From Roseibium marinum (lineage in GTDB: Bacteria; Pseudomonadota; Alphaproteobacteria; Rhizobiales; Stappiaceae), in the NCBI RefSeq assembly GCF_002906165.1, contig NZ_PPCN01000001.1, forward strand, positions 124,001-188,000: a stretch of DNA of 64,000 bases. The letters are read 5' to 3'. Of this stretch, positions 1 through 64,000 are shown piece by piece. The first letter of the stretch is position 1. The number at the start of each line of letters is the position of its first letter. A program made the position numbers and the translations under genes. The notes under the pieces are model-generated. The model had not been told where the DNA came from, made no database searches, and saw only the letters and a list, made by a program, of their open reading frames with translations.

Positions 1-1
1 C

Positions 2-694
2 CTCGATCGGATCGCCGACAGCGACTGGCAAACCCTGGAAGCGGTCGTCAGCGAAGAGGAACGCACCCGCTCGGAACGGTTTCACTTTGACCGCGACAGG
101 CAGGTCTATATCGCCGCCCATGCCGCCTGCCGCGGACTTCTCAGCTACTGCCTGGGCGGCCGCCCGCAAAGCTGGCGGTTTTCCGTCGGCGATCACGGCA
201 AGCCGGAACTGATCAGCCCGCCGGACGGACCCCGGATGAGGGTGAACATCTCCCATACGCGCGGTCTGGCCGCCGTCGCGCTGACGGTTGACCACGATAT
301 CGGCATCGATGTGGAATGGCTGCAGCGCAACGCGGAGACGGACAAACTGGCGAAACGCGTCTTCGCGGCACGGGAATGCAGGACGCTTGCCGCCGCGCCG
401 CAAGCCCGCAAACTCGAGACGTTCCTCTCGTTCTGGACGTTGAAGGAAGCCTACGTGAAGGCGATCGGCAAGGGCCTGTCGCAACCGCTGGACGCGTTCT
501 CCTTTGATCTGGACACCTTGCGGATAGACTTCGAGGACAGACTTGCCGACGATCCGGCGAAATGGCGTTTCGAACGCTATGCGCCCGGCCCGGAGCACCT
601 GATGGCGCTCGCTGTCCGCCACCCGGAGCATTCCCGGCTGACCATCGACTGCATGGCCGCGCCGCTGGACTATCTACTCGCTCAGGGAGGCTGA
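2..694 (+). CDS. 4'-phosphopantetheinyl transferase, Sfp type (5' end outside window)
   Basis: Transfers the 4'-phosphopantetheine arm of CoA to a conserved serine of carrier proteins in fatty-acid, polyketide or peptide synthesis. The frame is open from the window edge, so the N-terminus is missing; an ATG at 236 lies inside the protein and is not the real start. Family signatures are clear: NISHTRG, then GIDVEW with the Mg-binding acidic residues, then FWTLKEAYVKAIGKGL. The visible part is about 230 residues, close to a full Sfp/Gsp protein, so little is lost. No carrier protein or synthase is visible here, so the partner is unknown. Family assignment is firm; the biological substrate is not. 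Confidence 0.93.
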   Translation, partial: LDRIADSDWQTLEAVVSEEERTRSERFHFDRDRQVYIAAHAACRGLLSYCLGGRPQSWRFSVGDHGKPELISPPDGPRMRVNISHTRGLAAVALTVDHDIGIDVEWLQRNAETDKLAKRVFAARECRTLAAAPQARKLETFLSFWTLKEAYVKAIGKGLSQPLDAFSFDLDTLRIDFEDRLADDPAKWRFERYAPGPEHLMALAVRHPEHSRLTIDCMAAPLDYLLAQGG

Positions 695-705
695 AGAGAC
701 ATGCC

Positions 706-1530
706 CTATTCCGGCAGGATATCCCGCAGATAGAAAGCCATGCCCTTGCTCTGGTCCCACTGGCGCGGGTAGCCCAGGGAGACCTCCTCGAAGCGGGAGC
801 CGTCGCGCCAGTCCGTGCGGCGCGTGTGCAGGTGTCCGGAAATCACCACTTTTGCGTTGAAGCGCCGGTGCCAGTCCTCTGTCCGCCGGGTGCCGCACCA
901 GGGCGTGAAGCGGGGCGCCCGTGGAATATGGATCAGGTCGCTGCGCAACGGATAGTGATTGACCAGGATCGTCGCGGCACCGGCGGGAATATCCCCAAGC
1001 CGCCGTTCCGCTTCCTCGCAGCGCCTTGAGCACCAGTCGTCGCGGCTGACCCAGGGGGCGGGGCTCAGATAGAGTTCATCCGCGCAAACGGCGCCCTGCT
1101 CGCGGGCCCAGCCGATCACCTCATCGCGCTCGATGTGCTCGGGCCGGAAACTGTAGTCGTAAAGCAGAAACAGCGGCGCGATGACATGCGGCCCGCCGGG
1201 CCCGCCCCAGGTCTGGAACGGATCCTCCGGCGTGACGATGCCGTAGTCGCGGGCGCAGTCGACAAGCGCGCGGTAGCGCGTCTCTCCGGTCAGGGCAGGG
1301 CCGCCACCCGGCTCCGGGATGGACCACAGGTCGTGGTTTCCCGGCACCCAGAAAACCTTCGCGAATTTTCCGGCAAGTGTCTCGAAAGCCAGCCGGATAT
1401 GATCGAACCGCTCAGCGACATCGCCCGCGACGATCAGCCAGTCGTTTTCGAAGACCGGCAGGTCATGCAGCGCCTCGCGATTGGCGGGACTGGCAAGGTG
1501 AAGGTCGCTGATGGCTTTCAGTTTTGACAT
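706..1530 (-). CDS. Calcineurin-like metallophosphoesterase
   Basis: Predicted cytoplasmic phosphoesterase of 274 residues with a dinuclear metal site. The ligand motifs occur in family order: SDLHL near the N-terminus, VAGDVAE, VPGNHD, NHYP and GHLHTRR near the C-terminus. The open frame runs upstream to 1938, but that extension has no domain character and overlaps the promoter and start of the next operon. The ATG at 1530 directly precedes the first metal motif and is preferred. It converges with the phosphopantetheinyl transferase gene and is divergent from the hydroxyproline-type operon. The substrate cannot be told from sequence; nucleotide or phosphodiester hydrolysis are both possible. 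Confidence 0.88.
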   Translation of the reverse strand: MSKLKAISDLHLASPANREALHDLPVFENDWLIVAGDVAERFDHIRLAFETLAGKFAKVFWVPGNHDLWSIPEPGGGPALTGETRYRALVDCARDYGIVTPEDPFQTWGGPGGPHVIAPLFLLYDYSFRPEHIERDEVIGWAREQGAVCADELYLSPAPWVSRDDWCSRRCEEAERRLGDIPAGAATILVNHYPLRSDLIHIPRAPRFTPWCGTRRTEDWHRRFNAKVVISGHLHTRRTDWRDGSRFEEVSLGYPRQWDQSKGMAFYLRDILPE

Positions 1531-1819
1531 TTCTGGCTGCGACTTCCTTGACCTTGGCGGACTGGCACCAGGGGGCTGTCCGGGAACGTGCCAATATAGG
1601 TATGTTTTTCCTGAGGCGAAGAGGCTGCGAACAAACAGACTGGCCTCAGGACAGGCAACCCGGAAAAATCTGCATGCGGCACCGTCCCGTACGGACGGGT
1701 ATTCCAATGAATTGATAAAATGGACTAACGTTCTCCGGTGCCGTAAGGCGTTAGAATTCCCGGTCCCGGAAATCGCCGCAGGGCTACGCATCGGGACCCG
1801 GATTTTCAAGGAGTAACCA
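1531..1819. promoter_or_regulatory. Divergent intergenic region upstream of the hydroxyproline-type operon
   Basis: A 289-bp region, more AT-rich than its flanks, serving the metallophosphoesterase (left) and the DHDPS-family operon (right). Two inverted repeats are visible. One is CCGTCC-N5-GGACGG at 1682-1698. The other has arms CTAACG (1725-1730) and CGTTAG (1749-1754) with an 18-nt spacer. Either could be a regulator site or an RNA hairpin in the 5' leader. A ribosome-binding-site-like AAGGAG precedes the ATG at 1820. No regulator gene for this operon lies in the window. Confidence 0.4.
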
Positions 1820-2779
1820 ATGTCCGCGACTGTCTTTACCGGCTGCATGCCTGCCCTGATGACGCCCTGCAGAGCCGACCGGACGCCGGATTTCGATGCT
1901 CTGGTGAGGAAGGGACAGGAGCTGATCGGCCTCGGCATGTCCGCCGTGGTCTATTGCGGCTCCATGGGCGACTGGCCGCTGCTGAGCGACGCGCAGCGCA
2001 TGGAGGGTGTGGAACGGCTGGTGAAGGCCGGAGTTCCGGTGGTCGTCGGCACGGGCGCGCAGAACACGAAAGCCGCCGCCGCGCACGCGGCCCATGCCGC
2101 AAGGGTCGGCGCCAGGGGCCTCATGGTCATTCCACGGGTCTTGTCGCGCGGCAGCTCCGTCAGTGCCCAAAGACAGCATTTCGGCGCGGTCCTGTCCGCT
2201 GCGCCCGCGCTTCCGGCGGTGATCTACAACAGCCCCTATTACGGGTTCGCCACCCGCGCCGACCTCTTCTTCGAACTACGCGCAAAATTCTCCAACCTTG
2301 TCGGCTTCAAGGAATTCGGCGGTCCGGACGATCTGCGCTACGCGGCGGAGAACATCACCTCCAGGGACGATGACGTAACGCTGATGGTCGGCGTCGACAC
2401 GGCGGTCTTTCACGGCTTCGTCAATTGCGGCGCGACCGGTGCGATCACCGGCATCGGTAACGCCCTGCCGCGGCAAGTCCTTCATCTGGTTGCGCTTTGC
2501 GGGAAGGCGGCCGAAGGCCATACGGAGGCCCGACGGCGGGCGCAAGAACTGGAAGAAGCACTCGCCGTTCTGTCGAGTTTCGACGAAGGCCCGGATCTGG
2601 TGCTTTATTACAAGTACCTGATGGTGCTGAACGGCGATGACGAATATCGTCTGCACTTCAACGAGACAGACGAGTTGACCGATGCGCAGCGCAATTATGC
2701 GAAAGCGCAGCACGATCTGTTCAGGACATGGTACGCGGACTGGATCCGCGAAGGCGGAGTGATCGCCGAATGCATGTGA
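1820..2779 (+). CDS. DHDPS/NAL-family lyase or deaminase (probable pyrroline-hydroxycarboxylate deaminase)
   Basis: A 319-residue class I aldolase-type TIM barrel. The Schiff-base lysine is in the GFKEF motif (about Lys164) and the partner tyrosine in VIYNSPY (about Tyr136). Position first in an operon with two proline-racemase-superfamily genes and a TRAP transporter suggests the hydroxyproline pathway. There, a DHDPS-family member deaminates delta1-pyrroline-4-hydroxy-2-carboxylate to alpha-ketoglutarate semialdehyde. That role is inferred from context. Dihydrodipicolinate synthesis is unlikely, because a DapA would not normally sit in a catabolic uptake operon. The end overlaps the next gene by 10 nt, indicating co-translation. 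Confidence 0.82.
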   Translation: MSATVFTGCMPALMTPCRADRTPDFDALVRKGQELIGLGMSAVVYCGSMGDWPLLSDAQRMEGVERLVKAGVPVVVGTGAQNTKAAAAHAAHAARVGARGLMVIPRVLSRGSSVSAQRQHFGAVLSAAPALPAVIYNSPYYGFATRADLFFELRAKFSNLVGFKEFGGPDDLRYAAENITSRDDDVTLMVGVDTAVFHGFVNCGATGAITGIGNALPRQVLHLVALCGKAAEGHTEARRRAQELEEALAVLSSFDEGPDLVLYYKYLMVLNGDDEYRLHFNETDELTDAQRNYAKAQHDLFRTWYADWIREGGVIAECM

Positions 2780-3705
2780 TCGACAGTCACACGGAAGGCG
2801 AGCCCACCCGCGTCATCGTTACGGGTGGCCCGGATCTCGGATCGGGTTCGCTGGCCGAAAAAGCGGCGCGGTTCGAGGAGAGACATGCGGAGTTCCGCGC
2901 GTCCGTCGTGCAGGAACCGCGCGGCCACGAGGCGATGATCGGGGCGCTGCTCGTGCCACCCTCCCGCGAGGATTGCGCTGCCGGGGTGATCTATTTCAAC
3001 ACCCTGCGGAACCTTGGCATGTGCGGGCACGCCACCATCGGCCTGGCCGTGACGCTGGCGCATATGGGCAGGCTTCAGCCGGGACGTCACAGGTTCGAAA
3101 CACCCGTCGGCGTCGTGGAAGCCGAACTTCTCGACGCGAACACGGTGTCGGTGGTGAATATAGAAAGCCACCGGCTGCACAAGGATGTCACGGTCGCGGT
3201 GGAGGGCCATGGCCCGGTGACAGGAGACGTCGCCTGGGGCGGCAACTGGTTCTTTCTGGTCAAGGACAGCCCGTTCGCCCTGAAGGCGGAGAATATCCGG
3301 TCTCTGACCGACCTGACCCTGCGCATCAGGGCCGCCCTGGAACGGGACGGGATCACCGGCTCCGGGAGCGCCTGGATCGATCATGTCGAACTCTTCGGTC
3401 CACCGCAGGACCCGGCCCGCGACAGCCGGAACTTTGTCCTGTGTCCGGGTGGATCCTATGACCGCTCCCCCTGCGGCACCGGCTCGTCGGCGAAACTGGC
3501 CTGTCTTGCCGCCGATGGCCTGCTGGCGCCGGGCGAGGACTGGATCCAGGAAAGCGTGATCGGCAGCACCTACCGGCTGAGCTACCGGCCCGGTCAGACC
3601 GGCGGCGTCATTCCCACCATCACCGGGCGGGCGTTCGTGACCTCCGAGGCTCAACTTCTGTTCGATCCCGCCGACCCCTACCGGACAGGCATTCAAGTGG
3701 CTTGA
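2770..3705 (+). CDS. 4-hydroxyproline 2-epimerase (proline racemase superfamily, Cys/Cys type)
   Basis: A 311-residue epimerase expected to interconvert trans-4-hydroxy-L-proline and cis-4-hydroxy-D-proline, the entry step of bacterial hydroxyproline breakdown. Both catalytic cysteines are present: Cys85 in MCGHATIG, followed by His87, and Cys235 in DRSPCGTG. The N-terminal HTEGEPTR motif is typical of hydroxyproline epimerases. The chosen ATG at 2770 gives this motif at residue 7; the upstream extension in frame (to 2728) is only the 3' end of the preceding gene. Proline racemase activity is the main alternative, but the HTEGEPTR start and the gene neighbourhood favour the hydroxyproline substrate. 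Confidence 0.87.
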   Translation: MHVIDSHTEGEPTRVIVTGGPDLGSGSLAEKAARFEERHAEFRASVVQEPRGHEAMIGALLVPPSREDCAAGVIYFNTLRNLGMCGHATIGLAVTLAHMGRLQPGRHRFETPVGVVEAELLDANTVSVVNIESHRLHKDVTVAVEGHGPVTGDVAWGGNWFFLVKDSPFALKAENIRSLTDLTLRIRAALERDGITGSGSAWIDHVELFGPPQDPARDSRNFVLCPGGSYDRSPCGTGSSAKLACLAADGLLAPGEDWIQESVIGSTYRLSYRPGQTGGVIPTITGRAFVTSEAQLLFDPADPYRTGIQVA

Positions 3706-3714
3706 GGCAGAAGC

Positions 3715-4743
3715 ATGCGCAGCAGCAAGACCATCCACGTGATTTCCTGCCACGCCGAGGGCGAAGTGGGTGACGTGATCGTCGGCGGAGTGGCGCCGCC
3801 GCCGGGGGACACCCTGTGGGAGCAACGCAGCTTCATTGCCCGCGACCGGACATTGCGGGATTTCGTCTTGAACGAGCCGCGCGGCGGTGTCTTCCGCCAT
3901 GTCAACCTGCTGGTGCCGCCCAAACATCCCGAAGCCGATGCCGCCTTCATCATCATGGAACCGGAAGACACGCCGCCGATGTCCGGTTCGAATGCCATCT
4001 GCGTCTCCACGGTGCTGCTCGACAGCGGTATCATCGCGATGCGCGAACCGGTGACGGAGCTTGTGCTGGAAGCGCCCGGCGGCCTGGTGCGCGTGCGCGC
4101 CGAATGCCGGAACGGCAAGGCCGAACGCATCTACGTGCGGAATGTCGCCAGTTTCGCCGGAAAGCTGGATGTACCGCTCGAAGTGGAGGGTGTCGGCACG
4201 CTGAGGGTCGATACGGCCTATGGCGGTGACAGCTTTGTTGTCGTCGACGCGAAGGCGCTCGGCTTCGCGATCACCGAGGATGAAGCCGCCGATATCGCCC
4301 GTCTCGGGGTCCGGATCACCCGCGCCGCGAACGAGCAGATCGGTTTTTCGCATCCGGACCTGCCGGACTGGGACCACATCTCATTCTGCGCCTTTTGCGG
4401 TCCGCTCTCGGCAACCGCGCAAGGGCTGACGGGACGCTCCGCCGTAGCGATCCGGCCCGGCAAGGTGGACCGCTCACCCACCGGAACCGCGGTCTCTGCC
4501 CGCATGGCGCTTCTGGCGGCGAAAGGGACAATGAAACCCGGCGATACATTCGAAGCGGTCTCCATCATCGGCTCGGTCTTCACCGGCCGCATTCTTGGCG
4601 AACAGACCGTTGGCGGTCAAAAGGGAATTATCCCGCAAATCAGCGGCCGCGCCTGGATAACCGGCGTGCATCAGCACATGCTCGACCCGGACGATCCGTG
4701 GCCGTCCGGCTACAGGTTAAGCGACACATGGGGCACGCGCTGA
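3715..4743 (+). CDS. Proline racemase superfamily protein, Ser/Thr active-site variant
   Basis: A 342-residue paralogue of the preceding epimerase, nine nt downstream of it. The two positions that carry catalytic Cys in racemases/epimerases are Ser90 (in MSGSNAI) and Thr256 (in DRSPTGT). The histidine after the first Cys is also replaced (Ser92). In this superfamily a Cys-to-Thr change at the second position is known from trans-3-hydroxy-L-proline dehydratases, which abstract a proton but do not redeliver it. A dehydratase-like activity on a hydroxyproline isomer is therefore plausible. The serine at the first position makes the exact reaction uncertain. Epimerisation by a two-cysteine mechanism is excluded by the residues seen. 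Confidence 0.83.
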
Positions 4744-4984
4744 CACGCGGCGGCGGTGTCGGACATGTCACGAATAAATAACCTTACTTTCCAATAATGG
4801 AAACTATACCGGTTGTTATCTCAATTTACATTGCAAATTTTGTTAGTGAAGATGAGCTTCGAGGCGTGTGCGGGAAAAGCCGGAGCAGGTGCTTTTCGGG
4901 GCGGTTGGCCGAGACTGAAAGCATATGGGCAGACCTGAAATCAAATCGCCACGCTCGACAGAAAATTCGCTCGGAGGAGGAAAT
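4744..4984 (+). promoter_or_regulatory. Intergenic region before dctP with a TTTCCA-N4-TGGAAA palindrome
   Basis: A 241-bp AT-rich gap between the Ser/Thr racemase-like gene and the TRAP binding protein. A perfect 6-bp inverted repeat with a 4-bp spacer sits at 4788-4803, a plausible dimeric regulator site. A strong ribosome-binding site (GGAGGAGG) lies just before the dctP ATG at 4985. The gap suggests that the TRAP genes can be transcribed from their own promoter as well as by readthrough. Confidence 0.4.
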
Positions 4985-6019
4985 ATGAAAAAGATCAGGA
5001 ACGCGGTTCTCGCAGCCGCCATGCTTGCCGCTGGCGCGAGTGCCGCCTCGGCGGCGGAATACGAATTCAAGCTTCACCATTTCCTTGGTGAAAAAGCACC
5101 GGCCCATTCGCAGATGCTGCTGCCCTGGGCCAAGCAGGTGGAGGAAAACTCCGGCGGCAAGGTCGCCATCGAGATCTATCCCGCCATGACGCTCGGCGGA
5201 CGCCCCCCGGAGTTGATCAGCCAGGTGCGCGACGGCGTGGTGGATCTGGTCTGGACCGTCAACGGCTACACGCCGGGTCTTTTTCCGCGCTCCGAAGTGT
5301 TCGAGCTGCCCGGCATCCATACCAATGACCCGGCCGCCACGAACAAGGCTTTGAAGGATCTCTACGAAAGCGATCTGAAGGACGACTACCAGGGCGTCGA
5401 AGTGATGTTCCTGCATGTTCATGCGGGACAGGCGATCCATATGCGCGACACCGAAGTGCATTCACCGGCGGATCTCGCCGGCAAGAAGATCCGCATCCCG
5501 ACCCGGACCGGCGCCTGGGTGATCGAAGCTCTTGGCGCAATTCCCGTCGGCATGCCGGTTCCCGAACTGCCGCCCGCGCTGCAGAAAGGCGTCATCGACG
5601 GAGCGTTCATCCCGTGGGAGATCATTCCGCCGCTGAAGATCCAGGAACAGACCGAGTTCCAGATCGAAGGCGTCGACAAGGAACGCTTCGGAACCACTGT
5701 GTTCCAGGTTTCCATGAACAAGGAACGCTGGGACGCCCTGCCGGAAGACATTCAGAAAGCCTTCCGGGATGCCTCCGGCGATGAATGGATCCAGAAGGTC
5801 GGTGAAATCTGGGCAGGCGCCGACGATTTCGGCATCGGTCTCGCCGTCAAATCCGGCAACACCCATGTCACGCTGACGGAAGAAGAAACCGAGGCTTTCC
5901 GCAAGGCCCTGGCGCCGGTTACCGACCGGTGGGTCGAGGAAGTTTCCTCCAAGGGCATCGACGGCGCCGCGCTCGTTGAAAAAGCCAAGGCCGCGGCCGC
6001 GAGCCACGCTTCCAACTGA
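4985..6019 (+). CDS. dctP: TRAP transporter substrate-binding protein (DctP family)
   Basis: A 344-residue periplasmic receptor for a tripartite ATP-independent transporter. Residues 1-23 form a Sec signal peptide (MKKIRN, a hydrophobic run, then ASA before AEYEF). The mature part has the DctP signature, including the KIRIPTRTGAW stretch, whose arginine normally binds the substrate carboxylate. An in-frame ATG at 4925 is upstream, but 4985 has the GGAGGAGG site and begins the signal peptide. The stop overlaps the next start by one nt (TGATG). Context points to a hydroxyproline- or proline-betaine-like solute; sequence alone does not identify the ligand. Confidence 0.93.
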   Translation: MKKIRNAVLAAAMLAAGASAASAAEYEFKLHHFLGEKAPAHSQMLLPWAKQVEENSGGKVAIEIYPAMTLGGRPPELISQVRDGVVDLVWTVNGYTPGLFPRSEVFELPGIHTNDPAATNKALKDLYESDLKDDYQGVEVMFLHVHAGQAIHMRDTEVHSPADLAGKKIRIPTRTGAWVIEALGAIPVGMPVPELPPALQKGVIDGAFIPWEIIPPLKIQEQTEFQIEGVDKERFGTTVFQVSMNKERWDALPEDIQKAFRDASGDEWIQKVGEIWAGADDFGIGLAVKSGNTHVTLTEEETEAFRKALAPVTDRWVEEVSSKGIDGAALVEKAKAAAASHASN

Positions 6020-6528
6020 TGATAACCGATCCTCAAGACAGCAGCTCCGGGTTCACCGGGGCTGCTTCCCGCATAATCACGGTCTGGGCGCTTCTGGGCG
6101 GAGGGCTTCTGCTTGTGGTCGTGCTGACCAACACCTTCTCCATTGTCGGCTCGGTGTTCGGCGTTCCAGTCCCGGGCGATTTCGAACTGACGGAGATTGG
6201 CGTCGGGGTGGCGGTGTTTTCATTTCTGCCCTATTGCCAGCTTGTCGGGGCGAATGTCTCGGCCGACATTTTCACCTCCGGGGCCTCCAGGCGGACCATC
6301 GCCTTCTTCACGATGCTCGCATCGATAGTCGCGCTCGTATTCGCCGGGTTGCTGATCTGGCGCATGTATTTCGGCATGCTGGACCAGAAAAACTATGACT
6401 ACACGACGACCATTCTCCAGATCCCGCACTGGATGGCGTTCGTTCCGATCCTGATCTCCCTTGCCCTGCTCGCACTTGCGGCCTTCGTTACCCTGATCCG
6501 CGATCTGAAAGTGCTGTCGAAAGGATAA
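6019..6528 (+). CDS. dctQ: TRAP transporter small permease (DctQ family)
   Basis: A 169-residue inner-membrane protein with four predicted helices, typical of the small DctQ subunit that bridges receptor and large permease. Hydrophobic segments lie roughly at residues 19-41, 55-75, 92-114 and 133-155. It starts within the stop codon of dctP and ends seven nt before the large permease, so the three are co-translated. Small TRAP permeases diverge fast in sequence; identification rests on length, topology and position. Confidence 0.9.
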   Translation: MITDPQDSSSGFTGAASRIITVWALLGGGLLLVVVLTNTFSIVGSVFGVPVPGDFELTEIGVGVAVFSFLPYCQLVGANVSADIFTSGASRRTIAFFTMLASIVALVFAGLLIWRMYFGMLDQKNYDYTTTILQIPHWMAFVPILISLALLALAAFVTLIRDLKVLSKG

Positions 6529-6535
6529 TAATAAT

Positions 6536-7894
6536 ATGGCGGACGCGCTTCTCCTGGGGTTGGGCGGGCTGGCGGTTCTGATCGTGCTCATCGCGATCCG
6601 GATGCCGATTGCCTATGCGATGATACTGGTCGGCGGCGGCGGCACCATGATGCTGAACGGTCCGACACTGGTCCTCAGCCAGTTGAAGACCCTGGCCTAT
6701 GGCCAGTTCTCCATCTACGACCTTTCCGTCGTGCCGATGTTCGTGCTGATGGGCGCCATAGCGTCCAAGACCGGGTTGAGTCAGGCGTTGTTCCGGGGGG
6801 CGAATGCCTGGCTCGGCTGGCTGCGCGGCGGCACGGCCATGGCGGCGATCGCGGGCTGCGCCGGCTTCGGCGCGGTATGCGGCTCGTCCCTGGCGACGGC
6901 CTCGACGATGGGCAAGGTGGCCCTGCCTGAATTGCGGCGCTACAATTATTCAGGGGCGCTGGCGACGGGAACGCTGGCCGCCGGCGGCGTTCTGGGCATT
7001 CTGATCCCGCCGTCGGTGGTTCTCATCATCTATGCCATCATCGTGGAAGCGAACATCGTCACCATGTTCATGGCGGCGTTTCTGCCCGGCCTGCTGGCGG
7101 TCATCCTGTTTCTGCTGACGATCGCCATCTATGTGGCGATCAAGCCGGAATCCGGCCCCAAGGGCGGTGTCGCGGACCGGCACGAGTTCATCGCGGCCAC
7201 AATGGGCATGATCCCGGTCCTGATCATCTTCGGACTGGTGATCGGCGGGATCTATCTGGGCTTCTTCAACCCCACGCCCGCCGCCGCCGTCGGTGTGTTC
7301 CTGGTGTTGCTGTTCGGACTTCTGCAGCGCAAGCTCGTCTGGCCGGACTTCGTTTCCGCGCTCAAGGAAACCGCATCCACATCCGGGATGATCTATCTGA
7401 TCATCCTGGGGGCCGAACTCCTGAAGATCTTCATGTCCCGTGTCGGCCTGCCGCAGGAAACGGCCGCCTGGATCGGCGGTTCCGGACTGGAGCCGATGAC
7501 TGTGCTCATTGTGCTTCTGATCGCTCTGATCCTGCTTGGCTGCCTGATGGACAGCTTGTCCATGATCCTGCTGGTGATCCCGTTCTTCTGGCCGGTGCTG
7601 GTGGACATCAACGGCGGCATTTATCAGGGAGCGGACGGCGCGGGCTTCGGCATGAGCACCGAGGACCTGAAGATCTGGTTCGGGGTTCTGGCGCTGATTG
7701 TGGTCGAGCTCGGCCTGATCACGCCGCCCGTCGGCATGAATGTCTTCGTGATCTCGTCACTCGCCCGCGACACGCCGATGATCGAGACCTTCAAGGGGGT
7801 GATGCCGTTTTTCGGAGCGGAGATCATCCGTGTGGTGCTGCTGGTGAGCTTTCCGGCAATCACGCTCTGGCTGCCACGGGTACTGAGCGGCTGA
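6536..7894 (+). CDS. dctM: TRAP transporter large permease (DctM family)
   Basis: A 452-residue polytopic membrane protein that forms the ion-coupled transport channel of the TRAP system. It shows the DctM features: glycine-rich helices including GCAGFGAVCGSSLATASTMG and the ILIPPSVVLIIYAI stretch, and a C-terminal VVELGLITPPVGMNVFVI motif. The length fits a stand-alone DctM rather than a DctQM fusion. It is the last gene of the operon and converges with pcaB only 23 bp downstream; no strong terminator is visible in that gap. Confidence 0.94.
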   Translation: MADALLLGLGGLAVLIVLIAIRMPIAYAMILVGGGGTMMLNGPTLVLSQLKTLAYGQFSIYDLSVVPMFVLMGAIASKTGLSQALFRGANAWLGWLRGGTAMAAIAGCAGFGAVCGSSLATASTMGKVALPELRRYNYSGALATGTLAAGGVLGILIPPSVVLIIYAIIVEANIVTMFMAAFLPGLLAVILFLLTIAIYVAIKPESGPKGGVADRHEFIAATMGMIPVLIIFGLVIGGIYLGFFNPTPAAAVGVFLVLLFGLLQRKLVWPDFVSALKETASTSGMIYLIILGAELLKIFMSRVGLPQETAAWIGGSGLEPMTVLIVLLIALILLGCLMDSLSMILLVIPFFWPVLVDINGGIYQGADGAGFGMSTEDLKIWFGVLALIVVELGLITPPVGMNVFVISSLARDTPMIETFKGVMPFFGAEIIRVVLLVSFPAITLWLPRVLSG

Positions 7895-7917
7895 AGCTCT
7901 GACAGGAAACCGGGATT

Positions 7918-9240
7918 TCAGGACCCGTTTGACTTCTGCCGCCTGGCGAAAATCCGCTCCGACATTTCCCGCGCCGGTGCGATCGCTTCGCGGGGATCGA
8001 GGGCTTCGCGCCAGTCGATCCCGGCCGGGCTGCTCTTTGCCAGGGCCTCCGCGAACGGGGCGCTGCCGCTTGCCGCGGCGGCCACCAGCTCTTTCGCCCG
8101 CGCCCGGGGCACACCGTTCCCGGCAAGCAGAAAACTCGCTGCCTCCGCCATGATCTCCGGATTGGTTTCAAGGGAAGCATCCAGAGTGTCGTCATTCGGT
8201 TTCAGGCTTTCGGCCAGATCCTGGGCGTGGCGCAGGGCCGTTCCGGTGGCCAGCAGCATTTGCGGCAGAAACATCCATTCAAGCGGCCACCTGGCTCCGT
8301 CGCGTTCCTCCGCGGGGTCGGCGGCGGCGGACAGTCCGGCCTGCGCGGCGATGGCGATCCGGTTGAGCGCCAGAATGGTTTCCGCCTGAACCGGATTGGC
8401 CTTTTGCGGCATCGTTGACGACCCTCCGCCCGTGCCGCTCGTAACTTCGGCAATCTCGCTTCGCCCCAGCAGTACAAGATCGCCAGCCATCTTGGCGAGC
8501 CCGGCGCAAACCTGCTGCAGCCATCCGGCCAGCAACAGGACCGGCGTCCGGTTGACATGCCAGGAGGGGCTGTCCTCAAGTCCGAGTTCCGCCGCCAGTG
8601 CCGCGCTGACGGCCGATCCGTCCGGCGCAATAGCGCTGTTGATGCCGGACGCGCCGCCGAACTGCACCCGCAGGACGGAGGACTTCAGACCGGGCAGCGC
8701 GTTTTCGGCATCGATGAGAGGATGCGCCCATTGGGCAATCCGGTAGCCGAGTGTGATCGGCGTGGCGATCTGGCTGCGCGTGCGGCCCGCCATCAACCGG
8801 TCCGCGGTCCGGTGGCTTTGGGTTTCGAGCGTGTCGATCAGCCGGGCGAGGCGGGACTGCAGGCTTCCCAGGCACGCCCTGCTCTGCAGCACTGCCGCCG
8901 TATCCATGACATCCTGGCTGGTGGCGCCCCAGTGGAGCCATTGCCCGGCCTCTTCGCCGGCGACCTTTCTGAGAACGGCAACGAGGGCGGGAACGGGAAC
9001 ACCGGCCGATCGGGTGCCGCTCTTCAGAGAAGCGGGATCGACATCGGCATCCTTCAGCCTGTCTTCGATCGCCAGCGCGGCGTCCCGGGGAATGATCCCC
9101 AGCTTGCCCTGAACCTTCGCGAGCGCACGCTCGAAGCGCACCATATGGGCCACATCACTTCGCTCGCCGAGAATCTCCAGAATTTCCTCGTCGGCAAACA
9201 GGCCGGAATAGATCGTGCTGGAAAACAGGGAAACAGGCAT
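7918..9240 (-). CDS. pcaB: 3-carboxy-cis,cis-muconate cycloisomerase
   Basis: A 440-residue member of the fumarase/aspartase superfamily that converts 3-carboxy-cis,cis-muconate to 4-carboxymuconolactone in the protocatechuate branch of the beta-ketoadipate pathway. The superfamily signature GGSSTMPQKANPV with its catalytic serine loop is present, as is the TSQDVMDTA region. Adenylosuccinate lyase is the close relative to exclude, and the surrounding pca genes settle this. It is the last gene of the pob/pca transcription unit, 57 bp after the BKACE gene. The gap carries a short motif (9247-9257) that recurs twice elsewhere in the window. Confidence 0.93.
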   Translation of the reverse strand: MPVSLFSSTIYSGLFADEEILEILGERSDVAHMVRFERALAKVQGKLGIIPRDAALAIEDRLKDADVDPASLKSGTRSAGVPVPALVAVLRKVAGEEAGQWLHWGATSQDVMDTAAVLQSRACLGSLQSRLARLIDTLETQSHRTADRLMAGRTRSQIATPITLGYRIAQWAHPLIDAENALPGLKSSVLRVQFGGASGINSAIAPDGSAVSAALAAELGLEDSPSWHVNRTPVLLLAGWLQQVCAGLAKMAGDLVLLGRSEIAEVTSGTGGGSSTMPQKANPVQAETILALNRIAIAAQAGLSAAADPAEERDGARWPLEWMFLPQMLLATGTALRHAQDLAESLKPNDDTLDASLETNPEIMAEAASFLLAGNGVPRARAKELVAAAASGSAPFAEALAKSSPAGIDWREALDPREAIAPAREMSERIFARRQKSNGS

Positions 9241-9246
9241 TTATGG

Positions 9247-9257
9247 GTCCGTGACCT
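9247..9257. repeat. Copy 1 of an 11-bp intergenic motif (GTCCGTGACCT)
   Basis: Lies just upstream of the pcaB start. The core GGTC-CGT-GACC is an interrupted palindrome. Identical 11-mers occur at 18878-18888 and 34257-34267, and flanking bases are also similar (TTATG before copies 1 and 3). Three copies in 64 kb, each at the 5' side of a gene start, exceeds chance expectation. Function unknown; an operator or a remnant of a dispersed element are possible. Confidence 0.45.
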
Positions 9258-9297
9258 GGAATGTCGCCCTGCATTGAGAGCCAGGAAAAGACGCGGG

Positions 9298-10134
9298 TCA
9301 AGCGGCCTTGAGAGGAAGCTCGAGAATCTCGCGCGCCTGCTGCCATGTGGCGACGGGCCGCTCGTATTTCGCGCAAAGATCCGTCGCCCGTTTCACCAGA
9401 GCGGCATTGGACGGCGCCAGCGTATCCTTGTCGAAACGGACATTGTCTTCCAGGCCGGTCCGCGTATGCCCGCCCGAGGCGATGCTCCACTCGTTGACCG
9501 TCAGCTGATGCCGTCCGATACCGGCCGCGCACCACTGGGCATCCGGAGCCAGGCGCTCGACGGTCTTGATGTAGTAATCGAACACGTCCCGGTCGACCGG
9601 CATGGCGTTCTTCACACCCATCACGAACTGCACATAGAGCTTGCCGGGAATACGTCCGTCCTTGTTCATGGTGGCCGCCTGGTGAATGTGGCTGAGGTCG
9701 AAGGCCTCGATCTCGGGCTTCACGTGATTGGCGCGCATTTCGCCGGCGAGCCAGTCGACCAGGTCCGGCGGGTTCTCGTAGACCCTTGTTGGAAAGTTGT
9801 TCGACCCGACGGAAAGCGAGGCCATGTCCGGCTGCAGCGGCAGCATGCCGCCGCGTGCCTGGCCCGCGCCGGACCGCCCTCCGGTGGAGAACTGGATAAT
9901 CATGCCGGGACAATGTTTTTCCAGGCCCTCTTTCAGGCGTGCGAATTTTTCCGGATCGGATGACGGGCTCTCGTCGTCGTTGCGCACGTGCGCGTGGACG
10001 ATGGAAGCCCCGGCCTCAAAGGCTTCCTGCGAGCTTTCCACCTGCTCGGAAACGGTAATCGGCACGGCCGGATTGTTTTCCTTTTTCGGCAGGGATCCGG
10101 TGATCGCGACGCAGATGATGCAGGGTTTTGTCAT
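9298..10134 (-). CDS. BKACE (DUF849) beta-keto acid cleavage enzyme, probably acting on beta-ketoadipate
   Basis: A 278-residue TIM-barrel enzyme of the family first described as 3-keto-5-aminohexanoate cleavage enzyme. Family members condense a beta-keto acid with acetyl-CoA and release acetoacetate plus a new acyl-CoA. The zinc-binding pair is visible in VHAHVRND (about His47 and His49), followed by IIQFSTGGRSG. Within a pca operon that lacks pcaI, pcaJ and pcaF, the natural substrate would be beta-ketoadipate, giving succinyl-CoA and acetoacetate. Beta-ketoadipate activity is established for part of this family; its assignment here is from context. Confidence 0.88.
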   Translation of the reverse strand: MTKPCIICVAITGSLPKKENNPAVPITVSEQVESSQEAFEAGASIVHAHVRNDDESPSSDPEKFARLKEGLEKHCPGMIIQFSTGGRSGAGQARGGMLPLQPDMASLSVGSNNFPTRVYENPPDLVDWLAGEMRANHVKPEIEAFDLSHIHQAATMNKDGRIPGKLYVQFVMGVKNAMPVDRDVFDYYIKTVERLAPDAQWCAAGIGRHQLTVNEWSIASGGHTRTGLEDNVRFDKDTLAPSNAALVKRATDLCAKYERPVATWQQAREILELPLKAA

Positions 10135-10207
10135 GTCATTCTCTTGTTTGTCGGATCAGCATGGGGACCCGAAGCCGGCAATCGATTGTTCCTCGCCCAC
10201 TTATTCC

Positions 10208-10281
10208 CTCATCCTGAGGAGGACCGCAAGGTCTGGAAGGATGAGCGCCTGACTTCAGGGCAGTCGCCTATCCTTCCAGAC
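10208..10281. repeat. Palindromic intergenic element with two overlapping stem-loops
   Basis: In the 200-bp gap between the BKACE gene and pcaG. Arms CTCATCCT (10208-10215) and AGGATGAG (10238-10245) pair. A perfect 12-bp pair GTCTGGAAGGAT (10231-10242) and ATCCTTCCAGAC (10270-10281) shares bases with the first, so the two hairpins exclude each other. The sequence resembles the CTCATCCTGAGG...AAGGATGAG elements scattered in Hyphomicrobiales genomes. In the transcript it could affect stability or partial termination between pcaG and the BKACE gene. Confidence 0.6.
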
Positions 10282-10334
10282 ATCGCTACGCTCTTCCCCG
10301 GATTGAGGCAGTGGTGGCGTTCCGTCCGCTTTCG

Positions 10335-10955
10335 TCAGATATCGAAAAAGACGGTTTCGTCCTGTCCCTGCAGCTTGATGTCGAAGCGGTAGACCGGTTT
10401 GCCGTCGCGCTCGCTCTTGCGGGCGATCAGGGTCTGGCGCCGGCGCTCCCATTCGACCAGGTTGAGCACCGCGTCCGCCGCGTTGGCTTCCGTTTCATCC
10501 TCGAAATAGAGCCGGGTCTGCAGGCCGACATTGATGCCGCGCGCCACGATCCACAGGCTGATATGCGGGGCCATGACCTTGCCGTCCGGCGTCTTCACCG
10601 GTCCGGGTTTGACGGTGTCGAAGCCCCACTCGCCGGTATCGAAATCGGTAATCACGCGGCCCCAGCCGCGGAACCCCTCCTCGACCTCGCCTTCATGTTC
10701 CGGATGGGCGTAGATCCCGTTCGCGTTCGCCTGCCAGGCTTCCAGGAGCACATCCTTGATCGGCGAGCCCATGCCGTCGATGACGCAGCCCTCGACGCGG
10801 ATACGCTCACCTTTGGCATTCGGGCCGGCGATATCCCAGCCGAGTTCCTGCTGGTAGATGTCGAACCCGGCGGCTCCCGGTGCCAGGCCGATATGCACAT
10901 AGGGACCGGCAGTCTGGGACGGGGTCTCTTTCAGGTAATTCAGTTCCTGGCGCAT
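10335..10955 (-). CDS. pcaG: Protocatechuate 3,4-dioxygenase alpha subunit
   Basis: A 206-residue alpha subunit of the iron(III) intradiol dioxygenase that opens protocatechuate to 3-carboxy-cis,cis-muconate. It has the intradiol fold motifs (TAGPYVHIGLAPG, IRVEGCVIDGMG, LLEAWQANANGIYAH) but lacks the full Tyr/Tyr/His/His iron site, as expected for the non-catalytic chain. An open frame continues upstream to 11156, inside pcaH. The ATG at 10955, two nt after the pcaH stop, matches the normal family length and is used here. Confidence 0.94.
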   Translation of the reverse strand: MRQELNYLKETPSQTAGPYVHIGLAPGAAGFDIYQQELGWDIAGPNAKGERIRVEGCVIDGMGSPIKDVLLEAWQANANGIYAHPEHEGEVEEGFRGWGRVITDFDTGEWGFDTVKPGPVKTPDGKVMAPHISLWIVARGINVGLQTRLYFEDETEANAADAVLNLVEWERRRQTLIARKSERDGKPVYRFDIKLQGQDETVFFDI

Positions 10956-10957
10956 GA

Positions 10958-11683
10958 TCAGTTGCCCTCCGGACGGTTCTCGAACAGGGTGGACCTGCGA
11001 CCGCGCACGACGATGTCGAACTTGTAGGCGATCGTGTCCAGCGGGATCGTTGCATTCAGATCCAGCCGGGCGATGAGTTGCTCTATGGCCTGCGGATCGG
11101 GGATCGACTTGACGATCGGGCATTTGTCGATCAGCGGGTCGCCTTCGAAATAGCACTGGGTGATCAGCCTTTGCGCGAAGGCTGTGCCGAAGATTGACAT
11201 GTGGATATGGGCGGGACGCCAGTTGTTCACCCAGTTGCGCCAGGGATAGGCACCGGGCTTCACTGTTCGGAAATGATAGTATCCGTTCTCGTCGCTCAAC
11301 GTCCGGCCGCAGCCGCCGAAATTGGGATCGATCGGCGCAAGATAAGTGTCCTTCTTGTGCCGGTACCGGCCACCCGCATTCGCCTGCCAGATTTCCACCA
11401 GCGTGTTGGGGACCGGCTTTGCGTTTTCGTCCAGAACACGGCCGTGCAGGATGATCCGCTCGCCGATGGGGCTTTCGCCGGACTTGGCGTAGTTGCTCAA
11501 AAGGTCCTTGTCGAGCGGGTCGATATCGTTGTGCCCGAAGACCGGTCCGGTGATCTCGCTGACGCTCGATTCAAGACTGATCATTGAATATTGCGGCGAC
11601 CGCGACACGCTGGTCTTGTAGTCCGGGGTCAGTGCCGGTGGATGCCACTCCCGGTCGCGCTGGTATAAGGGGCCTGCTTTCAT
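10958..11683 (-). CDS. pcaH: Protocatechuate 3,4-dioxygenase beta subunit
   Basis: A 241-residue catalytic subunit carrying the non-haem Fe(III). The iron ligands are visible: a tyrosine in GGRYRHKKD, a tyrosine in PGAYPWRNW, and two histidines in [11 protein letters not shown]. The N-terminal part (residues about 1-60) is the PcaH-specific extension. The start at 11683 precedes [14 protein letters not shown], and the upstream frame to 11908 overlaps pcaC. The gene is followed after two nt by pcaG, giving the usual alpha-beta stoichiometry by coupled translation. Confidence 0.96.
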
Positions 11684-11684
11684 G

Positions 11685-12095
11685 TTACGTCCTCCCGTTG
11701 GGCCGGTCTGCCCGATAGCCGTTCTCTTCCATCTCCGCATAGGTTTCCTTGGCAAGCTTGAGCGCCTGATTGGCGCGCGGAACGCCTGCGTAGATGGCGA
11801 CGTGCTGAAAGGCCTCGAGCACGTCCTGTTTGCTGGCGCCGGTGCGGGCGGTGGCCCGGATATGCATGGGAATCTCCTCGAAATTCCCGAGCGCGGCGAG
11901 CAGTGCAAGGGTCAGCATGGAGCGTTCCCGGTCACTGATGCCGTCCGAGGCCCACACGGTCCCCCAGGCGCCTTCGGTGATCAGCGTCTGAAATGGTTCG
12001 TCAAACGCCGTCTTGGCAGCTTCCGCACGCTCGACGTGGTCGTCTCCCAGAACCGCGCGCCTGACGTCCATGCCGCTTTCATACCTTTGTGACAT
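11685..12095 (-). CDS. pcaC: 4-carboxymuconolactone decarboxylase
   Basis: A 136-residue member of the carboxymuconolactone decarboxylase/AhpD-like family that turns 4-carboxymuconolactone into beta-ketoadipate enol-lactone. The all-helical fold is recognisable from [17 protein letters not shown] and the downstream [18 protein letters not shown] segment, with a glutamate and histidine at the usual positions. It is a stand-alone PcaC rather than the PcaL fusion with PcaD. Its start overlaps the 3' end of pcaD by 17 nt, and pcaH starts two nt after it. Confidence 0.95.
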
Positions 12096-12879
12096 GGAGG
12101 TCCTCCTTGAAGAATGTCATGAGATGGCCGGCAAATTGATGCGGCTGCTCGACGCAGGGCAAATGGCCCGCGGCGGCAATTTCAACATACCGGCTGCCGG
12201 CAACCAGAGCCGCCGTGTTCCGCACAAGCTCCGGCGGGCTCGCGAGATCGTCGGCACCGCCGATGCCGATGACGGACAGGTCGAGCTTCGACGTGGAGGC
12301 GGTCAGGTCGGTCCCGGCGATCGCCTCGCAGCAACCGATATATCCCTCGACCGGTGTACGGGTCAGCATGTGCCGCCAGGCCAGGCATTCGTCGCTCTGC
12401 CGGAATTTTCCGGAAAACCAGCGCTCGAGAATGGCGTCCGCAAGGGCATCGATCCCGCCGGCGCGGATACTCGAGATGCGCTCCTGCCACATGGCCGCCT
12501 CGCCCATCTTCGCGCCCGTGTTCGACAGCACCAGACCCTGGACCAGCGACGGCTGACGGCTGGCCAGAAGCTGCCCGATCATGCCACCGATGGAAAGCCC
12601 GACGAAAATGCAGGAGTGAACACCGGCCACCTTCAGGAGCTCCCGCGTATCCTCAACCAGGTCTTCCATCGAATAGGGGCCCGGCGGGCAGGACGACAGG
12701 CCGTGCCCGCGTTTATCGAAGCGGATCAGACGCAGGCCCTGCTTCGGCATCAGCTCGATCACCTTGTCCCAGAGCCGAAGGTCGGTCCCGAGCGAATTGG
12801 CGAAGACGACCGGCACCCCTTGCGGGTCACCGTCTTCGCACCAGTGAATGTCAGCGGAAGAAAGTCTGGCGATTTTCAT
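12079..12879 (-). CDS. pcaD: 3-oxoadipate enol-lactonase
   Basis: A 266-residue alpha/beta hydrolase that hydrolyses beta-ketoadipate enol-lactone to beta-ketoadipate. The nucleophile elbow is GLSIGGMIG, the acidic residue is in the GGADDLASP region and the histidine is in AAGHLPCVEQP. The frame extends upstream to 13044, but the ATG at 12879 overlaps the pobA stop in a TGATG junction and begins the conserved N-terminus. The 3' end overlaps pcaC by 17 nt. Confidence 0.95.
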   Translation of the reverse strand: MKIARLSSADIHWCEDGDPQGVPVVFANSLGTDLRLWDKVIELMPKQGLRLIRFDKRGHGLSSCPPGPYSMEDLVEDTRELLKVAGVHSCIFVGLSIGGMIGQLLASRQPSLVQGLVLSNTGAKMGEAAMWQERISSIRAGGIDALADAILERWFSGKFRQSDECLAWRHMLTRTPVEGYIGCCEAIAGTDLTASTSKLDLSVIGIGGADDLASPPELVRNTAALVAGSRYVEIAAAGHLPCVEQPHQFAGHLMTFFKEDLHVTKV

Positions 12880-14048
12880 CAGTAGGGTAACCCGACATAG
12901 TTCTGCGCGAACCACTTCTGCGCCGTTTCGTGGTAATGGAGGGACTGGATTTCCGCGCGCTGCATCTTCAGGTCGAATTCCGACTGATCCGGGAACCGGT
13001 GCAGCAGATTGGTGGTCGCCCAGCTGAAGCGTTCGGCTTTCCACACGCGGGTCAGCGCCTTTTCCGAATACTGATCGATGCCGTCGCTGTCCTTGTCCAG
13101 GTAATATTGGGCGAGCGCTTCATTGAGATAATGCACGTCAGACGCGGCGGTGTTCAGGCCCTTGGCGCCGGTCGGCGGCACGATATGGGCCGCATCGCCG
13201 CACAGGAACAGGCGGCCCCAGCGCATCGGTTCGCTGACGAAGGAGCGCAGGGGCGCTATCGACTTCTCGATGGACGGGCCGGTGACCAGCTCGTCGGCGA
13301 TGGATTCGGGAATACGGCGCTTCAACTCGTCCCAGAACGCCTCGTCGCTCCATTCCTCGACCGTGTCGGTCAGGGCGCATTGCACATAGTAGCGCGAGAG
13401 ATTGTCGTTGCGCATCGAACAGAGCGCGAAGCCGCGGCTGGAATTCGCATAGATCAGCTCGTCGTGGACAGGTGGCGTCTCGGACAGGATGCCCAGCCAG
13501 CCGAAGGGAAAGACCTTCTCGTATTCCTTGCGGACGGTTTCGGGAATCGTCTGGCGGCTGACACCGTGGAAGCCGTCGCAGCCGGCCACGAAATCGCAAT
13601 CGATCCGCTGGTCCTTGCCGTCCGCCGTGAAGGTCACGTAGGGCGCGTCGCTGTCCACATCGCGGATCTGAACGCCCTCGACCTCGAAAATCGTCTTGCC
13701 GTCCGTGGCTTCCCGGGCGTCATAGAGATCGTGGGTGACTTCCGTCTGCCCGTAGACGATGACGTTCTGCCCGATAAGCTTCTTGAAATTGATGTCGAAC
13801 AGTTCGTTCTCGTAGGAAATGCAGGTGCCGTGATGGACAAAGCATTCCTTCTCCATCCTGTCGGCGACACCCGCTTCGCGCATCATGTTGACGAGCCCCG
13901 TTTCCAGGATACCCGCCCGGATGCGGCGCAGAACATAGTCGCGCGTCTGGCGCTCGAGAACGACGGTCTCGATGCCCTTGCGGTGCAGCAGCTGTCCGAG
14001 CAAAAGCCCTGACGGCCCTCCGCCCACGATGACGACCTGTGTTCGCAT
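12879..14048 (-). CDS. pobA: 4-hydroxybenzoate 3-monooxygenase
   Basis: A 389-residue FAD-dependent aromatic hydroxylase that converts 4-hydroxybenzoate to protocatechuate using NAD(P)H and O2. It carries the N-terminal GGGPSGLLLG dinucleotide fold, the RIRAGILETG substrate-side motif and LFLCGDAAHIVPPTGAKGLN, the second FAD motif. Length fits PobA (about 394 in pseudomonads). It is the first gene of the pobA-pcaDCHG-BKACE-pcaB unit, so the pathway is supplied with protocatechuate from 4-hydroxybenzoate under one regulator. Confidence 0.96.
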   Translation of the reverse strand: MRTQVVIVGGGPSGLLLGQLLHRKGIETVVLERQTRDYVLRRIRAGILETGLVNMMREAGVADRMEKECFVHHGTCISYENELFDINFKKLIGQNVIVYGQTEVTHDLYDAREATDGKTIFEVEGVQIRDVDSDAPYVTFTADGKDQRIDCDFVAGCDGFHGVSRQTIPETVRKEYEKVFPFGWLGILSETPPVHDELIYANSSRGFALCSMRNDNLSRYYVQCALTDTVEEWSDEAFWDELKRRIPESIADELVTGPSIEKSIAPLRSFVSEPMRWGRLFLCGDAAHIVPPTGAKGLNTAASDVHYLNEALAQYYLDKDSDGIDQYSEKALTRVWKAERFSWATTNLLHRFPDQSEFDLKMQRAEIQSLHYHETAQKWFAQNYVGLPY

Positions 14049-14149
14049 GCGTTCCTCCCTGTATTCTCACCATATTGAATGTCCGAAAAAGAGAAGTAAA
14101 ATGAGAAATGAAGCTATTTTGTTTCTAAAACAGGAAACTAATACCCACC
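14049..14149. promoter_or_regulatory. Divergent pobA/pcaQ promoter region
   Basis: A 101-bp AT-rich gap between two divergent starts, the usual place for LysR-type autoregulation and activation. An inverted repeat GTTTC (14121-14125) and GAAAC (14134-14138) with an 8-nt spacer is visible close to the regulator start. The known rhizobial PcaQ site (ATAACC-N4-GGTTAA) is not obvious here, so the operator may be diverged. Position supports regulation; the exact site is a guess. Confidence 0.45.
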
Positions 14150-15070
14150 GTGATCGACCGTCGCATCAAATTCCGCCACATCCAGTGCTTCGTTGAGATT
14201 GCCAGTGAACGCAGTCTGAAGCTGGCGGCGGACAAGCTCAATCTGACACAGCCGGCCATTTCGAAAACCCTCAAGGAACTTGAGGAGATCATCGGCGCCA
14301 CTCTGATGACGCGCAACAGGGCGGGCATCGCGCTGACCAAGCAGGGAAAGGTCTTCCTGCATTTCGCGCAGATCTCGCTGGCGAGCCTGCAGCAGGGGCT
14401 GGACGGCGTCGAACAGGAAGGCGAACACGCCCGCCCCACGCTCAAGGTCGGCGCCCTGCCAAGTGTCGCCGCCAGTTTCATGCCTCCGGTGGTGCGTGAA
14501 TTTTCTGAGATGGCGCCCAATGTCATGCTGCAGATCATGGATGGGCCGCATGGATACCTGATCGAGCGGCTGAAGCTGGGAGAGCTGGATGTGGTCATCG
14601 GACGGCTGGGACAGCCGGCGGCGATGGAAGGGATGTCCTTCACCCAGCTTTATTCCGAACGGGTCGATCTGGTGGTCCGGTCGGGCCATCCGCTGCTCGA
14701 GACACCCGATATCAAACGGATCGTCGACTGGCCGGTGATCTACCCGCCTGAGGGATCCGCGATCCGCCCGCTCGTCGAGCGCCTGATGATCGCCAGCGGC
14801 GTCGGCGAAATCCCCAACAAGATCGAGACCGTTTCCGGCGCGTTCGGCCGGGTCTATACCCGCAGGACGGATGCTGTCTGGGTCATCTCCTCCGGTGTGG
14901 TTCTCAACGAGACGGCGGACGGACATCTGGTCCGTCTGCCCTTCGATACCAGCATCACCAAGGGCCCGGTCGGCCTGATGGCCCGGCCTGACAGCCAGCC
15001 GGGCGCGGGTGAACAGGTGTTCCGCCTCGCGGTGCAGGCGGTGATCGATGAGCTCGGTCTGAAGTCGTAG
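14150..15070 (+). CDS. pcaQ: LysR-family regulator of the pca operon (PcaQ type)
   Basis: A 306-residue LysR transcription factor. The N-terminal winged helix-turn-helix covers residues about 5-64 (RHIQCFVEIASERSLKLAADKLNLTQPAISKTLKELE); the rest is the two-lobed effector domain. It starts with GTG at 14150. Divergent orientation from pobA-pcaDCHG and similarity of the N-terminus (IKFRHIQCFVE) to PcaQ point to activation of the operon by a pathway intermediate such as beta-carboxymuconate or beta-ketoadipate. The symbol is given on context plus family resemblance. Control of pobA by the same protein is inferred, as pobA usually has its own regulator. Confidence 0.85.
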   Translation: MIDRRIKFRHIQCFVEIASERSLKLAADKLNLTQPAISKTLKELEEIIGATLMTRNRAGIALTKQGKVFLHFAQISLASLQQGLDGVEQEGEHARPTLKVGALPSVAASFMPPVVREFSEMAPNVMLQIMDGPHGYLIERLKLGELDVVIGRLGQPAAMEGMSFTQLYSERVDLVVRSGHPLLETPDIKRIVDWPVIYPPEGSAIRPLVERLMIASGVGEIPNKIETVSGAFGRVYTRRTDAVWVISSGVVLNETADGHLVRLPFDTSITKGPVGLMARPDSQPGAGEQVFRLAVQAVIDELGLKS

Positions 15071-15127
15071 ACCGCCTTGTAGTGAAATGATTTCATCGAT
15101 CTTGGAATGGGAGAGCGGACTGCTGCC

Positions 15128-16183
15128 TCAGAGCCCGAGCATCTTGCGGATATGCTCCAGATCCGTTCCTGAGCCGGAGAAATCGTCGAAAGCCTTGTCG
15201 GTGACTTCGATGAGGTGGTTCGCGATGAACGGCGCGCCTTCCGCGGCGCCCTGTTGGGGCGATTTCAGGCAGCACTCCCATTCCAGCACCGCCCAGCTGT
15301 CGTAGCCGTATTGCGCCAGTTTGGAGAAAATGCCGGAAAAGTCCACGTGACCGTCGCCGAGCGAGCGGAACCGGCCCGCGCGGTTGACCCAGCCCTGATA
15401 GCCTGAATAGACGCCCTGGCGGCCGTCCGGATTGAATTCCGCATCCTTCACATGATAGGCGCAGATGCGCTCGTGATAGATGTCGATGAAGGCGAGATAA
15501 TCGAGCTGCTGCAGCAGGAAATGCGACGGATCGTAGTTGATCTGGCAACGCGTGTGCCCGCGGAGCGCGTCCAGGAACATCTCGAAGGTGACGCCGTCGA
15601 ACACGTCCTCGCCGGGATGGATCTCATAGCCGACATCGACCCCCTGCTCGTCATAGACGTCGAGGATCGGCTTCCAGCGCTTCGCAAGCTCCGAGAAGGC
15701 CTCTTCGACAAGTCCCTCCGGCCGTTGCGGCCAGGGATAAAGATAGGGGAAGGCCAGCGAGCCGGTGAAGCTGACGGAGGCGTCGAGGCCGAGGAACCGG
15801 CTGGCGACAGCCGCCTTTTTCATCTGCTCGACGGCCCATTCCTGGCGGCCTTTCGGATTGCCATGAAGTTGCTCCGGGGCAAAGGCGTCGAAAACAAGAT
15901 CGTATGCCGGATGGACCGCGACGAGCTGCCCTTGCAGGTGCGTGGAGAGCTCGGTGATCTCGACACCGGCGTCGGCGCAAACGCCCTTGATCTCGTCGCA
16001 ATAGGTCCGGCTTTCGGCAGCCTTGTCGAGATCGAAAAGGCGGCTGTCGAAGGTCGGGATCTGGATACCCTTGTATCCGAGGTCCGCCGCCCATTTGGCG
16101 ATGGCGGGCAGTGTATTGAACGGCGCCTCGTCACCGGCGAATTGGGCGAGGAAAATCGCAGGTCCCTTGATCAGTCCAGCCAT
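15128..16183 (-). CDS. Sugar phosphate isomerase/epimerase-like TIM-barrel protein (AP endonuclease 2 family)
   Basis: A 351-residue xylose-isomerase-like TIM barrel. Metal-ligand motifs include YEIHPGED, NYDPSHFLLQQLD, the AYHVKDAEF histidine strand and VLEWECC near the C-terminus. It is the last gene of the carbohydrate cluster, 39 bp after GH43, and shares orientation with it. Proteins of this group isomerise or epimerise keto-sugars or inositol derivatives; the precise substrate is not visible. It is larger than the second family member in the cluster (20018-20767) and not a recent duplicate of it. Confidence 0.85.
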   Translation of the reverse strand: MAGLIKGPAIFLAQFAGDEAPFNTLPAIAKWAADLGYKGIQIPTFDSRLFDLDKAAESRTYCDEIKGVCADAGVEITELSTHLQGQLVAVHPAYDLVFDAFAPEQLHGNPKGRQEWAVEQMKKAAVASRFLGLDASVSFTGSLAFPYLYPWPQRPEGLVEEAFSELAKRWKPILDVYDEQGVDVGYEIHPGEDVFDGVTFEMFLDALRGHTRCQINYDPSHFLLQQLDYLAFIDIYHERICAYHVKDAEFNPDGRQGVYSGYQGWVNRAGRFRSLGDGHVDFSGIFSKLAQYGYDSWAVLEWECCLKSPQQGAAEGAPFIANHLIEVTDKAFDDFSGSGTDLEHIRKMLGL

Positions 16184-16222
16184 GAGGGCCTCCCTTTTAT
16201 ATCGTTGAAGCGACTGCGCGCG

Positions 16223-17818
16223 TCACGTTCCCTTTGGTGCATATGAGAATCCGCTGAAATCCGCGGTCTTGCCGAGGCCGGTCGTGTCGAAGGCGAGCAT
16301 GCCGACGAAGGCGCCCGTGAACGACCCGTGTTCGCCGCGCCCGCCCTCGTCGGAAATCACGCTTGCATCGAGTTCCGGACCGAAAGAACGCCAGTCGCCG
16401 TCCTGTTTCCAGAAAAACTGCTGGCGCGCCTTGTCGACGTCGACGGCAAGATCGATCGGACCGTCGGCAATCGCCACCGGATCGGCCGGGAAGCTGAGCC
16501 GTCCGTCCGGCCAGTCTCCCGGACAGGACAGCAGCGTCAGACAACGGCCGAGGCGCTCGTTCCAGCTCACGGCAAGGAAATGGAACTTGTGCCGATTGTA
16601 GTAGGTCGTCAGGCCCGCCGCCTGCTGATAGGTCGTCGGATCGAAGGCGGTCAGCATGGTTTCCACGCGGTAGGACAGATGCTCCTGCCGCCGGGCGACG
16701 AGCGCTTGCTCGTACCAGCTTCCGACGCTTTCCCGTCCGGTCAGCCGCAGTGCGGATCCCGTCAGCGTGAACAGCCGCTCGGGACAAGGCGTGCGCAGCC
16801 ATTGAAATTCCGGCGGCAGCGTATCGCCGCTGAACTGCCGGTCTATCCGGTGCGGCGGGCGCGGGACCGCATCCCCGAGACCGGGGACTTCGAGCCGCGG
16901 CAAGGGGCCGCCCCCGCAAAGATACAGCCAGCCGTCATCCCGCCATTCGCATTTCTGGATCGCCGTCTCGCGCCCGAGCGGCGAAAACCGGCCCGGCAGG
17001 GGACGCGAGCACAGATGGGTGTGATAGACCTGACCGTCCGGCGTTTCCACGATCTGGCCGTGGCCGGCGCGCTGCAACGGACAGTCCGGATCGTCCTTCG
17101 CGGTGATCAGATGGGTATCGGGATGCATCTCGTACGGCCCGTCGATCGACCGCGACCGGGCCATGGTGACCGCATGGCCGTATCCGGTGCCGCCTTCGGC
17201 GACGGTCAGATAATACCAGCCGTCGCGCTTGTGAAGATGCGGGCCTTCGGTGAGCCCGTGCGCGCTGCCGGAAAAGATCTTCTTCGGCGTGCCGGCAAGT
17301 CCGCCCGTCTCCGACCATTCCTGCAACAGGATACCGTCGAAGGCCGGATGGCGCGGATGTCCGCCGATGGAATTGGAAATATGGTTCCACTGGAGGACCA
17401 GAAACCACTTGCGCCCGTCGTCGTCATGAAAGAGCGAGGGATCGAACCCGTGTGACGAAACATGGACCGGATCGCTCCAGGGACCTTCGATAGACGGAGC
17501 GGTCACGATGTAGTTATGCGCATCCTTGAAATTCCCGTCCAGCCGCTTCACGTCCGTATAGACCAGCCAGAACCGGCCATCCGCATGGCTGAGACAGGGT
17601 GCCCAGATGCCGCCGCTGTCCGGATTGCCGCGCATGTCGAGCTGGCTTGCGCGGTCGAGCGGCCGGCAGGCGAGGTCCCAGTTCACCAGGTCTTTCGAGC
17701 GGTGGATCTGGACGCCCGGATACCATTCGAAGGTCGAGGTGGCGATGAAATACTCGTCGCCCACCCGGCAGATCGACGGATCCGGGTTGAAGCCCGGCAG
17801 GATGGGATTGCGGATCAT
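16223..17818 (-). CDS. Glycoside hydrolase family 43 (beta-xylosidase/arabinofuranosidase type)
   Basis: A 531-residue enzyme with an N-terminal five-bladed propeller (about 1-300) and a C-terminal beta-sandwich (about 320-525). The catalytic base is the aspartate in GFNPDPSICR, and the LTEGPHLHK glutamate fits the catalytic acid. The C-terminal part resembles the GH43 beta-xylosidase accessory domain. No signal peptide is seen, so it acts on imported oligosaccharides in the cytoplasm. The upstream frame to 17944 has no domain character; ATG 17818 overlaps the aldo-keto reductase stop by 4 nt. Beta-xylosidase fits the xylose operon at 58287-64000; alpha-arabinofuranosidase is the alternative. 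Confidence 0.9.
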   Translation of the reverse strand: MIRNPILPGFNPDPSICRVGDEYFIATSTFEWYPGVQIHRSKDLVNWDLACRPLDRASQLDMRGNPDSGGIWAPCLSHADGRFWLVYTDVKRLDGNFKDAHNYIVTAPSIEGPWSDPVHVSSHGFDPSLFHDDDGRKWFLVLQWNHISNSIGGHPRHPAFDGILLQEWSETGGLAGTPKKIFSGSAHGLTEGPHLHKRDGWYYLTVAEGGTGYGHAVTMARSRSIDGPYEMHPDTHLITAKDDPDCPLQRAGHGQIVETPDGQVYHTHLCSRPLPGRFSPLGRETAIQKCEWRDDGWLYLCGGGPLPRLEVPGLGDAVPRPPHRIDRQFSGDTLPPEFQWLRTPCPERLFTLTGSALRLTGRESVGSWYEQALVARRQEHLSYRVETMLTAFDPTTYQQAAGLTTYYNRHKFHFLAVSWNERLGRCLTLLSCPGDWPDGRLSFPADPVAIADGPIDLAVDVDKARQQFFWKQDGDWRSFGPELDASVISDEGGRGEHGSFTGAFVGMLAFDTTGLGKTADFSGFSYAPKGT

Positions 17819-18861
17819 TGGCGTTGCGGTCCCTTGCGTTCCGAGGACGCGGCCCACAGATTGATATCCGCCTCGCGGGTCGTTTCCGCGATCTCCTTGA
17901 GTTCCGCGTCGGTGAAGTCCAGCCTGGCGACGGACGCAACGCAATCCCTGACCTGCTCCGCCCGGCTGGCGCCGATCAGGGCCGTCGTGACCCGGCCATG
18001 GCGCAGGACCCAGGCAAGGGCCATCTGCGCCAGCGACTGACCGCGTTTGGCGGCGATGTCGTCAAGCGACCGGATCGTCGCCAGGTTGTCCTCGCTCAGG
18101 AAGCGGGTCTGAAGGGACTTGCCCTGGGCGGCCCTGCTGTCTTCCGGAATGCCTTTGAGATACTTGTTCGTCAGCATGCCCTGGGCGAGCGGCGTGAAGG
18201 CGATCGAGCCGATGCCGAGGTCCTCCAGCGTGTCGAGCAGGCCGTCTTCCTCCACCCAGCGGTTGATCATGGAGTAGCTCGGCTGGTGGATCAGGCAGGG
18301 GGTGCCCAGGTCCTTCAGGATGGCGACCGCTTCCCGGGTACGCTTGGAATTGTAGGACGAGATACCGGCATAAAGCGCCCGTCCGGAACGCACGATATGG
18401 TCGAGCGCCCCCATGGTTTCTTCCAGCGGCGTATCCGGGTCGTAGCGGTGGGAATAGAAGATGTCGACATAGTCGAGCCCCATCCGCTTCAGCGACTGGT
18501 CGCAGGAGGCGATCAGGTATTTGCGGCTCCCCCATTCGCCGTAGGGCCCGGGCCACATGCCATAACCGGCCTTGGACGAGATGATCATCTCGTCGCGGTA
18601 AGGCGCGAAATCGGTTCTCAGCAATTCGCCGAAGGCCTGTTCCGCGGCGCCCGGTCGCGGCCCGTAGTTGTTGGCCAGATCGAAATGGGTGATGCCGAGA
18701 TCGAACGCTGTGCGCGCGATCTCGCGCTTGCGCTCATGCGGCGTGTCGTCGCCGAAATTGTGCCACAGGCCGAGCGAGATCGCGGGCAGTTTCAGGCCCG
18801 AGTTCCCGCAGCGGCGGTATTCCATAGTGTCGTAGCGCGATTGCGCGGCCGTCCAGGTCAT
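17815..18861 (-). CDS. Aldo/keto reductase, YghZ/MgrA type
   Basis: A 348-residue NADPH-dependent (alpha/beta)8 oxidoreductase. The family tetrad is in place: Asp in HFDLANNYG, the Tyr of the same segment, Lys in IISSKAGYGMWPG and His in DIFYSHRYD. The MWPGPYGEWGSRKYL segment is characteristic of the L-glyceraldehyde-3-phosphate reductase subgroup. In this cluster it probably reduces a sugar-derived aldehyde or ketone; the substrate is not known. It overlaps GH43 by 4 nt. Confidence 0.9.
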   Translation of the reverse strand: MTWTAAQSRYDTMEYRRCGNSGLKLPAISLGLWHNFGDDTPHERKREIARTAFDLGITHFDLANNYGPRPGAAEQAFGELLRTDFAPYRDEMIISSKAGYGMWPGPYGEWGSRKYLIASCDQSLKRMGLDYVDIFYSHRYDPDTPLEETMGALDHIVRSGRALYAGISSYNSKRTREAVAILKDLGTPCLIHQPSYSMINRWVEEDGLLDTLEDLGIGSIAFTPLAQGMLTNKYLKGIPEDSRAAQGKSLQTRFLSEDNLATIRSLDDIAAKRGQSLAQMALAWVLRHGRVTTALIGASRAEQVRDCVASVARLDFTDAELKEIAETTREADINLWAASSERKGPQRQ

Positions 18862-18877
18862 GTGTGCTCCAGTTTAG

Positions 18878-18888
18878 GTCCGTGACCT
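18878..18888. repeat. Copy 2 of the 11-bp motif (GTCCGTGACCT)
   Basis: Here the motif is part of a longer interrupted palindrome AGGTC-CGT-GACCT. It overlaps the stop codon of the Gfo/Idh/MocA gene and lies 17 bp upstream of the aldo-keto reductase start. See copies at 9247-9257 and 34257-34267. Confidence 0.45.
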
Positions 18889-20008
18889 AGGCCAGCAGGC
18901 CTTGCGCAGCCTGCGGGTCGAGAGCGTCCGGCCGGCTGCAGGTTGTCTTGATGTCGATGAACCGCCCGCTCTCGCCCGAGGCGAGGATCGACGTCATCAC
19001 GTCAACCACATGCAGGGCGAATTCCAGCGAGCACCGGTGCGGGCGTCCTTCCAGAATGGCCAGGGCCATGTCCGCAAGTCCGGCCGTCCGGTAATTGGCA
19101 TGGGTCCGGTCATTAGTCTTTGAGAACGGATGTTTCCAGGCTTCGGTGATGTTAACGAAGCTTCCCTTCTCTGTCATGCGGACCTCGCCGCCGAAGAAGT
19201 TCGGATCCGGCACATGCAATGTGCCTTCCCGGCCGTAAAGCTCCATGTTGGAGTGGCCGTGCTGCCAGACATCCCAGCTCGCGCAATAGGTGATCTGTGC
19301 GCCTGAATGGAATTCCATCACCGCGTGGATGGTGGTTGGCGTCTCCACCTTGACCTTTTCCCCGAAGCGCGGCTGGGAGGTGATGGTCCGTTCCTCCGAT
19401 CCTGAGGAACTCATGGCGGTCACCCGTTTCACGGGGCCGAGGAGCTGCACCAGGTTGGAAACGTAATAAGGGCCGAGATCGAGGATCGGGCCGCCGCCGG
19501 CCTGGAAGAAGAAATCCGGGTTCGGGTGCCAGCTTTCCATGCCCGGGCTCTGCACGAAGCAGGTCCCGGACGTCACCTTGCCGATGGCGTCGGAATCGAT
19601 CAGATGCCGGGCGAGCTGATGGGAGCCGCCCAGGAACGTGTCCGGCGCCGAACCGACCCGAAGCCCTTTCGTCTCGGCGATGGCCGCAAGGGCCTGGCCC
19701 TGTTCGACGCTCAGCACGAAGGGTTTTTCGGAATAGACATGCTTGCCCGCTTCCAGGACCTGCCTGGAAACTTCGAAATGAGCCGCCGGAACGGTCAGGT
19801 TGACGATGATGTCGATGTCATCGGCGGCCAGCAGGCCTTCAACCGTTTCCGCCCGCAGGCCGAACTCTTCCGCGCGGGCTTTCGCCGCCGCTTCGTTGAT
19901 GTCCGCGCAGGCGCGCACCTCGATCCCCCGGAAGAGGGGCGAAAGGCGCATATAGGCAGCGGAAATGTTGCCGCATCCCAGGATGCCGATCCCAAGTGTC
20001 TTGCTCAT
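18887..20008 (-). CDS. Gfo/Idh/MocA family oxidoreductase
   Basis: A 373-residue NAD(P)-dependent sugar dehydrogenase. The N-terminal Rossmann fold starts with GILGCGNISAAY, and the EKPFVLSVEQG motif supplies the conserved lysine. The C-terminal alpha/beta domain follows. Family members oxidise or epimerise cyclic polyols and sugars. It sits between the aldo-keto reductase and a TIM-barrel isomerase/epimerase, a grouping typical of inositol-like or uncommon-sugar catabolism. Exact substrate unknown. Confidence 0.9.
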   Translation of the reverse strand: MSKTLGIGILGCGNISAAYMRLSPLFRGIEVRACADINEAAAKARAEEFGLRAETVEGLLAADDIDIIVNLTVPAAHFEVSRQVLEAGKHVYSEKPFVLSVEQGQALAAIAETKGLRVGSAPDTFLGGSHQLARHLIDSDAIGKVTSGTCFVQSPGMESWHPNPDFFFQAGGGPILDLGPYYVSNLVQLLGPVKRVTAMSSSGSEERTITSQPRFGEKVKVETPTTIHAVMEFHSGAQITYCASWDVWQHGHSNMELYGREGTLHVPDPNFFGGEVRMTEKGSFVNITEAWKHPFSKTNDRTHANYRTAGLADMALAILEGRPHRCSLEFALHVVDVMTSILASGESGRFIDIKTTCSRPDALDPQAAQGLLA

Positions 20009-20017
20009 GGTCTGTCC

Positions 20018-20767
20018 TCAATAAGTGCGAAAAGCGTCGATGGAACGGCTTGCGAAACGATCGAAGTCGGAAGGCTTGTCGTGTTCCATCACAAACAGGT
20101 TGACCCCGGCGCTGCGCAACGCCGCCATGATGGATTTCCAGTCGAGCGTGCCCTGGCCGACATCCGCCCAGCCGTCTTCGTCAAGGCATTCGCCTTCCGG
20201 GGCGATGTCCTTCACATGGGCCGTGGTGATGCGGTCCGCATGGCGGTCGATCCACTCGAGCGGATCCTGGCCGCCCCGGACGATCCAGGCGACATCGGCT
20301 TCCCATTCGATGGTCGGCGCCGCGTTGAGGAGAATGTCCATCGGCAGGCGGCCGTCCGCGCAGGCGGCAAATTCGAAGGCATGATTGTGCCAGCCGAACC
20401 GTAACCCGGCATCGCGCACTTTCGCTCCGATGGCTTCCAGGCGTTCGCCGATCGATTGCCACATAACCGCGTCGGAGACGCGTTGTTCCGGCGGGACCGC
20501 CGGAACGAACAGGCGGCGCATGCCGAGCGTCCTTGCCGTGTCGATAACCTTGTTGAGATTGGTTTCGAACTGTTCCATTGGAAAGAAATGCCCGGACGGC
20601 ATGGTCAATCCGTTGGCGTCGAGCAGCTTCTTGAAACCCGCGGCGTCCTCGTAGTTTCCGCCATAACCTTCGACCTGGGTGTAGCCGAGTTGCGCGAGCC
20701 GTTCGAGAACCGGTTCCCAGGGGGTGAATTCGCGCGCGGAATAGAGCTGGAAGGAGATATCCATCAT
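20018..20767 (-). CDS. Sugar phosphate isomerase/epimerase (TIM barrel)
   Basis: A 249-residue xylose-isomerase-like barrel. Metal-ligand motifs include FGWHNHAFEF, WEADVAWIVRGG, HVKDIAPEGE and a C-terminal FVMEHDKPSDF. The length matches hydroxypyruvate-isomerase/IolE-like proteins. Nine bp separate it from the downstream dehydrogenase and 30 bp from the upstream ABC ATPase gene, so it is in the same operon. It would act on the imported sugar or its oxidised product; substrate unassigned. Confidence 0.87.
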   Translation of the reverse strand: MMDISFQLYSAREFTPWEPVLERLAQLGYTQVEGYGGNYEDAAGFKKLLDANGLTMPSGHFFPMEQFETNLNKVIDTARTLGMRRLFVPAVPPEQRVSDAVMWQSIGERLEAIGAKVRDAGLRFGWHNHAFEFAACADGRLPMDILLNAAPTIEWEADVAWIVRGGQDPLEWIDRHADRITTAHVKDIAPEGECLDEDGWADVGQGTLDWKSIMAALRSAGVNLFVMEHDKPSDFDRFASRSIDAFRTY

Positions 20768-20797
20768 ACTTGTCCTGAATTTGCTGGAAAGGTCGGC

Positions 20798-21886
20798 TTA
20801 AAGCCGGTTTTCCGAGTTTTTGTCGAAAACATTGGCACGGGCGGCATCGAAGCCGACCGTGATCTGGTCGCCATTGGCGACTTCCGCCTGGCCATCCAGG
20901 CGGACCCAGAGGGTGTGGCCACCTGATGTCAGGCGGGCCAGGGTGTCGGAGCCGAGCGGTTCCACAAGTTCCACCTCGCCGTGCAACCGGATCGGGGCGG
21001 TTTCGGCCTCGGCGCCGCTGACCATGTGTTCCGGGCGGATACCCAGCCATGCGGGCCCCGAGACGGCGGAGCCGGACTGAAAATTATACCCATGCAGCGG
21101 GAAGGAATGACCCTCGGTGAGGAATTGCGCACCGTCGCCGCCTTCGATCTTGCCGTCGAAGAAGTTCATGGTCGGAGAGCCGATGAAATCGGCGACGTAT
21201 TTGTTTGCCGGACGGTTGTAGATCTCGTGCGGCGTGGCGAGCTGCAGGATCTGTCCCCCGCGCATGATGGCGATGCGGTCTGCCAGTGTCATGGCCTCGA
21301 TCTGGTCGTGGGTGACGTAGATCATCGTGTTGCTGAGCTTCTGGTGAAGCTGCTTGATTTCGACCCTGAGGTCCGCGCGCAGTTTCGCGTCCAGGTTCGA
21401 CAGCGGTTCATCGAACAGGAACACATCCGCGTCGCGCACCAGCGCACGGCCGATCGCCGCTCTCTGGCGCTGACCGCCGGAGAGCGCCGCCGGTTTGCGC
21501 GCCAGCAGCGGTTCGATCTGCAGGACTTTGGCCGCCCGGTCCACCCGCTCCTTGATTTCGGCTTTCGGCAGGCCGGCATTCTTCAGACCGAAGCTGAGAT
21601 TTCCGCCGACCGTCATCTGCGGATAGAGCGCGTAGCTTTGAAACACCATGCCGATGCCGCGTTTCGAAGGCTCTTCCCAGGTGACGTTCCGGCCGCCGAT
21701 GAAGATCTGGCCTCCGGTGATGTCCAGAAGACCGGCGATGCAGTTGAGCAGCGTCGATTTTCCGCAGCCCGAGGAACCGAGCAGAACGAGGAATTCCCCC
21801 TGTCCGATCTCCAGGTTCAGATCTTTCAGAACGTCCAGGGCGCCGAAACTCAGAGAAAGGTTCTTGATAGAAATACTGGCTTCCAT
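20798..21886 (-). CDS. Sugar ABC transporter ATP-binding protein (UgpC/MsmK type)
   Basis: A 362-residue cytoplasmic ATPase for a carbohydrate ABC importer. It has Walker A LGSSGCGKST, signature LSGGQRQRAAIGRAL, Walker B VFLFDEPLSNLDAKLR and the switch histidine in IYVTHDQIEAM. The C-terminal 120 residues are the OB-fold (TOBE) extension of CUT1-type ATPases. It lies after the two permease genes. Such ATPases may energise more than one sugar importer in the cell. Confidence 0.95.
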   Translation of the reverse strand: MEASISIKNLSLSFGALDVLKDLNLEIGQGEFLVLLGSSGCGKSTLLNCIAGLLDITGGQIFIGGRNVTWEEPSKRGIGMVFQSYALYPQMTVGGNLSFGLKNAGLPKAEIKERVDRAAKVLQIEPLLARKPAALSGGQRQRAAIGRALVRDADVFLFDEPLSNLDAKLRADLRVEIKQLHQKLSNTMIYVTHDQIEAMTLADRIAIMRGGQILQLATPHEIYNRPANKYVADFIGSPTMNFFDGKIEGGDGAQFLTEGHSFPLHGYNFQSGSAVSGPAWLGIRPEHMVSGAEAETAPIRLHGEVELVEPLGSDTLARLTSGGHTLWVRLDGQAEVANGDQITVGFDAARANVFDKNSENRL

Positions 21887-21897
21887 GGGACTTTTCT

Positions 21898-22860
21898 TCA
21901 GCCTTTCACAGCGCCGGCGGCGATGCCGCGGACAAAGAGTTTACCGGAGAGGAAGTAAATGGTGAGAGGAACCAGGCCCGTCAGGATGGTTGCGGCCATG
22001 TTGACGTTGTATTCCTTCACCCCTTGGGTGGAGTTGACGATGTTGTTGAGCTGCACCGTCATCGGATAGAGATCCGGTTTGGTGTAGATCACACCGAACA
22101 GGAAGTCGTTCCAGATCCCGGTGACCTGAAGGATCATCGCGACGACGAAGATCGGCAGGCTCATCGGAACCATGATGCGGAAATAGATCGACCAGAAACC
22201 CGCGCCGTCGACCCGTGCCGCCTTGAACAGCTCCTGCGGAACCGAGCCGAAGTAGTTGCGGAAGAGCAGGGTCAGGATCGGCATTCCGAAAATGGTGTGC
22301 ACGAGCACCAGCCCGGACAGGCTGCCGTAGAGCCCGATTTCCCGAAGCAGGATGACGATCGGATAGATCATCACCTGATAGGGGATGAACGCGCCGACGA
22401 TCAGGATGGCGAAGAAGGTCTCGGAACCCTTGAACCGCCAGTTGGCAAGGGCATAGCCGTTGACCGAGGCGATCGCGATGGACAGGATCACCGAAGGGAT
22501 CAGGATCTTCACCGAATTGAAGAACCCGCGCGAAAGACCGTCGCAGTTTAGGCCGGTACAGGCTTCCGCCCAGGCTTTGACCCACGGCTGGAAAGTGACC
22601 TCGACGGGCGGGGCGAAGATGTTGCCGATCCTGATTTCCGGCATGCCTTTCAGCGATGTCACGACCATCACATAGAGCGGCAGCAGGTAGTAAAGGGAGA
22701 CCATGATCAGCGTGCCGTAGATGAAGATGTTCCGGCGTGACAGGATCTTCCGGGGCTTGCGCCCGTATGGACTGCCGGGTTCCCGTTCCGCGGCGCCGGT
22801 ACTGGATTGCGCTTCGCCGTATTTCATCGAGTGCTTGATGAGTTGAGGAGCCTTGGTCAT
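21898..22860 (-). CDS. Sugar ABC transporter permease, MalG type
   Basis: A 320-residue inner-membrane permease with about six helices and the EAA coupling loop (QELFKAARVDGAGFWSIYFRIMVP). The N-terminal 30 residues are polar and cytoplasmic, slightly longer than usual. It overlaps the upstream permease gene by 4 nt and precedes the ATPase gene by 11 bp. It forms the translocation pore with the next protein. Confidence 0.93.
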   Translation of the reverse strand: MTKAPQLIKHSMKYGEAQSSTGAAEREPGSPYGRKPRKILSRRNIFIYGTLIMVSLYYLLPLYVMVVTSLKGMPEIRIGNIFAPPVEVTFQPWVKAWAEACTGLNCDGLSRGFFNSVKILIPSVILSIAIASVNGYALANWRFKGSETFFAILIVGAFIPYQVMIYPIVILLREIGLYGSLSGLVLVHTIFGMPILTLLFRNYFGSVPQELFKAARVDGAGFWSIYFRIMVPMSLPIFVVAMILQVTGIWNDFLFGVIYTKPDLYPMTVQLNNIVNSTQGVKEYNVNMAATILTGLVPLTIYFLSGKLFVRGIAAGAVKG

Positions 22861-23747
22861 TTCCGCTTGCCTCCGAATTCGAGGTATGCCCAGGGCACGA
22901 CGACAATGATCACTGTAAGCAGCATCATGGTGGAGGCGGCAAATCCCTGACCGAGGTTCTGTGACAGGAACATGGCGTCATAAACGTATTTTGCCGGAAC
23001 TTCCGAGGAGATACCTGGTCCGCCGCCGGTCTGGGCGACGATCAGGTCGTAGACCTTGATGATGCCGGAGGTGATCAGGACGATGGCGGTAATGAAGATG
23101 CCGCGCATCATCGGAATGACGATAAAGATATAGGTCTTCCACATCGGGATCCCGTCGATCCTGGACGCCTTCCAGATGTCTTCGTCGATGCCGCGCAGGC
23201 CCGCCAGCATCAGGCACATGATAAGCCCGGTTTCGTGCCAGAGCCCGGCGATCAGCACCCCGTAGATGACGATGTCCGGATTATAGAGCGGGTCGAAGGA
23301 AAAATTCTCGAATCCGAGGCTGCGCACCACATGCTGAATGCCGAAGTCCGGATTGAGAATCCACTGCCAGGCAAGGCCGGTGACAATGAAACTCAAGGCG
23401 AAGGGATAGAGAAGAACCGTCCGGAACGTGTCTTCATAGCGGATTTTCTGGTCGAGAAGCGTGGCGAGGATAAAGCCGATCACGAGCGCGAAGATGAGCG
23501 AAAGGATCCCGTAGATTGCGAGGTTCTCGATGGAGATCAGCCATTTGTTGCTGCTCCAGAGCCGCTCGTACTGTGCAAGGCCGATGAATTTCTCCCTCGG
23601 CAAAAGCTTGGAATTGGTGAAGGAGTAGACAACCGTCCAGGTGGTTCCTCCTATGAAGATCACCAGAGCGGTGGCGATCATGGGGATCGCCGCTATCTTG
23701 GCACTGATATTACGATGCCATCTCGCGGGGCCCGTCACTGCGGCCAT
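22857..23747 (-). CDS. Sugar ABC transporter permease, MalF type
   Basis: A 296-residue inner-membrane permease with six predicted helices and the EAA loop (DEDIWKASRIDGIPMWKTYIFIVIPMM). It is the first of the two permeases and follows the binding-protein gene after a 203-bp hairpin-rich gap, which probably sets its expression below that of the receptor. Confidence 0.93.
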   Translation of the reverse strand: MAAVTGPARWHRNISAKIAAIPMIATALVIFIGGTTWTVVYSFTNSKLLPREKFIGLAQYERLWSSNKWLISIENLAIYGILSLIFALVIGFILATLLDQKIRYEDTFRTVLLYPFALSFIVTGLAWQWILNPDFGIQHVVRSLGFENFSFDPLYNPDIVIYGVLIAGLWHETGLIMCLMLAGLRGIDEDIWKASRIDGIPMWKTYIFIVIPMMRGIFITAIVLITSGIIKVYDLIVAQTGGGPGISSEVPAKYVYDAMFLSQNLGQGFAASTMMLLTVIIVVVPWAYLEFGGKRK

Positions 23748-23780
23748 GCTTCACATTTCCTCATTGATGCGGTGGTGTCC

Positions 23781-23924
23781 GGGATGTGCATCCCAATCCC
23801 TGCGCGCATGAAATACGCGCAGGGCTGGAGGACGCCGCCCAGGCGAAGCCCCCGACGTCTGGGTGGCGGAGCGGTGTACCGGACCCGGACCAACCCGCTT
23901 TCATGTGCGGGCACATGAAAGCGG
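23781..23924. promoter_or_regulatory. Three stem-loops between the binding-protein and permease genes
   Basis: The 203-bp gap (23748-23950) holds three inverted repeats. GGGAT/ATCCC lies at 23781-23794. CCCTGCGCG/CGCGCAGGG with a 9-nt loop lies at 23798-23824. A near-continuous 14-bp-arm palindrome lies at 23895-23924 with two bases between the arms. Transcribed from the minus strand after the binding-protein gene, they would form strong RNA hairpins that protect the upstream message or cause partial termination, a common way to make more receptor than permease. Confidence 0.6.
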
Positions 23925-23950
23925 AAAGGCTGAGCGTTCCGGATTGCGCC

Positions 23951-25183
23951 TTAGTCGGCGTTGCCGACGATGGAGACGAAGAGCGCCTGGGCGTCTTCGG
24001 CCGACATGTCCGGATTGTTGAAGAACTCAACGAACAGGTCGTTCACCTGGGTCAGGCTGTCAGCGGACATGAGCTGGTCCGGCGACTGGATGATTTTGCC
24101 CTGGGAAAGGATGTCCAGTCCCTTGCGCATGCAGTCGTTGGCTGCGGCCAGATCCACGTCGCCGCGTACCGGCAGCGATCCCTTTTTCAGGTTGAAGGCA
24201 ACCTGTGTCTCGGGCGAGATCATGACTTTGGCGAGTTCGAGCTGAGCGGCGGTGATATCCGCATCATCCACTTTCGGGAAGTAGAATGCGTCGCCGCCCG
24301 TCATGATCACCTCGTTCACGCCAAGGCCCGGAAGGCAGGTGTAGTCTTCGCCCGCAACCAGATCCGCGACCTGGAACTCGCCCTGCGCCCAATCGCCCAT
24401 GATCTGGCCGCCGGCTTTGCCGGTGATGACCATGGTGGTGGCATCGTTCCAGTTCTGGACGTTGGAGTCCTTGGCCATGTTCCGGGCGGCGTCGGCGGCC
24501 TGGAAGACCTTGGCCAGCTCAGGGCCACCGGCAAGATCGACATCTTTCTCGCCGAAGATCTTGGTGTAGGCTTCAGGTCCCGCGAGCGCGGTCAGGATGA
24601 CCTGGAAAGCCAGTGTCGTCTGCCAGGGCTGTTGGCCCATGGCCAGCGGCACGATGCCGGATTCCTGAAGCTTCGAAGCGGCCGCGGAGAACTCGTCCCA
24701 GTTGGTCGGAACCGCAACGCCGGCATTTTCGAAGACGGAATTGTTGAGCCACAGCCATTGCTGGGAATGGATGTTGACCGGCACGCAGTAGATGCGGCCG
24801 TCGACCGTGCAGCTGTCAAGCAGGCTGCTGGGACGAATGATGTCGCGCCACTTGCCTTCTTCCGCGATCTCGGTGAGATCGAGCATCAGACCGGCTTCAA
24901 CCAGCTCTTCCGCCTGACGTCCGTGGTTGAACTGTGTGGCTCCCATCGGATCGCCACCGGTGATCCGGCTGATGATGATCGGGCGGGCGGTGCCGCCGGA
25001 ACCGGCGATGGCGCCGTCGACCCAGTTGTTGCCGGTTGCGTTAAAGGCCTTGGCAAATTCAGCGACGGCTGCGGCTTCGCCGCCGGATGTCCACCAATGC
25101 GTGACTTCAAGATCGGTTGCGTTTGCTGCGGTTGCTGCGCAAAGGGCAGTGGTCGCGGCGAAAACTGCGCGTAATGCTTTCAT
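23951..25183 (-). CDS. Sugar ABC transporter substrate-binding protein
   Basis: A 410-residue periplasmic solute-binding protein of the family-1 (MalE/UgpB-like) type. Residues 1-23 are a signal peptide ending in ANA before TDLEVTHWWTSGG, the typical first strand of this family. It is the first gene of the carbohydrate operon and lies opposite the LacI-type regulator. Together with GH43 it suggests capture of plant-type oligosaccharides; the ligand is not defined by sequence. Confidence 0.94.
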   Translation of the reverse strand: MKALRAVFAATTALCAATAANATDLEVTHWWTSGGEAAAVAEFAKAFNATGNNWVDGAIAGSGGTARPIIISRITGGDPMGATQFNHGRQAEELVEAGLMLDLTEIAEEGKWRDIIRPSSLLDSCTVDGRIYCVPVNIHSQQWLWLNNSVFENAGVAVPTNWDEFSAAASKLQESGIVPLAMGQQPWQTTLAFQVILTALAGPEAYTKIFGEKDVDLAGGPELAKVFQAADAARNMAKDSNVQNWNDATTMVITGKAGGQIMGDWAQGEFQVADLVAGEDYTCLPGLGVNEVIMTGGDAFYFPKVDDADITAAQLELAKVMISPETQVAFNLKKGSLPVRGDVDLAAANDCMRKGLDILSQGKIIQSPDQLMSADSLTQVNDLFVEFFNNPDMSAEDAQALFVSIVGNAD

Positions 25184-25242
25184 ATCATCCTCCCACCGAA
25201 CAGGTCTGTTCGATTGTGCTCACGATGCGGCCTCCACCGCAT

Positions 25243-25290
25243 TTTAAATCGATTACATTTGGTTGTTTCTCTCTATGTAATCGATTACAT
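25243..25290. promoter_or_regulatory. Probable LacI-type operators in the divergent promoter region
   Basis: A perfect 16-bp palindrome ATGTAATCGATTACAT lies at 25275-25290. A second site at 25243-25258 keeps one intact half (ATCGATTACAT) and a degenerate other half. Their centres are 32 bp apart, about three helical turns, on one face of the DNA. A CG-centred palindrome is typical of LacI/GalR proteins, and the regulator gene is adjacent. The binding protein is inferred, not shown. Confidence 0.75.
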
Positions 25291-25362
25291 TTATAATTCT
25301 CAGGAAACGGGCTTATGTCAACCCGAAATTGTGAGAGAAGAAAAAAACACAACACGCCGGAG

Positions 25363-26403
25363 ATGGGTTTGGTTCAAAAAAGCGCCAGAATTCAGGATGT
25401 TGCCAGGCAGGCAGGTGTTTCGACCGCAACGGTCAGTCGCGCCCTCAGCAATCCGGAGCTCTTGACGGAGGCAACGCGCGAATGCGTGTTTGCGGCAATC
25501 CGGTCCACCGGCTACCGTGTCAACAGGGCGGCGCGGAACCTGCGGACGCGGCAGGCGGGCGCGGTGCTCGTGCTGGTCCCCAATCTGGGAAATCCGTTTT
25601 TCTCTCAAATCCTGGCGGGAATAAGCGAAGCGATCGGCGAGCGGGATTACTCCGTCGTGATAGTCGATACCAATGACCACACCTCCACCGGAAAACTGCT
25701 GGTCGACTATTTCCTGGATTCGCAGATCGACGGCATGATCTGCCTGGATGGATCGGTTTCGAACCACGACTTGCAGCAATTTGAGGAAAACGGCGTTTCC
25801 GGGCAGATCGTGTTCGCCTGTGAATGGGTTCATGGTTCAGACCTGCCGTCGGTTCGAAGCGACAACAATCGCGGCGCCCGGCTCGCCGTGCGGCATCTCT
25901 ATGAACTCGGGCACCGCAAAATTGCCCATGTCACCGGACCTGAGGACAATGTACTGACCCACGCCAGGCGGGAGGGCATGCTTGCCGAGCGGGAACGTCT
26001 TGACCTGCCGTTCCGGGAGGAGTGGATCATCCGCGGGGACTTTTCCCTGAACTCGGGCCGCAATGCCGTGGAAAAGATCCTGGCGATGGACGAAAGGCCG
26101 ACGGCTGTCTTTTGCGCGTCGGATCAGGTGGCCTTCGGCCTGATCTCTACGCTGGCAGCGAACGGGATCAGCGTGCCGGAGGATATTTCCGTCATCGGCT
26201 TCGACGATATCGAGCTTTCCGAATATTACGTGCCGGGACTGACAACCATCCGCCAGGACCGCCGCGCTTTGGGTGTTCAGGCGGCCGCGCTGCTGCTGCA
26301 GGGCATGGATCCGGCAGGCGCCGTCGCAGGCCGGCGGACTTCCCCCGTCTTGCTTGATGTGGAGCTGGTTGTCCGTGCAAGCGCCGCCGCCCTCGACCGT
26401 TAA
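25363..26403 (+). CDS. LacI-family transcriptional regulator
   Basis: A 346-residue repressor with an N-terminal helix-turn-helix (ARIQDVARQAGVSTATVSRA) and a periplasmic-binding-protein-like effector domain (about 65-340). The frame extends upstream to an ATG at 25315. That would add 16 basic residues before the DNA-binding domain; the ATG at 25363 gives the usual spacing, so it is preferred with moderate certainty. It is divergent from the sugar operon and flanked by the palindromes at 25243-25290, suggesting repression of the operon and of itself until a sugar binds. Confidence 0.92.
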   Translation: MGLVQKSARIQDVARQAGVSTATVSRALSNPELLTEATRECVFAAIRSTGYRVNRAARNLRTRQAGAVLVLVPNLGNPFFSQILAGISEAIGERDYSVVIVDTNDHTSTGKLLVDYFLDSQIDGMICLDGSVSNHDLQQFEENGVSGQIVFACEWVHGSDLPSVRSDNNRGARLAVRHLYELGHRKIAHVTGPEDNVLTHARREGMLAERERLDLPFREEWIIRGDFSLNSGRNAVEKILAMDERPTAVFCASDQVAFGLISTLAANGISVPEDISVIGFDDIELSEYYVPGLTTIRQDRRALGVQAAALLLQGMDPAGAVAGRRTSPVLLDVELVVRASAAALDR

Positions 26404-26881
26404 GACCCTCCCGGATCATCGGCCACTTGTTCGATTGCACATGAATCCGCGGTTGGTATAACTTCTCGATAAACTAGATAAAATCATCAAATCAAAGAGT
26501 TATGGCGAGAAATATTTTCAAGTCCCTGAAAACTAGGGTCGTTCGACGATTGTCCGGTTTGCGAAAAATACCTCTACGAAGATACCTCGCTTCAAATGAC
26601 TGCCGCTTTGAAAAAAAGGCATGACTATTTAGTCAGGTAATAAAGGCTTCAAAGAGATGGATAAATTTTAAACTATTATGCTGCGCCGCGATAAGAGAAA
26701 TATTATTGTCTACATAAAGATAATTTCTGTAAAAAACAAAGATGCAACCAAATTAATAATCGAGTTGTATTTCAAATATCTGCAAATAAACCATTTTTAT
26801 TCTAAATTATATTTATGATTTAGTAATTAGTTAACTTGAATATGTCAGATTATCAAGCGTGGACAAGATTAGGTGGTAAAT
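26404..26881. other. AT-rich intergenic region without a supported gene
   Basis: About 480 bp, much richer in A and T than flanking genes, between the lacI-type gene and the PBP-like gene (same strand). No reading frame of any length with coding character, no tRNA and no clear repeat was seen. The right end must hold the promoter of the downstream two-gene operon; AGGTGG at 26871-26876 is its ribosome-binding site. Confidence 0.5.
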
Positions 26882-27685
26882 ATGAGCGTTTTGACCTTCG
26901 CCTTGGTGTTCTCGCTTGGCGCATTCCTGCAACTGACCCCTGCTGCGCTCGCGGATTCCGAACTCAAAGTCGTCGGTACCGGTGACGGCCTTGAAATGCT
27001 TCAGGAGATTGGCAACGGTTTTTCGGCTGCTTATCCCGCTATTGAGTTGTCGATCCCCCCGAGCATCGGCTCCGGGGGTGGAATTGCGGCGGTCAGCTCC
27101 GGTACGGAGCGGCTCGGCCGGGTCGCCCGGCCTCTGAAGGACAGCGAAGTTCAATACGGTCTGATCTACCTGCCGATCGCCAGAATTCCGAGTGCTATTT
27201 TCACCCATCCCTCTTCCGGGATTAAAGGCCTGACAAGTGAAGAACTCGTAAAAATCTATACCGGTGAAATTACAAACTGGTCGGAACTGGGTGGCGCGGA
27301 CCTGCGGGTGCGCGTCGTTCGGCGGGAGGACGCCGACAGCACGCTGCAGGTCTTGCGCGGATCGATGCCCGGCTGGAAAGACCTGGAGTTCTCGCCGCGT
27401 TCCAAAACGGCGCTTACCACGCAGGACGCCATTTCAAGCGCTCGCGAGGTTGAAGGGGCCATCGCATTCGGCCCCTATTCCCTTCCTCTTGAGGAGGGGC
27501 TTGTCGTTCTTGAGATCGATGGACATCATCCGACAGACGACAGCTATCCAAGTGCCGTGACGCTGGCTCTGATCTACAAAGACGGCACCATGGATGCCCA
27601 GATGGAGGAATTCATCGACTACGCTCAGTCCGATCAGGCGCGGGGCCAGATCCGGGACTTTGGCGGCGTACCCGTTCCGAAATAA
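26882..27685 (+). CDS. Periplasmic phosphate-binding-like (PstS/PBP-like) protein
   Basis: A 267-residue secreted protein with signal peptide (residues about 1-25, cleavage after ALA) and a PBP-like fold: VVGTGDGLEMLQEI, SIGSGGGIAAVSSGTERLGRVARPL, and LTSEELVKIYTGEITNWSELGG, the last a hallmark of PstS-like proteins. A GTG at 26873 is an alternative start, but AGGTGG is correctly spaced for the ATG at 26882. No Pst permease genes are nearby. The gene ends 8 bp before a membrane GGDEF-EAL gene, so it may act as a periplasmic sensor or ligand module for that protein rather than in transport. Confidence 0.88.
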   Translation: MSVLTFALVFSLGAFLQLTPAALADSELKVVGTGDGLEMLQEIGNGFSAAYPAIELSIPPSIGSGGGIAAVSSGTERLGRVARPLKDSEVQYGLIYLPIARIPSAIFTHPSSGIKGLTSEELVKIYTGEITNWSELGGADLRVRVVRREDADSTLQVLRGSMPGWKDLEFSPRSKTALTTQDAISSAREVEGAIAFGPYSLPLEEGLVVLEIDGHHPTDDSYPSAVTLALIYKDGTMDAQMEEFIDYAQSDQARGQIRDFGGVPVPK

Positions 27686-27693
27686 CTTCAAGA

Positions 27694-30591
27694 ATGAGCA
27701 TGATACGTCATTCGTCCCTTCTTTGGCATTATACCTACGGTGCTGTTTTCACGGCGCTATGCGCGTTTGCCGGACTGATCGGGCTTGTGGCTTATCAGCT
27801 TGAGGGCAGCATGGCCCGCCAGGAGACCGAACTGCTGCAGCTGTCGCAGTCCCGTCTGCAGGAAAAACTGTCGGCCGATGTGGAACTCGCAGGAACGCGG
27901 CTGGAATTTCTTTTTCAGGACAGGTACCGCCGGCTGAATTCGATCGCCGAGCGGGTCGACACCGCGAAAGCCATCGCGTCCAGGAATGTCGTCGCCATGT
28001 CCGAACTGCTCGGTCCGGCCGCCGTATTGGCGGATGTTGACGGGATCATCGTTCTGGACGAGGAGGCAAGGGTCATCGGCGCCTCATCCTACAGCGCGGA
28101 TCTGGTGACATTGGGATCTAAGATCCAGGGCTTCAGTTTCTATCCCGAAATGGCCCGGTCGCTGAAGGTAAGTTTCCCCGGCGAGAAGCGCACGGTCTCG
28201 AAAATCCTTCCCATCGCCGACACGCAGGTGTTCGTCCCGGACGAGACCGTCAACGCCGTATCGCAGATCATCTTCGTGCCGGTCTTTGACGACTTCGGAT
28301 ATGTGATCGGCGGGCTTCTGGCGCAGCGCTGGTTACGCCCGGAAGAAACCCTCCTTGCGGCGCTTGCCCAGATCAATGCCTTCGAACTGGCCATCGTCTA
28401 CGACGAGAGGATCATCTCGAGGGCGAATTTCGGCGGCACCGAATCCGATCTTGTCAGTTCGCCCGAAACGCCGAACCTGACGTCCAACGGTGAAAGGGTC
28501 ATCGAATGCGGCGTACCGGTTCTGCCGCTGTCGATATGCGCCCTGATGCCGATCGAGGCCCTGACGGAAACCCAGAATGAACTCACCAGGATCGGCATCG
28601 AGGAAGAGTCCAAGATGCTTAAATGGCTCTTTCTCTTCGGACTGCTGACCCTTGTCGCATTCGCGACCGTTGCCTTTCTTCTGGCCCGTCAGGTCACCCG
28701 TCCGCTGACAAACATAACTCGCGTGCTTTCCGGAATTGCCGACGGTGATTTCGAAAGCAAGGTGGTTGGTACCGAGCGCAGCGACGAAGTCGGCGATATC
28801 GCGCGCTCCGTTGTTTCCCTCCAGCGATCCGTCAAGGAACGGGACGCACTGCGCCTCAGGGTGAACGAGAAGAACCTGATCCTGAAATCGCAGGAAGCCC
28901 GGCTCCGCGAACAGAACGTCCTCTTCGATGCCGCTCTCAGCAATATGTCGCACGGTCTTTGCATGTTCGACGCGGCCGGCAAGCTGATCGTCTCGAACCA
29001 GCGCTACGCGGAACTTTTCGAACTGGAGCCGGGCGGGATCAGGCCAGGCATGACGGCGGCCGAACTCTCCGCATTCCAGAACGTCGAGACGCTCGAGCCG
29101 GAGAATCCGGGTTCCGCGGGCGCGCCATCCGCCCAGCGGAAGCCGTCTTCGGGAACGCAGAGCACGGAAATGGTGAAAATCCGCTCCGGCCGGATCGTTC
29201 TGACCACGCGCCAGCCGCTGTCCGACGGTGGCTGGGTGGCGATCTCGGAAGACATTACCGAGCGACAGGAAGCCCGCGACCGGCTGGCCTATCTTGCCCG
29301 CCACGACATCCTGACCCAACTGCCGAACAGAATAGAATTCCGCGACCGGAAGCAGGCGCTTCTCAAACGGCAGCAGGTTGAAGGAGGAGAGTTCGCGATC
29401 CTTTGTCTCGACCTCGATGAATTCAAGACCGTCAACGATTCCCTCGGCCACCCCATTGGCGACGAACTGCTGCGCCAGGTGGCGGCCCGGCTGAAGGCGC
29501 TGGCGAGCGGCAGCGAAATTGTCGTTCGTCTCGGCGGCGACGAATTCGCGATCCTGACCGGACTGCCTTCCCAGGTGCAGGAGATCGACGAGCTCGCCCA
29601 GACGATCATCTGGGAATTGTCTCAGCCGTTCCAGATCGCCGATCATGAGATCGTCATCGGCGTGAGCATCGGGATCTCGCTTGCCAGGGGAGACGGCACG
29701 GCGGGTGACGAGCTGTTCAAACAGGCCGATCTGGCGCTTTACAGGGCCAAGGAAGACGGACGCAATATCTATCGCTTCTTCGAAGCCGACATGGGCGTCG
29801 CGGTGAAAGACCGGCGTGAGCTGATCACCGATCTTCGCAATGCGGTCGGTAATGGCGAACTTGAACTCTATTTCCAGCCGCAATACTGCCTTCGGAGTTT
29901 CTCGATTTCCGGGTTCGAGGCCCTTGTCCGCTGGAACCATCCCACCCGAGGGCTTGTATCTCCCGCGGATTTCATTCCGCTTGCCGAGGACACCGGCCTG
30001 ATCAACCCGCTGGGGGAATGGGTTCTGCAGGAAGCCTGCCGCATCGCGGCGGACTGGCCGCAGCACCTGCGGGTGGCCGTGAACCTGTCGCCGCGGCAGC
30101 TGCGCGGTCACGCTTTCGGTCCAGTGCTGATCGAAAGCCTCGCCAGATCGGGACTGCGGGCGGAGCGCCTGGAACTGGAAGTGACGGAAGGTGTTCTCCT
30201 CACCGACTCCGATGATGTCCTGAACGCCCTGCATCAGGCCAAGTCCCTGGGGGTCAAGGTATCGATGGACGATTTCGGAACGGGGTATTCCTCCCTCAGC
30301 TACCTCCGGCGCTTCCCGTTCAACAAGATCAAGATCGATCAGTCCTTCGTCAGGTCGATGGCCTATTCCGATGACTCCATTTCCATCGTGAAGGCGATTA
30401 TCGGGCTGGCACAAGATCTCGATATGTCGACGACCGCCGAGGGGGTGGAAACCAAGGAATTGCTGGACATGCTGGTGGAAATCGGCTGCACCGAAGCGCA
30501 GGGTTATTACCTCGGTCGCCCCATGCCGGTTGCCGAAGCCCAGGAACTGATCTTCTCAGTTGACCAGGCGATATCGACGGCGGCCCAATAG
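27694..30591 (+). CDS. Membrane sensor with HAMP-PAS-GGDEF-EAL domains
   Basis: A 965-residue cyclic-di-GMP enzyme. Order: a first membrane helix (about 13-35), a periplasmic sensor region (about 36-305), a second helix (about 309-331), HAMP (to about 385), coiled coil, a PAS-like domain (about 415-525), GGDEF (canonical RLGGDEF at about 612-618) and EAL (EALVRW at about 742-747, and DDFGTGYSSLSYL). Both catalytic domains keep their signature residues, so synthesis and hydrolysis are both possible. The PBP-like gene 8 bp upstream suggests that periplasmic ligand binding controls the output. The signal is unknown. Confidence 0.94.
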   Translation: MSMIRHSSLLWHYTYGAVFTALCAFAGLIGLVAYQLEGSMARQETELLQLSQSRLQEKLSADVELAGTRLEFLFQDRYRRLNSIAERVDTAKAIASRNVVAMSELLGPAAVLADVDGIIVLDEEARVIGASSYSADLVTLGSKIQGFSFYPEMARSLKVSFPGEKRTVSKILPIADTQVFVPDETVNAVSQIIFVPVFDDFGYVIGGLLAQRWLRPEETLLAALAQINAFELAIVYDERIISRANFGGTESDLVSSPETPNLTSNGERVIECGVPVLPLSICALMPIEALTETQNELTRIGIEEESKMLKWLFLFGLLTLVAFATVAFLLARQVTRPLTNITRVLSGIADGDFESKVVGTERSDEVGDIARSVVSLQRSVKERDALRLRVNEKNLILKSQEARLREQNVLFDAALSNMSHGLCMFDAAGKLIVSNQRYAELFELEPGGIRPGMTAAELSAFQNVETLEPENPGSAGAPSAQRKPSSGTQSTEMVKIRSGRIVLTTRQPLSDGGWVAISEDITERQEARDRLAYLARHDILTQLPNRIEFRDRKQALLKRQQVEGGEFAILCLDLDEFKTVNDSLGHPIGDELLRQVAARLKALASGSEIVVRLGGDEFAILTGLPSQVQEIDELAQTIIWELSQPFQIADHEIVIGVSIGISLARGDGTAGDELFKQADLALYRAKEDGRNIYRFFEADMGVAVKDRRELITDLRNAVGNGELELYFQPQYCLRSFSISGFEALVRWNHPTRGLVSPADFIPLAEDTGLINPLGEWVLQEACRIAADWPQHLRVAVNLSPRQLRGHAFGPVLIESLARSGLRAERLELEVTEGVLLTDSDDVLNALHQAKSLGVKVSMDDFGTGYSSLSYLRRFPFNKIKIDQSFVRSMAYSDDSISIVKAIIGLAQDLDMSTTAEGVETKELLDMLVEIGCTEAQGYYLGRPMPVAEAQELIFSVDQAISTAAQ

Positions 30592-30618
30592 GGCGCCCGC
30601 TGTGTTCCGCTGAGTGAC

Positions 30619-31635
30619 CTAACCGGCCGTCGTGGATGTGAACTGCGTTGCCGCCTTCCGCAACAGGGCGCCGGCAAAAGCCAGCACGCCTTTGTCCTCT
30701 TCCGCGACATAAAACGGATCGGCGTAGAAGGTGGCCCCCGACTTGCGGGCAAGGTCCCGCATCGCTTCCACATGCGCCGGCGCGCCTGCCGAATAGATGA
30801 CATGGTCCGGGGTCAGGTCGCCGACAAGTTCGTGCGGACGCGCCGACAGCACGGTCTCGTCGTCGCCGTCGCTTGCCGTCAGCGAAATCGTAATGCCGCG
30901 ATTGCGCAGCCAGCGCACCGCGTCGCGCATGTAAAGACCGTCTCTGGTCCGGGCCCCGGCAACGATACGGATTTCCCGGCCTGGCTGACCCATGCTCGCG
31001 GCAACGGCAATGGACCATATCGGTGCGAACCCGGTCCCGGTCGAGGTCAGGAGAATCGGCTCCGGTTGCCGGCGCAGGAACGCGTTGCCGAAAGGACCGT
31101 GAAGCTTGACGCTGTGGCCCTTCTTGATGTCGGTTCCCAGTTTTGAGGAAACGGCGCTGTCCGGATAGACCTTGATGTGGAAGACGATGATGTCCAGTTC
31201 CGCATCCAGGTTGAGCGGTGTCGTCGGGCTGTAGTCCCGGGGCGGATAACCCGCGAATGTGGCCCGCAGATACTGGCCGGCAAGCCAGGTGACCGGCCGT
31301 GCCACGCGAATGCGGACTTCCAGATAGTCTTTCCTGACTTCGCGGATGGTTTCAACGATGCCTTTGGCGGTTTTCACCACTGGCACGGGGTCATAGGATA
31401 TTTCCGCATCGCCCGTGAGCACGGATATGCACCCGAGCACGGTGTCCTTTTCGCGCGTTCCCAGATCGTCGATCCCGCCGTTCAGCACACGAACCCGGCA
31501 GGTCTCGCACTGGCCCGAGCAGCAGTCGTGCGGGATGACGAGACGTCCCCCCAGACCGGCGTCGATCAGGGTATCCCCGACATTGGCCTTGATCTTCTTG
31601 CCGTTGATCGTGACGGTGCATGTGCTCTTTGACAT
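30619..31635 (-). CDS. 2Fe-2S ferredoxin-flavin oxidoreductase
   Basis: A 338-residue electron-transfer protein. Residues 1-90 are a plant-type ferredoxin domain with cluster ligands Cys38, Cys43, Cys46 and Cys69. This is followed by a ferredoxin-reductase-like FAD domain (PPRDYSPTTPL, about 135-145) and an NAD(P) domain (LTSTGTGFAPIWSI). The architecture matches reductases of mono- and dioxygenases. No oxygenase is adjacent; the neighbour in the same direction is a cytochrome b/ethylbenzene-dehydrogenase-like protein, 61 bp upstream. It may pass electrons between NAD(P)H and that membrane haem protein. This pairing is inference. Confidence 0.88.
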   Translation of the reverse strand: MSKSTCTVTINGKKIKANVGDTLIDAGLGGRLVIPHDCCSGQCETCRVRVLNGGIDDLGTREKDTVLGCISVLTGDAEISYDPVPVVKTAKGIVETIREVRKDYLEVRIRVARPVTWLAGQYLRATFAGYPPRDYSPTTPLNLDAELDIIVFHIKVYPDSAVSSKLGTDIKKGHSVKLHGPFGNAFLRRQPEPILLTSTGTGFAPIWSIAVAASMGQPGREIRIVAGARTRDGLYMRDAVRWLRNRGITISLTASDGDDETVLSARPHELVGDLTPDHVIYSAGAPAHVEAMRDLARKSGATFYADPFYVAEEDKGVLAFAGALLRKAATQFTSTTAG

Positions 31636-31667
31636 GTTTGGCGTGTCCGTGGTGTGAAGCGTGCCGG

Positions 31668-31715
31668 CCGGTTCAGTTGCCGGTTCAGTTGCCGGTTTAG
31701 TTGCCAGTTTTGTTG
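31668..31715. repeat. 12-bp tandem repeat (four copies) spanning a gene's stop codon
   Basis: Unit CCGGTTCAGTTG starts at 31668, 31680, 31692 and 31704; the last copy is diverged. The period is a multiple of three, so on the minus strand each unit reads Thr-Gly-Asn-stop. The third copy supplies the real TAA stop (31697-31699) of the cytochrome gene and the first two give in-frame TGA codons. The array probably arose by slippage at the gene end. Confidence 0.85.
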
Positions 31716-33490
31716 AACGTCAAACGCACCGGGCGCGAATGCCGTGTATGGCGGGTCTGATTGTGATCGAAGACCGACATCCACATGAACAGTCCGTCCT
31801 TCATGGCCAGATCCTTTTCGTAGCCTGTATCCATATCGCGGATGACTTCAAGCGTCCAATACCCGTCTTGCCATTTCGAGCCGCCCTGAAGGTCTGCCCG
31901 GTTGCCTGAATATTCGCCCTGGATCAGGACACCGGGAAGAACCGTGCCTACGGGAATTTCGGCGTCCTTGTCCAGCGAATAGGGAACGCTTTCTTCCTCC
32001 AGCATCCACCAATGTGCCCCCTGGTCCTCGCTGGTATTCACCGACAGGTCGATGTTTCCCATGAGGGCCGCCGTCTTCTTGTAGTCGATGGGAAGACGGC
32101 GGACGCCGACGGTGCCATGATAATGGGTCTCCGGATCGCCTATGTAGTTGTAGATGTAGAAGGCCTTGCCGTCATCCGAAGTGTAGCCGGCACTGTAACG
32201 GGCCTTGCCGGCCACCTGCGCTTCGGTCGGTTCGACGGGCGTGCCGAACCACATGTCGTCGACTTTGCCCAGCATGCCGCCGCGCGCGGCCTTCCACTGC
32301 CAGACATCGACCAGGCTGCCGTCGGTGGTGTAATGCAGGCCGCGCCCGTGAAAGGCCGCCGGTTTGTTGTCGAGCGGTTTGGGGCCCATATGCGTCGCAC
32401 CGCCACCGCCAAAGACGTCGCTGGTCGAAAAGGCCACGGAAAACTTGTCTTCATAGTAGGCCGTTTCGTCCGAGATATCCGCGCGGTTGTTCAGCATGCG
32501 CCAGCCGTCTTCGGTCTTGATGAGCGGGTGCCGTTTCAGCGAACGGGTAGGATCTTCCCAGCGAAAACCGAAGGCGATCTTGTCGCCGACCTGAACGGCG
32601 CGGATTTCGACGGTGGATACACCTGCGCCGTCGAGATTTGACCCCTGCTGGGTTTTGACAAACACAGGTTTGGCAGCCTGCCAGAGCGCATCGTCGAGAT
32701 TTCCGTCAAGCGTCGGCAATTCGTCCGCCCGGGCTACGACAAGGTCAGACCTTGTTCCGAAATCCAGCGTAACGGCGGCGGCGACGATCACCGCCCCGAG
32801 GGCGACGGCGATTGCAAGCGGACGCCGCGCCATGCCCGGATACCGGCGCAGGGACTGCGGTCGGAACAGCCGCAGAAGCTGCTCCAGTCCGCCATAGCAA
32901 TAATGAAGGACAACATGCGTGCCGATATAGGTCAGCACGACCACGGCCGCGGTAAAATGGACGGTCACCCAGATGCCGCCATACCCCATGTAGAGCAGGA
33001 CACCCGTGGCCGACAACGCGATGACGGAGGCGAACAGGATCCAGTAGGCGATGACGCTGACCGCCGCGATACGCAGCTTGTTGCTGGCGGGCAGGGTCAG
33101 GACGACTATTTTCTTGGAGGAAATCCGTCTTTTCAGACGCGCCAGTGACATATAGGCGGCATAGGCGAAGATAAGGGCCAGCACGAAGACGGCGGAGACA
33201 TAGTGCCAGGTCCAGATCTCGCCCTGGGGCAGAATTGGCTCGAACAGTTTGGAGAACCACGCGCCTTCCGCGTCGGCGGACAGTCTGAGGCCGGTCAGAA
33301 GGCTGACAAAGATGGCGGTCACAAGCGTCCAGTGGAGCAGGATGGTGCCAGGATCGCTGCGAACCGGTACCTTGCTGCTGGGCGGCCTGCCCGCGGTGGA
33401 GCGGCTGTCCTGCTGCGGTCTGGCTTGTGTTGACGATTGTGGCGGAGCCGTGAGGTCGAGGGGATGGTTTGTCACGTGGTCCGTCAACAT
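31697..33490 (-). CDS. Cytochrome b561-type membrane domain fused to ethylbenzene-dehydrogenase-like haem domain
   Basis: A 597-residue protein. After a polar N-terminus (about 1-45) comes a membrane domain with about four helices (48-225) and candidate haem histidines in LLHWTL, WTWHYVS, VHFTAAV and GTHVVLHYC. A further helix (about 224-246) anchors a C-terminal domain (about 255-590) resembling the haem-b gamma subunit of ethylbenzene/DMSO-reductase type II enzymes (LDGNLDDALWQAAKP, VAFSTSD, DGYWTLEVIRDM). No molybdenum subunit is nearby. It may move electrons between the quinone pool and a periplasmic haem. Family assignment by pattern; partner unknown. Confidence 0.82.
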   Translation of the reverse strand: MLTDHVTNHPLDLTAPPQSSTQARPQQDSRSTAGRPPSSKVPVRSDPGTILLHWTLVTAIFVSLLTGLRLSADAEGAWFSKLFEPILPQGEIWTWHYVSAVFVLALIFAYAAYMSLARLKRRISSKKIVVLTLPASNKLRIAAVSVIAYWILFASVIALSATGVLLYMGYGGIWVTVHFTAAVVVLTYIGTHVVLHYCYGGLEQLLRLFRPQSLRRYPGMARRPLAIAVALGAVIVAAAVTLDFGTRSDLVVARADELPTLDGNLDDALWQAAKPVFVKTQQGSNLDGAGVSTVEIRAVQVGDKIAFGFRWEDPTRSLKRHPLIKTEDGWRMLNNRADISDETAYYEDKFSVAFSTSDVFGGGGATHMGPKPLDNKPAAFHGRGLHYTTDGSLVDVWQWKAARGGMLGKVDDMWFGTPVEPTEAQVAGKARYSAGYTSDDGKAFYIYNYIGDPETHYHGTVGVRRLPIDYKKTAALMGNIDLSVNTSEDQGAHWWMLEEESVPYSLDKDAEIPVGTVLPGVLIQGEYSGNRADLQGGSKWQDGYWTLEVIRDMDTGYEKDLAMKDGLFMWMSVFDHNQTRHTRHSRPVRLTFNKTGN

Positions 33491-34282
33491 GGCCTCCTAA
33501 TCCGAACCGATTCACGTTCATGCGTTAAAACAGCGAATCATGACGGAAATACTACTAGAGAAGTCAATGATTAAGTCTAGAGAATAACATTTTGAGAAGA
33601 ATGTGAAGCAAAAATATGGGACGCAACTTTCAATAAACCTATCCGAGCGGTAGGGCGCATGCGTTAATATCACGAGAAAGTCCGGTGAGAATTAAATTCT
33701 CCTGCCTTCTTGTTATAGAAATATAGTATTTATTAATTATTCTTGATAGAAAGTCTTGAGAATATGTATCAGCCAATAATATTTCCCCGCCAAGCTGAAA
33801 AAATGCGACCGGGAAACTGCATAGTTTCGGAGTGGAATGAAATATCGGCATCGCGTAGGCGGCAATTTTGACAAGTTGAATTAGAAAATCAGTCTTATTT
33901 AATGTGATAGTATTTTCGGAAAAGGTAAATTTCCGTAAGGGAAGAGAAATTTGTTTTTCGAGACTCTTTATGGATTGCCGCGCTGGCGCATTTCGCCCGG
34001 AAGGGCCGGCCGGGCCTTGCAACATGTAATATCTGCGTCGGCAGAACGCCGCCGGCCGAACGGTTCCGTTGATTGATACAGGTCATATGCGCGCGAAAAT
34101 ATCCTGTTTAACCTCATGCGGGTTGACCGGCATTGATGGTTTGCCGGATCTGTTTGAGTGTAGAGACCTCAAGAACCCGCCTAAGATGGATTGCCGCTAA
34201 GTGGTGATAAAGGTTCCGAAACGCCTGATGTTCGATGCCGTTCACGCCCTTTATGTGTCCGTGACCTAATCCCCAGGGGGCG
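33491..34282. other. AT-rich intergenic region between cytochrome gene and V-ATPase operon
   Basis: About 790 bp between divergent transcription units. Low GC, especially 33540-33950. A 128-codon frame at 33639-34025 (minus) has no recognisable domain, no ribosome-binding site and odd composition, so it is not called. The left edge must carry the cytochrome promoter, the right edge the V-ATPase promoter. The third copy of the GTCCGTGACCT motif (34257-34267) lies 15 bp before the V-ATPase start. Confidence 0.5.
34257..34267. repeat. Copy 3 of the 11-bp motif (GTCCGTGACCT)
   Basis: Located just upstream of the V-ATPase subunit B ribosome-binding site (AGGGGG). Shares the preceding TTATG with the copy at 9247-9257. 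This places it in the 5' leader or promoter of the V-ATPase operon. Confidence 0.45.
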
Positions 34283-35653
34283 ATGATGCTGGTCTCCCAT
34301 AGCCGAATTATCGATATCGTCGGCGATATCATCCGGATTGCGGTGTCGTCCTCAAGGCCGGGGTCGGAGGGGCGCCCGTGTCTGGGCGATCTGGCGCTGG
34401 TGGATCCAGGCAACGGCAACACTTCTCTCGCGCAGGTCATCAATATTGACGGCGAAATGGTGTCCCTTCAGGTGAATTCCGGCACCAAGGGACTGGCGAA
34501 CAACGCTTCTGTCCGTTTTCTGGGCGAGCCGGCGAAGGTCACCTATTCGGGCAATATCCTTGGCCGGGTGTTCGACGGTGCCGGTCAACCCATCGACCGG
34601 GGGCCGGACCTTTCGAGCGATCCGTCCGTTCCGCTCGGCGGTCCTTCCGCCAACCCGATGAAGCGCGTTCTGGCCTCGCGCCTGATCCGCACCGACGTGC
34701 CGATGATCGATGTCTTCAATTGCCTGGTGGAAAGCCAGAAGATCCCGATCTTCTCCGTATCGGGCGAGCCCTACAATCCCTTTCTGGCGCGTATCGGAAT
34801 TCAGGCCGACGCCGATATCGTCGTCTTCGGCGGGCTTGGCCTGATTTTCGACGACTATGCCTTCTTCCGCAAACAGTTCGAGGACGCCGGTGTCTTTCCC
34901 CGCACGGTGATGTACATCAACCAGGCGTCCGATCCGGTGGTCGAGCGACTGCAGGTTCCGGACATGGTGCTGGCGGTTGCGGAGAAATTCGCGGTCGAGG
35001 AAGGCAAGCGCGTCCTTGTGCTGCTGACCGACATGACCGCCTTCGCGGATGCGCTGAAGGAAGTCTCCATCGCCATGGAGCGGGTCCCGGCGAACCGCGG
35101 CTATCCGGGCGATCTCTATTCCCAGCTCGCCCGCCGCTACGAAAAAGCCTGTGATTTCAAAGGGGCGGGCTCGGTCACAATCCTGACAGTCACAACCATG
35201 CCCGGCAATGATGTGACCCATCCCGTGCCCGACAACACCGGCTACATCACTGAGGGCCAGTTCTACCTGCACAGCGGCGTCATCGATCCCTTCGGTTCGC
35301 TCTCCCGCCTGAAGCAGCATGTGATCGGCAAGGTGACCCGCGAGGATCACAACCAGATCATGAATACCATGATCCGGTTTTATTCCGGGGCGCGGGACGC
35401 GGAACAGAAACAGTCGATGGCCTTCGAATTGTCGGACTATGACCGGCAACTGCTGAAATTCGGCGCCCTGTTCCGAGAGCGTTTCATGGATATCGAGGTG
35501 TCGAAACCGCTGGAGGAGGCGCTGGATCTGTGTTGGCGGACCCTGGCGGAATGCTTCGAACCCGACCAGCTTCTCATGAAGCAGGCGCTGATCGACAAGT
35601 ACCTTCCGGACAGGGCGCCGCCGGTGAAATCCGCTGACGGGGAGGCCGCCTGA
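34283..35653 (+). CDS. ntpB: V-type ATPase subunit B
   Basis: A 456-residue non-catalytic regulatory subunit of the V1 head. Family motifs include SGNILGRVFDGAGQPIDRGP, FSVSGEPYNPFLARIG, VVFGGLGLIFDDYAFFRK, LLTDMTAFADALKE, RGYPGDLYSQLARRYE and PVPDNTGYITEGQ. It lacks a Walker A lysine, as expected for subunit B. F-type beta and flagellar FliI are excluded by these motifs. It is the first gene of the operon in this window and overlaps subunit D by one nt. Confidence 0.96.
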   Translation: MMLVSHSRIIDIVGDIIRIAVSSSRPGSEGRPCLGDLALVDPGNGNTSLAQVINIDGEMVSLQVNSGTKGLANNASVRFLGEPAKVTYSGNILGRVFDGAGQPIDRGPDLSSDPSVPLGGPSANPMKRVLASRLIRTDVPMIDVFNCLVESQKIPIFSVSGEPYNPFLARIGIQADADIVVFGGLGLIFDDYAFFRKQFEDAGVFPRTVMYINQASDPVVERLQVPDMVLAVAEKFAVEEGKRVLVLLTDMTAFADALKEVSIAMERVPANRGYPGDLYSQLARRYEKACDFKGAGSVTILTVTTMPGNDVTHPVPDNTGYITEGQFYLHSGVIDPFGSLSRLKQHVIGKVTREDHNQIMNTMIRFYSGARDAEQKQSMAFELSDYDRQLLKFGALFRERFMDIEVSKPLEEALDLCWRTLAECFEPDQLLMKQALIDKYLPDRAPPVKSADGEAA

Positions 35654-36276
35654 TGGCAAGGCTGGCGCTCAACAAATCGTCCCTTGCCAGGGAAAGCGCG
35701 CAGCTGGCGGAGTATAATCGCTTCCTGCCTTCGCTGGAGCTCAAGCGCCTTCAGATCGTCGCGGAGCGTGCCAAGGCCAAGGATACGCTGAAGCGGCTGG
35801 ATGAGGAATATCGGCGGAGTTTCGATGACATCGCCGCATCGCTGCCGATGCTCGCCAACAGACTTGTGCCTCTCCAGGGCCTGGTAACGATCAGGAAGCT
35901 GGTCAGGGGAGAGCAGAATCTTTCCGGAACCATTTTGCCGACGCTTGAAGACGTCGAGCTCGAAACCAGACCCTATTCCCTGCTGGCACGCCCCCACTGG
36001 GTCGATCCTTATGTGAAGGGTATGCGGGACCTGTTGCGGCTGAGCCTGGAGCTTGAAGTCGCCACAGAGCGGGTGAAGCGTCTGCTGGAGGCGGAGGCCG
36101 TGATTTCGCGGCGGGTCAATCTGTTCGAGAAGGTGCTCATTCCGCAGGCTGCGCGCAACATCAGGAAAATCCGCATGGCCCTGGCGGATGCGGAGCGCGA
36201 CGCGGTGGTGCGCGCGAAGATCTCCAAACGCAAGACGGCCGCCCGCGCAGCCGGGGCAAGGATGGCCGAACTATGA
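35653..36276 (+). CDS. ntpD: V-type ATPase subunit D (central stalk)
   Basis: A 207-residue mostly helical protein. The N-terminus (LALNKSSLARESAQLAEYNRFLPSLELKR) and the C-terminal helix (RRVNLFEKVLIPQAARNIRKIR) match the antiparallel coiled coil of the rotor axle, equivalent to F-type gamma. It overlaps subunits B (one nt) and I (four nt). Confidence 0.94.
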   Translation: MARLALNKSSLARESAQLAEYNRFLPSLELKRLQIVAERAKAKDTLKRLDEEYRRSFDDIAASLPMLANRLVPLQGLVTIRKLVRGEQNLSGTILPTLEDVELETRPYSLLARPHWVDPYVKGMRDLLRLSLELEVATERVKRLLEAEAVISRRVNLFEKVLIPQAARNIRKIRMALADAERDAVVRAKISKRKTAARAAGARMAEL

Positions 36277-38066
36277 GTATCGTGCCCCTTGTCAAGGTGA
36301 GCCTGATCGGCGTTCTGGACGACAAGGACACGGTTCTGGAAGCCACACAGCGCTTCGGCGCCCTGCATCTTATCCCGCTTGCCTCGGCGCAAAAGGAGCT
36401 GGAAGCCGTTCCTCCCGGCGGTGGCCGGGAAGCGGTTGAAGCGCTGCGGTGGCTGGTGGCCTGTCCTTCCCAGCGCCGCCCGGTCACCGACCCGGACCGT
36501 TTCGATCTCGAAAGCGTCGTCGTGCAGACCCGGAAGAACCGCAGTGCGATGAAAGACTGCGAGGATCTTGTCGCCAAGCTCGACCGGCGCATCCAGGATG
36601 TCGAACCCTGGGGAGAATTCAGCTTTTCCGATCTCGCGGAGATCGGCGACAACCGGTTGTGGTTCTATGTCGTGCCGCTTGCAAAGCTCAGCAACATCGA
36701 TACCTCCGGCAAGGTTCTGGAGATTGTGCACAAGGACAGGTACCGCGCCTATATCGTGCTCCTGGCGCCTGAAGAGCCGCCGGTCGGCGCCATGCCGGTG
36801 CCGCGGGTGCATGTCGGCGCTGAATCTCTGTCGACCCTGAAACACAGTTATGAAGAAGCGGTCATCGATCTCGAGGAGTTGCAGCTCGAGCGGCAGGCCC
36901 TGACGAAATGGCGCTATGTCCTGGCGCGGAACCTGGCCGCCGCTCGCGACCATTCCGCCCGCCGCCGCGCCGCTCTCGAGACGGCCGACACCGACCGCGT
37001 ATTTGTGCTTCAGGCCTGGGCGCGGCACGACCGGATCGCGACGGTAAGGGATCTGGCCGGTCAGCTCGGCGTTGCGGCGCTGTTCGATGAGGTTTCGGAA
37101 AACGACGCGCCGCCGACACTTCTGGAAAACGATCCGTCCGTCGCCGCCGGGGAGGATCTGGTCGAGTTCTACCAGACGCCCGGCTACCGCGACTGGGACC
37201 CGTCCCCGGTCGTCTATGTCTCGTTTATCGTCTTCTTCGGCATGATCATGACGGACGCGGGTTACGGCCTGTTGCTGCTGCTGCTGCTTTTCCTGTTCCG
37301 CAAGCGTTTCGCCGGCTCGGCCCTTGGCCGGCGAATGTTCTCGATGTCCGTCTGGCTCTCGGTGTCCACCGCCGCTTTCGGCGTGGCCACGGGGAGTTAT
37401 TTCGGCGTGGAGCCACCAGAGGGGAGTTTTCTCGCGCATCTCAATGTGCTGCCCCTGAAGAATGTCGATGCGATGATGAAAATCACGCTCACCATCGGTG
37501 TCCTGCACGTGGTTCTGGCCAATCTCATGCGCGCCTGCCATGAAAAAACGCTGAGTGGCCGGCTCCAGCCCGTCGGCTGGTGCCTCGTGGCGCTCGGTGG
37601 ACTGGCCACCTTTCTTGGCCAGGGCACCCTGCTGGACAAGGCCGGACCGGCAGCGGTGATCGTCGGTCTCCTGGTCGTGGGGATCTTCGGCAGCGACCGC
37701 AAGGTCAACTCCCTGAAGGCGGGCGTCTTGCGCGTCTTCGACGGGCTCACGTCGCTTGCCCGGTTTATCAATATGTTTTCCGACGTCCTCAGCTACATGC
37801 GTCTCTTCGCGCTGGGGCTGGCGGCGGCCTCGCTCGGCGAGACGATCAACACCCTGTCGGGTCAGTTGAACGATGCGGTTCCCGGTGTCGGGATACTGAT
37901 TGCCATTCTGGTTCTGGCCGTCGGGCACGCGATCAATATCGGGCTCGGGCTGATTGCCGGCTGCGTGCACGGCTTGCGGCTGAATGTCATAGAATTTTTC
38001 AATTGGGGTCTGAAAGACGAAGGCACCCCCTTCCGTCCCTTCAGGAAAGAGGAGACACGCCTGTGA
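36273..38066 (+). CDS. ntpI: V-type ATPase subunit I (membrane stator, a-type)
   Basis: A 597-residue protein with a cytosolic N-terminal half (about 1-300) and a membrane half with seven or eight helices. It contains FFGMIMTDAGYGLLLLLLL, DVLSYMRLFALGLAAASLGE and, near the C-terminus, GCVHGLRLNVIEFFNWGLK. The arginine in HGLRL (Arg569) corresponds to the essential ion-channel arginine of the family. The start at 36273 overlaps subunit D. Somewhat shorter than archaeal homologues, as in chlamydial and spirochaetal enzymes. Confidence 0.95.
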   Translation: MSIVPLVKVSLIGVLDDKDTVLEATQRFGALHLIPLASAQKELEAVPPGGGREAVEALRWLVACPSQRRPVTDPDRFDLESVVVQTRKNRSAMKDCEDLVAKLDRRIQDVEPWGEFSFSDLAEIGDNRLWFYVVPLAKLSNIDTSGKVLEIVHKDRYRAYIVLLAPEEPPVGAMPVPRVHVGAESLSTLKHSYEEAVIDLEELQLERQALTKWRYVLARNLAAARDHSARRRAALETADTDRVFVLQAWARHDRIATVRDLAGQLGVAALFDEVSENDAPPTLLENDPSVAAGEDLVEFYQTPGYRDWDPSPVVYVSFIVFFGMIMTDAGYGLLLLLLLFLFRKRFAGSALGRRMFSMSVWLSVSTAAFGVATGSYFGVEPPEGSFLAHLNVLPLKNVDAMMKITLTIGVLHVVLANLMRACHEKTLSGRLQPVGWCLVALGGLATFLGQGTLLDKAGPAAVIVGLLVVGIFGSDRKVNSLKAGVLRVFDGLTSLARFINMFSDVLSYMRLFALGLAAASLGETINTLSGQLNDAVPGVGILIAILVLAVGHAINIGLGLIAGCVHGLRLNVIEFFNWGLKDEGTPFRPFRKEETRL

Positions 38067-38512
38067 ACGAATTCATTGTGGTTCTCGGTTGGTTCGGACT
38101 TTACGCGCCTGTCGCGTTTGGAGCGATCGGCAGTTCCTGGGGGTGCACGCTCGCCGGCAGCGCCGCCATCGGTGCAATGCTGGACAGCGATGGAGGCTAC
38201 GGCCGGTTTGTCGGCGTGTCGCTGATGCCGTCCTCCCAGGTGATCTACGGCATCGTGATCATGTTTTCTCTTCAGCGATCCAGCATCGACGCGGCGAACG
38301 GAGCGGCGCTTTTCGCGATCGGGGTTCTCTCAGGGGCCACGATGCTGTTGACCGGGATCCGCCAGGGAGAGGTGCTCGCCTCCGCCATCAACGCCTCCAA
38401 GGCCAAGCCGGAGATCTTCGGGATATCGCTGGCTCCCGCCGCGGTGCTGGAAGGCTTCTCGGTTTTCGCACTGGTGTTCGCATTGGTTCTGGCGGGTTCG
38501 ATCCCGGCTTAG
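38063..38512 (+). CDS. ntpK: V-type ATPase subunit K (c-ring, four-helix)
   Basis: A 149-residue proteolipid starting with GTG at 38063, overlapping the subunit I stop. It has two hairpins (four helices), as in the duplicated 16-kDa type. The single ion-carrying carboxylate is Glu130 in the fourth helix (PAAVLEGFSV). Residues matching the Na+ ligands of Enterococcus hirae NtpK are present: Ser58 (Thr64 there), Gln59, Tyr62, Gln101 and Glu130. This favours Na+ rather than H+ coupling. The long open frame that extends upstream of 38063 is only an overlap with subunit I. Confidence 0.95.
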   Translation: MNEFIVVLGWFGLYAPVAFGAIGSSWGCTLAGSAAIGAMLDSDGGYGRFVGVSLMPSSQVIYGIVIMFSLQRSSIDAANGAALFAIGVLSGATMLLTGIRQGEVLASAINASKAKPEIFGISLAPAAVLEGFSVFALVFALVLAGSIPA

Positions 38513-38521
38513 GAGGCGGTA

Positions 38522-39223
38522 ATGTCCAAACATGACGCGGCGGATGATCTTGAAAATGCCGCAGGCGCCGGTGTCCAGGCGCTGATCGAGCGCCTGAAAG
38601 CCGAAGGCGTTGCCGCCGGACAGTCCGAGGGCGAGGAAATTCTCGCCAAGGCCAGGGCGAAGGCGGAAGAAATCGTATCCGCGGCTCAGAAAAAAGCCGA
38701 AAGGCTGCTGGCGGAGGCGCGCGCCGAGGCGGTTAAGGAGAAGGCGGCGACCGAGGATGGTCTGAAAGTCGCGACCCGCGACCTGGTTCTGAGCCTGCGC
38801 AACGAACTCGGCGAGCGTATCCAGCAGGAAGCGGGCCGTCTGGTGGCAACGACGCTTGCCGATGAAGCCTTCCTGCGGAATCTCATTCTGGCCATGGCGG
38901 CCAATGCCAGGGAGAACGCTTCCGTCAGCGAAACCGAGCCGATGGAAATCGTACTGCCGGAAAAGGTCGTCTCGTTCGAGGAGCTGAGACAGTCGCCGGA
39001 AGCGGTTGAGCCCGGCACCTTGACGCATTTTGTCATCGCGCTTGCCGGAGACGTCCTGCGCGAAGGCGTGACCTTTTCCACCGCGCCGGGTTTCGACGGC
39101 ATAAAGGTCAAGCTCACGGACAGGGACGTTTCCATCGATCTTACCGAAGAAGCGATCGCGGCTCTCCTGAAACGGCATCTGCAGCCACGTCTGCGTGCCA
39201 TCATGGAAGGGGTCCTGAGGTAA
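38522..39223 (+). CDS. ntpE: V-type ATPase subunit E (peripheral stalk)
   Basis: A 233-residue protein. Residues about 15-110 form a long charged coiled coil rich in Ala, Glu and Lys; the C-terminal part is a globular domain (about 125-230). This is the shape of the V-ATPase E stator. GAGGCGG, nine nt before the ATG, is the probable ribosome-binding site. No subunit G/H partner gene was seen, so E may pair with itself or with an unrecognised protein. Confidence 0.88.
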   Translation: MSKHDAADDLENAAGAGVQALIERLKAEGVAAGQSEGEEILAKARAKAEEIVSAAQKKAERLLAEARAEAVKEKAATEDGLKVATRDLVLSLRNELGERIQQEAGRLVATTLADEAFLRNLILAMAANARENASVSETEPMEIVLPEKVVSFEELRQSPEAVEPGTLTHFVIALAGDVLREGVTFSTAPGFDGIKVKLTDRDVSIDLTEEAIAALLKRHLQPRLRAIMEGVLR

Positions 39224-39225
39224 CG

Positions 39226-40005
39226 ATGTCCCGGCCGCACCAATACATCATGCTGGTCACCAGCCTGCCGCATCTGGGGAAGATGTTCACCCGGAAGGAG
39301 GTGCCGATTTCCGAATTCCGATTGAAGCAAAGGCTGTCGATGCTTCGGCCCGATCACCTGCGCCTGTTGCGGGAATTGGTGGAAGTGACCGCCTGGGCGG
39401 GCGTCGCCCGCTATAGCCTCGACAGCGAGGTGCTCCGCCGTGCCAGGGAAGTAATAGGGGATCTGAAGGATTACCCCGACCTTCAGCATCTGGTTGGCGC
39501 ACGCATGGAGACACGCACCGTGATCGCCGCGCTCCGCCGCCGCCGGGACGGTCAGGAAACCGCCGGCGACATTGAAAACTGGGGCTTCGGCCGCTGGTGC
39601 GGCCGGATCGCGAACCACTGGAGCGATCCGGGACTCGGCCTCGGCAATTTCATGCCCTGGGTCGCGGAAGCGCACCGCCTGATGCAATCCGGCAATCATA
39701 TCGCGATGGAGCGCCTCAGCCTGACCCAGATTTTCCGTCAACTCGACCACTACGGCATGCTGCACGAGTTCGATTTCGAGGCGGTGGCGATCTATGTGCT
39801 GCGCTGGGTCATCGTCGAGCGCTGGTCGCGTTACAGCGAGGATGCGGCCCGGGAGCGGCTGCAGCTTCTGGTGACTGCCGCGCTCGGTGGCCCCAACGCG
39901 CCCGGTGGCCCCAGCGAGCTGGATGGGATGGCCGCCGACGAACCTCCTCCCGGCCAGGGTTTATTCGCGGACGCCTCTTCAGCCCTTCAGGAAACCCTTT
40001 CATGA
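39226..40005 (+). CDS. DUF2764 family V-ATPase-associated protein (subunit C-like role)
   Basis: A 259-residue soluble protein beginning with YIMLVTSLPHLG, the recognisable start of the DUF2764 family. That family is encoded between subunits E and A in chlamydial and spirochaetal V-ATPase operons. It has a second conserved stretch (GNFMPWVAEAHRLMQ ... FDFEAVAIYVLRWVIVERWSRY). Because subunit C is absent here, it likely caps the rotor or links it to the c-ring. The C-terminal 40 residues are low-complexity with a short repeat (GGPNAPGGPSE). Function is inferred from position. Confidence 0.82.
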   Translation: MSRPHQYIMLVTSLPHLGKMFTRKEVPISEFRLKQRLSMLRPDHLRLLRELVEVTAWAGVARYSLDSEVLRRAREVIGDLKDYPDLQHLVGARMETRTVIAALRRRRDGQETAGDIENWGFGRWCGRIANHWSDPGLGLGNFMPWVAEAHRLMQSGNHIAMERLSLTQIFRQLDHYGMLHEFDFEAVAIYVLRWVIVERWSRYSEDAARERLQLLVTAALGGPNAPGGPSELDGMAADEPPPGQGLFADASSALQETLS

Positions 40006-41837
40006 CCAGTCACGCTCAGCTTCCCGAACCGACCGCCCGGATCGTCGCCGTGCAGGACGACCTTGTGACACTCGCCCCGCTCGACGATGCGCCGCTGATC
40101 AAGAACGAAGTGGTTTATATCATTCCCCATGGTCCGGAACGGGACGGCAAGCCGCGTGAGTATCTGAAGGCGGAAGTGCTGCGCGTGCGCGGCAGCACGG
40201 CAGAGGCACAGGTCTTTGAAAGCACCGCCGGCGTGCGTGTCGGCGACCGGGTGATCCAGAGCGGCGAGATGCTCTCCGTGGCGCTCGGACCGGGCCTGCT
40301 CAGCACGGTGTTCGACGGTCTGCAGAACCCGCTTGCGGATATTGCCGCCGAATACGGCTTCTTCCTGCCGCGCGGCGTTCTGACCAACGCGCTCGACCAG
40401 AATCGCAAATGGGCCTTCGAACCCAAGGTCAAGTCCCGTGATCCGGTCAGGGCCGGCGATACGCTCGGCACGGTTCCTGAAGGACGCTTCGAGCACAAGA
40501 TCATGGTTCCGTTTTCCCTCACCGGAAACTGGACGGTTGAGCGGGTCCGCGAAGGCGCCTTCACGATCAACGAGGTTGTCGCCACACTCCGCAATGAGCG
40601 GGGCGAGACCCGCGACCTGACCATGGTCCAGCACTGGCCGGTGCGCCGCGCCATTCCCGAAAAACTGGTCAGGTCGGGACAATGCGAACGGCTCTATCCG
40701 AACGAACCCCTGATCACCACCCTGCGTCTGATCGATACGTTCTTTCCGATAGCACGCGGTGGCATGGGCTGTATCCCAGGTCCGTTCGGCGCCGGCAAGA
40801 CGGTGCTCCAGTCGCTGATATCGCGCTTCTCTGCGGTCAATATCGTCATCGTCGTTGCCTGCGGCGAGCGCGCCGGCGAGGTTGTCGAGACCATCACCGA
40901 ATTCCCGCAGCAGCCGGACCCTTCCGGCCACGGCACGCTGATGGACCGGACGGTTATCATCTGCAACACGTCTTCCATGCCCGTCGCCGCACGCGAAGCG
41001 TCTATCTATACCGGTATCACGCTGGGCGAATACTATCGCCAGATGGGCTATGATGTTCTGCTGATCGCCGACAGCACCTCGCGCTGGGCGCAGGCGATGC
41101 GCGAAACCTCAGGGCGTCTCGAGGAGATCCCGGGAGAGGAAGCTTTCCCGGCCTATCTGGATTCCGCGATCAAGGGTGTCTATGAGCGCGCCGGTGTCCT
41201 GAGAACCGCGACCGGGGAAACCGGCAGTCTCACCATGATCGGCACGGTCTCGCCCGCAGGCGGCAACTTCGAGGAACCGGTCACCCAGTCGACGCTCGGC
41301 ACGGTCAAGACATTCCTGGGCCTGTCCTCCGAACGCGCCTACAAGCGCTTCTATCCCGCGGTGGATCCCCTGCTGTCCTGGTCTCGCTATCACACCCAGC
41401 TCGCAGCATGGTATGACAAGAATATCGGCCCCGATTGGGTGCCCAGGGTGGAGGAAATGATCGACCTGCTCAAAAAGGGGGATGAAATCAACCGCATGAT
41501 GCAGGTGACCGGGGAGGAAGGCGTTTCGACCGAGGATTTTGTCCTGCAGCAGAAGGCGCTGTTTCTCGACATGGTCTATCTTCAGCAGGATGCCTTTGAC
41601 GATGTGGACGTGTCCGCGCCCCTGGCGCGCCAGCAGGAAACGTTCGATCTGGTCTACAAGATCGCCAGAACCGGCTTCGCCTTTGACGGCAAGGACGCGG
41701 TCCGGCGGTTCTTCACCGAACAGACATCCCTGTTCAGGAACCTCAATTATGCCGCGGACGGCAGTCAGGACCGCAGGGATCTGCTTGAGAAAATCTGCGA
41801 AAATGTGAGGTCCGCTCCGCGGCATGTGCCGGCGTGA
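40002..41837 (+). CDS. ntpA: V-type ATPase catalytic subunit A
   Basis: A 611-residue catalytic subunit. Walker A GPFGAGKT is at about 260-267 (Lys266), the catalytic glutamate is in ACGERAGEVVE, and Walker B in DVLLIADSTSRWAQAMRE. The non-homologous insert typical of A subunits (about 110-220) is present, which excludes F-type beta. ATG 40002 overlaps the DUF2764 stop; the open frame upstream to 39597 is an overlap artefact. It ends the operon. Having A last and B first is unusual. Confidence 0.96.
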   Translation: MTSHAQLPEPTARIVAVQDDLVTLAPLDDAPLIKNEVVYIIPHGPERDGKPREYLKAEVLRVRGSTAEAQVFESTAGVRVGDRVIQSGEMLSVALGPGLLSTVFDGLQNPLADIAAEYGFFLPRGVLTNALDQNRKWAFEPKVKSRDPVRAGDTLGTVPEGRFEHKIMVPFSLTGNWTVERVREGAFTINEVVATLRNERGETRDLTMVQHWPVRRAIPEKLVRSGQCERLYPNEPLITTLRLIDTFFPIARGGMGCIPGPFGAGKTVLQSLISRFSAVNIVIVVACGERAGEVVETITEFPQQPDPSGHGTLMDRTVIICNTSSMPVAAREASIYTGITLGEYYRQMGYDVLLIADSTSRWAQAMRETSGRLEEIPGEEAFPAYLDSAIKGVYERAGVLRTATGETGSLTMIGTVSPAGGNFEEPVTQSTLGTVKTFLGLSSERAYKRFYPAVDPLLSWSRYHTQLAAWYDKNIGPDWVPRVEEMIDLLKKGDEINRMMQVTGEEGVSTEDFVLQQKALFLDMVYLQQDAFDDVDVSAPLARQQETFDLVYKIARTGFAFDGKDAVRRFFTEQTSLFRNLNYAADGSQDRRDLLEKICENVRSAPRHVPA

Positions 41838-41860
41838 AGTTTTCCTTCGGTCTTCGCTGA

Positions 41861-42094
41861 CTACGCATTGCAGAGAGTTTTCTCAAAATAGTTGGCTAGG
41901 TAGTACCCTGAAAAAGGGCATACGTAACACACGACGATAAAAGCGAGGAATTTCTTCGTGTTCCACGGGTAAACAGGATACCAGCCGTTCAACAAATTTT
42001 CTGGATTTTTGTAAAAGTAATAAACAAAAATGCAGATAAGAAGAAAAATGTATGTCCCCCAAATAAATCCCGTTTCACAATTTGGTCGAGTCAT
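41861..42094 (-). CDS. Small putative two-helix membrane protein
   Basis: A 77-residue candidate converging with the V-ATPase operon. Two hydrophobic segments (WGTYIFLLICIFVYYFY at about 10-28 and FLAFIVVCYVCPFSGYY at about 48-66) would span the membrane. The region is AT-rich, unlike neighbouring genes. No strong ribosome-binding site precedes this start; a longer version begins at 42175. It matches no family I recognise. Composition supports a real membrane protein, possibly acquired, but a chance frame is possible. Confidence 0.4.
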   Translation of the reverse strand: MTRPNCETGFIWGTYIFLLICIFVYYFYKNPENLLNGWYPVYPWNTKKFLAFIVVCYVCPFSGYYLANYFEKTLCNA

Positions 42095-42213
42095 TTTACT
42101 TTTGGCTTTGGAGTTTAAGTGATGATGGTACTTAGGTTGTAAGAGATGATTGTCGCGCTGACTTGGGATATGCATAGGATTGTTTGAGTGGGCCTAATTA
42201 AGGCTCCGCGCGT

Positions 42214-42909
42214 TCACCCCTCGAACACGCTCAGGATTTCCTCAAGTGGTTTTTTGATCTTGGCAACTGCGGGCACCGTCGCGTCTTCGTCCGGATGGCC
42301 GACGGCGAGGATCATCACCGGTTTCTCCGCCTCCGGCCGATCCAGGATCTCGTTGAGAAATTTCATCGGGTTCGGCGTATGGGTCAACGTCGACAGCCCG
42401 GCATGATGGAGGGCCGTGATCAGCAGACCTGTCGCGATGCCGACGCTCTCCGGAACATAATAATGCTTATAGCGGGTGCCGTCGTCATAGGTGCCCCAGC
42501 GCTGGGCGAAGATCACGATCAGCCACGGTGCGATTTCCAGATGCGGCTTGTCGGCGTTGGTACCGATTGGCTCGAGGGCCTTTATCCACGCGTCTCCGGC
42601 GCCACCATCGTAGAAGCGGCGTTCTTCTTCTTCCGCTGCTTCGCGGATCTTGCGTTTCAGCTCGGCGCTGGAAATCGCCACGAAATGCCACGGCTGGTGA
42701 TTGGCCCCGCTCGGGGCGGTGCCAGCTGCCCGGACACAGGTCTCGATCACCGTCCGATCTACCGGGCGGTCTGTGAATTCCCTCACGGTGTGCCGTGTGC
42801 GGACGTCCTCCAGAAATGCGTCGGCCCGTGTCTGCATTTCCATGTCGGTAAACTGCCTCCGGTCCGGCAAGGGCAGCGGCTGATAGTCCAAAGGAGCTTT
42901 TGTGATCAT
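42214..42909 (-). CDS. Nitroreductase family protein
   Basis: A 231-residue FMN-dependent oxidoreductase. [18 protein letters not shown] and [15 protein letters not shown] are the FMN-binding signatures, and [20 protein letters not shown] the dimer-interface helix. The frame runs up to 43476, but the segment before the ATG at 42909 has no domain character. BluB-like or general quinone/nitro reductase activity are possible. It is divergent from the NMT1-like gene, and the region between holds a RutR-like operator, so a role in pyrimidine metabolism, like RutE (also a nitroreductase-family protein), can be considered but is not shown. Confidence 0.88.
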
Positions 42910-43109
42910 GAATCGTTGTCCATTGGCATTGTCCACACTGCGGATAGTGCCGCGCAGTTCCGCCAATCTCCTCCCTTGTGAGCGGAGAAAGTATGGACCA
43001 GATACCGGCACGTCAGGCAATAAAAAATTCAGCAATGCCGAGACAACCTGGCGCGAGGGTATAAAATCACTGATCAGGATATCTAAATAGGCCTGATGAA
43101 AAAATAACC

Positions 43110-43158
43110 TTGACCAACGACACGGCAGCTTCCTAGATTTTCTTGACCAATTGGTCAG
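43110..43158. promoter_or_regulatory. RutR-like palindromic operator upstream of the NMT1-like gene
   Basis: TTGACCAATTGGTCAG at 43143-43158 contains a perfect 14-bp palindrome (43144-43157). It matches the RutR consensus TTGACCA-N2-TGGTCAA at 13 of 14 defined positions. A half site TTGACCA begins at 43110, 33 bp away. The 460-bp divergent region (42910-43369) between the nitroreductase and binding-protein genes otherwise shows no gene. RutR is a TetR-family sensor of uracil/thymine; no such regulator gene is in the window. Confidence 0.7.
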
Positions 43159-43369
43159 CGATGGGTGTAAGCAAGCAAATGCCCGGGCAATTTCAAAGTG
43201 ACCGGGGCACACCGCTTTCCAGAAAACGCGGAATGTTCGGGTTGCGGTCGAGGTACAGGAAGCCGGCATGGCGTATGGGAAGCGCCGCGAGACCGGACCG
43301 TCAAAAGGTTGATAAGTTCCAGAGAGGGCGGGCCGGTTGGCTCTGCCCGTAACAAGTAGGGGAATGGCA

Positions 43370-44359
43370 ATGAAGGCATTGAAAAGTCTGGCGCTCGCGT
43401 CCGTTTTGGGAGCGGGCCTGACCTCGGGTGCGGCGCAGGCCGCGGACGAACTGACGCTGCAGCTCAAATGGGTCACGCAAGGTCAGTTTGCCGGCTACTA
43501 TGTGGCGGAAGACAAGGGCTTCTACGACGAGGAAGGCCTCGATGTGACCATCAAGCCGGGCGGTCCGGACATCGCGCCTCCGCAGGTGATCGCCGGTGGC
43601 GGAGCCGATGTGATCATCGACTGGATGCCGTCGGCGCTGGCGTCGCGCGAAAAGGGCGTGCCGCTCGTCAACATCGCCCAGCCGTTCAAGAAGTCCGGCA
43701 TGATGCTGACCTGCCTGAAGGAATCCGGCATTACATCTCCGGAAGATTTCAAGGGCCGGACCCTTGGCGTCTGGTTCTTCGGCAACGAATATCCGTTCCT
43801 GTCCTGGATGAGCCACCTCGGCATCCCGACCGATGGCAGTGACGGCGGAGTAACCGTGCTGAAACAGGGCTTCAACGTCGACCCGCTGCTGCAGAAGCAG
43901 GCCGACTGCATCTCCACCATGACCTACAATGAATACTGGCAGGTGATAGATGCCGGTATCCCGGAAGAAGACCTGATCGTCTTCAAATACGAGGACCAGG
44001 GTGTCGCGACGTTGGAAGACGGGCTTTACGTGCTGGAATCCAGCCTGGATGACCCGGCCATGGTCGATAAGCTGGCGCGTTTCGTGAAGGCATCCATGAA
44101 GGGTTGGGCCTATGCCGCCGAGAACCCGGAAGAGGCTGCGGAAATCGTTCTTGAAAACGATGCCACCGGTGCCCAGACCGAAAAGCACCAGATCCGCATG
44201 GTCGGCGAGATCAACAAGCTGGTCGACGGTTCCGACGGCACGCTCGACATGGAAGCCTATGAGCGCACCGTGAAGTCGCTGCTGGCCGGCGGCTCCGACC
44301 CGGTCATCACCAAAGAGCCGGAAGGCGCCACCTCCACGGCGGTTACCGACAAGCTCTGA
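43370..44359 (+). CDS. NMT1/ThiY-like ABC transporter substrate-binding protein
   Basis: A 329-residue periplasmic protein. Residues 1-24 are a signal peptide ([11 protein letters not shown]..., cleavage after AQA). The mature part starts with [30 protein letters not shown], typical of the NMT1/THI5-like family that binds pyrimidine-type compounds such as thiamine precursors. AGGGGA is correctly spaced for ATG 43370; 43364 is an in-frame alternative. No permease or ATPase gene follows, so the transporter is incomplete here. The RutR-like operator upstream suggests a pyrimidine ligand. A decayed copy of the 3' part of a close paralogue lies at 48006-48165. Confidence 0.92.
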
Positions 44360-44391
44360 GCGACACTTCAAGTAACGCTTGCAGCCAGAGA

Positions 44392-44415
44392 GAGGCCGTC
44401 CTTCGGGGCGGCCTC
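44392..44415 (+). terminator. Hairpin terminator with UUCG loop after the NMT1-like gene
   Basis: Arms GAGGCCGTCC and GGGCGGCCTC pair over 10 positions (one G-U) around a TTCG tetraloop, 33 nt after the stop codon. A short T-containing tail follows (AGTTGTTTG). A second perfect hairpin (CGCGTCA/TGACGCG, 44468-44486) lies further on, in the convergent gap (44416-44648) before the putative immunity gene, where no gene is seen. Confidence 0.75.
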
Positions 44416-44648
44416 AGTTGTTTGACGGAGTCCAAACCTGCTTGTCGTCGCAGGCTTTCATTTTATTCGCGTCAATTGGTGACGCGCTGCTTCGATTTCA
44501 GAACCTTGTGCCGACGCGCACGGTGAAATTTGAACGGTATGCAAAAAACTTCAACGCAATAGAAAACCAGACACCTGAACCCAGACCCCGGACCGCCTGT
44601 GCAACAACGTCATAGCGCCCTCTCGACTTATCCTGGCTGGTGGTGCTC

Positions 44649-44915
44649 CTATCTGAGGCCAAGCCGTTTTACGCCAAGGACTGATCCGGTCTGATCCTCG
44701 ATCCTTACCTCCCACTGGGCGCCAATTGTCGCCGTCTGAAATATCCACACCGGACCGGTCTCCACCGTTTCCAGGGAAACCAGAACCAGATTTTCCGAAT
44801 TGGCTTCGTTCACAAGGGCCGTTTGCGCAAGTGCCCGGGCTTCGTCTTCAGTCAGGCGCGTCAATACCGGGCGCGTGGGGCGGCGTGATAACCACTGAAC
44901 TAATTTACCCAACAC
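44649..44915 (-). CDS. Small PepSY-like protein, putative immunity partner
   Basis: An 88-residue protein predicted from a GTG start at 44915, ten nt after a GAGGAG site inside the end of the upstream gene. The middle (LTEDEARALAQTAL) and end (WEVRIEDQTGSVLGVKRLGL) resemble a PepSY-type helix plus sheet. It follows the HExxH protein by four nt, so both are co-translated. A small protein tightly coupled behind an effector-like metallopeptidase suggests an immunity or inhibitor role, and PepSY domains can inhibit peptidases. Not a recognised immunity family; inference only. Confidence 0.62.
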   Translation of the reverse strand: MLGKLVQWLSRRPTRPVLTRLTEDEARALAQTALVNEANSENLVLVSLETVETGPVWIFQTATIGAQWEVRIEDQTGSVLGVKRLGLR

Positions 44916-44919
44916 GGTA

Positions 44920-45855
44920 TCAGTGCTCCTCGGTTGGTAAAACCGGTTTGGCAGGATCGAACCATATGTCGAATTCGATGCTTTCAATCAGAATTCCGCT
45001 GGCAATCAAACCCGCCGTTTCAGTCAAAATACCGGAGCCGGTAAACGCGGAATTATAACCGCCACCCCGGACCAGATAAACATATCCCTGCTGCACCGGA
45101 AATTTAATCCCGGTAAAAAACTGCCGGAAACCACTCACTCCTATCTGTGCCACCGTTTCAGCAAGCGCTTCCTCCAGATATCGCCTCAGGGAGGAACGCA
45201 TGTAGGATCCTGCCCGGCTTTCGACGCGGAATTGACGCAGCAGATAGAGCCTGGGCGTAAGGAACTGGTGCACTTTTTCATGTAGCAGAACAATTCGCTG
45301 GTCGTTTACTGTACCGCGGATACTAACGACGATGTTGCCCCACATGCTGGTGCTGCCCGTACCGGCTTTTAGCGTCGATGAAGGCTGAATAGTTGGCTTG
45401 TAGCGAAGACCCGGCGTCCGTGCAGGTGCAGAACCCACTGGAGCCCGGCCTCCCTTGTAGGTTCGCGGTGCGCCTCGGAACAATACCGCGAGCACCGCTT
45501 GAATTCCCAGGATGCTCACCGCTTTTGCAAAATGATCAGCCGCGGTATCGAGATCCCGTTCTGAGCTTGCGTTGTAAGTTCCCGACGCAAAGTCGTATAA
45601 GTGATCGAGGCCGGAGAAAACCGCCAGTCCAATGGCAACGGCTCCGACAGCAACAAGTATAATATCAATAATTTCCCCAACGCCAAATGCATGAGAAGCA
45701 ACCCAGGCAACCAGAACCGCTGCCACTATCGCGAGTGCCTCCGGTGTAAGAATTGCTTCGACTTGGCGGCGCGCCTCGGGACCGAGCTTATCCAAAGAAC
45801 GTCTCAAAACTGCTTCAAGCTTGCGCACAAATGGCCAACCGGCAACATGGCTCAT
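44920..45855 (-). CDS. Effector-like protein with membrane region and HExxH metallopeptidase motif
   Basis: A 311-residue protein. Residues about 41-80 contain two hydrophobic helices, and 100-128 (DLDTAADHFAKAVSILGIQAVLAVLF) resembles the pre-toxin region found before toxin domains in polymorphic toxins and type VI effectors. The C-terminal domain carries HEKVH (192-196), a zinc-protease motif, with downstream glutamates in LEEALAET (228-235) as candidate third ligands. GGAGG precedes ATG 45855. No PAAR, VgrG or secretion genes are near, so delivery is unknown. A polymorphic-toxin effector is the best guess; a housekeeping peptidase is less likely. Confidence 0.68.
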   Translation of the reverse strand: MSHVAGWPFVRKLEAVLRRSLDKLGPEARRQVEAILTPEALAIVAAVLVAWVASHAFGVGEIIDIILVAVGAVAIGLAVFSGLDHLYDFASGTYNASSERDLDTAADHFAKAVSILGIQAVLAVLFRGAPRTYKGGRAPVGSAPARTPGLRYKPTIQPSSTLKAGTGSTSMWGNIVVSIRGTVNDQRIVLLHEKVHQFLTPRLYLLRQFRVESRAGSYMRSSLRRYLEEALAETVAQIGVSGFRQFFTGIKFPVQQGYVYLVRGGGYNSAFTGSGILTETAGLIASGILIESIEFDIWFDPAKPVLPTEEH

Positions 45856-45868
45856 GTTAAGCCTCCAT

Positions 45869-45976
45869 CTATTGATCGAAATTGGTTTCATAAAACGACT
45901 TAAAAAACTGGCGGTATGATATTACACGCGGACGTTGCATGCGAGCAGTAATGTAGTTGCTCCGTTCAGCTGACAT
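45869..45976 (-). CDS. Very small protein upstream of the effector-like gene
   Basis: A 35-residue frame (MSAERSNYITARMQ..., ending FYETNFDQ) with an excellent AAAGGAG site seven nt before its ATG. It ends 13 nt before the effector-like gene, so the two would be co-transcribed. It is basic and aromatic-rich, with no known domain. It may be a leader peptide, a truncated gene or an adaptor. The call rests on the ribosome-binding site and position only. Confidence 0.35.
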   Translation of the reverse strand: MSAERSNYITARMQRPRVISYRQFFKSFYETNFDQ

Positions 45977-46259
45977 CGGCATCTCCTTTCGATGCCGTCT
46001 ACATAGTGCTCTCTGAAAAGATGGATCTGCCCGAAAAGCAGGAAGATCGGTCTGTCTGGAAGTTGTGGCGCCAAAACGGCATGTTGGAGAAAATTGTTTT
46101 TGGTTGTCTTCCCGGACAGGCAAAGCATGAGCCGGGACCAGGGAGGCACAAGTCTTTGTTGTCGCGATAGGTGTTCCATCGCCAATCCGCGTCCCCGTTC
46201 CCGGATCTTCGCGTCACGCCGCCCGGCAAACCGGGACAATGCCATCAAACGGGTGCCTA
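45977..46259. other. Intergenic region without a supported gene
   Basis: About 280 bp between the small upstream frame and the BCCT-associated membrane protein, all on the minus strand. Overlapping frames exist in several registers but none has domain character or a good start. It presumably holds the promoter of the effector/immunity unit. Confidence 0.4.
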
Positions 46260-46367
46260 TTAATCGCCGTCTTCTGGATCTTTCCTCATCACCAGCCAGA
46301 TCATGGCGCCGATAAAGGCGAACGTGCCGAGGTTGAGCAGCGTGTCGAGTGGGTCACCGATCAGCAT
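46260..46367 (-). CDS. Tiny single-helix membrane protein linked to the BCCT transporter
   Basis: A 35-residue frame with one clear transmembrane helix (NLGTFAFIGAMIWLVM) and a charged tail (RKDPEDGD). Its ATG lies inside the 3' end of the BCCT gene (14-nt overlap), with AAGGAAG upstream at suitable spacing. Small one-helix proteins often modulate transporters, so a BCCT accessory is plausible. Shorter than most annotation cut-offs. No homologue recognised. Confidence 0.55.
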   Translation of the reverse strand: MLIGDPLDTLLNLGTFAFIGAMIWLVMRKDPEDGD

Positions 46368-47865
46368 GGGTTGGCTTCCTTTTCGCGTCCTGCAACAGCG
46401 CCCGGACGAGGCAGGCGAAAAGAAGAACGGTGATGAAGACAAAGGGCAGGGCCCCAAGGGCAATCAGCTTTTTGACGGCCTGCAAAGAGCCGGACAGGAT
46501 CATGGCCGCCCCCAGAACGCCAAGCAGACCGCCCCAGATCACCCGCACCCTGACGCTTGGGTTCGGATCTCCGCCCGTGGAAAAGGTGCCGAGCACGAAA
46601 GCGGCGCTGACCACGCTGGTGACGATGAACAAAAACGCCGCCAGCACTGTGACAAGGGTTGTCAGCGTCGCGAAGGGCAGCCGGTCAAACAGGGCGAATG
46701 TCATGCGTTCGACGCTGGTCTGGGTCATGGCCAGCAGCTCACCGTTTCCGTTGAGGGTCTCATAGAGACCGACACCGCCGAAAGCGCCGAACCAGATGGT
46801 GGAAAAGAGTGTCGGCCCGATCAGCACGCCAAGCACAAACTCCCGGATGGTGCGGCCCTTGGAGATGCGCGCGACAAATACGCCGACAAATGGGCCCCAT
46901 GCGATCCACCAGACCATGTAGGTCAGCGTCCAGTCACGGAACCACATGTTGGCCTCGTTCCCGTAGAAGGTGAAGGTCTGCAATCCACGCGGGATCACAA
47001 CGGATATGTAGGTGCCGATGCCACCGATGATCGAGTTCATGAGATACTCGGAAGGACCGAGCACGATCGTGTAGCCCACAAGCGCGATCGCAAGTATCAT
47101 GGCGATGTTCGAAAGCCTGGCCATGCCGCTGCCCAGATCCACCAGGAGCGGCGGAATATAGGCGGCGATCATCACGAGGAACACGGCTCCGATCAGAACC
47201 GGACCGGCTGTCTGACTTCCGAAGAGAACGGAAATTCCGTCGGCAACCTGGAAGACGCCCATGGCGACCGATCCGGCCACCCCGATGGCGATGGCGGCAA
47301 TCGCCATGAAGTCGGAGAACCAGCCGACGATAATTGCCCAGCGTTCTCCCGGAAACAGGTTCTTGACCGGTGCGCTGACGAGCATCGGCGTGCCGCGCCG
47401 ATAGCTGAAATAGGCAATCGCAAGCGCTGTCGTTCCGTAGATCGCCCAGGCATGAATGCCCCAGTTGAAATTGGCGGCAAGCAGGGCTTGTTCCGCGGCG
47501 ATCGGCGCCGGGAACACCTCCCTGGCGAAATGGTAATGGGTCAGCGGTTCCGCGACGGCCCAGAACAGGAGACCGACCCCCATCCCGGCCGCGAACAGCA
47601 TGGCGATCCAGGTCGGTGTCGGGTACTCCGGCCGGTCCGTGTCCGCGCCAAGGCGGATGTCGCCGAATTTCGTGAAGGTCAGGCCGAGGCAGAACAGCAG
47701 CATGAGCGTGACCGACAGCATCACGAACCAGCCGCGACTGACGAAATACTGATCGACGATTGTGCTGGCAATGGCAAGCAGGCCCGCCGGGTCGATCACG
47801 CCCCAAAGGCCTATCAGGGCGCACAGGCTAATCGAGGCCGTCAGCAAGGAACGTGAGGCTTGCAT
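46354..47865 (-). CDS. BCCT family transporter (betaine/carnitine/choline type)
   Basis: A 503-residue inner-membrane transporter with twelve predicted helices. Family signatures: GMGVGLLFWAVAEPL in the glycine-rich helix, and MVWWIAWGPFVGVFVARISKGRT, the tryptophan-rich motif. It would import a quaternary ammonium compound such as glycine betaine or a related osmolyte, probably with Na+. The N- and C-terminal tails are short, so osmosensing of the BetP type is unlikely. The gene overlaps the tiny membrane protein at its 3' end; upstream lies the tandem repeat and pseudogene region. Confidence 0.93.
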   Translation of the reverse strand: MQASRSLLTASISLCALIGLWGVIDPAGLLAIASTIVDQYFVSRGWFVMLSVTLMLLFCLGLTFTKFGDIRLGADTDRPEYPTPTWIAMLFAAGMGVGLLFWAVAEPLTHYHFAREVFPAPIAAEQALLAANFNWGIHAWAIYGTTALAIAYFSYRRGTPMLVSAPVKNLFPGERWAIIVGWFSDFMAIAAIAIGVAGSVAMGVFQVADGISVLFGSQTAGPVLIGAVFLVMIAAYIPPLLVDLGSGMARLSNIAMILAIALVGYTIVLGPSEYLMNSIIGGIGTYISVVIPRGLQTFTFYGNEANMWFRDWTLTYMVWWIAWGPFVGVFVARISKGRTIREFVLGVLIGPTLFSTIWFGAFGGVGLYETLNGNGELLAMTQTSVERMTFALFDRLPFATLTTLVTVLAAFLFIVTSVVSAAFVLGTFSTGGDPNPSVRVRVIWGGLLGVLGAAMILSGSLQAVKKLIALGALPFVFITVLLFACLVRALLQDAKRKPTHADR

Positions 47866-47945
47866 GCTGTTTCCCGGTGTTCAGGTTCAGTCGGACCGCA
47901 GTTTCGCGCCTCGTCTCCGTTTAATCAATCCCGGCCTTTTGTGCC

Positions 47946-48005
47946 CGCTTGCCGGGACCTCGCTTGGCAGGACCCCGCTTGCCAGGACCCCGCTTGGCAG
48001 GACAT
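47946..48005. repeat. 15-bp tandem repeat, four copies
   Basis: Unit CGCTTGSCRGGACCC starts at 47946, 47961, 47976 and 47991, with a few substitutions between copies (S and R mark alternating bases). It lies directly at the left border of the decayed NMT1-like gene fragment and 80 bp upstream of the BCCT start. It may mark the deletion junction that removed the rest of the gene. Confidence 0.85.
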
Positions 48006-48165
48006 TGTCTGAACGGTTTGGTGAAGGCTTCGATGAAAGGCTGACGGTACGCGGGCGAACATCGGGAAGAAGTTGCTGAAACCACTACCGGACGGAGGCC
48101 TGGGTCCGGTTATCGCCAAGGAGCCGGAAAGTGCGGCGACAACTATTGTTACAGAAAGAATATAG
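48006..48165 (+). pseudogene. Decayed 3' fragment of an NMT1/ThiY-like binding-protein gene
   Basis: From 48021 the DNA reads VKASMKG, then a stop where the intact protein at 43370-44359 has Trp, then RYAGEH-EEVAE, matching [20 protein letters not shown] codon by codon. After a frame change, 48094-48165 encodes GGLGPVIAKEPESAATTIVTERI followed by a stop, matching the intact C-terminus [23 protein letters not shown]. The middle (about 40 codons) and the whole 5' part are missing. Several silent differences show an old paralogue rather than a recent copy. The remaining DNA to 48306 is AT-rich and holds the promoter of the GGDEF-EAL gene. Confidence 0.88.
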
Positions 48166-48306
48166 TTAAAAATACCTACAAAAACGGAATTCCCGGTCCA
48201 GTTTCTTTTCGAGTTAACGTATTTAACCCTCCAGAAATTATTTCATGGTTCTCTCCAAAATAGATATGCAGATCTAAACTGTGAATATGATTTTGGAAGG
48301 CGCGTT

Positions 48307-50568
48307 TTGTCTGAAAAAGCAGACATCCTTAACTTGGCGGAAGGGATGGATAAGCGGGCTCTGACCGGGCAAAAGCATCCAAAGCCAGCAATTCTGGGCA
48401 TTCCTTCCGGCTTCATCATCTTCCTCATGTTCTGTGCGGTCATTTTCTCTTTCGGAGCCGTTCTGTTCAAAGTCCTGGTGGCCGAAAGGCAAGCGGCGGC
48501 CCGGGAAATCAAGTCGGTTTCGCGCGTCTTTGAAAATCACAAGCACGCTCTCCTGAAGGAAATGGAGCGCTACGCCGCTTCGAACGCGGCTTATGAAAAC
48601 ACCGAGACCCACCCTTCGATCGATTGGATCGGGTCCCGCTTCGGTGTGGATATGGCGCTGGATTTCAAGCACGATTACACGGCGGTCCTGGACAAGGACC
48701 GGAACGTCATATTCGCGACTGATTTACATGGGCACACGAATGCGGACATTTACACCCGCCAGATCGACGAGCAACTGGAAGCTACGTTAACCGTCATCCG
48801 GAAAAAATACCGGCAGGGCCTGGTCCGGTCCGCGGGTCAGGTCCGTTTTGCAGGTGAGCTGAGCGACATCTCGGGCGTCGACATCGTCGAAATCGACGGC
48901 AGACCCAACATCGCTGCCGCATTTGCGATCGTGCCGGATCCGGGCGGGATCGACATGACGTACGGCCCGCCGAACATTCTGCTCACCATCTTCAAAATCG
49001 ACACGGTTCATCTCGGCAACCTGCTGGCGAGCCTGTCGCTGGACAACCTGAAATTCGTCACCGAAGTCCCGGACGAAATGATCTCGGTTCCACTCGCCAA
49101 CAATGCGGGTGAGGTTCTTGGCTACCTTGCCTGGTATCCCATGAGCCGGGCGTCCTCGATTATCCTGTCCTCGATCCCGATCCTGCTGATCTCGCTCGGC
49201 ATCATACTGACGATCGCGCTGGTCACGATGCGCCAGAATGCGCATGCCCGGCGGAGCCTTGCCCGGCGGGAAAAGGAAGCACGACACACGGCAAATCACG
49301 ATTCCATGACCGGATTTGCATCCAGGGGCTATTTTCACACCTTGGCCGCGAACTGGCTGATGGTGCGTGCAGCGCTGCGCAATCGCGCCTCCGTCATTTA
49401 TCTCGATCTCGATAATCTGAAGCAGGTGAACGATATTCATGGCCACGCCGCCGGTGACCAATTGATTGTCGAACAAGCACGCCGTATTCGCCAGGTGCTG
49501 GGTTCGAACGGGCTGATCGGCCGTATCGGTGGTGACGAATTCGTCATTCTGACCGACCGGTGGGGTGCCGGGAAACCGCAGCAGTCGGAAATCGAGGAAC
49601 TGTTCCGGATCCTGAGCTTGCCGGTCTCCTTTGAAGACAAGCAGATAGAAACCTCGTGCAGCGCCGGCATCGCGCGTTTCCCGGAACACGGACGCAAGCT
49701 GCCCGAGCTGATCCGCGCGGCGGATATCGCCCTCCACCGATGCAAACAGGAACAGAAAAACTCTTTCCGTTATTATGACGAACGCATGGATGACCAGTTG
49801 CGCGAGCAGCGCGAACTCCGGATAGACCTGGTTTCCGCAATTCGGGAAAACGAGCTTGAGCTTTTCTATCAGCCGATCGTCACGGCCCGGACCGAAGTAG
49901 CCGTCTTCTATGAAGCCCTGATCAGGTGGCGTCATCCAAGGCGCGGGCTGGTTTCTCCCGGTGTCTTCCTGCCTGTTGCCCGTAACGCGCGCATGATGCC
50001 GGAAATCGGCACCTGGGTGCTTGAGCGCGCCCTTGGCGAGGCTCGTGGCTGGGAAACCGCCGGGGTGTCCATAAACGTCTGCACCAGCCAGATCCGGATG
50101 CCTGGCTTTGCCGAACAGGTCGGAGACCTGTTGGCGCGAAATGAGTTTCCCGCCGACCGCCTGATACTGGAAATCACCGAAGACCTGTTGATGGAAGAAG
50201 GCGCTGAGACGCTTCGCACGATCCGGAAACTCCGCGATCTCGGGGTCCGGCTTGCCATCGACGATTTCGGAACCGGATACTCAAGCCTGAGCTATCTGCA
50301 CAAATTCCGGTTCGACAAGATGAAGATCGACCGCAGTTTCGTCTCCCGTATCGGTCAGGAAGACGAAGCCGACACGCTAGTCCGCTCCATGTTGGGACTT
50401 GCGAAGGCAATGGGCATGCAAACCGTCGGCGAAGGGGTTGAAACCACCGCGCAGAAGGAATTTCTCGTCGATGCCGGTTGCGAATATCTGCAGGGCTATC
50501 TGTTCGGAAAACCCGCGCCTCTGAGCGAACTGGACCTTTCGCAATTCCGCCAAAGTGCCACCGCCTGA
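48307..50568 (+). CDS. Membrane-bound GGDEF-EAL protein with periplasmic CHASE4-like sensor
   Basis: A 753-residue cyclic-di-GMP enzyme. First helix about 35-58, extracytoplasmic sensor about 60-280 (CHASE4-like, from its spacing and the AVLDKDRNVIFATD-type strands), second helix about 283-308. The GGDEF signature IGGDEF is at 407-412 and the EAL signature EALIRW at 536-541, with DDFGTGYSSLSYL further on. It starts with TTG at 48307, supported by GGAAGG six nt upstream; an internal ATG at 48346 is less likely. No neighbour suggests the signal. It is separate in sequence from the other GGDEF-EAL protein in the window, which has HAMP and PAS. Confidence 0.93.
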   Translation: MSEKADILNLAEGMDKRALTGQKHPKPAILGIPSGFIIFLMFCAVIFSFGAVLFKVLVAERQAAAREIKSVSRVFENHKHALLKEMERYAASNAAYENTETHPSIDWIGSRFGVDMALDFKHDYTAVLDKDRNVIFATDLHGHTNADIYTRQIDEQLEATLTVIRKKYRQGLVRSAGQVRFAGELSDISGVDIVEIDGRPNIAAAFAIVPDPGGIDMTYGPPNILLTIFKIDTVHLGNLLASLSLDNLKFVTEVPDEMISVPLANNAGEVLGYLAWYPMSRASSIILSSIPILLISLGIILTIALVTMRQNAHARRSLARREKEARHTANHDSMTGFASRGYFHTLAANWLMVRAALRNRASVIYLDLDNLKQVNDIHGHAAGDQLIVEQARRIRQVLGSNGLIGRIGGDEFVILTDRWGAGKPQQSEIEELFRILSLPVSFEDKQIETSCSAGIARFPEHGRKLPELIRAADIALHRCKQEQKNSFRYYDERMDDQLREQRELRIDLVSAIRENELELFYQPIVTARTEVAVFYEALIRWRHPRRGLVSPGVFLPVARNARMMPEIGTWVLERALGEARGWETAGVSINVCTSQIRMPGFAEQVGDLLARNEFPADRLILEITEDLLMEEGAETLRTIRKLRDLGVRLAIDDFGTGYSSLSYLHKFRFDKMKIDRSFVSRIGQEDEADTLVRSMLGLAKAMGMQTVGEGVETTAQKEFLVDAGCEYLQGYLFGKPAPLSELDLSQFRQSATA

Positions 50569-50581
50569 CGGTTGGCGCCTT

Positions 50582-50621
50582 TGCGTCTGAAAAAGACGCA
50601 GGCAGATCCCGGCCTGCCTGC
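50582..50621. terminator. Paired hairpins in a convergent gap
   Basis: TGCGTCT/AGACGCA with a GAAAA loop (50582-50600) and GCAGGCA/TGCCTGC with a 10-nt loop (50598-50621) lie between the ends of the GGDEF-EAL gene and preA. A bidirectional terminator is likely, although no long T run follows. Confidence 0.55.
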
Positions 50622-50645
50622 GGCCCCTATTGAGTACAGCCGGTA

Positions 50646-51959
50646 TTATTCGGCGGCTTCTTTGACGGCCATCGGGTTGTTCGGATGCGTCGTCCAGTTG
50701 GCATAGTCTTTCTCGACCGGCCGCTTTGTGCGCGGATCGATGCTGCCCGCGGCCATCGGCTCCAGGGTAATGCAGTTCTCGACCGGACAGACATTGACGC
50801 AGAGATTGCAGCCGACGCATTCCTCGTCGATCACCTCGAACTTGCGTGCACCGTCCACCATGCTGGTGATCGCCTGGTGGGACGTGTCCTCGCAGGCGAT
50901 GTGGCAGCGGCCGCATTTGATGCACAGATCCTGATCGATCTTGGCCTTGGCGATGTAGTTGAGGTTGAGATATTGCCAGTCGGTTACATTCGGCACGGCA
51001 GCACCGGTGAACTGATCGACGGATGTGTGGCCCTTCTCGTCCATCCAGTCGCCGAGGCCGTCGATCATGTCCTGAACGACCTTGAATCCGTAGGTCATGG
51101 CCGCGGTGCAGACCTGAACCGTGCCGGCGCCGAGCGCCATGAACTCGGCGGCGTCGCGCCATGTGGTGACGCCGCCAATGCCGGAGATCGGCAAGCCGCG
51201 GGTTACCGGATCGCGGGCGATCTCCGCCACCATGTTGAGCGCGATCGGTTTGACGGCGGGACCGCAATAGCCGCCATGAGCTCCCTTGCCATCGACAGTC
51301 GGAGACGGCGACATCATGTCGAGATCGACACCCGTGATCGAATTGATGGTGTTGATCAGCGACACAGCGTCCGCCCCGCCGGCGTGGGCGGCCTGGGCAG
51401 GCTTGCGGACATCGGTGATGTTCGGTGTCAGCTTGACGATGCAGGGCATGCGCGAATGCTGTTTCACCCAGCGTGTCACCATCTCGATATATTCGGGAAC
51501 CTGACCGACGGCCGAGCCCATGCCGCGTTCGCTCATGCCGTGGGGACAGCCGAAATTGAGCTCGACACCGTCCGCGCCGGTGTCCTCCACCTTGCGCAGG
51601 ATGTCGATCCAGCTCTGCTCCTCGCACGGGACCATCAGCGAGACAACCAGCGCCCGGTCCGGCCAGTCGCGCTTGACCTGCTTGATCTCGCGAAGATTGA
51701 CCTCCAGCGGCCGGTCGGTGATCAGCTCGATATTGTTGAGACCGATCAACTGCCGGTCCTTGCCGTGGATGGCGCCATACCGTGGTCCGTTGACATTGAC
51801 GACGGGAGGATCTTCGCCCAGCGTTTTCCAGACGACGCCGCCCCAGCCGGCCTTGAAGGCCCTGACGACGTTGTATTCCTTGTCGGTCGGCGGCGCGGAG
51901 GCCAGCCAGAACGGGTTCGGCGATTTGATGCCGATAAACTCTGTTCGCAAGTCAGCCAT
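50646..51959 (-). CDS. preA: NAD-dependent dihydropyrimidine dehydrogenase, catalytic subunit
   Basis: A 437-residue subunit that reduces uracil and thymine to dihydropyrimidines in the reductive pathway. The N-terminal FMN TIM barrel (about 1-310) contains VELNFGCPHGMSERGMGSA with the substrate-contact asparagine and the active-site cysteine region. The C-terminal ferredoxin domain has two 4Fe-4S motifs (CIKCGRCHIACE and CVGCNLCVNVCP). It lies 35 bp after preT in the same direction. Dihydropyrimidinase and beta-ureidopropionase genes are not in this window. Confidence 0.95.
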   Translation of the reverse strand: MADLRTEFIGIKSPNPFWLASAPPTDKEYNVVRAFKAGWGGVVWKTLGEDPPVVNVNGPRYGAIHGKDRQLIGLNNIELITDRPLEVNLREIKQVKRDWPDRALVVSLMVPCEEQSWIDILRKVEDTGADGVELNFGCPHGMSERGMGSAVGQVPEYIEMVTRWVKQHSRMPCIVKLTPNITDVRKPAQAAHAGGADAVSLINTINSITGVDLDMMSPSPTVDGKGAHGGYCGPAVKPIALNMVAEIARDPVTRGLPISGIGGVTTWRDAAEFMALGAGTVQVCTAAMTYGFKVVQDMIDGLGDWMDEKGHTSVDQFTGAAVPNVTDWQYLNLNYIAKAKIDQDLCIKCGRCHIACEDTSHQAITSMVDGARKFEVIDEECVGCNLCVNVCPVENCITLEPMAAGSIDPRTKRPVEKDYANWTTHPNNPMAVKEAAE

Positions 51960-51994
51960 GTCGGCTCTCCCTCAAATGCGTAACGCCGGGCGCT

Positions 51995-53341
51995 TCAGGC
52001 GCTCAGGGCGGCGTTGATGCTTTCAGCGGCAATCTTTCCGTCTTCGACGGCGGCGACCGTCAGGTCCTCGCCGCCAAGCACGCAATCGCCGCCGGCCCAG
52101 ACATCGGCGAGGCTCGTCTTGCGGTCCGCGTCGACCACGATACGGCCCTTCTCGAGGGACAGGGCACCGCCCAGATCCGCCTGCACCAGTGTCTGGCCGA
52201 CCGCCTTGAACACCATGTCCGCGGGCAGGGTGACGGTCTCGCCGGTGCCGGTGAGGGAGCCATTCTGCTCCCGGGTCCGCTCCAGTTCAATGGAGGTGAC
52301 GGCGCCGTTTTGTGCGACGAGCGCCTTCGGCTGCATCCATGTCATGATCCGCACGCCGCTGGTCTGAGCCAGGTGCTGCTCATAATCGGAGGCATTCATC
52401 CGGTCCTGGCCGCGCCGGTAGGCAATGGTGACATCCTCCGCCCCGAGCAGCTTGGTCTGAACGGCGATATCGACCGCGGTCATGCCGCCGCCGATCACGA
52501 CGATGCGGCGGCCCACCGGAAGGGTGGAGAGATCGTCCGCCTGGCGCAGGTCGGCAATGTAGTCGACCGCATCCAGGGAGCCGCTCTTGTCTTCGCCGTC
52601 GATGCCGAGTGCATTGACGCTGCCAAGGCCGATGCCGAGAAACACCGCGTCAAAGCCGGCCCGCAATTCGGCCAGGTCCAGATTTGCGCCGACGCGCATC
52701 CCGGTCTTGAGCTCGATGCCGCCGATGGAGAGGATGAAATCCACTTCGCGGGCAGCGAATTCGTCGACCGATTTATAGGAGGCGATGCCGTATTCGTTCA
52801 GGCCGCCGGCTTTTTCCCTGGCGTCGAACAGGGTGACGTCGTGACCGTGAACGGCAAGGCGGTGAGCACAGGAAAGACCCGCCGGCCCTGCTCCGACCAC
52901 GGCGACCTTCTTGCCCGTCGGCGCGCCGCGCGTGAAGGGCGATGCCCCGTGTTCGCCCATATAATGATCGGTGGCGTAGCGTTGCAGCTCGCCGATCTTC
53001 ACCGGCTTGCCTTCCGCCACCTCCCGCACGCACACCTCTTCGCACAGGGTTTCCGTGGGGCAGACTCGGGCGCACATGCCCCCGAGGATATTCTGCTCGA
53101 AGATTGTCTTTGCCGAACCGGTGGGGTTGCCGGTCGAAATCTGGCGGATGAATTGCGGAATGTCGATACTGGTCGGGCAGGCCTGCATGCACGGCGCGTC
53201 GTAGCAGAAGTAGCAGCGGTCGGCTTCCACCAGGGCTTCATGCGGGTCCAGCAGTGGGTGCAGGTCGCTGAAATTCTCTGCGTACGCGTCGTCGGGCAAA
53301 CGCCCGGTGGCAATATCCGGACCGGCGGTGGTCTGGGTCAT
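51995..53341 (-). CDS. preT: NAD-dependent dihydropyrimidine dehydrogenase, electron-transfer subunit
   Basis: A 448-residue flavoprotein resembling the glutamate synthase small chain. The N-terminal Fe-S domain has CYFCYDAPCMQACP and GGMCARVCPTETLCEEVC; FAD binds at GAGPAGLSCAHRL and NAD(H) at VVIGGGMTAVDIA. It passes electrons from NADH to PreA. Start choice: ATG 53341 has GGAG upstream; ATG 53368, nine codons earlier, is also possible. A RutR-like palindrome lies 83 bp upstream. Confidence 0.93.
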   Translation of the reverse strand: MTQTTAGPDIATGRLPDDAYAENFSDLHPLLDPHEALVEADRCYFCYDAPCMQACPTSIDIPQFIRQISTGNPTGSAKTIFEQNILGGMCARVCPTETLCEEVCVREVAEGKPVKIGELQRYATDHYMGEHGASPFTRGAPTGKKVAVVGAGPAGLSCAHRLAVHGHDVTLFDAREKAGGLNEYGIASYKSVDEFAAREVDFILSIGGIELKTGMRVGANLDLAELRAGFDAVFLGIGLGSVNALGIDGEDKSGSLDAVDYIADLRQADDLSTLPVGRRIVVIGGGMTAVDIAVQTKLLGAEDVTIAYRRGQDRMNASDYEQHLAQTSGVRIMTWMQPKALVAQNGAVTSIELERTREQNGSLTGTGETVTLPADMVFKAVGQTLVQADLGGALSLEKGRIVVDADRKTSLADVWAGGDCVLGGEDLTVAAVEDGKIAAESINAALSA

Positions 53342-53423
53342 GGAGATCTCCGGAAGGTTGGCGATCATTTTCGGATGGCTTCCTTCATTTGGCGAGGGAG
53401 CTCGAAATCCATTGGAAGAAAAT

Positions 53424-53439
53424 TTGAACAGTTAGTCAA
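53424..53439. promoter_or_regulatory. RutR-like operator upstream of preTA
   Basis: On the minus strand this reads TTGACTAACTGTTCAA, matching TTGACCA-N2-TGGTCAA at 12 of 14 defined positions. It is in the AT-rich leader region (53369-53642) before preT, where no gene is seen. Together with the better site at 43143-43158 it suggests one regulon. Confidence 0.5.
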
Positions 53440-53642
53440 ATATTTTTAGAACGATTATAAAGTTGAGGGAAAAATTCAGAAATAAAATTGCTGAAAAAAC
53501 AGAAAGTTAGACCTAAAAGGCAATGTGATTAAAATAGCATCATGGTGCAAAATAGGGCCATGAGGAGCCTGCGGCACGTTGAATTCCGTCCGTGGATGTC
53601 TCGTCCGGGCGGCAGCAGGCGCGTCTTCAGCCGCCGCGTGGC

Positions 53643-55316
53643 TTATTCCGGATACCAGAGCCGGGCTTTTTCAGCGCCGCGATCGATAATCACATGGCCG
53701 TTGGCGAACACCCGGTAAGTGTGGCTCCAGTCCCCGTCGGGCCATTTGATGCGCACATTGGCGCGCTCCGCGACCCCAAGGCCGAAATGAACGAAACCCG
53801 ACTGGCCCGATGCGTGACCCGCGCCGACCTGAACGTCCTTCACCATCGAGCGCGTTCCGGTCCGGACGCTGATTTTAGCTCCGACCGCGCGGCGGTTGGG
53901 CTTGCCCGGCTGACGGATATCGACGGCGAGCCAGTTCCCGAGCGGTTTCGGATTGTCCGCCGTTCCCTGCCCGAGATTGCGGAACAGGCTGACCGGAGCC
54001 CCCCTGTTGACCACGACGATGTCCAGTAACCCGTCGGCGTTGAAGTCCGCAAGGCCCGCACCGCGGCCCCGCCGGTTGAGGCCTATCCCGGCCTCGCCGC
54101 CGGCTTCCGTGAACCTGCCGTCCCACTGGCCCATCAGCAGGTTGTCCGGGTCATAGGCGGCAAAATCCGGCATGGCTTCCACATTGCCCTTGGCGATGAA
54201 AAGGTCCCACAGACCGTCATTGTTGACGTCCTGAAATTCCGAATGCCAGCCCGTGGACGGCTTCAGGTCCTCGCCCGCATAGGGGCGGTGCGCGGTGATC
54301 CCGAGATCGAAGGCAACGTCCTGATAGACGGGAACCGTCTCGTCGGAGCCCGCGTCCAGCTTCTGCAGCTTCGTGTCGCCCATGCTGGTCAGCGCGTATT
54401 CCGGGAACCCGTCGACATCGAGGTCGATGGAGGCGATGCCCATGCCCCAGATCTTCAGATGCTGCCAGCCGTCAGACTTGCGGTAGGGGCGCGGCGGACG
54501 GCCCGGGGGTACGGCCCAGAGCTGCTCTTCGCCACCGCGGTAATACTGCCGGTCGTTGGAAATCCGCAGCGCCGGTTCTCCGGAGCGGTTCCAGTCGGTG
54601 AACAGCATCGACAGGCTGCAATATCCGGGTGAAAGACGGGTCGCTTCGCGATAGCTGACATCGCCATCCCCGGTCTTTTCGGGCCGGAACAGAAAGTTGT
54701 CGTGGCAGGTGCCCCAGGGCGAGCCGGGAGCGGACCGGTCAACATAATTTCCGAACGCCAGCGTTGGAAAATCCAGGTCCGGTTCGAAGACCGCGGAAAA
54801 GGCGGTCGTCCATTCCCGCCCGCCGTCAAAGGCAAGCGCGCGGTTGGCCACGTCGAAACGGCAGGAGCCCTTGCCTTCAAGAAGGAGGTTTTCACCAAGG
54901 CGCAGCAGAACGAGATCCAGCACGTCGTCGTTGTTGAAATCAAGCGGGTAGGCGCCGAGAATGCTGGCGGATTGCCTGTCGCTCAGTCCGGTGTCCACGG
55001 GCTCGAATTTCAGCGGCCCCGCCGTCGGGCTGGCATTGCGGAAGAGCTGCGCCGGATTTTTGCCGCCGGCCAGGAAAAGGTCCGGCCGCCGGTCGCCGTC
55101 GCAGTCGAAAATGGCGGTGCCGCCGCCGACAAAAAATTCCCACGCCCCGTCGTAAACGTGGTTGATCCCGGCGGATTGCGCCTCTTCGACGAAGACCGGC
55201 ACCGGCGCGACGGAGCCCCCGCCCGAGGTATCGCCCGAACTATCGTCGGCAAACGCCGCACAAGCGGGCATGGCTACTGTCAGCAGGGTACGGACAAGGA
55301 AACCGGCCTGTCTCAT
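53643..55316 (-). CDS. Secreted FG-GAP/VCBS and ASPIC/UnbV domain protein (CRTAC1-like)
   Basis: A 557-residue exported protein; residues 1-23 are a signal peptide ending AFA. It then carries several calcium-binding FG-GAP repeats of a beta-propeller (FDCDGDRRPDLFLAGG, DFNNDDVLDLVLL, DLDVDGFPEYALT, DVNNDGLWDLFIAKG, DFNADGLLDIVVVN), followed by an ASPIC/UnbV domain (GNWLAVDIRQPGKPNRRAVGAKI). Function of such proteins in bacteria is poorly known; periplasmic binding or assembly is likely. Its start overlaps the end of the di-haem protein gene by 4 nt, so the two act together. Confidence 0.9.
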   Translation of the reverse strand: MRQAGFLVRTLLTVAMPACAAFADDSSGDTSGGGSVAPVPVFVEEAQSAGINHVYDGAWEFFVGGGTAIFDCDGDRRPDLFLAGGKNPAQLFRNASPTAGPLKFEPVDTGLSDRQSASILGAYPLDFNNDDVLDLVLLRLGENLLLEGKGSCRFDVANRALAFDGGREWTTAFSAVFEPDLDFPTLAFGNYVDRSAPGSPWGTCHDNFLFRPEKTGDGDVSYREATRLSPGYCSLSMLFTDWNRSGEPALRISNDRQYYRGGEEQLWAVPPGRPPRPYRKSDGWQHLKIWGMGIASIDLDVDGFPEYALTSMGDTKLQKLDAGSDETVPVYQDVAFDLGITAHRPYAGEDLKPSTGWHSEFQDVNNDGLWDLFIAKGNVEAMPDFAAYDPDNLLMGQWDGRFTEAGGEAGIGLNRRGRGAGLADFNADGLLDIVVVNRGAPVSLFRNLGQGTADNPKPLGNWLAVDIRQPGKPNRRAVGAKISVRTGTRSMVKDVQVGAGHASGQSGFVHFGLGVAERANVRIKWPDGDWSHTYRVFANGHVIIDRGAEKARLWYPE

Positions 55317-56752
55317 TCGGCAATCTCCAGGCTGCGCAGGAAGGCGATGATCGACTTGCGGTCCGGCTCTTCCAGGCCGGAATAGGCCTTCCGGCTCTCC
55401 GTCGCTTCACCGCCATGGGCAAGGATCACCTCGTTGAGGGTGGTCAGGTCTCCCCGGTGGCCATAGGGGGCCGTGCTGCCGATGCCCCACAGTTCGGCGG
55501 TCATGAAAACGTCCCGGGCGACGAAACGCTGGGCCAGCAATTCGTTACCGAAAGTGTCGTTGGCGGCGTCCGCGATCTTGTGGCGTTTGAGATCGCCGAA
55601 CAGCGGCACAAGGACCCGGCCCTGATCGTCGCGCGGCAGCGCCTTGACCCAGTCCAGTGTGCCGAGGTCAAGGGCCAGAGGGCCGGCAACATCGCTTTGC
55701 CTCAAGGTACCGGCGGTGTCGAAGGGGCCCGGATCCTGAAAAACCAGACTGTCCAGCGGAAGCTCCGGAATATGGCACGAGCTGCAGCCGACCTCGCCAA
55801 ACAGCGTCTCTCCCCTTTGCGCGGCCTGTCGCCAGGTTTCCGGCAGGTCGGCCCTGCGGGTCGGCGCGGGCAGTGTGGCCTGCCAGGCGACAAGCGCGGA
55901 GACCTGTCCCGGTGTCAGTTCGTCCGCATGGCCGTCGCCATCGAAATCGTCCGTGCCGGTCCAGGCGGCCCCGAACCTTTCGCTCGCCTGCATGCCGTGA
56001 TGATCGTTCATGGCGTTGACGGTGAACTGGCGCAGGGAGGCGAACACCCCCTTCTGGCTGAAGGGGCGCAAGGTCAGGTCGTCATCGATTCCGTCGAGCC
56101 CGGAAACATCCAGCGTACCGTCCGCATAGGCGGTCAGGGATCCGAAGGATATCCCTTTGGTCTCCAGCAGGACCTTTGCCGCGTCGCCGCTGCCGCGCGC
56201 CTTTGCCAGCACGTCCTGCCGTTGCCGGCGCAGGTCGGCCGTCATTTCCCGGGCCAGCAGTTCGATCAGTCCGGCGCCCTGGATCGCATTGGTGTTGCGT
56301 TCGTTGGAAAATTGCGGGTCGATCGTGTCGAAATCCGCGCTTTCGAAGCCTTCGGAAACGAACACATTCGCGGTGAAGGCGCCGGCGCCGCCGTCGACCG
56401 GTTCGTTGTGGCAGGAGGCGCAGGCATTGGCGTCCATGCCCGCGAGCCGCTGAAAGGGCAGATGAGACCGGCGGCGGGCCTTGGTCGGCACGATGGCGCC
56501 GGTCGCATCCGGACGCCCGGCACCGTCCAGAGTGGTGAACTTGGCGGCAAACAGCCGTTTTCCAAGCGGTTGCAGAACCGCAATCGGGTCTTCGCCCGAA
56601 GCGGCAAGGGCGGTTATGTCCACGTCTTCGCGAATGGCGCGTTCGCTCCACGGCTCAGGATCCGGATCGGCGAGAACGGCCGCCGGCAGGGGGATCGACA
56701 GGGCGATTGCCAGCGCAAATGGGATGACCGCCGGTCTGAAAATCTGGATCAT
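55313..56752 (-). CDS. Di-haem cytochrome c peroxidase-like protein (MauG/DHOR type)
   Basis: A 479-residue periplasmic protein with signal peptide (1-28). Two c-type haem motifs are seen: CASCH (111-115) and CSSCH (323-327). Near the C-terminus ELWGIGSTAPYGHRGD matches the loop after the second haem in di-haem peroxidases. An EF-hand-like DDFDGDGHADELT (268-280) may bind calcium. The large frame extends to 57244 into the next gene; ATG 56752 overlaps the ROK stop by 4 nt and starts the signal peptide. It could reduce peroxide or oxidise a protein or polymer substrate; which is unknown. Confidence 0.88.
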   Translation of the reverse strand: MIQIFRPAVIPFALAIALSIPLPAAVLADPDPEPWSERAIREDVDITALAASGEDPIAVLQPLGKRLFAAKFTTLDGAGRPDATGAIVPTKARRRSHLPFQRLAGMDANACASCHNEPVDGGAGAFTANVFVSEGFESADFDTIDPQFSNERNTNAIQGAGLIELLAREMTADLRRQRQDVLAKARGSGDAAKVLLETKGISFGSLTAYADGTLDVSGLDGIDDDLTLRPFSQKGVFASLRQFTVNAMNDHHGMQASERFGAAWTGTDDFDGDGHADELTPGQVSALVAWQATLPAPTRRADLPETWRQAAQRGETLFGEVGCSSCHIPELPLDSLVFQDPGPFDTAGTLRQSDVAGPLALDLGTLDWVKALPRDDQGRVLVPLFGDLKRHKIADAANDTFGNELLAQRFVARDVFMTAELWGIGSTAPYGHRGDLTTLNEVILAHGGEATESRKAYSGLEEPDRKSIIAFLRSLEIAE

Positions 56753-58014
56753 GCTGTCAGCTCCGGCGTGTCGGGCCGCGCGCCGCGGTCGGACTTCGGC
56801 GTTGCGTTGCCCAGAAAGTCCTTGTCGAGACGTTCCATCGACTGCGCGATCAGGCCGCTGCGGATGAAATCCTCGTTCCAGGGCATCACGTCGAGCGAAA
56901 AATTGTTGCGCAGGTCCGCGACCAACGCCTCCTCCAGACCTTCCCGCATGCCATTTTTCATGAAGGTGAAGGCCCGCACGGCAGCACCTGTCAGCACCAG
57001 ACGTTTCGGGTCGATCATGGCGATCACCCGGGCGATCCCGTATCCGAGCACACGCCCGGCCTCGTGAAATGTCTTGCGCGCATCGTCGTCGCCGGAACCG
57101 GCACGCTCGATCAGCCGGGCGAGGCCGCTCACGCCGGCCTCGATCGTGCCCGGATCCGTATCCTCCGGCAGATGCGTGGCGGCCCGCACAAGGGCATAGT
57201 CGGAAAGATAGGCTTCCAGGCAGCCCTTCTTGCCGCACCGGCAAAGTGCGCCGCCGGGAATGTGGTTGGCGTGGCCGAATTCGGCTGCCCTTCCACTCGC
57301 GCCGGAAAACAGCCGGCCGTTGAGATAGAGCCCCATGCCGACACCGTAGTCGAGCATGACCACGGCGAAGGTGCCGTTGTACCGGTTCGGATCGGACCAG
57401 TGCAGGGCTTCGGTGATCATGTTGGTGTCGTTGGAGATGTAACAGTCGGCGCCGAAAGCCGACTGCAGCGGCTTGACGATCGGAATCTTCCGTCCGGCAA
57501 AGGCCGGGCTCCAGGCGACAAGGCCGGTTTCGGTCTCCACGACCCCCTGAGCCGCGACACCGATTTCCCGGACCTGCGACGGCTCGACTCCGGCTTCGTG
57601 CAGAAACTGCCGGATGGCCTCTACAAGCGTCTGGGGAAAGCTGTCCGCGTCGGCGCAGGCGCTTTCGAAATGGACGCGCGTATCCCGTGTGACCTCACCG
57701 GCGAAATCCACCAGCGACAGGTCGATATTGTTGACCGACAGCCGGACGCAAAGCGTGAAGACCGCATCCGGATTGAGCTTCAGCAAGGTGCGCGGCCGCC
57801 CGCGCGCCTGGGGTGTTTTCGGCTCCTCGCTCTCCAGACTGAGGATCAGTCCCTGGTCCAGAAGGTCGGAGGTGATGGCCGTCACGGTTGCCGGACTTAG
57901 CCGTGTCGTCAGGCCGAGATCGATCCGTGCCGTGGGACCGTTCCGGCGCAGGGCCTGGAGTATGATACTTCTGTTTTGCCGCCGGATCTGATCCCGGTCC
58001 GCCTTGCGTTTCAT
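56749..58014 (-). CDS. xylR: ROK-family transcriptional repressor (XylR type)
   Basis: A 421-residue regulator: winged helix-turn-helix at about 10-75 (NRSIILQALRRNGPTARIDLGLTTRLSPATVTAITSDLL) and a ROK sugar-kinase-like domain. The zinc motif is in GHANHIPGGALCRCGKKGCLEAY. It diverges from xylFHG, the normal position for a XylR repressor that releases its operator on xylose binding. Oddly, its 3' end overlaps the di-haem gene by 4 nt, so the repressor message also carries two periplasmic protein genes. The symbol is given for context; the family is certain. Confidence 0.9.
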   Translation of the reverse strand: MKRKADRDQIRRQNRSIILQALRRNGPTARIDLGLTTRLSPATVTAITSDLLDQGLILSLESEEPKTPQARGRPRTLLKLNPDAVFTLCVRLSVNNIDLSLVDFAGEVTRDTRVHFESACADADSFPQTLVEAIRQFLHEAGVEPSQVREIGVAAQGVVETETGLVAWSPAFAGRKIPIVKPLQSAFGADCYISNDTNMITEALHWSDPNRYNGTFAVVMLDYGVGMGLYLNGRLFSGASGRAAEFGHANHIPGGALCRCGKKGCLEAYLSDYALVRAATHLPEDTDPGTIEAGVSGLARLIERAGSGDDDARKTFHEAGRVLGYGIARVIAMIDPKRLVLTGAAVRAFTFMKNGMREGLEEALVADLRNNFSLDVMPWNEDFIRSGLIAQSMERLDKDFLGNATPKSDRGARPDTPELTA

Positions 58015-58107
58015 GCTCGCTCAGCTCTTCCCAAGGTGTTTCCTCTGTCCCGGGTTTCTCCCGGTTTTTCCGCCCTCATCCGGGTTTTTTCGATCCCGCG
58101 GAGCAGA

Positions 58108-58119
58108 GTTTTGCAAAAC
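58108..58119. promoter_or_regulatory. Perfect 12-bp palindrome in the xylR-xylF promoter region
   Basis: GTTTTGCAAAAC lies in the 272-bp divergent gap (58015-58286). A -35-like TTGACA follows at 58124-58129. Further right come a T7/A8-flanked imperfect palindrome around 58151-58173 and ACAAC/GTTGT arms at 58176-58188. Any of these could be the ROK operator. The 12-bp site is the only perfect one. Confidence 0.5.
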
Positions 58120-58286
58120 CATGTTGACAGGAGCGGCGCTTTAGAGCAACTTTTTTTCGGACGCCAAAAAAAATAACAACAAGGTTGTCCTAATTTTAAG
58201 GCGCCTCGAAAAGGTGCCGGTCGAACAGACGCATATTCAGGTGCAGCCGCTTGACGCGGGTTGTGCCAACTGGAGGAAAAATCGCA

Positions 58287-59318
58287 ATGCGTAAAATCAC
58301 CACTTTGCTGGCGGGCGCCCTGCTGTCCGCGACCGCTCTTAATGTCGCCCATGCGGCAGATCTAGTTGTCGGTGTGAGCTGGTCCAATTTTCAGGAAGAG
58401 CGCTGGAAAACCGATGAAGCCGCCATCAAGGGCGCTTTGGAGGCTGCCGGTGCGAAATACATTTCCGCTGACGCGCAGAGCTCGTCCGCGAAACAGCTTT
58501 CCGACATTGAAGCCCTGATCTCGCAGGGCGCGAACGCCCTGATCATTCTGGCGCAGGATTCCCAGGCGATCGGCCCGGCTGTCCAGGCCGCTGCCGACGA
58601 AGGCATCGCGGTTGTCGGCTATGACCGTCTGATCGAGGATCCGCGCGCCTTCTACCTGACCTTCGACAACGTCGAAGTCGGCCGCATGCAGGCCGCCGAG
58701 GTTCTGGCTGCGGCGCCGAAAGGCAACTACGTCATGATCAAGGGATCTCCGACCGACCCGAATGCGGATTTCCTCCGCGGCGGTCAGCAGGAAGTCCTGC
58801 AGGCCGCGATCGACACGGGCGACATCAAGATCGTCGGTGAAGCCTACACCGATGGCTGGCTGCCGGCCAACGCTCAGCGCAACATGGAACAGCTCCTGAC
58901 CGCCAACGACAACAAGGTCGATGCGGTTGTGGCTTCCAACGACGGTACGGCCGGCGGTGTTGTCGCGGCTCTGACCGCTCAGGGCATGGACGGCATTCCG
59001 GTGTCCGGCCAGGATGGTGACCACGCTGCCCTGAACCGCGTCGCCAAGGGAACCCAGACCGTTTCCGTCTGGAAAGATGCCCGTGAACTCGGCAAGGCTG
59101 CCGGTGAAATCGCGGTGTCCCTGGCAGGCGGCACCAAGATGGCCGACATCGACGGCGCGGCTGCCTGGACGTCTCCGTCCGGAACCGAGCTGACCGCCAA
59201 GTTCCTGGCTCCGATGCCGATCACCAAGGACAACCTGACCGCTGTTGTCGATGCTGGCTGGATCTCGAAGGCAGACCTGTGCCAGGGCGTCGAAAACGGT
59301 CCGGCTCCTTGTAACTGA
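58287..59318 (+). CDS. xylF: D-xylose ABC transporter substrate-binding protein
   Basis: A 343-residue periplasmic receptor. Signal peptide 1-24 (cleavage before ADLVVGVSWSNF), then the family-2 sugar-binding fold (VVGYDRLIEDPRAFYLTFDNVEVGR, VASNDGTAGGVVAAL, PVSGQDGDHAALNRV), close to XylF. GGAGG precedes ATG 58287. First gene of the xylose operon; a strong hairpin 20 nt after its stop likely boosts its expression over the permease and ATPase. Confidence 0.96.
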   Translation: MRKITTLLAGALLSATALNVAHAADLVVGVSWSNFQEERWKTDEAAIKGALEAAGAKYISADAQSSSAKQLSDIEALISQGANALIILAQDSQAIGPAVQAAADEGIAVVGYDRLIEDPRAFYLTFDNVEVGRMQAAEVLAAAPKGNYVMIKGSPTDPNADFLRGGQQEVLQAAIDTGDIKIVGEAYTDGWLPANAQRNMEQLLTANDNKVDAVVASNDGTAGGVVAALTAQGMDGIPVSGQDGDHAALNRVAKGTQTVSVWKDARELGKAAGEIAVSLAGGTKMADIDGAAAWTSPSGTELTAKFLAPMPITKDNLTAVVDAGWISKADLCQGVENGPAPCN

Positions 59319-59338
59319 TAACAATACGCATGACGCAG

Positions 59339-59363
59339 GGCCCCGGTTATAACGACCGGGGCC
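59339..59363 (+). terminator. Strong hairpin between xylF and xylH
   Basis: GGCCCCGGT and ACCGGGGCC pair perfectly over nine bases around a 7-nt loop and are followed by TTT. It probably acts as a leaky terminator or 3' stabiliser of xylF mRNA within the operon (gap 59319-59496). Confidence 0.75.
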
Positions 59364-59496
59364 TTTGAGCAGGGATTTCGCAGTGGAACGGTTTTTGAGG
59401 GTGCGGTTTCCGTATTCCCAAGGAGTGTTCCGGCAGTTCCCCGGGATAGGCCGCCCGATGCGTAAGCGTGATGGTCTCCAAGCAGGAGTGACCTTG

Positions 59497-60786
59497 ATGT
59501 CCGAAACCGCTCTGTCCGGGCAAAAAAGCCCGACAGCACGTAGTATTTTTGCCGCTTTGCAGCTCGACACCCGCTTTCTGGGAATGATCGGGGCGTTCAT
59601 CGTCCTGTGTCTGGTTTTCAATGTGTTCACGGACGGCCGGTTCCTGACACCGCGCAACGTTTTCAACCTGACGATCCAGACCGTGTCCGTCGCCATCATG
59701 GCGACCGGAATGGTATTCGTCATTGTGACCCGCCATATCGACCTGTCGGTCGGCTCGGTCCTTGCCACCATCGCGGCGGTCATGGCGGTCGTGCAGACCG
59801 ACGTCCTGCCCGACATCCTGGGTCTCGGGCATCCCGCCAACTGGATCCTGGCGATCCTGGCCGGGGTCGTCGTCGGCGTCCTCATCGGGGCGTTTCAGGG
59901 CTGGATGATCGGCTACCTGAGCATTCCGGCGTTCATCGTGACACTCGGTGGCTTGCTGGTCTGGCGAAACGTCGCCTGGTTTATCACCTCCGGTCAGACG
60001 ATCGGTCCGCTCGACGACACCTTCACCATGATCGGCGGCATCGGTGGCACCATGGGTGAAACCGGTTCCTGGATTTTCGGCATTGTGGCCGTTGCGGCCG
60101 CGTTGTGGCTGCAGGTGGCCTCGCGCCGCCGCAAAGCCTCCCACGGTTTTCCGATCAAGCCGGCCTGGGCCGAGATTACAATGGCGACGATTACCATCAT
60201 TGCGATTTTCGGTTTTGTCTGGGTGCTCAACTCGTATGACATTCCCAAGGCGCGGCTGATGCGCATTTTCGAGGCCAGCGGTGAAACCCTGCCGGAGGGC
60301 CTGACCATGGGCTACGGCATTCCCTATTCGGTGGTTCTCCTGATTGTCGTGGCGATCGTCATGACCGTGGTCGCCCAACGCACCCGTCTCGGCCGCTACA
60401 TCTTCGCAACCGGCGGCAATCCGGACGCGGCTGAACTCTCCGGCATCAACACCCGTCTCCTGACGGTCAAGGTCTTCGCCATCATGGGCGGTCTGGCGGC
60501 GCTGGCCGCCGCTGTCGCCGCGGCCCGGCTCGGATTTTCAACAAACGACATCGGCACGCTCGACGAGCTGCGAGTCATCGCCGCCGCTGTGATCGGCGGG
60601 ACCGCCCTGGCAGGCGGTGTCGGCACGATCTACGGCGCCATTCTCGGCGCGCTGATCATGCAGTCCCTGCAGTCGGGAATGGCGATGGTCGGCGTCGACG
60701 CGCCGCTCCAGAATATCGTGGTCGGCACCGTTCTGGTCCTTGCCGTCCTGGTCGACATCATCTACCGCAAGCGCACGGGAGACTGA
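59497..60786 (+). CDS. xylH: D-xylose ABC transporter permease
   Basis: A 429-residue inner-membrane permease of the CUT2 type with about ten helices. Recognisable stretches include [32 protein letters not shown], near the N-terminus of the core, and [18 protein letters not shown], near the coupling region. The extra loop before this (about 200-270) is typical of XylH, which is longer than RbsC. An in-frame start at 59365 would add 44 residues with no membrane character; 59497 has GCAGGAG upstream. Confidence 0.95.
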
Positions 60787-60789
60787 GCG

Positions 60790-61578
60790 ATGGCAACACC
60801 TCTCGTAGAACTGAAGGACATGTGCATCGCCTTTGGCGGCGTGCAGGCCGTGGATCGCGTCTCCGTCGATCTCTTCCCTGGCGAAGTGGTCGGCCTGCTC
60901 GGCCATAACGGTGCCGGAAAGTCGACGCTGATCAAGATGCTGTCCGGCGCCTACAAGGCCGATGCCGGCGAAATCCGCATCAACGGCGAGCAAGTCCACA
61001 TTCACTCGCCTCGGGACGCGCGGGCGCATAACATCGAGACCATCTACCAGACACTGGCGCTGGCGGACAATCTCGATGCCGCGTCCAACCTGTTCCTCGG
61101 CCGTGAACTCACCTCGCCGCTAGGCTTTGTCGATGACGATGCCATGGAAGCGGAAACGCGCAAGATCATGGGCCGGCTCAATGCGAACTTCAGCAAGTTC
61201 CATGCGCCGGTAAAGGCCTTGTCCGGCGGTCAGCGGCAGTCGGTTGCCATTGCCCGCGCGGTCTATTTCAACGCCAGGATCCTGATCATGGACGAACCGA
61301 CCGCGGCGCTCGGGGTTCATGAAACCCAGATGGTGGCGGAACTGATCCAGGAGCTGAAGAAACAGGGCCTCGGCATCTTCCTGATCAGCCATGACATTCA
61401 TGACGTGTTCCAGCTTTGCGACCGGATTGCCGTGATGAAGAACGGCCAGCTTGTCGGGACGGCGCTCACCGCGGATGTGACCGATGACGATGTGCTCGGC
61501 ATGATCATCCTCGGTAAATGCCCTCCGGGGGCGGTCCCCGGTCCGGGCGCTTTCGTGGAAGGCGTTCCGGCCGGCTAG
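60790..61578 (+). CDS. xylG: D-xylose ABC transporter ATP-binding protein (single ABC domain)
   Basis: A 262-residue ATPase with one complete nucleotide-binding domain: Walker [10 protein letters not shown], signature [15 protein letters not shown], Walker [12 protein letters not shown] and switch His in LISHDIHDV. XylG of E. coli has two such domains in about 510 residues; this one is half size, as in FrcA-like ATPases of rhizobia, and should work as a dimer. Three nt separate it from xylH. Confidence 0.94.
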
Positions 61579-61588
61579 AGACCTCGTG

Positions 61589-61614
61589 CTCCTGCGGGCG
61601 GTCACCCGCGGGAG
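61589..61614 (+). terminator. Hairpin between xylG and xylB
   Basis: CTCCTGCGGG and CCCGCGGGAG pair over ten positions (one G-U) around a 6-nt loop, followed by CCTCCTGTTT. The 152-bp gap (61579-61730) has no gene. It may partly terminate transport-gene transcripts or hold a separate xylBA promoter. Confidence 0.55.
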
Positions 61615-61730
61615 CCTCCTGTTTGCGCAGGAGCGGGCAACCAACGATGGTCAGTCAGTGCGACGGACACCGAGCCGAATCTCCTGACGGGGACCGGCAT
61701 TCTTTTTCAAGAAGTTGAGGAACGCACCTC

Positions 61731-63182
61731 ATGTATATCGGTCTCGATATCGGCACGAGTTCGGTCAAAGCCATTCTCCTGAACGAGGACCAGTCGCTGA
61801 TCTCCTCGGCTACGGCTGAACTGTCAGTACAGCGTCCTCACCCCGGTTGGTCGGAACAGGACCCGGACAGCTGGTGGACGGCGTGTCAGACGGTCCTCGA
61901 TGCGTTGAAAACCCAGGCGCCGAAGGAAATGGCCGCGGTCCGGGGCATCGGGCTTTCAGGCCATATGCACGGTGCGACCCTGCTGGACGATGCCGGCCGC
62001 CCCCTGCGCCCGTGTATTTTGTGGAATGACGGCCGGTCCGGCAAACAATGCGCCGAACTGCAGGCGGCCGAACCGAAGTTTCTGACGCTGGGGGGCAATC
62101 TGGTGATGCCCGGCTTCACCGCGCCGAAGTTGCAGTGGGTGCGGGAAAACGAGCCGGACATCTTTGCCAGGACGGCGATGGTCCTGCTGCCGAAAGACTA
62201 TGTCCGCTTCAAGCTCACCGGTGAATATGCGGGTGATATGTCCGACAGCGCCGGTACGCTCTGGATGGATGTCGCGAAGCGGGACTGGAGCGACGAACTG
62301 CTGGCCGCAACGGGGCTCACGCGCAAGCACATGCCGCGCCTTGTGGAAGGCTCGGAAAGTTCCGGCATTCTGAAACCGGGCCTGTGTGCCCGTTGGGGTG
62401 TCGATGGCGCTCCCGTCGTTGCCGGCGGCGGCGGCGACAACGCCGCCTCGGCCTGCGGCGTCGGTGCGGTTGACCCCGGTTCGGCCTTCGTGTCGCTCGG
62501 CACGTCCGGCGTTCTGTTTGTCACCAACGACAGATTCTCCCCGAATGTGGAGGGCGCCGTGCATGCCTTCTGCCATGCCGTGCCGGATACATGGCACCAG
62601 ATGGGCGTCATCCTGTCGGCGACCGACAGCCTGAACTGGCTGGCCGGGACCTTGAAAAAATCTCCGGCGGAACTGACAGGGCTGCTGGACAAGGTGTCCG
62701 GCCCATCGGCGGTTTCCTTCCTGCCGTATCTCGGCGGAGAGCGCACGCCGCATAACGATGTCGATATCCGCGCCGGCTTCATGGGTATTTCGCATGAAAC
62801 CGACGACGCGGAATTGACCCATGCGGTGCTCGACGGCGTCGCCTTCGCACTGAAGGACTGCCTGCAAGCCTTGAGTGTTGCGGGTACGAAAATCGACCGG
62901 GTGCTTGCCGTCGGCGGTGGATCGCGGTCGCAACTCTGGCTGGAGATCATTGCCAGCCTTCTCAACGTCACTGTGGATGTGCCGGTGGATGGCGATTTCG
63001 GAGCATCGCTCGGCGCCGCCCGGCTCGGTCACGCCGCGGCGCTCGGCACGACGGAAGGGATTTTTTCCAGGCCGCGGCTCAAGGCCAGCATCGATCCCGT
63101 TCCGGCCCTGACTGAAACCTACGCCGAAGCCTATGGCCAATGGCGGAAACTGTATCCGGCGCTCAAACATGCCGGTTTTTGA
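61731..63182 (+). CDS. xylB: Xylulokinase
   Basis: A 483-residue FGGY-family kinase that phosphorylates D-xylulose to xylulose 5-phosphate for the pentose phosphate pathway. ATP/sugar-site motifs: YIGLDIGTSSVKA at the N-terminus, GLSGHMHGATLLD, GGGGDNAASACGVGAVDPG, SLGTSGVLF and AVGGGSRSQLWLEI. The substrate-binding HMHG motif is typical of xylulokinases. GAGG lies before the ATG. It precedes xylA by 12 nt. Confidence 0.96.
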   Translation: MYIGLDIGTSSVKAILLNEDQSLISSATAELSVQRPHPGWSEQDPDSWWTACQTVLDALKTQAPKEMAAVRGIGLSGHMHGATLLDDAGRPLRPCILWNDGRSGKQCAELQAAEPKFLTLGGNLVMPGFTAPKLQWVRENEPDIFARTAMVLLPKDYVRFKLTGEYAGDMSDSAGTLWMDVAKRDWSDELLAATGLTRKHMPRLVEGSESSGILKPGLCARWGVDGAPVVAGGGGDNAASACGVGAVDPGSAFVSLGTSGVLFVTNDRFSPNVEGAVHAFCHAVPDTWHQMGVILSATDSLNWLAGTLKKSPAELTGLLDKVSGPSAVSFLPYLGGERTPHNDVDIRAGFMGISHETDDAELTHAVLDGVAFALKDCLQALSVAGTKIDRVLAVGGGSRSQLWLEIIASLLNVTVDVPVDGDFGASLGAARLGHAAALGTTEGIFSRPRLKASIDPVPALTETYAEAYGQWRKLYPALKHAGF

Positions 63183-63194
63183 GGAGACAAAAAG

Positions 63195-64000
63195 ATGAGC
63201 ACTGGGTTCTTCGGCGATCTGCAGCCGATTCCTTTCGCCGGTCCCGATAGCCGCGATCCCCTGACCTACCGCCACTACAACAAGGACGAGATCGTTCTCG
63301 GCAAGCGCATGGAAGACCATCTGCGCCTGGCCGTCTGCTACTGGCACAGTTTCTGCTGGCCGGGCACCGATCCCTTCGGCGGCGAAACCTTCAACCGCTC
63401 CTGGATGGCCGCCGGCGGCGACCCGATGGAACAGGCGAAACTGAAGGCGGATGTCGCCTTCGAAATGTTCCAGATCCTGGGGATGCCGTTCTTCACCTTC
63501 CACGATCGCGATATCGCGCCGGAGGGCGGCACCCTGGCGGAAAGCAACGCCAATGTGAACGCCATTGCCGATATCTTCGAAAGGAAGATGGACGATACCG
63601 GCATCAAGCTGCTCTGGGGCACGGCGAACATGTTCTCCAACCGCCGGTTCATGAGCGGCGCGGCGACCAATCCGGACCCGGACGTTTTCGCCTATGCCGC
63701 GGCGCAGGTGAAAAACGCCATGGACGTCACCTACCGCCTGAAAGGCCAGAATTATGTCCTGTGGGGCGGCCGGGAAGGCTATGAGACCCTGCTCAACACC
63801 AGCATGAAGCACGAGCTGGACCAGCTCGGCCGTTTCCTCAACATGGTGGTCGAGTACAAGCACAAGATCGGGTTCAAGGGAACGATCCTGATCGAACCCA
63901 AGCCGCAGGAACCGAGCAAGCACCAGTATGATTTCGATGTCGGCACCGTCTTTGGTTTCCTGAAGGCCTATGGTCTGGAAAACGAAGTCAAGATGAACAT
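63195..64000 (+). CDS. xylA: Xylose isomerase (3' end outside window)
   Basis: The first 268 codons of a xylose isomerase, which interconverts D-xylose and D-xylulose with two divalent metals. Visible motifs: catalytic histidine in [40 protein letters not shown] strand (here [16 protein letters not shown]) and the metal-binding [17 protein letters not shown]. It belongs to the longer (about 436-residue) class II type by its N-terminal extension. GGAGACAAAAAG precedes the ATG. The gene continues beyond the right edge. Confidence 0.96.

What the first reader, a model, noticed from the sequence alone, without database searches (positions are those of the whole stretch)
34283..41837. V-type ATPase operon in an alphaproteobacterium with rotated chlamydia/spirochaete-like gene order
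Seen: seven genes in the order B-D-I-K-E-DUF2764-A, all overlapping or within 9 nt. Known: bacterial V-ATPase operons of chlamydiae and spirochaetes run E-DUF2764-A-B-D-I-K and lack C, F and G. The present order is the same circle cut between A and B. Alphaproteobacteria use F-type synthases, so a second rotary ATPase is unexpected. Inferred: horizontal acquisition followed by rearrangement, possibly by tandem duplication and loss or by circular insertion, and a role such as ion extrusion.
Basis: partly seen in the sequence, partly recalled or inferred. Interest (0 to 1): 0.75.

Follow-up and report, generated by a model that had tools for sequence, protein, structure and literature searches.

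The report
Sodium-type V-ATPase operon in Roseibium
A marine Roseibium bacterium carries, next to its normal ATP synthase, a seven-gene V-type rotary ATPase that likely spends ATP to pump sodium out; the operon is known from this genus and widespread, but its unexplained seventh gene is predicted to be the "missing" rotor subunit C, and in several relatives the operon sits beside genes for making ATP without respiration.

The parts
34283..35653 (+). subunit B (non-catalytic), short bacterial type; GEPYNPF at 34763-34783
   Evidence: NF002555 687 bits, cut-off 431; open frame; motif place
35653..36276 (+). subunit D (rotor shaft)
   Evidence: PF01813 112 bits, cut-off 25.7
36273..38066 (+). subunit I (a-type stator with ion half-channels); SYMRLFALG at 37791-37817 holds what looks like the channel arginine (motif recalled, not from a call)
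   Evidence: PF01496 53 bits, cut-off 30.7; motif place
38063..38512 (+). subunit K (two-hairpin rotor-ring subunit, GTG start); residues S58, Q59, Y62, Q101, E130 align with E. hirae NtpK T64, Q65, Y68, Q110, E139
   Evidence: PRK09621 155 bits, cut-off 108; aligned to 2bl2_A, E 8.5e-07; conservation
38522..39223 (+). subunit E (peripheral stalk)
   Evidence: PRK01558 82 bits (cut-off 241), PRK01005 48 bits (cut-off 280): below cut-offs, right place
39226..40005 (+). DUF2764-family protein X, predicted shortened subunit C (d/AC39); METRTVIAALRRR at 39505-39543 aligns with a D..N.....R segment of subunit C
40002..41837 (+). subunit A (catalytic), Walker A GPFGAGKT at 40779-40802
   Evidence: PRK04192 750 bits, cut-off 470; motif place

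Best explanation
This is a V/A-type rotary ATPase operon of the reduced Borrelia/Chlamydia/Bacteroides kind that likely works as an ATP-driven sodium-export pump beside the cell's predicted proton-type F-type synthase. Shown: the seven genes and their order; the order's conservation in a wide clade; the sodium-motif residues in K and their absence in the F-type c subunit. Inferred: A/B hydrolyse ATP, shaft D turns the K ring, DUF2764 (X) sits as subunit C between shaft and ring, I gives the half-channels and E the outer stalk; F and G are absent from the operon. Direction (hydrolysis, Na+ outward) is inferred from the second, proton-type synthase, from the sodium motif and from neighbours in some relatives: enzymes that form ATP without respiration, and Na+-coupled carriers. 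The operon likely entered Roseibium's ancestors horizontally, already rotated; the rotation most likely arose by tandem duplication of the operon with loss from both ends, which keeps the cyclic order and moves only the cut.
Confidence: 0.72

Rival explanations
1. The enzyme is a second ATP synthase that makes ATP from a sodium gradient (as in some archaea and anaerobes), not a pump.
For: Rotary ATPases are reversible; the Na+ motif would allow synthesis; a two-hairpin K ring is not an absolute bar.
Against: The cell already has an F-type synthase with a predicted proton-type c ring. Some relatives pair the operon with enzymes that make ATP, which a synthase would not need. A two-hairpin K with one carboxylate lowers the ion:ATP ratio and favours pumping (established knowledge, not tested here).
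Confidence: 0.13
2. It is a proton pump (acid or pH control) rather than a sodium pump.
For: The Q65 equivalent varies in 19 of 61 relatives; some H+ enzymes keep part of the Na+ ligands (PMC2359735, passages).
Against: The window's K keeps every side-chain ligand equivalent; S/T64, Q110 and E139 equivalents are kept in 97 of 97 K proteins examined (61, 36); Na+-coupled carriers adjoin the operon in three relatives.
Confidence: 0.13
3. The rotated order arose in Roseibium itself after acquisition of a chlamydia/spirochaete-type operon.
For: The order is a rotation of E-X-A-B-D-I-K.
Against: The rotated order is shared by all 71 complete loci, from alpha-, beta- and gammaproteobacteria, cyanobacteria and others; on the trees these form one clade apart from Bacteroidota.
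Confidence: 0.02
4. DUF2764 is not subunit C but an assembly factor or unrelated helical stalk protein.
For: Weak sequence signal; 259 residues against 320-351 in the matched C/d chains.
Against: Specific fold match, shared segment and invariant arginine, AC39 hits at or over cut-off in three Bacteroides-like members, and gene position.
Confidence: 0.15

Closest known systems
V-ATPase of Borrelia, Chlamydia, Kuenenia and Bacteroidota (reduced bacterial type)
   Same: Same parts, with an unknown gene between E and A in Kuenenia, whose cluster is said to resemble Borrelia's (PMC2936114, passages), and DUF2764 there in Bacteroidota; B of the NF002555 family.
   Different: Operon cut between A and B instead of between K and E. 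Having an F-type synthase too is not a difference from Bacteroides.
V-type ATPase of Labrenzia aggregata IAM 12614 (Mulkidjanian et al. 2008, Table 1) and its homologue in L054
   Same: Same genus, V- plus F-type ATPase already tabulated (PMC2359735, passage); L054 has the same gene order, B 91% identical.
   Different: The passages read discuss neither gene order, DUF2764 nor neighbours of this operon.
V-type ATPase of coastal Synechococcus BSS/WH5701/BO8801 (PMC7434838)
   Same: Authors note nearest relatives in Leptolyngbya, Methylococcaceae and Rhodospirillaceae and call it enigmatic (passages); BO 8801 locus L105 has the same order.
   Different: L105 has a PPK2 gene 283 bp upstream, divergent; the window has none.
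Enterococcus NtpIKECFABD-type ATPase
   Same: Same cyclic order with C where X is (E. gallinarum); K aligns to the E. hirae Na+ ring 2bl2 with the ligands kept.
   Different: Has annotated C and F genes; order starts at I.
N-ATPase (laterally transferred F-type ion pump)
   Same: Second rotary ATPase presumed to be an ATP-driven ion pump (PMC11738941, parts 1-2 of 3).
   Different: F-type subunits and order; a second beta gene scoring above the ordinary F-type ones is present in only 6 of 45 genomes of this genus, none over the TIGR03305 cut-off.

Membership tests
V/A-type rotary ATPase | Core subunits A, B, D, I, K encoded together | tested here: met
   All five over a curated family cut-off
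V/A-type rotary ATPase | Intact nucleotide site in A and ion-binding carboxylate in K | tested here: met
   GPFGAGKT in A; E130 in K aligned with E139 of 2bl2
V/A-type rotary ATPase | ATP hydrolysis or synthesis coupled to ion transport | not testable with these tools
   No biochemical data
Reduced Borrelia/Chlamydia/Bacteroidota V-ATPase type | B of the short NF002555 family, DUF2764 gene between E and A, no F or G gene in the operon | tested here: met
   gaps of at most 9 nt leave no room for F or G
Reduced Borrelia/Chlamydia/Bacteroidota V-ATPase type | Gene order E-X-A-B-D-I-K | tested here: not met
   Order is B-D-I-K-E-X-A, a rotation
Na+-type K ring (motif of Mulkidjanian 2008 as used by ProAD) | Full set of Na+ ligands | tested here: met
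   S58, Q59, Q101, E130 aligned with T64, Q65, Q110, E139; residue roles from PMC2359735 passages and recall; Na+ binding itself untested
Subunit C / d (AC39, PF01992) | AC39 fold | tested here: met
Subunit C / d (AC39, PF01992) | Sequence match to PF01992 over its cut-off | tested here: inconclusive
   Window X: none at E 0.05; 1 of 56 members at E 0.032. Of 6 Bacteroidota-type DUF2764 scanned (4 chosen because they bore a precomputed AC39 domain), 2 over, 1 at and 2 under the cut-off of 29 bits, 1 without a match
Subunit C / d (AC39, PF01992) | Sits between rotor shaft and K ring | not testable with these tools
   Needs a structure of the complex
N-ATPase | F-type alpha/beta with specific order | tested here: not met
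   The seven genes are V/A-type or DUF2764

The most novel reading that the evidence does not exclude
The rotated V-ATPase operon is a mobile emergency sodium pump that bacteria repeatedly couple to whichever enzyme makes ATP without respiration (arginine deiminase/carbamate kinase, polyphosphate kinase 2, acetate kinase), so that a cell whose respiration stalls can still keep its ion gradient; and the long 'missing' subunit C of this whole bacterial V-ATPase type, spirochaetes and chlamydiae included, is DUF2764.
Probability: 0.4. Interest if true: 0.72.

Novelty: new variant of a known kind. Interest (0 to 1): 0.5.

Why it matters
Marine proteobacteria and cyanobacteria of several groups carry a second, V-type rotary ATPase whose purpose is called enigmatic in print for Synechococcus (PMC7434838, passages). 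The neighbour pattern gives it a testable job, and naming DUF2764 as subunit C would fill the gap that made these small V-ATPases, including those of Borrelia and Chlamydia, look as if they lacked the link between shaft and ring (PMC2936114, passages). The one cyclic gene order met with four different cuts is a clean case for studying how operons rotate.

Tried and rejected
A recent Roseibium-specific rearrangement was rejected because all complete relatives share the order. Replacement by N-ATPase was considered: a second TIGR03305-like beta gene (605-730 bits, against at most 584 for the ordinary ones) is in 6 of 45 genomes, 4 of which also have the V-ATPase, so no replacement pattern. Arginine deiminase as the fuel in the window's own genome was rejected: no arcA match there; in the genus 8 of 45 genomes have a full-length arcA match (5 over the cut-off; the tally of 18 counts weak partial matches too), 2 of them about 2 kb from the V-ATPase. 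Foldseek alone for X, a sequence search of PDB with the X profile (0 hits at E 10) and hhalign with 5 C proteins led nowhere; the Bacteroides DUF2764 model was too poor to use. The idea that every V-ATPase operon is a rotation of one circle fails for Streptomyces L142 (C, I, K, two small genes, A, B, D).

Limits of the neighbour count: the Pfam count used 106 ORFs of 49 loci; 101 were picked by me from the 151 printed and five (arcC of L065, L084, L095, L111 and PPK2 of L102) were put in by hand because the mechanical ORF choice had taken a shadow frame or missed them (checked). As run: PPK2 7, AA_kinase 6, acetate kinase 3, level with two methyltransferase domains at 3. Without the five: PPK2 6, acetate kinase 3, AA_kinase 2 (my subtraction). 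Stappiaceae loci other than L065 and the two plasmid loci were left out of that count; the former show none of these genes. I first took the ORF upstream of L109 for a second Sbt_1 carrier; one search shows it is unrelated and it is dropped. Many hits are close relatives; on the 92-row tree the label (30 of 90 rows, carbamoyltransferase-only rows included) needs at least 10 changes. That tree leaves out L137, L138, L194 and L222 (a stop inside B) and thins Roseibium; loci without both A and B are absent from both trees. The later set is not wholly independent: L192 equals L071 in A and B.
Full report
What is there. Window 34283-41837 holds seven genes on the + strand, B, D, I, K, E, a DUF2764-family gene (X) and A, with 1-4 nt overlaps or gaps of 2 and 9 nt. 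Five are identified over curated cut-offs (A, B, D, I, K), E only below its cut-offs, in the expected place. X has no family match at E 0.001 by itself; 55 of 56 aligned members match DUF2764 at E <= 0.05, and several database relatives of X carry that name or domain.

Whose it is. The nearest B proteins (96-97% identical) are from Roseibium/Labrenzia, Stappiaceae. The genome has seven PF00006 genes: the two in the window, an F-type pair at C1:569-572 kb, and three more on C13, C7 and C2 that I take for flagellar/secretion-type ATPases and Rho (recalled; no family call was made). It also has an F-type c gene.

How common it is. 35 of 45 genomes of the genus, and 45 of 87 of the family, have B over the NF002555 cut-off. 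In Pseudomonadota at large 6 of 398 evenly drawn genomes do, two of them this genome and one of its family; in the order of G389, a genome of the same phylum but another class, 33 of 390. A scan of the species-genome collection found 420 stretches encoding a relative of B, of which the best 80 were kept. In 71 of these 80 all seven genes are found in the order B-D-I-K-E-X-A; the other nine stop at a contig end, or in L081 at a 100-N gap, and agree until then. A later set of 38 loci gave 34 with the same order, one cut by its contig (L199), one with B only on a short contig (L193), one operon of another type (L194), and one, L189, with D-I-K-E-X-A-B.

Rotation. Bacteroidota records show E-X-A-B-D-I-K, Enterococcus and clostridial records I-K-E-C-F-A-B-D, Rubrobacter D, a small unnamed gene, then I-K-E-C-F-A-B (K and C there read from place and size). 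With X in the place of C these are one circle cut at four points, and the D-first cut recurs in the X-type operon L189, which lies within the rotated clade on the tree (long branch). Streptomyces L142 is an exception: C stands before I. Tandem duplication followed by loss at both ends would give such rotations; no duplicated intermediate was seen. On the A+B tree (quick search, SH-aLRT support) the rotated operons form one clade against Bacteroidota (100); Inquilinus, with a record labelled Mycobacterium sp. KBS0706, groups with two Stappia species (99) inside the Stappiaceae set (99); a Tateyamaria plasmid copy stands beside Ruegeria (95). Two of 17 plasmid records matching A at E 1e-40 are alphaproteobacterial replicons carrying the whole operon. 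So the operon moves horizontally as a unit. Within the Stappiaceae-type set L045-L077, 13 of 33 loci keep both flanking genes of the window (31697 upstream, 43337 downstream); L053 and L060 keep the downstream and a farther upstream one, L049 (contig start) the downstream one; the other 17 lie elsewhere or are too short. Of ten genus genomes without the operon, three keep the upstream flanking gene, and two of these (G006, G017) keep both flanks with no operon between, which fits loss or late gain equally.

Ion. K aligns with the E. hirae sodium ring (2bl2) with S58, Q59, Y62, Q101 and E130 on T64, Q65, Y68, Q110 and E139. S/T64, Q110 and E139 equivalents are kept in 61 of 61 complete relatives and 36 of 36 later loci; Q65 in 42 and 34. 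The genome's F-type c lacks the glutamine and the serine/threonine after the glutamate (my reading of the printed sequence). ProAD reports that where several rotary ATPases coexist they typically differ in ion, and counts one F- plus one A-type in 890 genera (PMC11738941, parts 1-2 of 3). So a Na+ A/V-type beside an H+ F-type is a known combination, predicted here, not shown.

Neighbours. All-against-all clustering of flanking ORFs brought up a YfcC-like carrier, arcA, arcB and arcC upstream. Counting arcC, PPK2 and acetate kinase within 2 kb of the operon: 8 + 8 + 3 = 19 of 82 loci (80 relatives plus 2 plasmids). Beyond 2 kb, a territory 2.3 times larger, only PPK2 of L116, arcA of L133 and an acetate kinase of L082 turn up apart from the rest of the arc clusters. 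In the Pfam scan of 106 near ORFs PPK2 (7), AA_kinase (6) and acetate kinase (3, level with two methyltransferase domains) came first, five of these ORFs placed by hand. In the later set 13 of 36 operon loci have such genes within 650 bp in the same direction: arcC in 2, ornithine carbamoyltransferase alone in 9, acetate kinase in 2. Ornithine carbamoyltransferase alone does not make ATP, so the strict count is 4 of 36; the 15 loci of family f81 have none. Sodium carriers adjoin in L108 (Sbt_1, upstream), L086 (Na_H_Exchanger, 58 bp downstream) and L116 (SSF, facing) among 20 near ORFs scanned singly. The window's own operon has none of these ATP-forming neighbours, so the fuel idea rests on relatives. 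Searches for arginine deiminase with V-type ATPase (3 papers) and for papers with at least four of polyphosphate kinase, V-type ATPase, acetate kinase, gene cluster and sodium (32, 12 listed) showed no such report by title; I read passages of one (PMC3091704), which does not make the link.

Verdict. Observation confirmed; a known type of enzyme in a known host genus, in an order standard for its clade. New here, as far as these searches go, are the identification of DUF2764 with subunit C, the cyclic-order view and the recurring ATP-forming neighbours. Papers: PMC11738941 parts 1-2 of 3; PMC2359735, PMC7434838, PMC3091704, PMC5706428 and PMC2936114 passages; all others search listings only. 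On re-checking I mended the count at the conserved site (13, not about 18), the territory ratio (2.3, not 4) and dropped L109's carrier; none of these changes the odds.

Noticed in passing
L189 9479-16874 (G167:C84): Same V-ATPase with order D-I-K-E-X-A-B, a further rotation within the clade; a PPK2-like match lies 3.5 kb downstream.
   Followed up: partly
L065 3826-17506; L035 and L038 left ends: Arginine deiminase operon (YfcC-like carrier, arcA, arcB, arcC) upstream of and co-directional with the V-ATPase in Roseibium polysiphoniae; L038 (arcC 100% identical, probably the same species) and L035 (97%) show arcB and arcC there too.
   Followed up: partly
L134 2459-10800, Tateyamaria plasmid pDOK1-4-1; L133, Qingshengfaniella plasmid: Whole operon on plasmids; on the first a carbamate kinase gene overlaps the start of B, and the X gene is annotated as two short proteins.
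   Followed up: partly
L137 585-10706: In E. gallinarum an arginine deiminase gene also lies upstream of the V-type operon, an operon of the other, C- and F-bearing type.
   Followed up: no
L123 7112-9892: A PEP-synthase/pyruvate-phosphate-dikinase-like gene lies 97 bp upstream of the operon.
   Followed up: no
L073 (NZ_VCCH02000104.1): Record labelled Mycobacterium sp. KBS0706 carries an operon closest to that of Inquilinus limosus; the label is probably wrong.
   Followed up: no
L135, L136, L139: Bacteroidota records named 'plasmid' show housekeeping-like gene neighbourhoods; they may be chromosome pieces (L139 has no annotation).
   Followed up: no
L222 89-1405 (G820:C44): B gene with a stop inside in an otherwise complete operon: a decaying copy or a sequencing error.
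   Followed up: no
G004, G043, G040, G024, G003, G009: Second beta genes resembling alternate (N-type) F-ATPase in 6 of 45 genomes of the genus, below the curated cut-off.
   Followed up: no
window 31697-33490, 30619-31635 and 27694-30591: Flank of the operon site kept in part of Roseibium; from the sequence it looks like a cytochrome b-like haem protein, a ferredoxin-type reductase and a GGDEF/EAL protein (labels recalled, no family call made).
   Followed up: no
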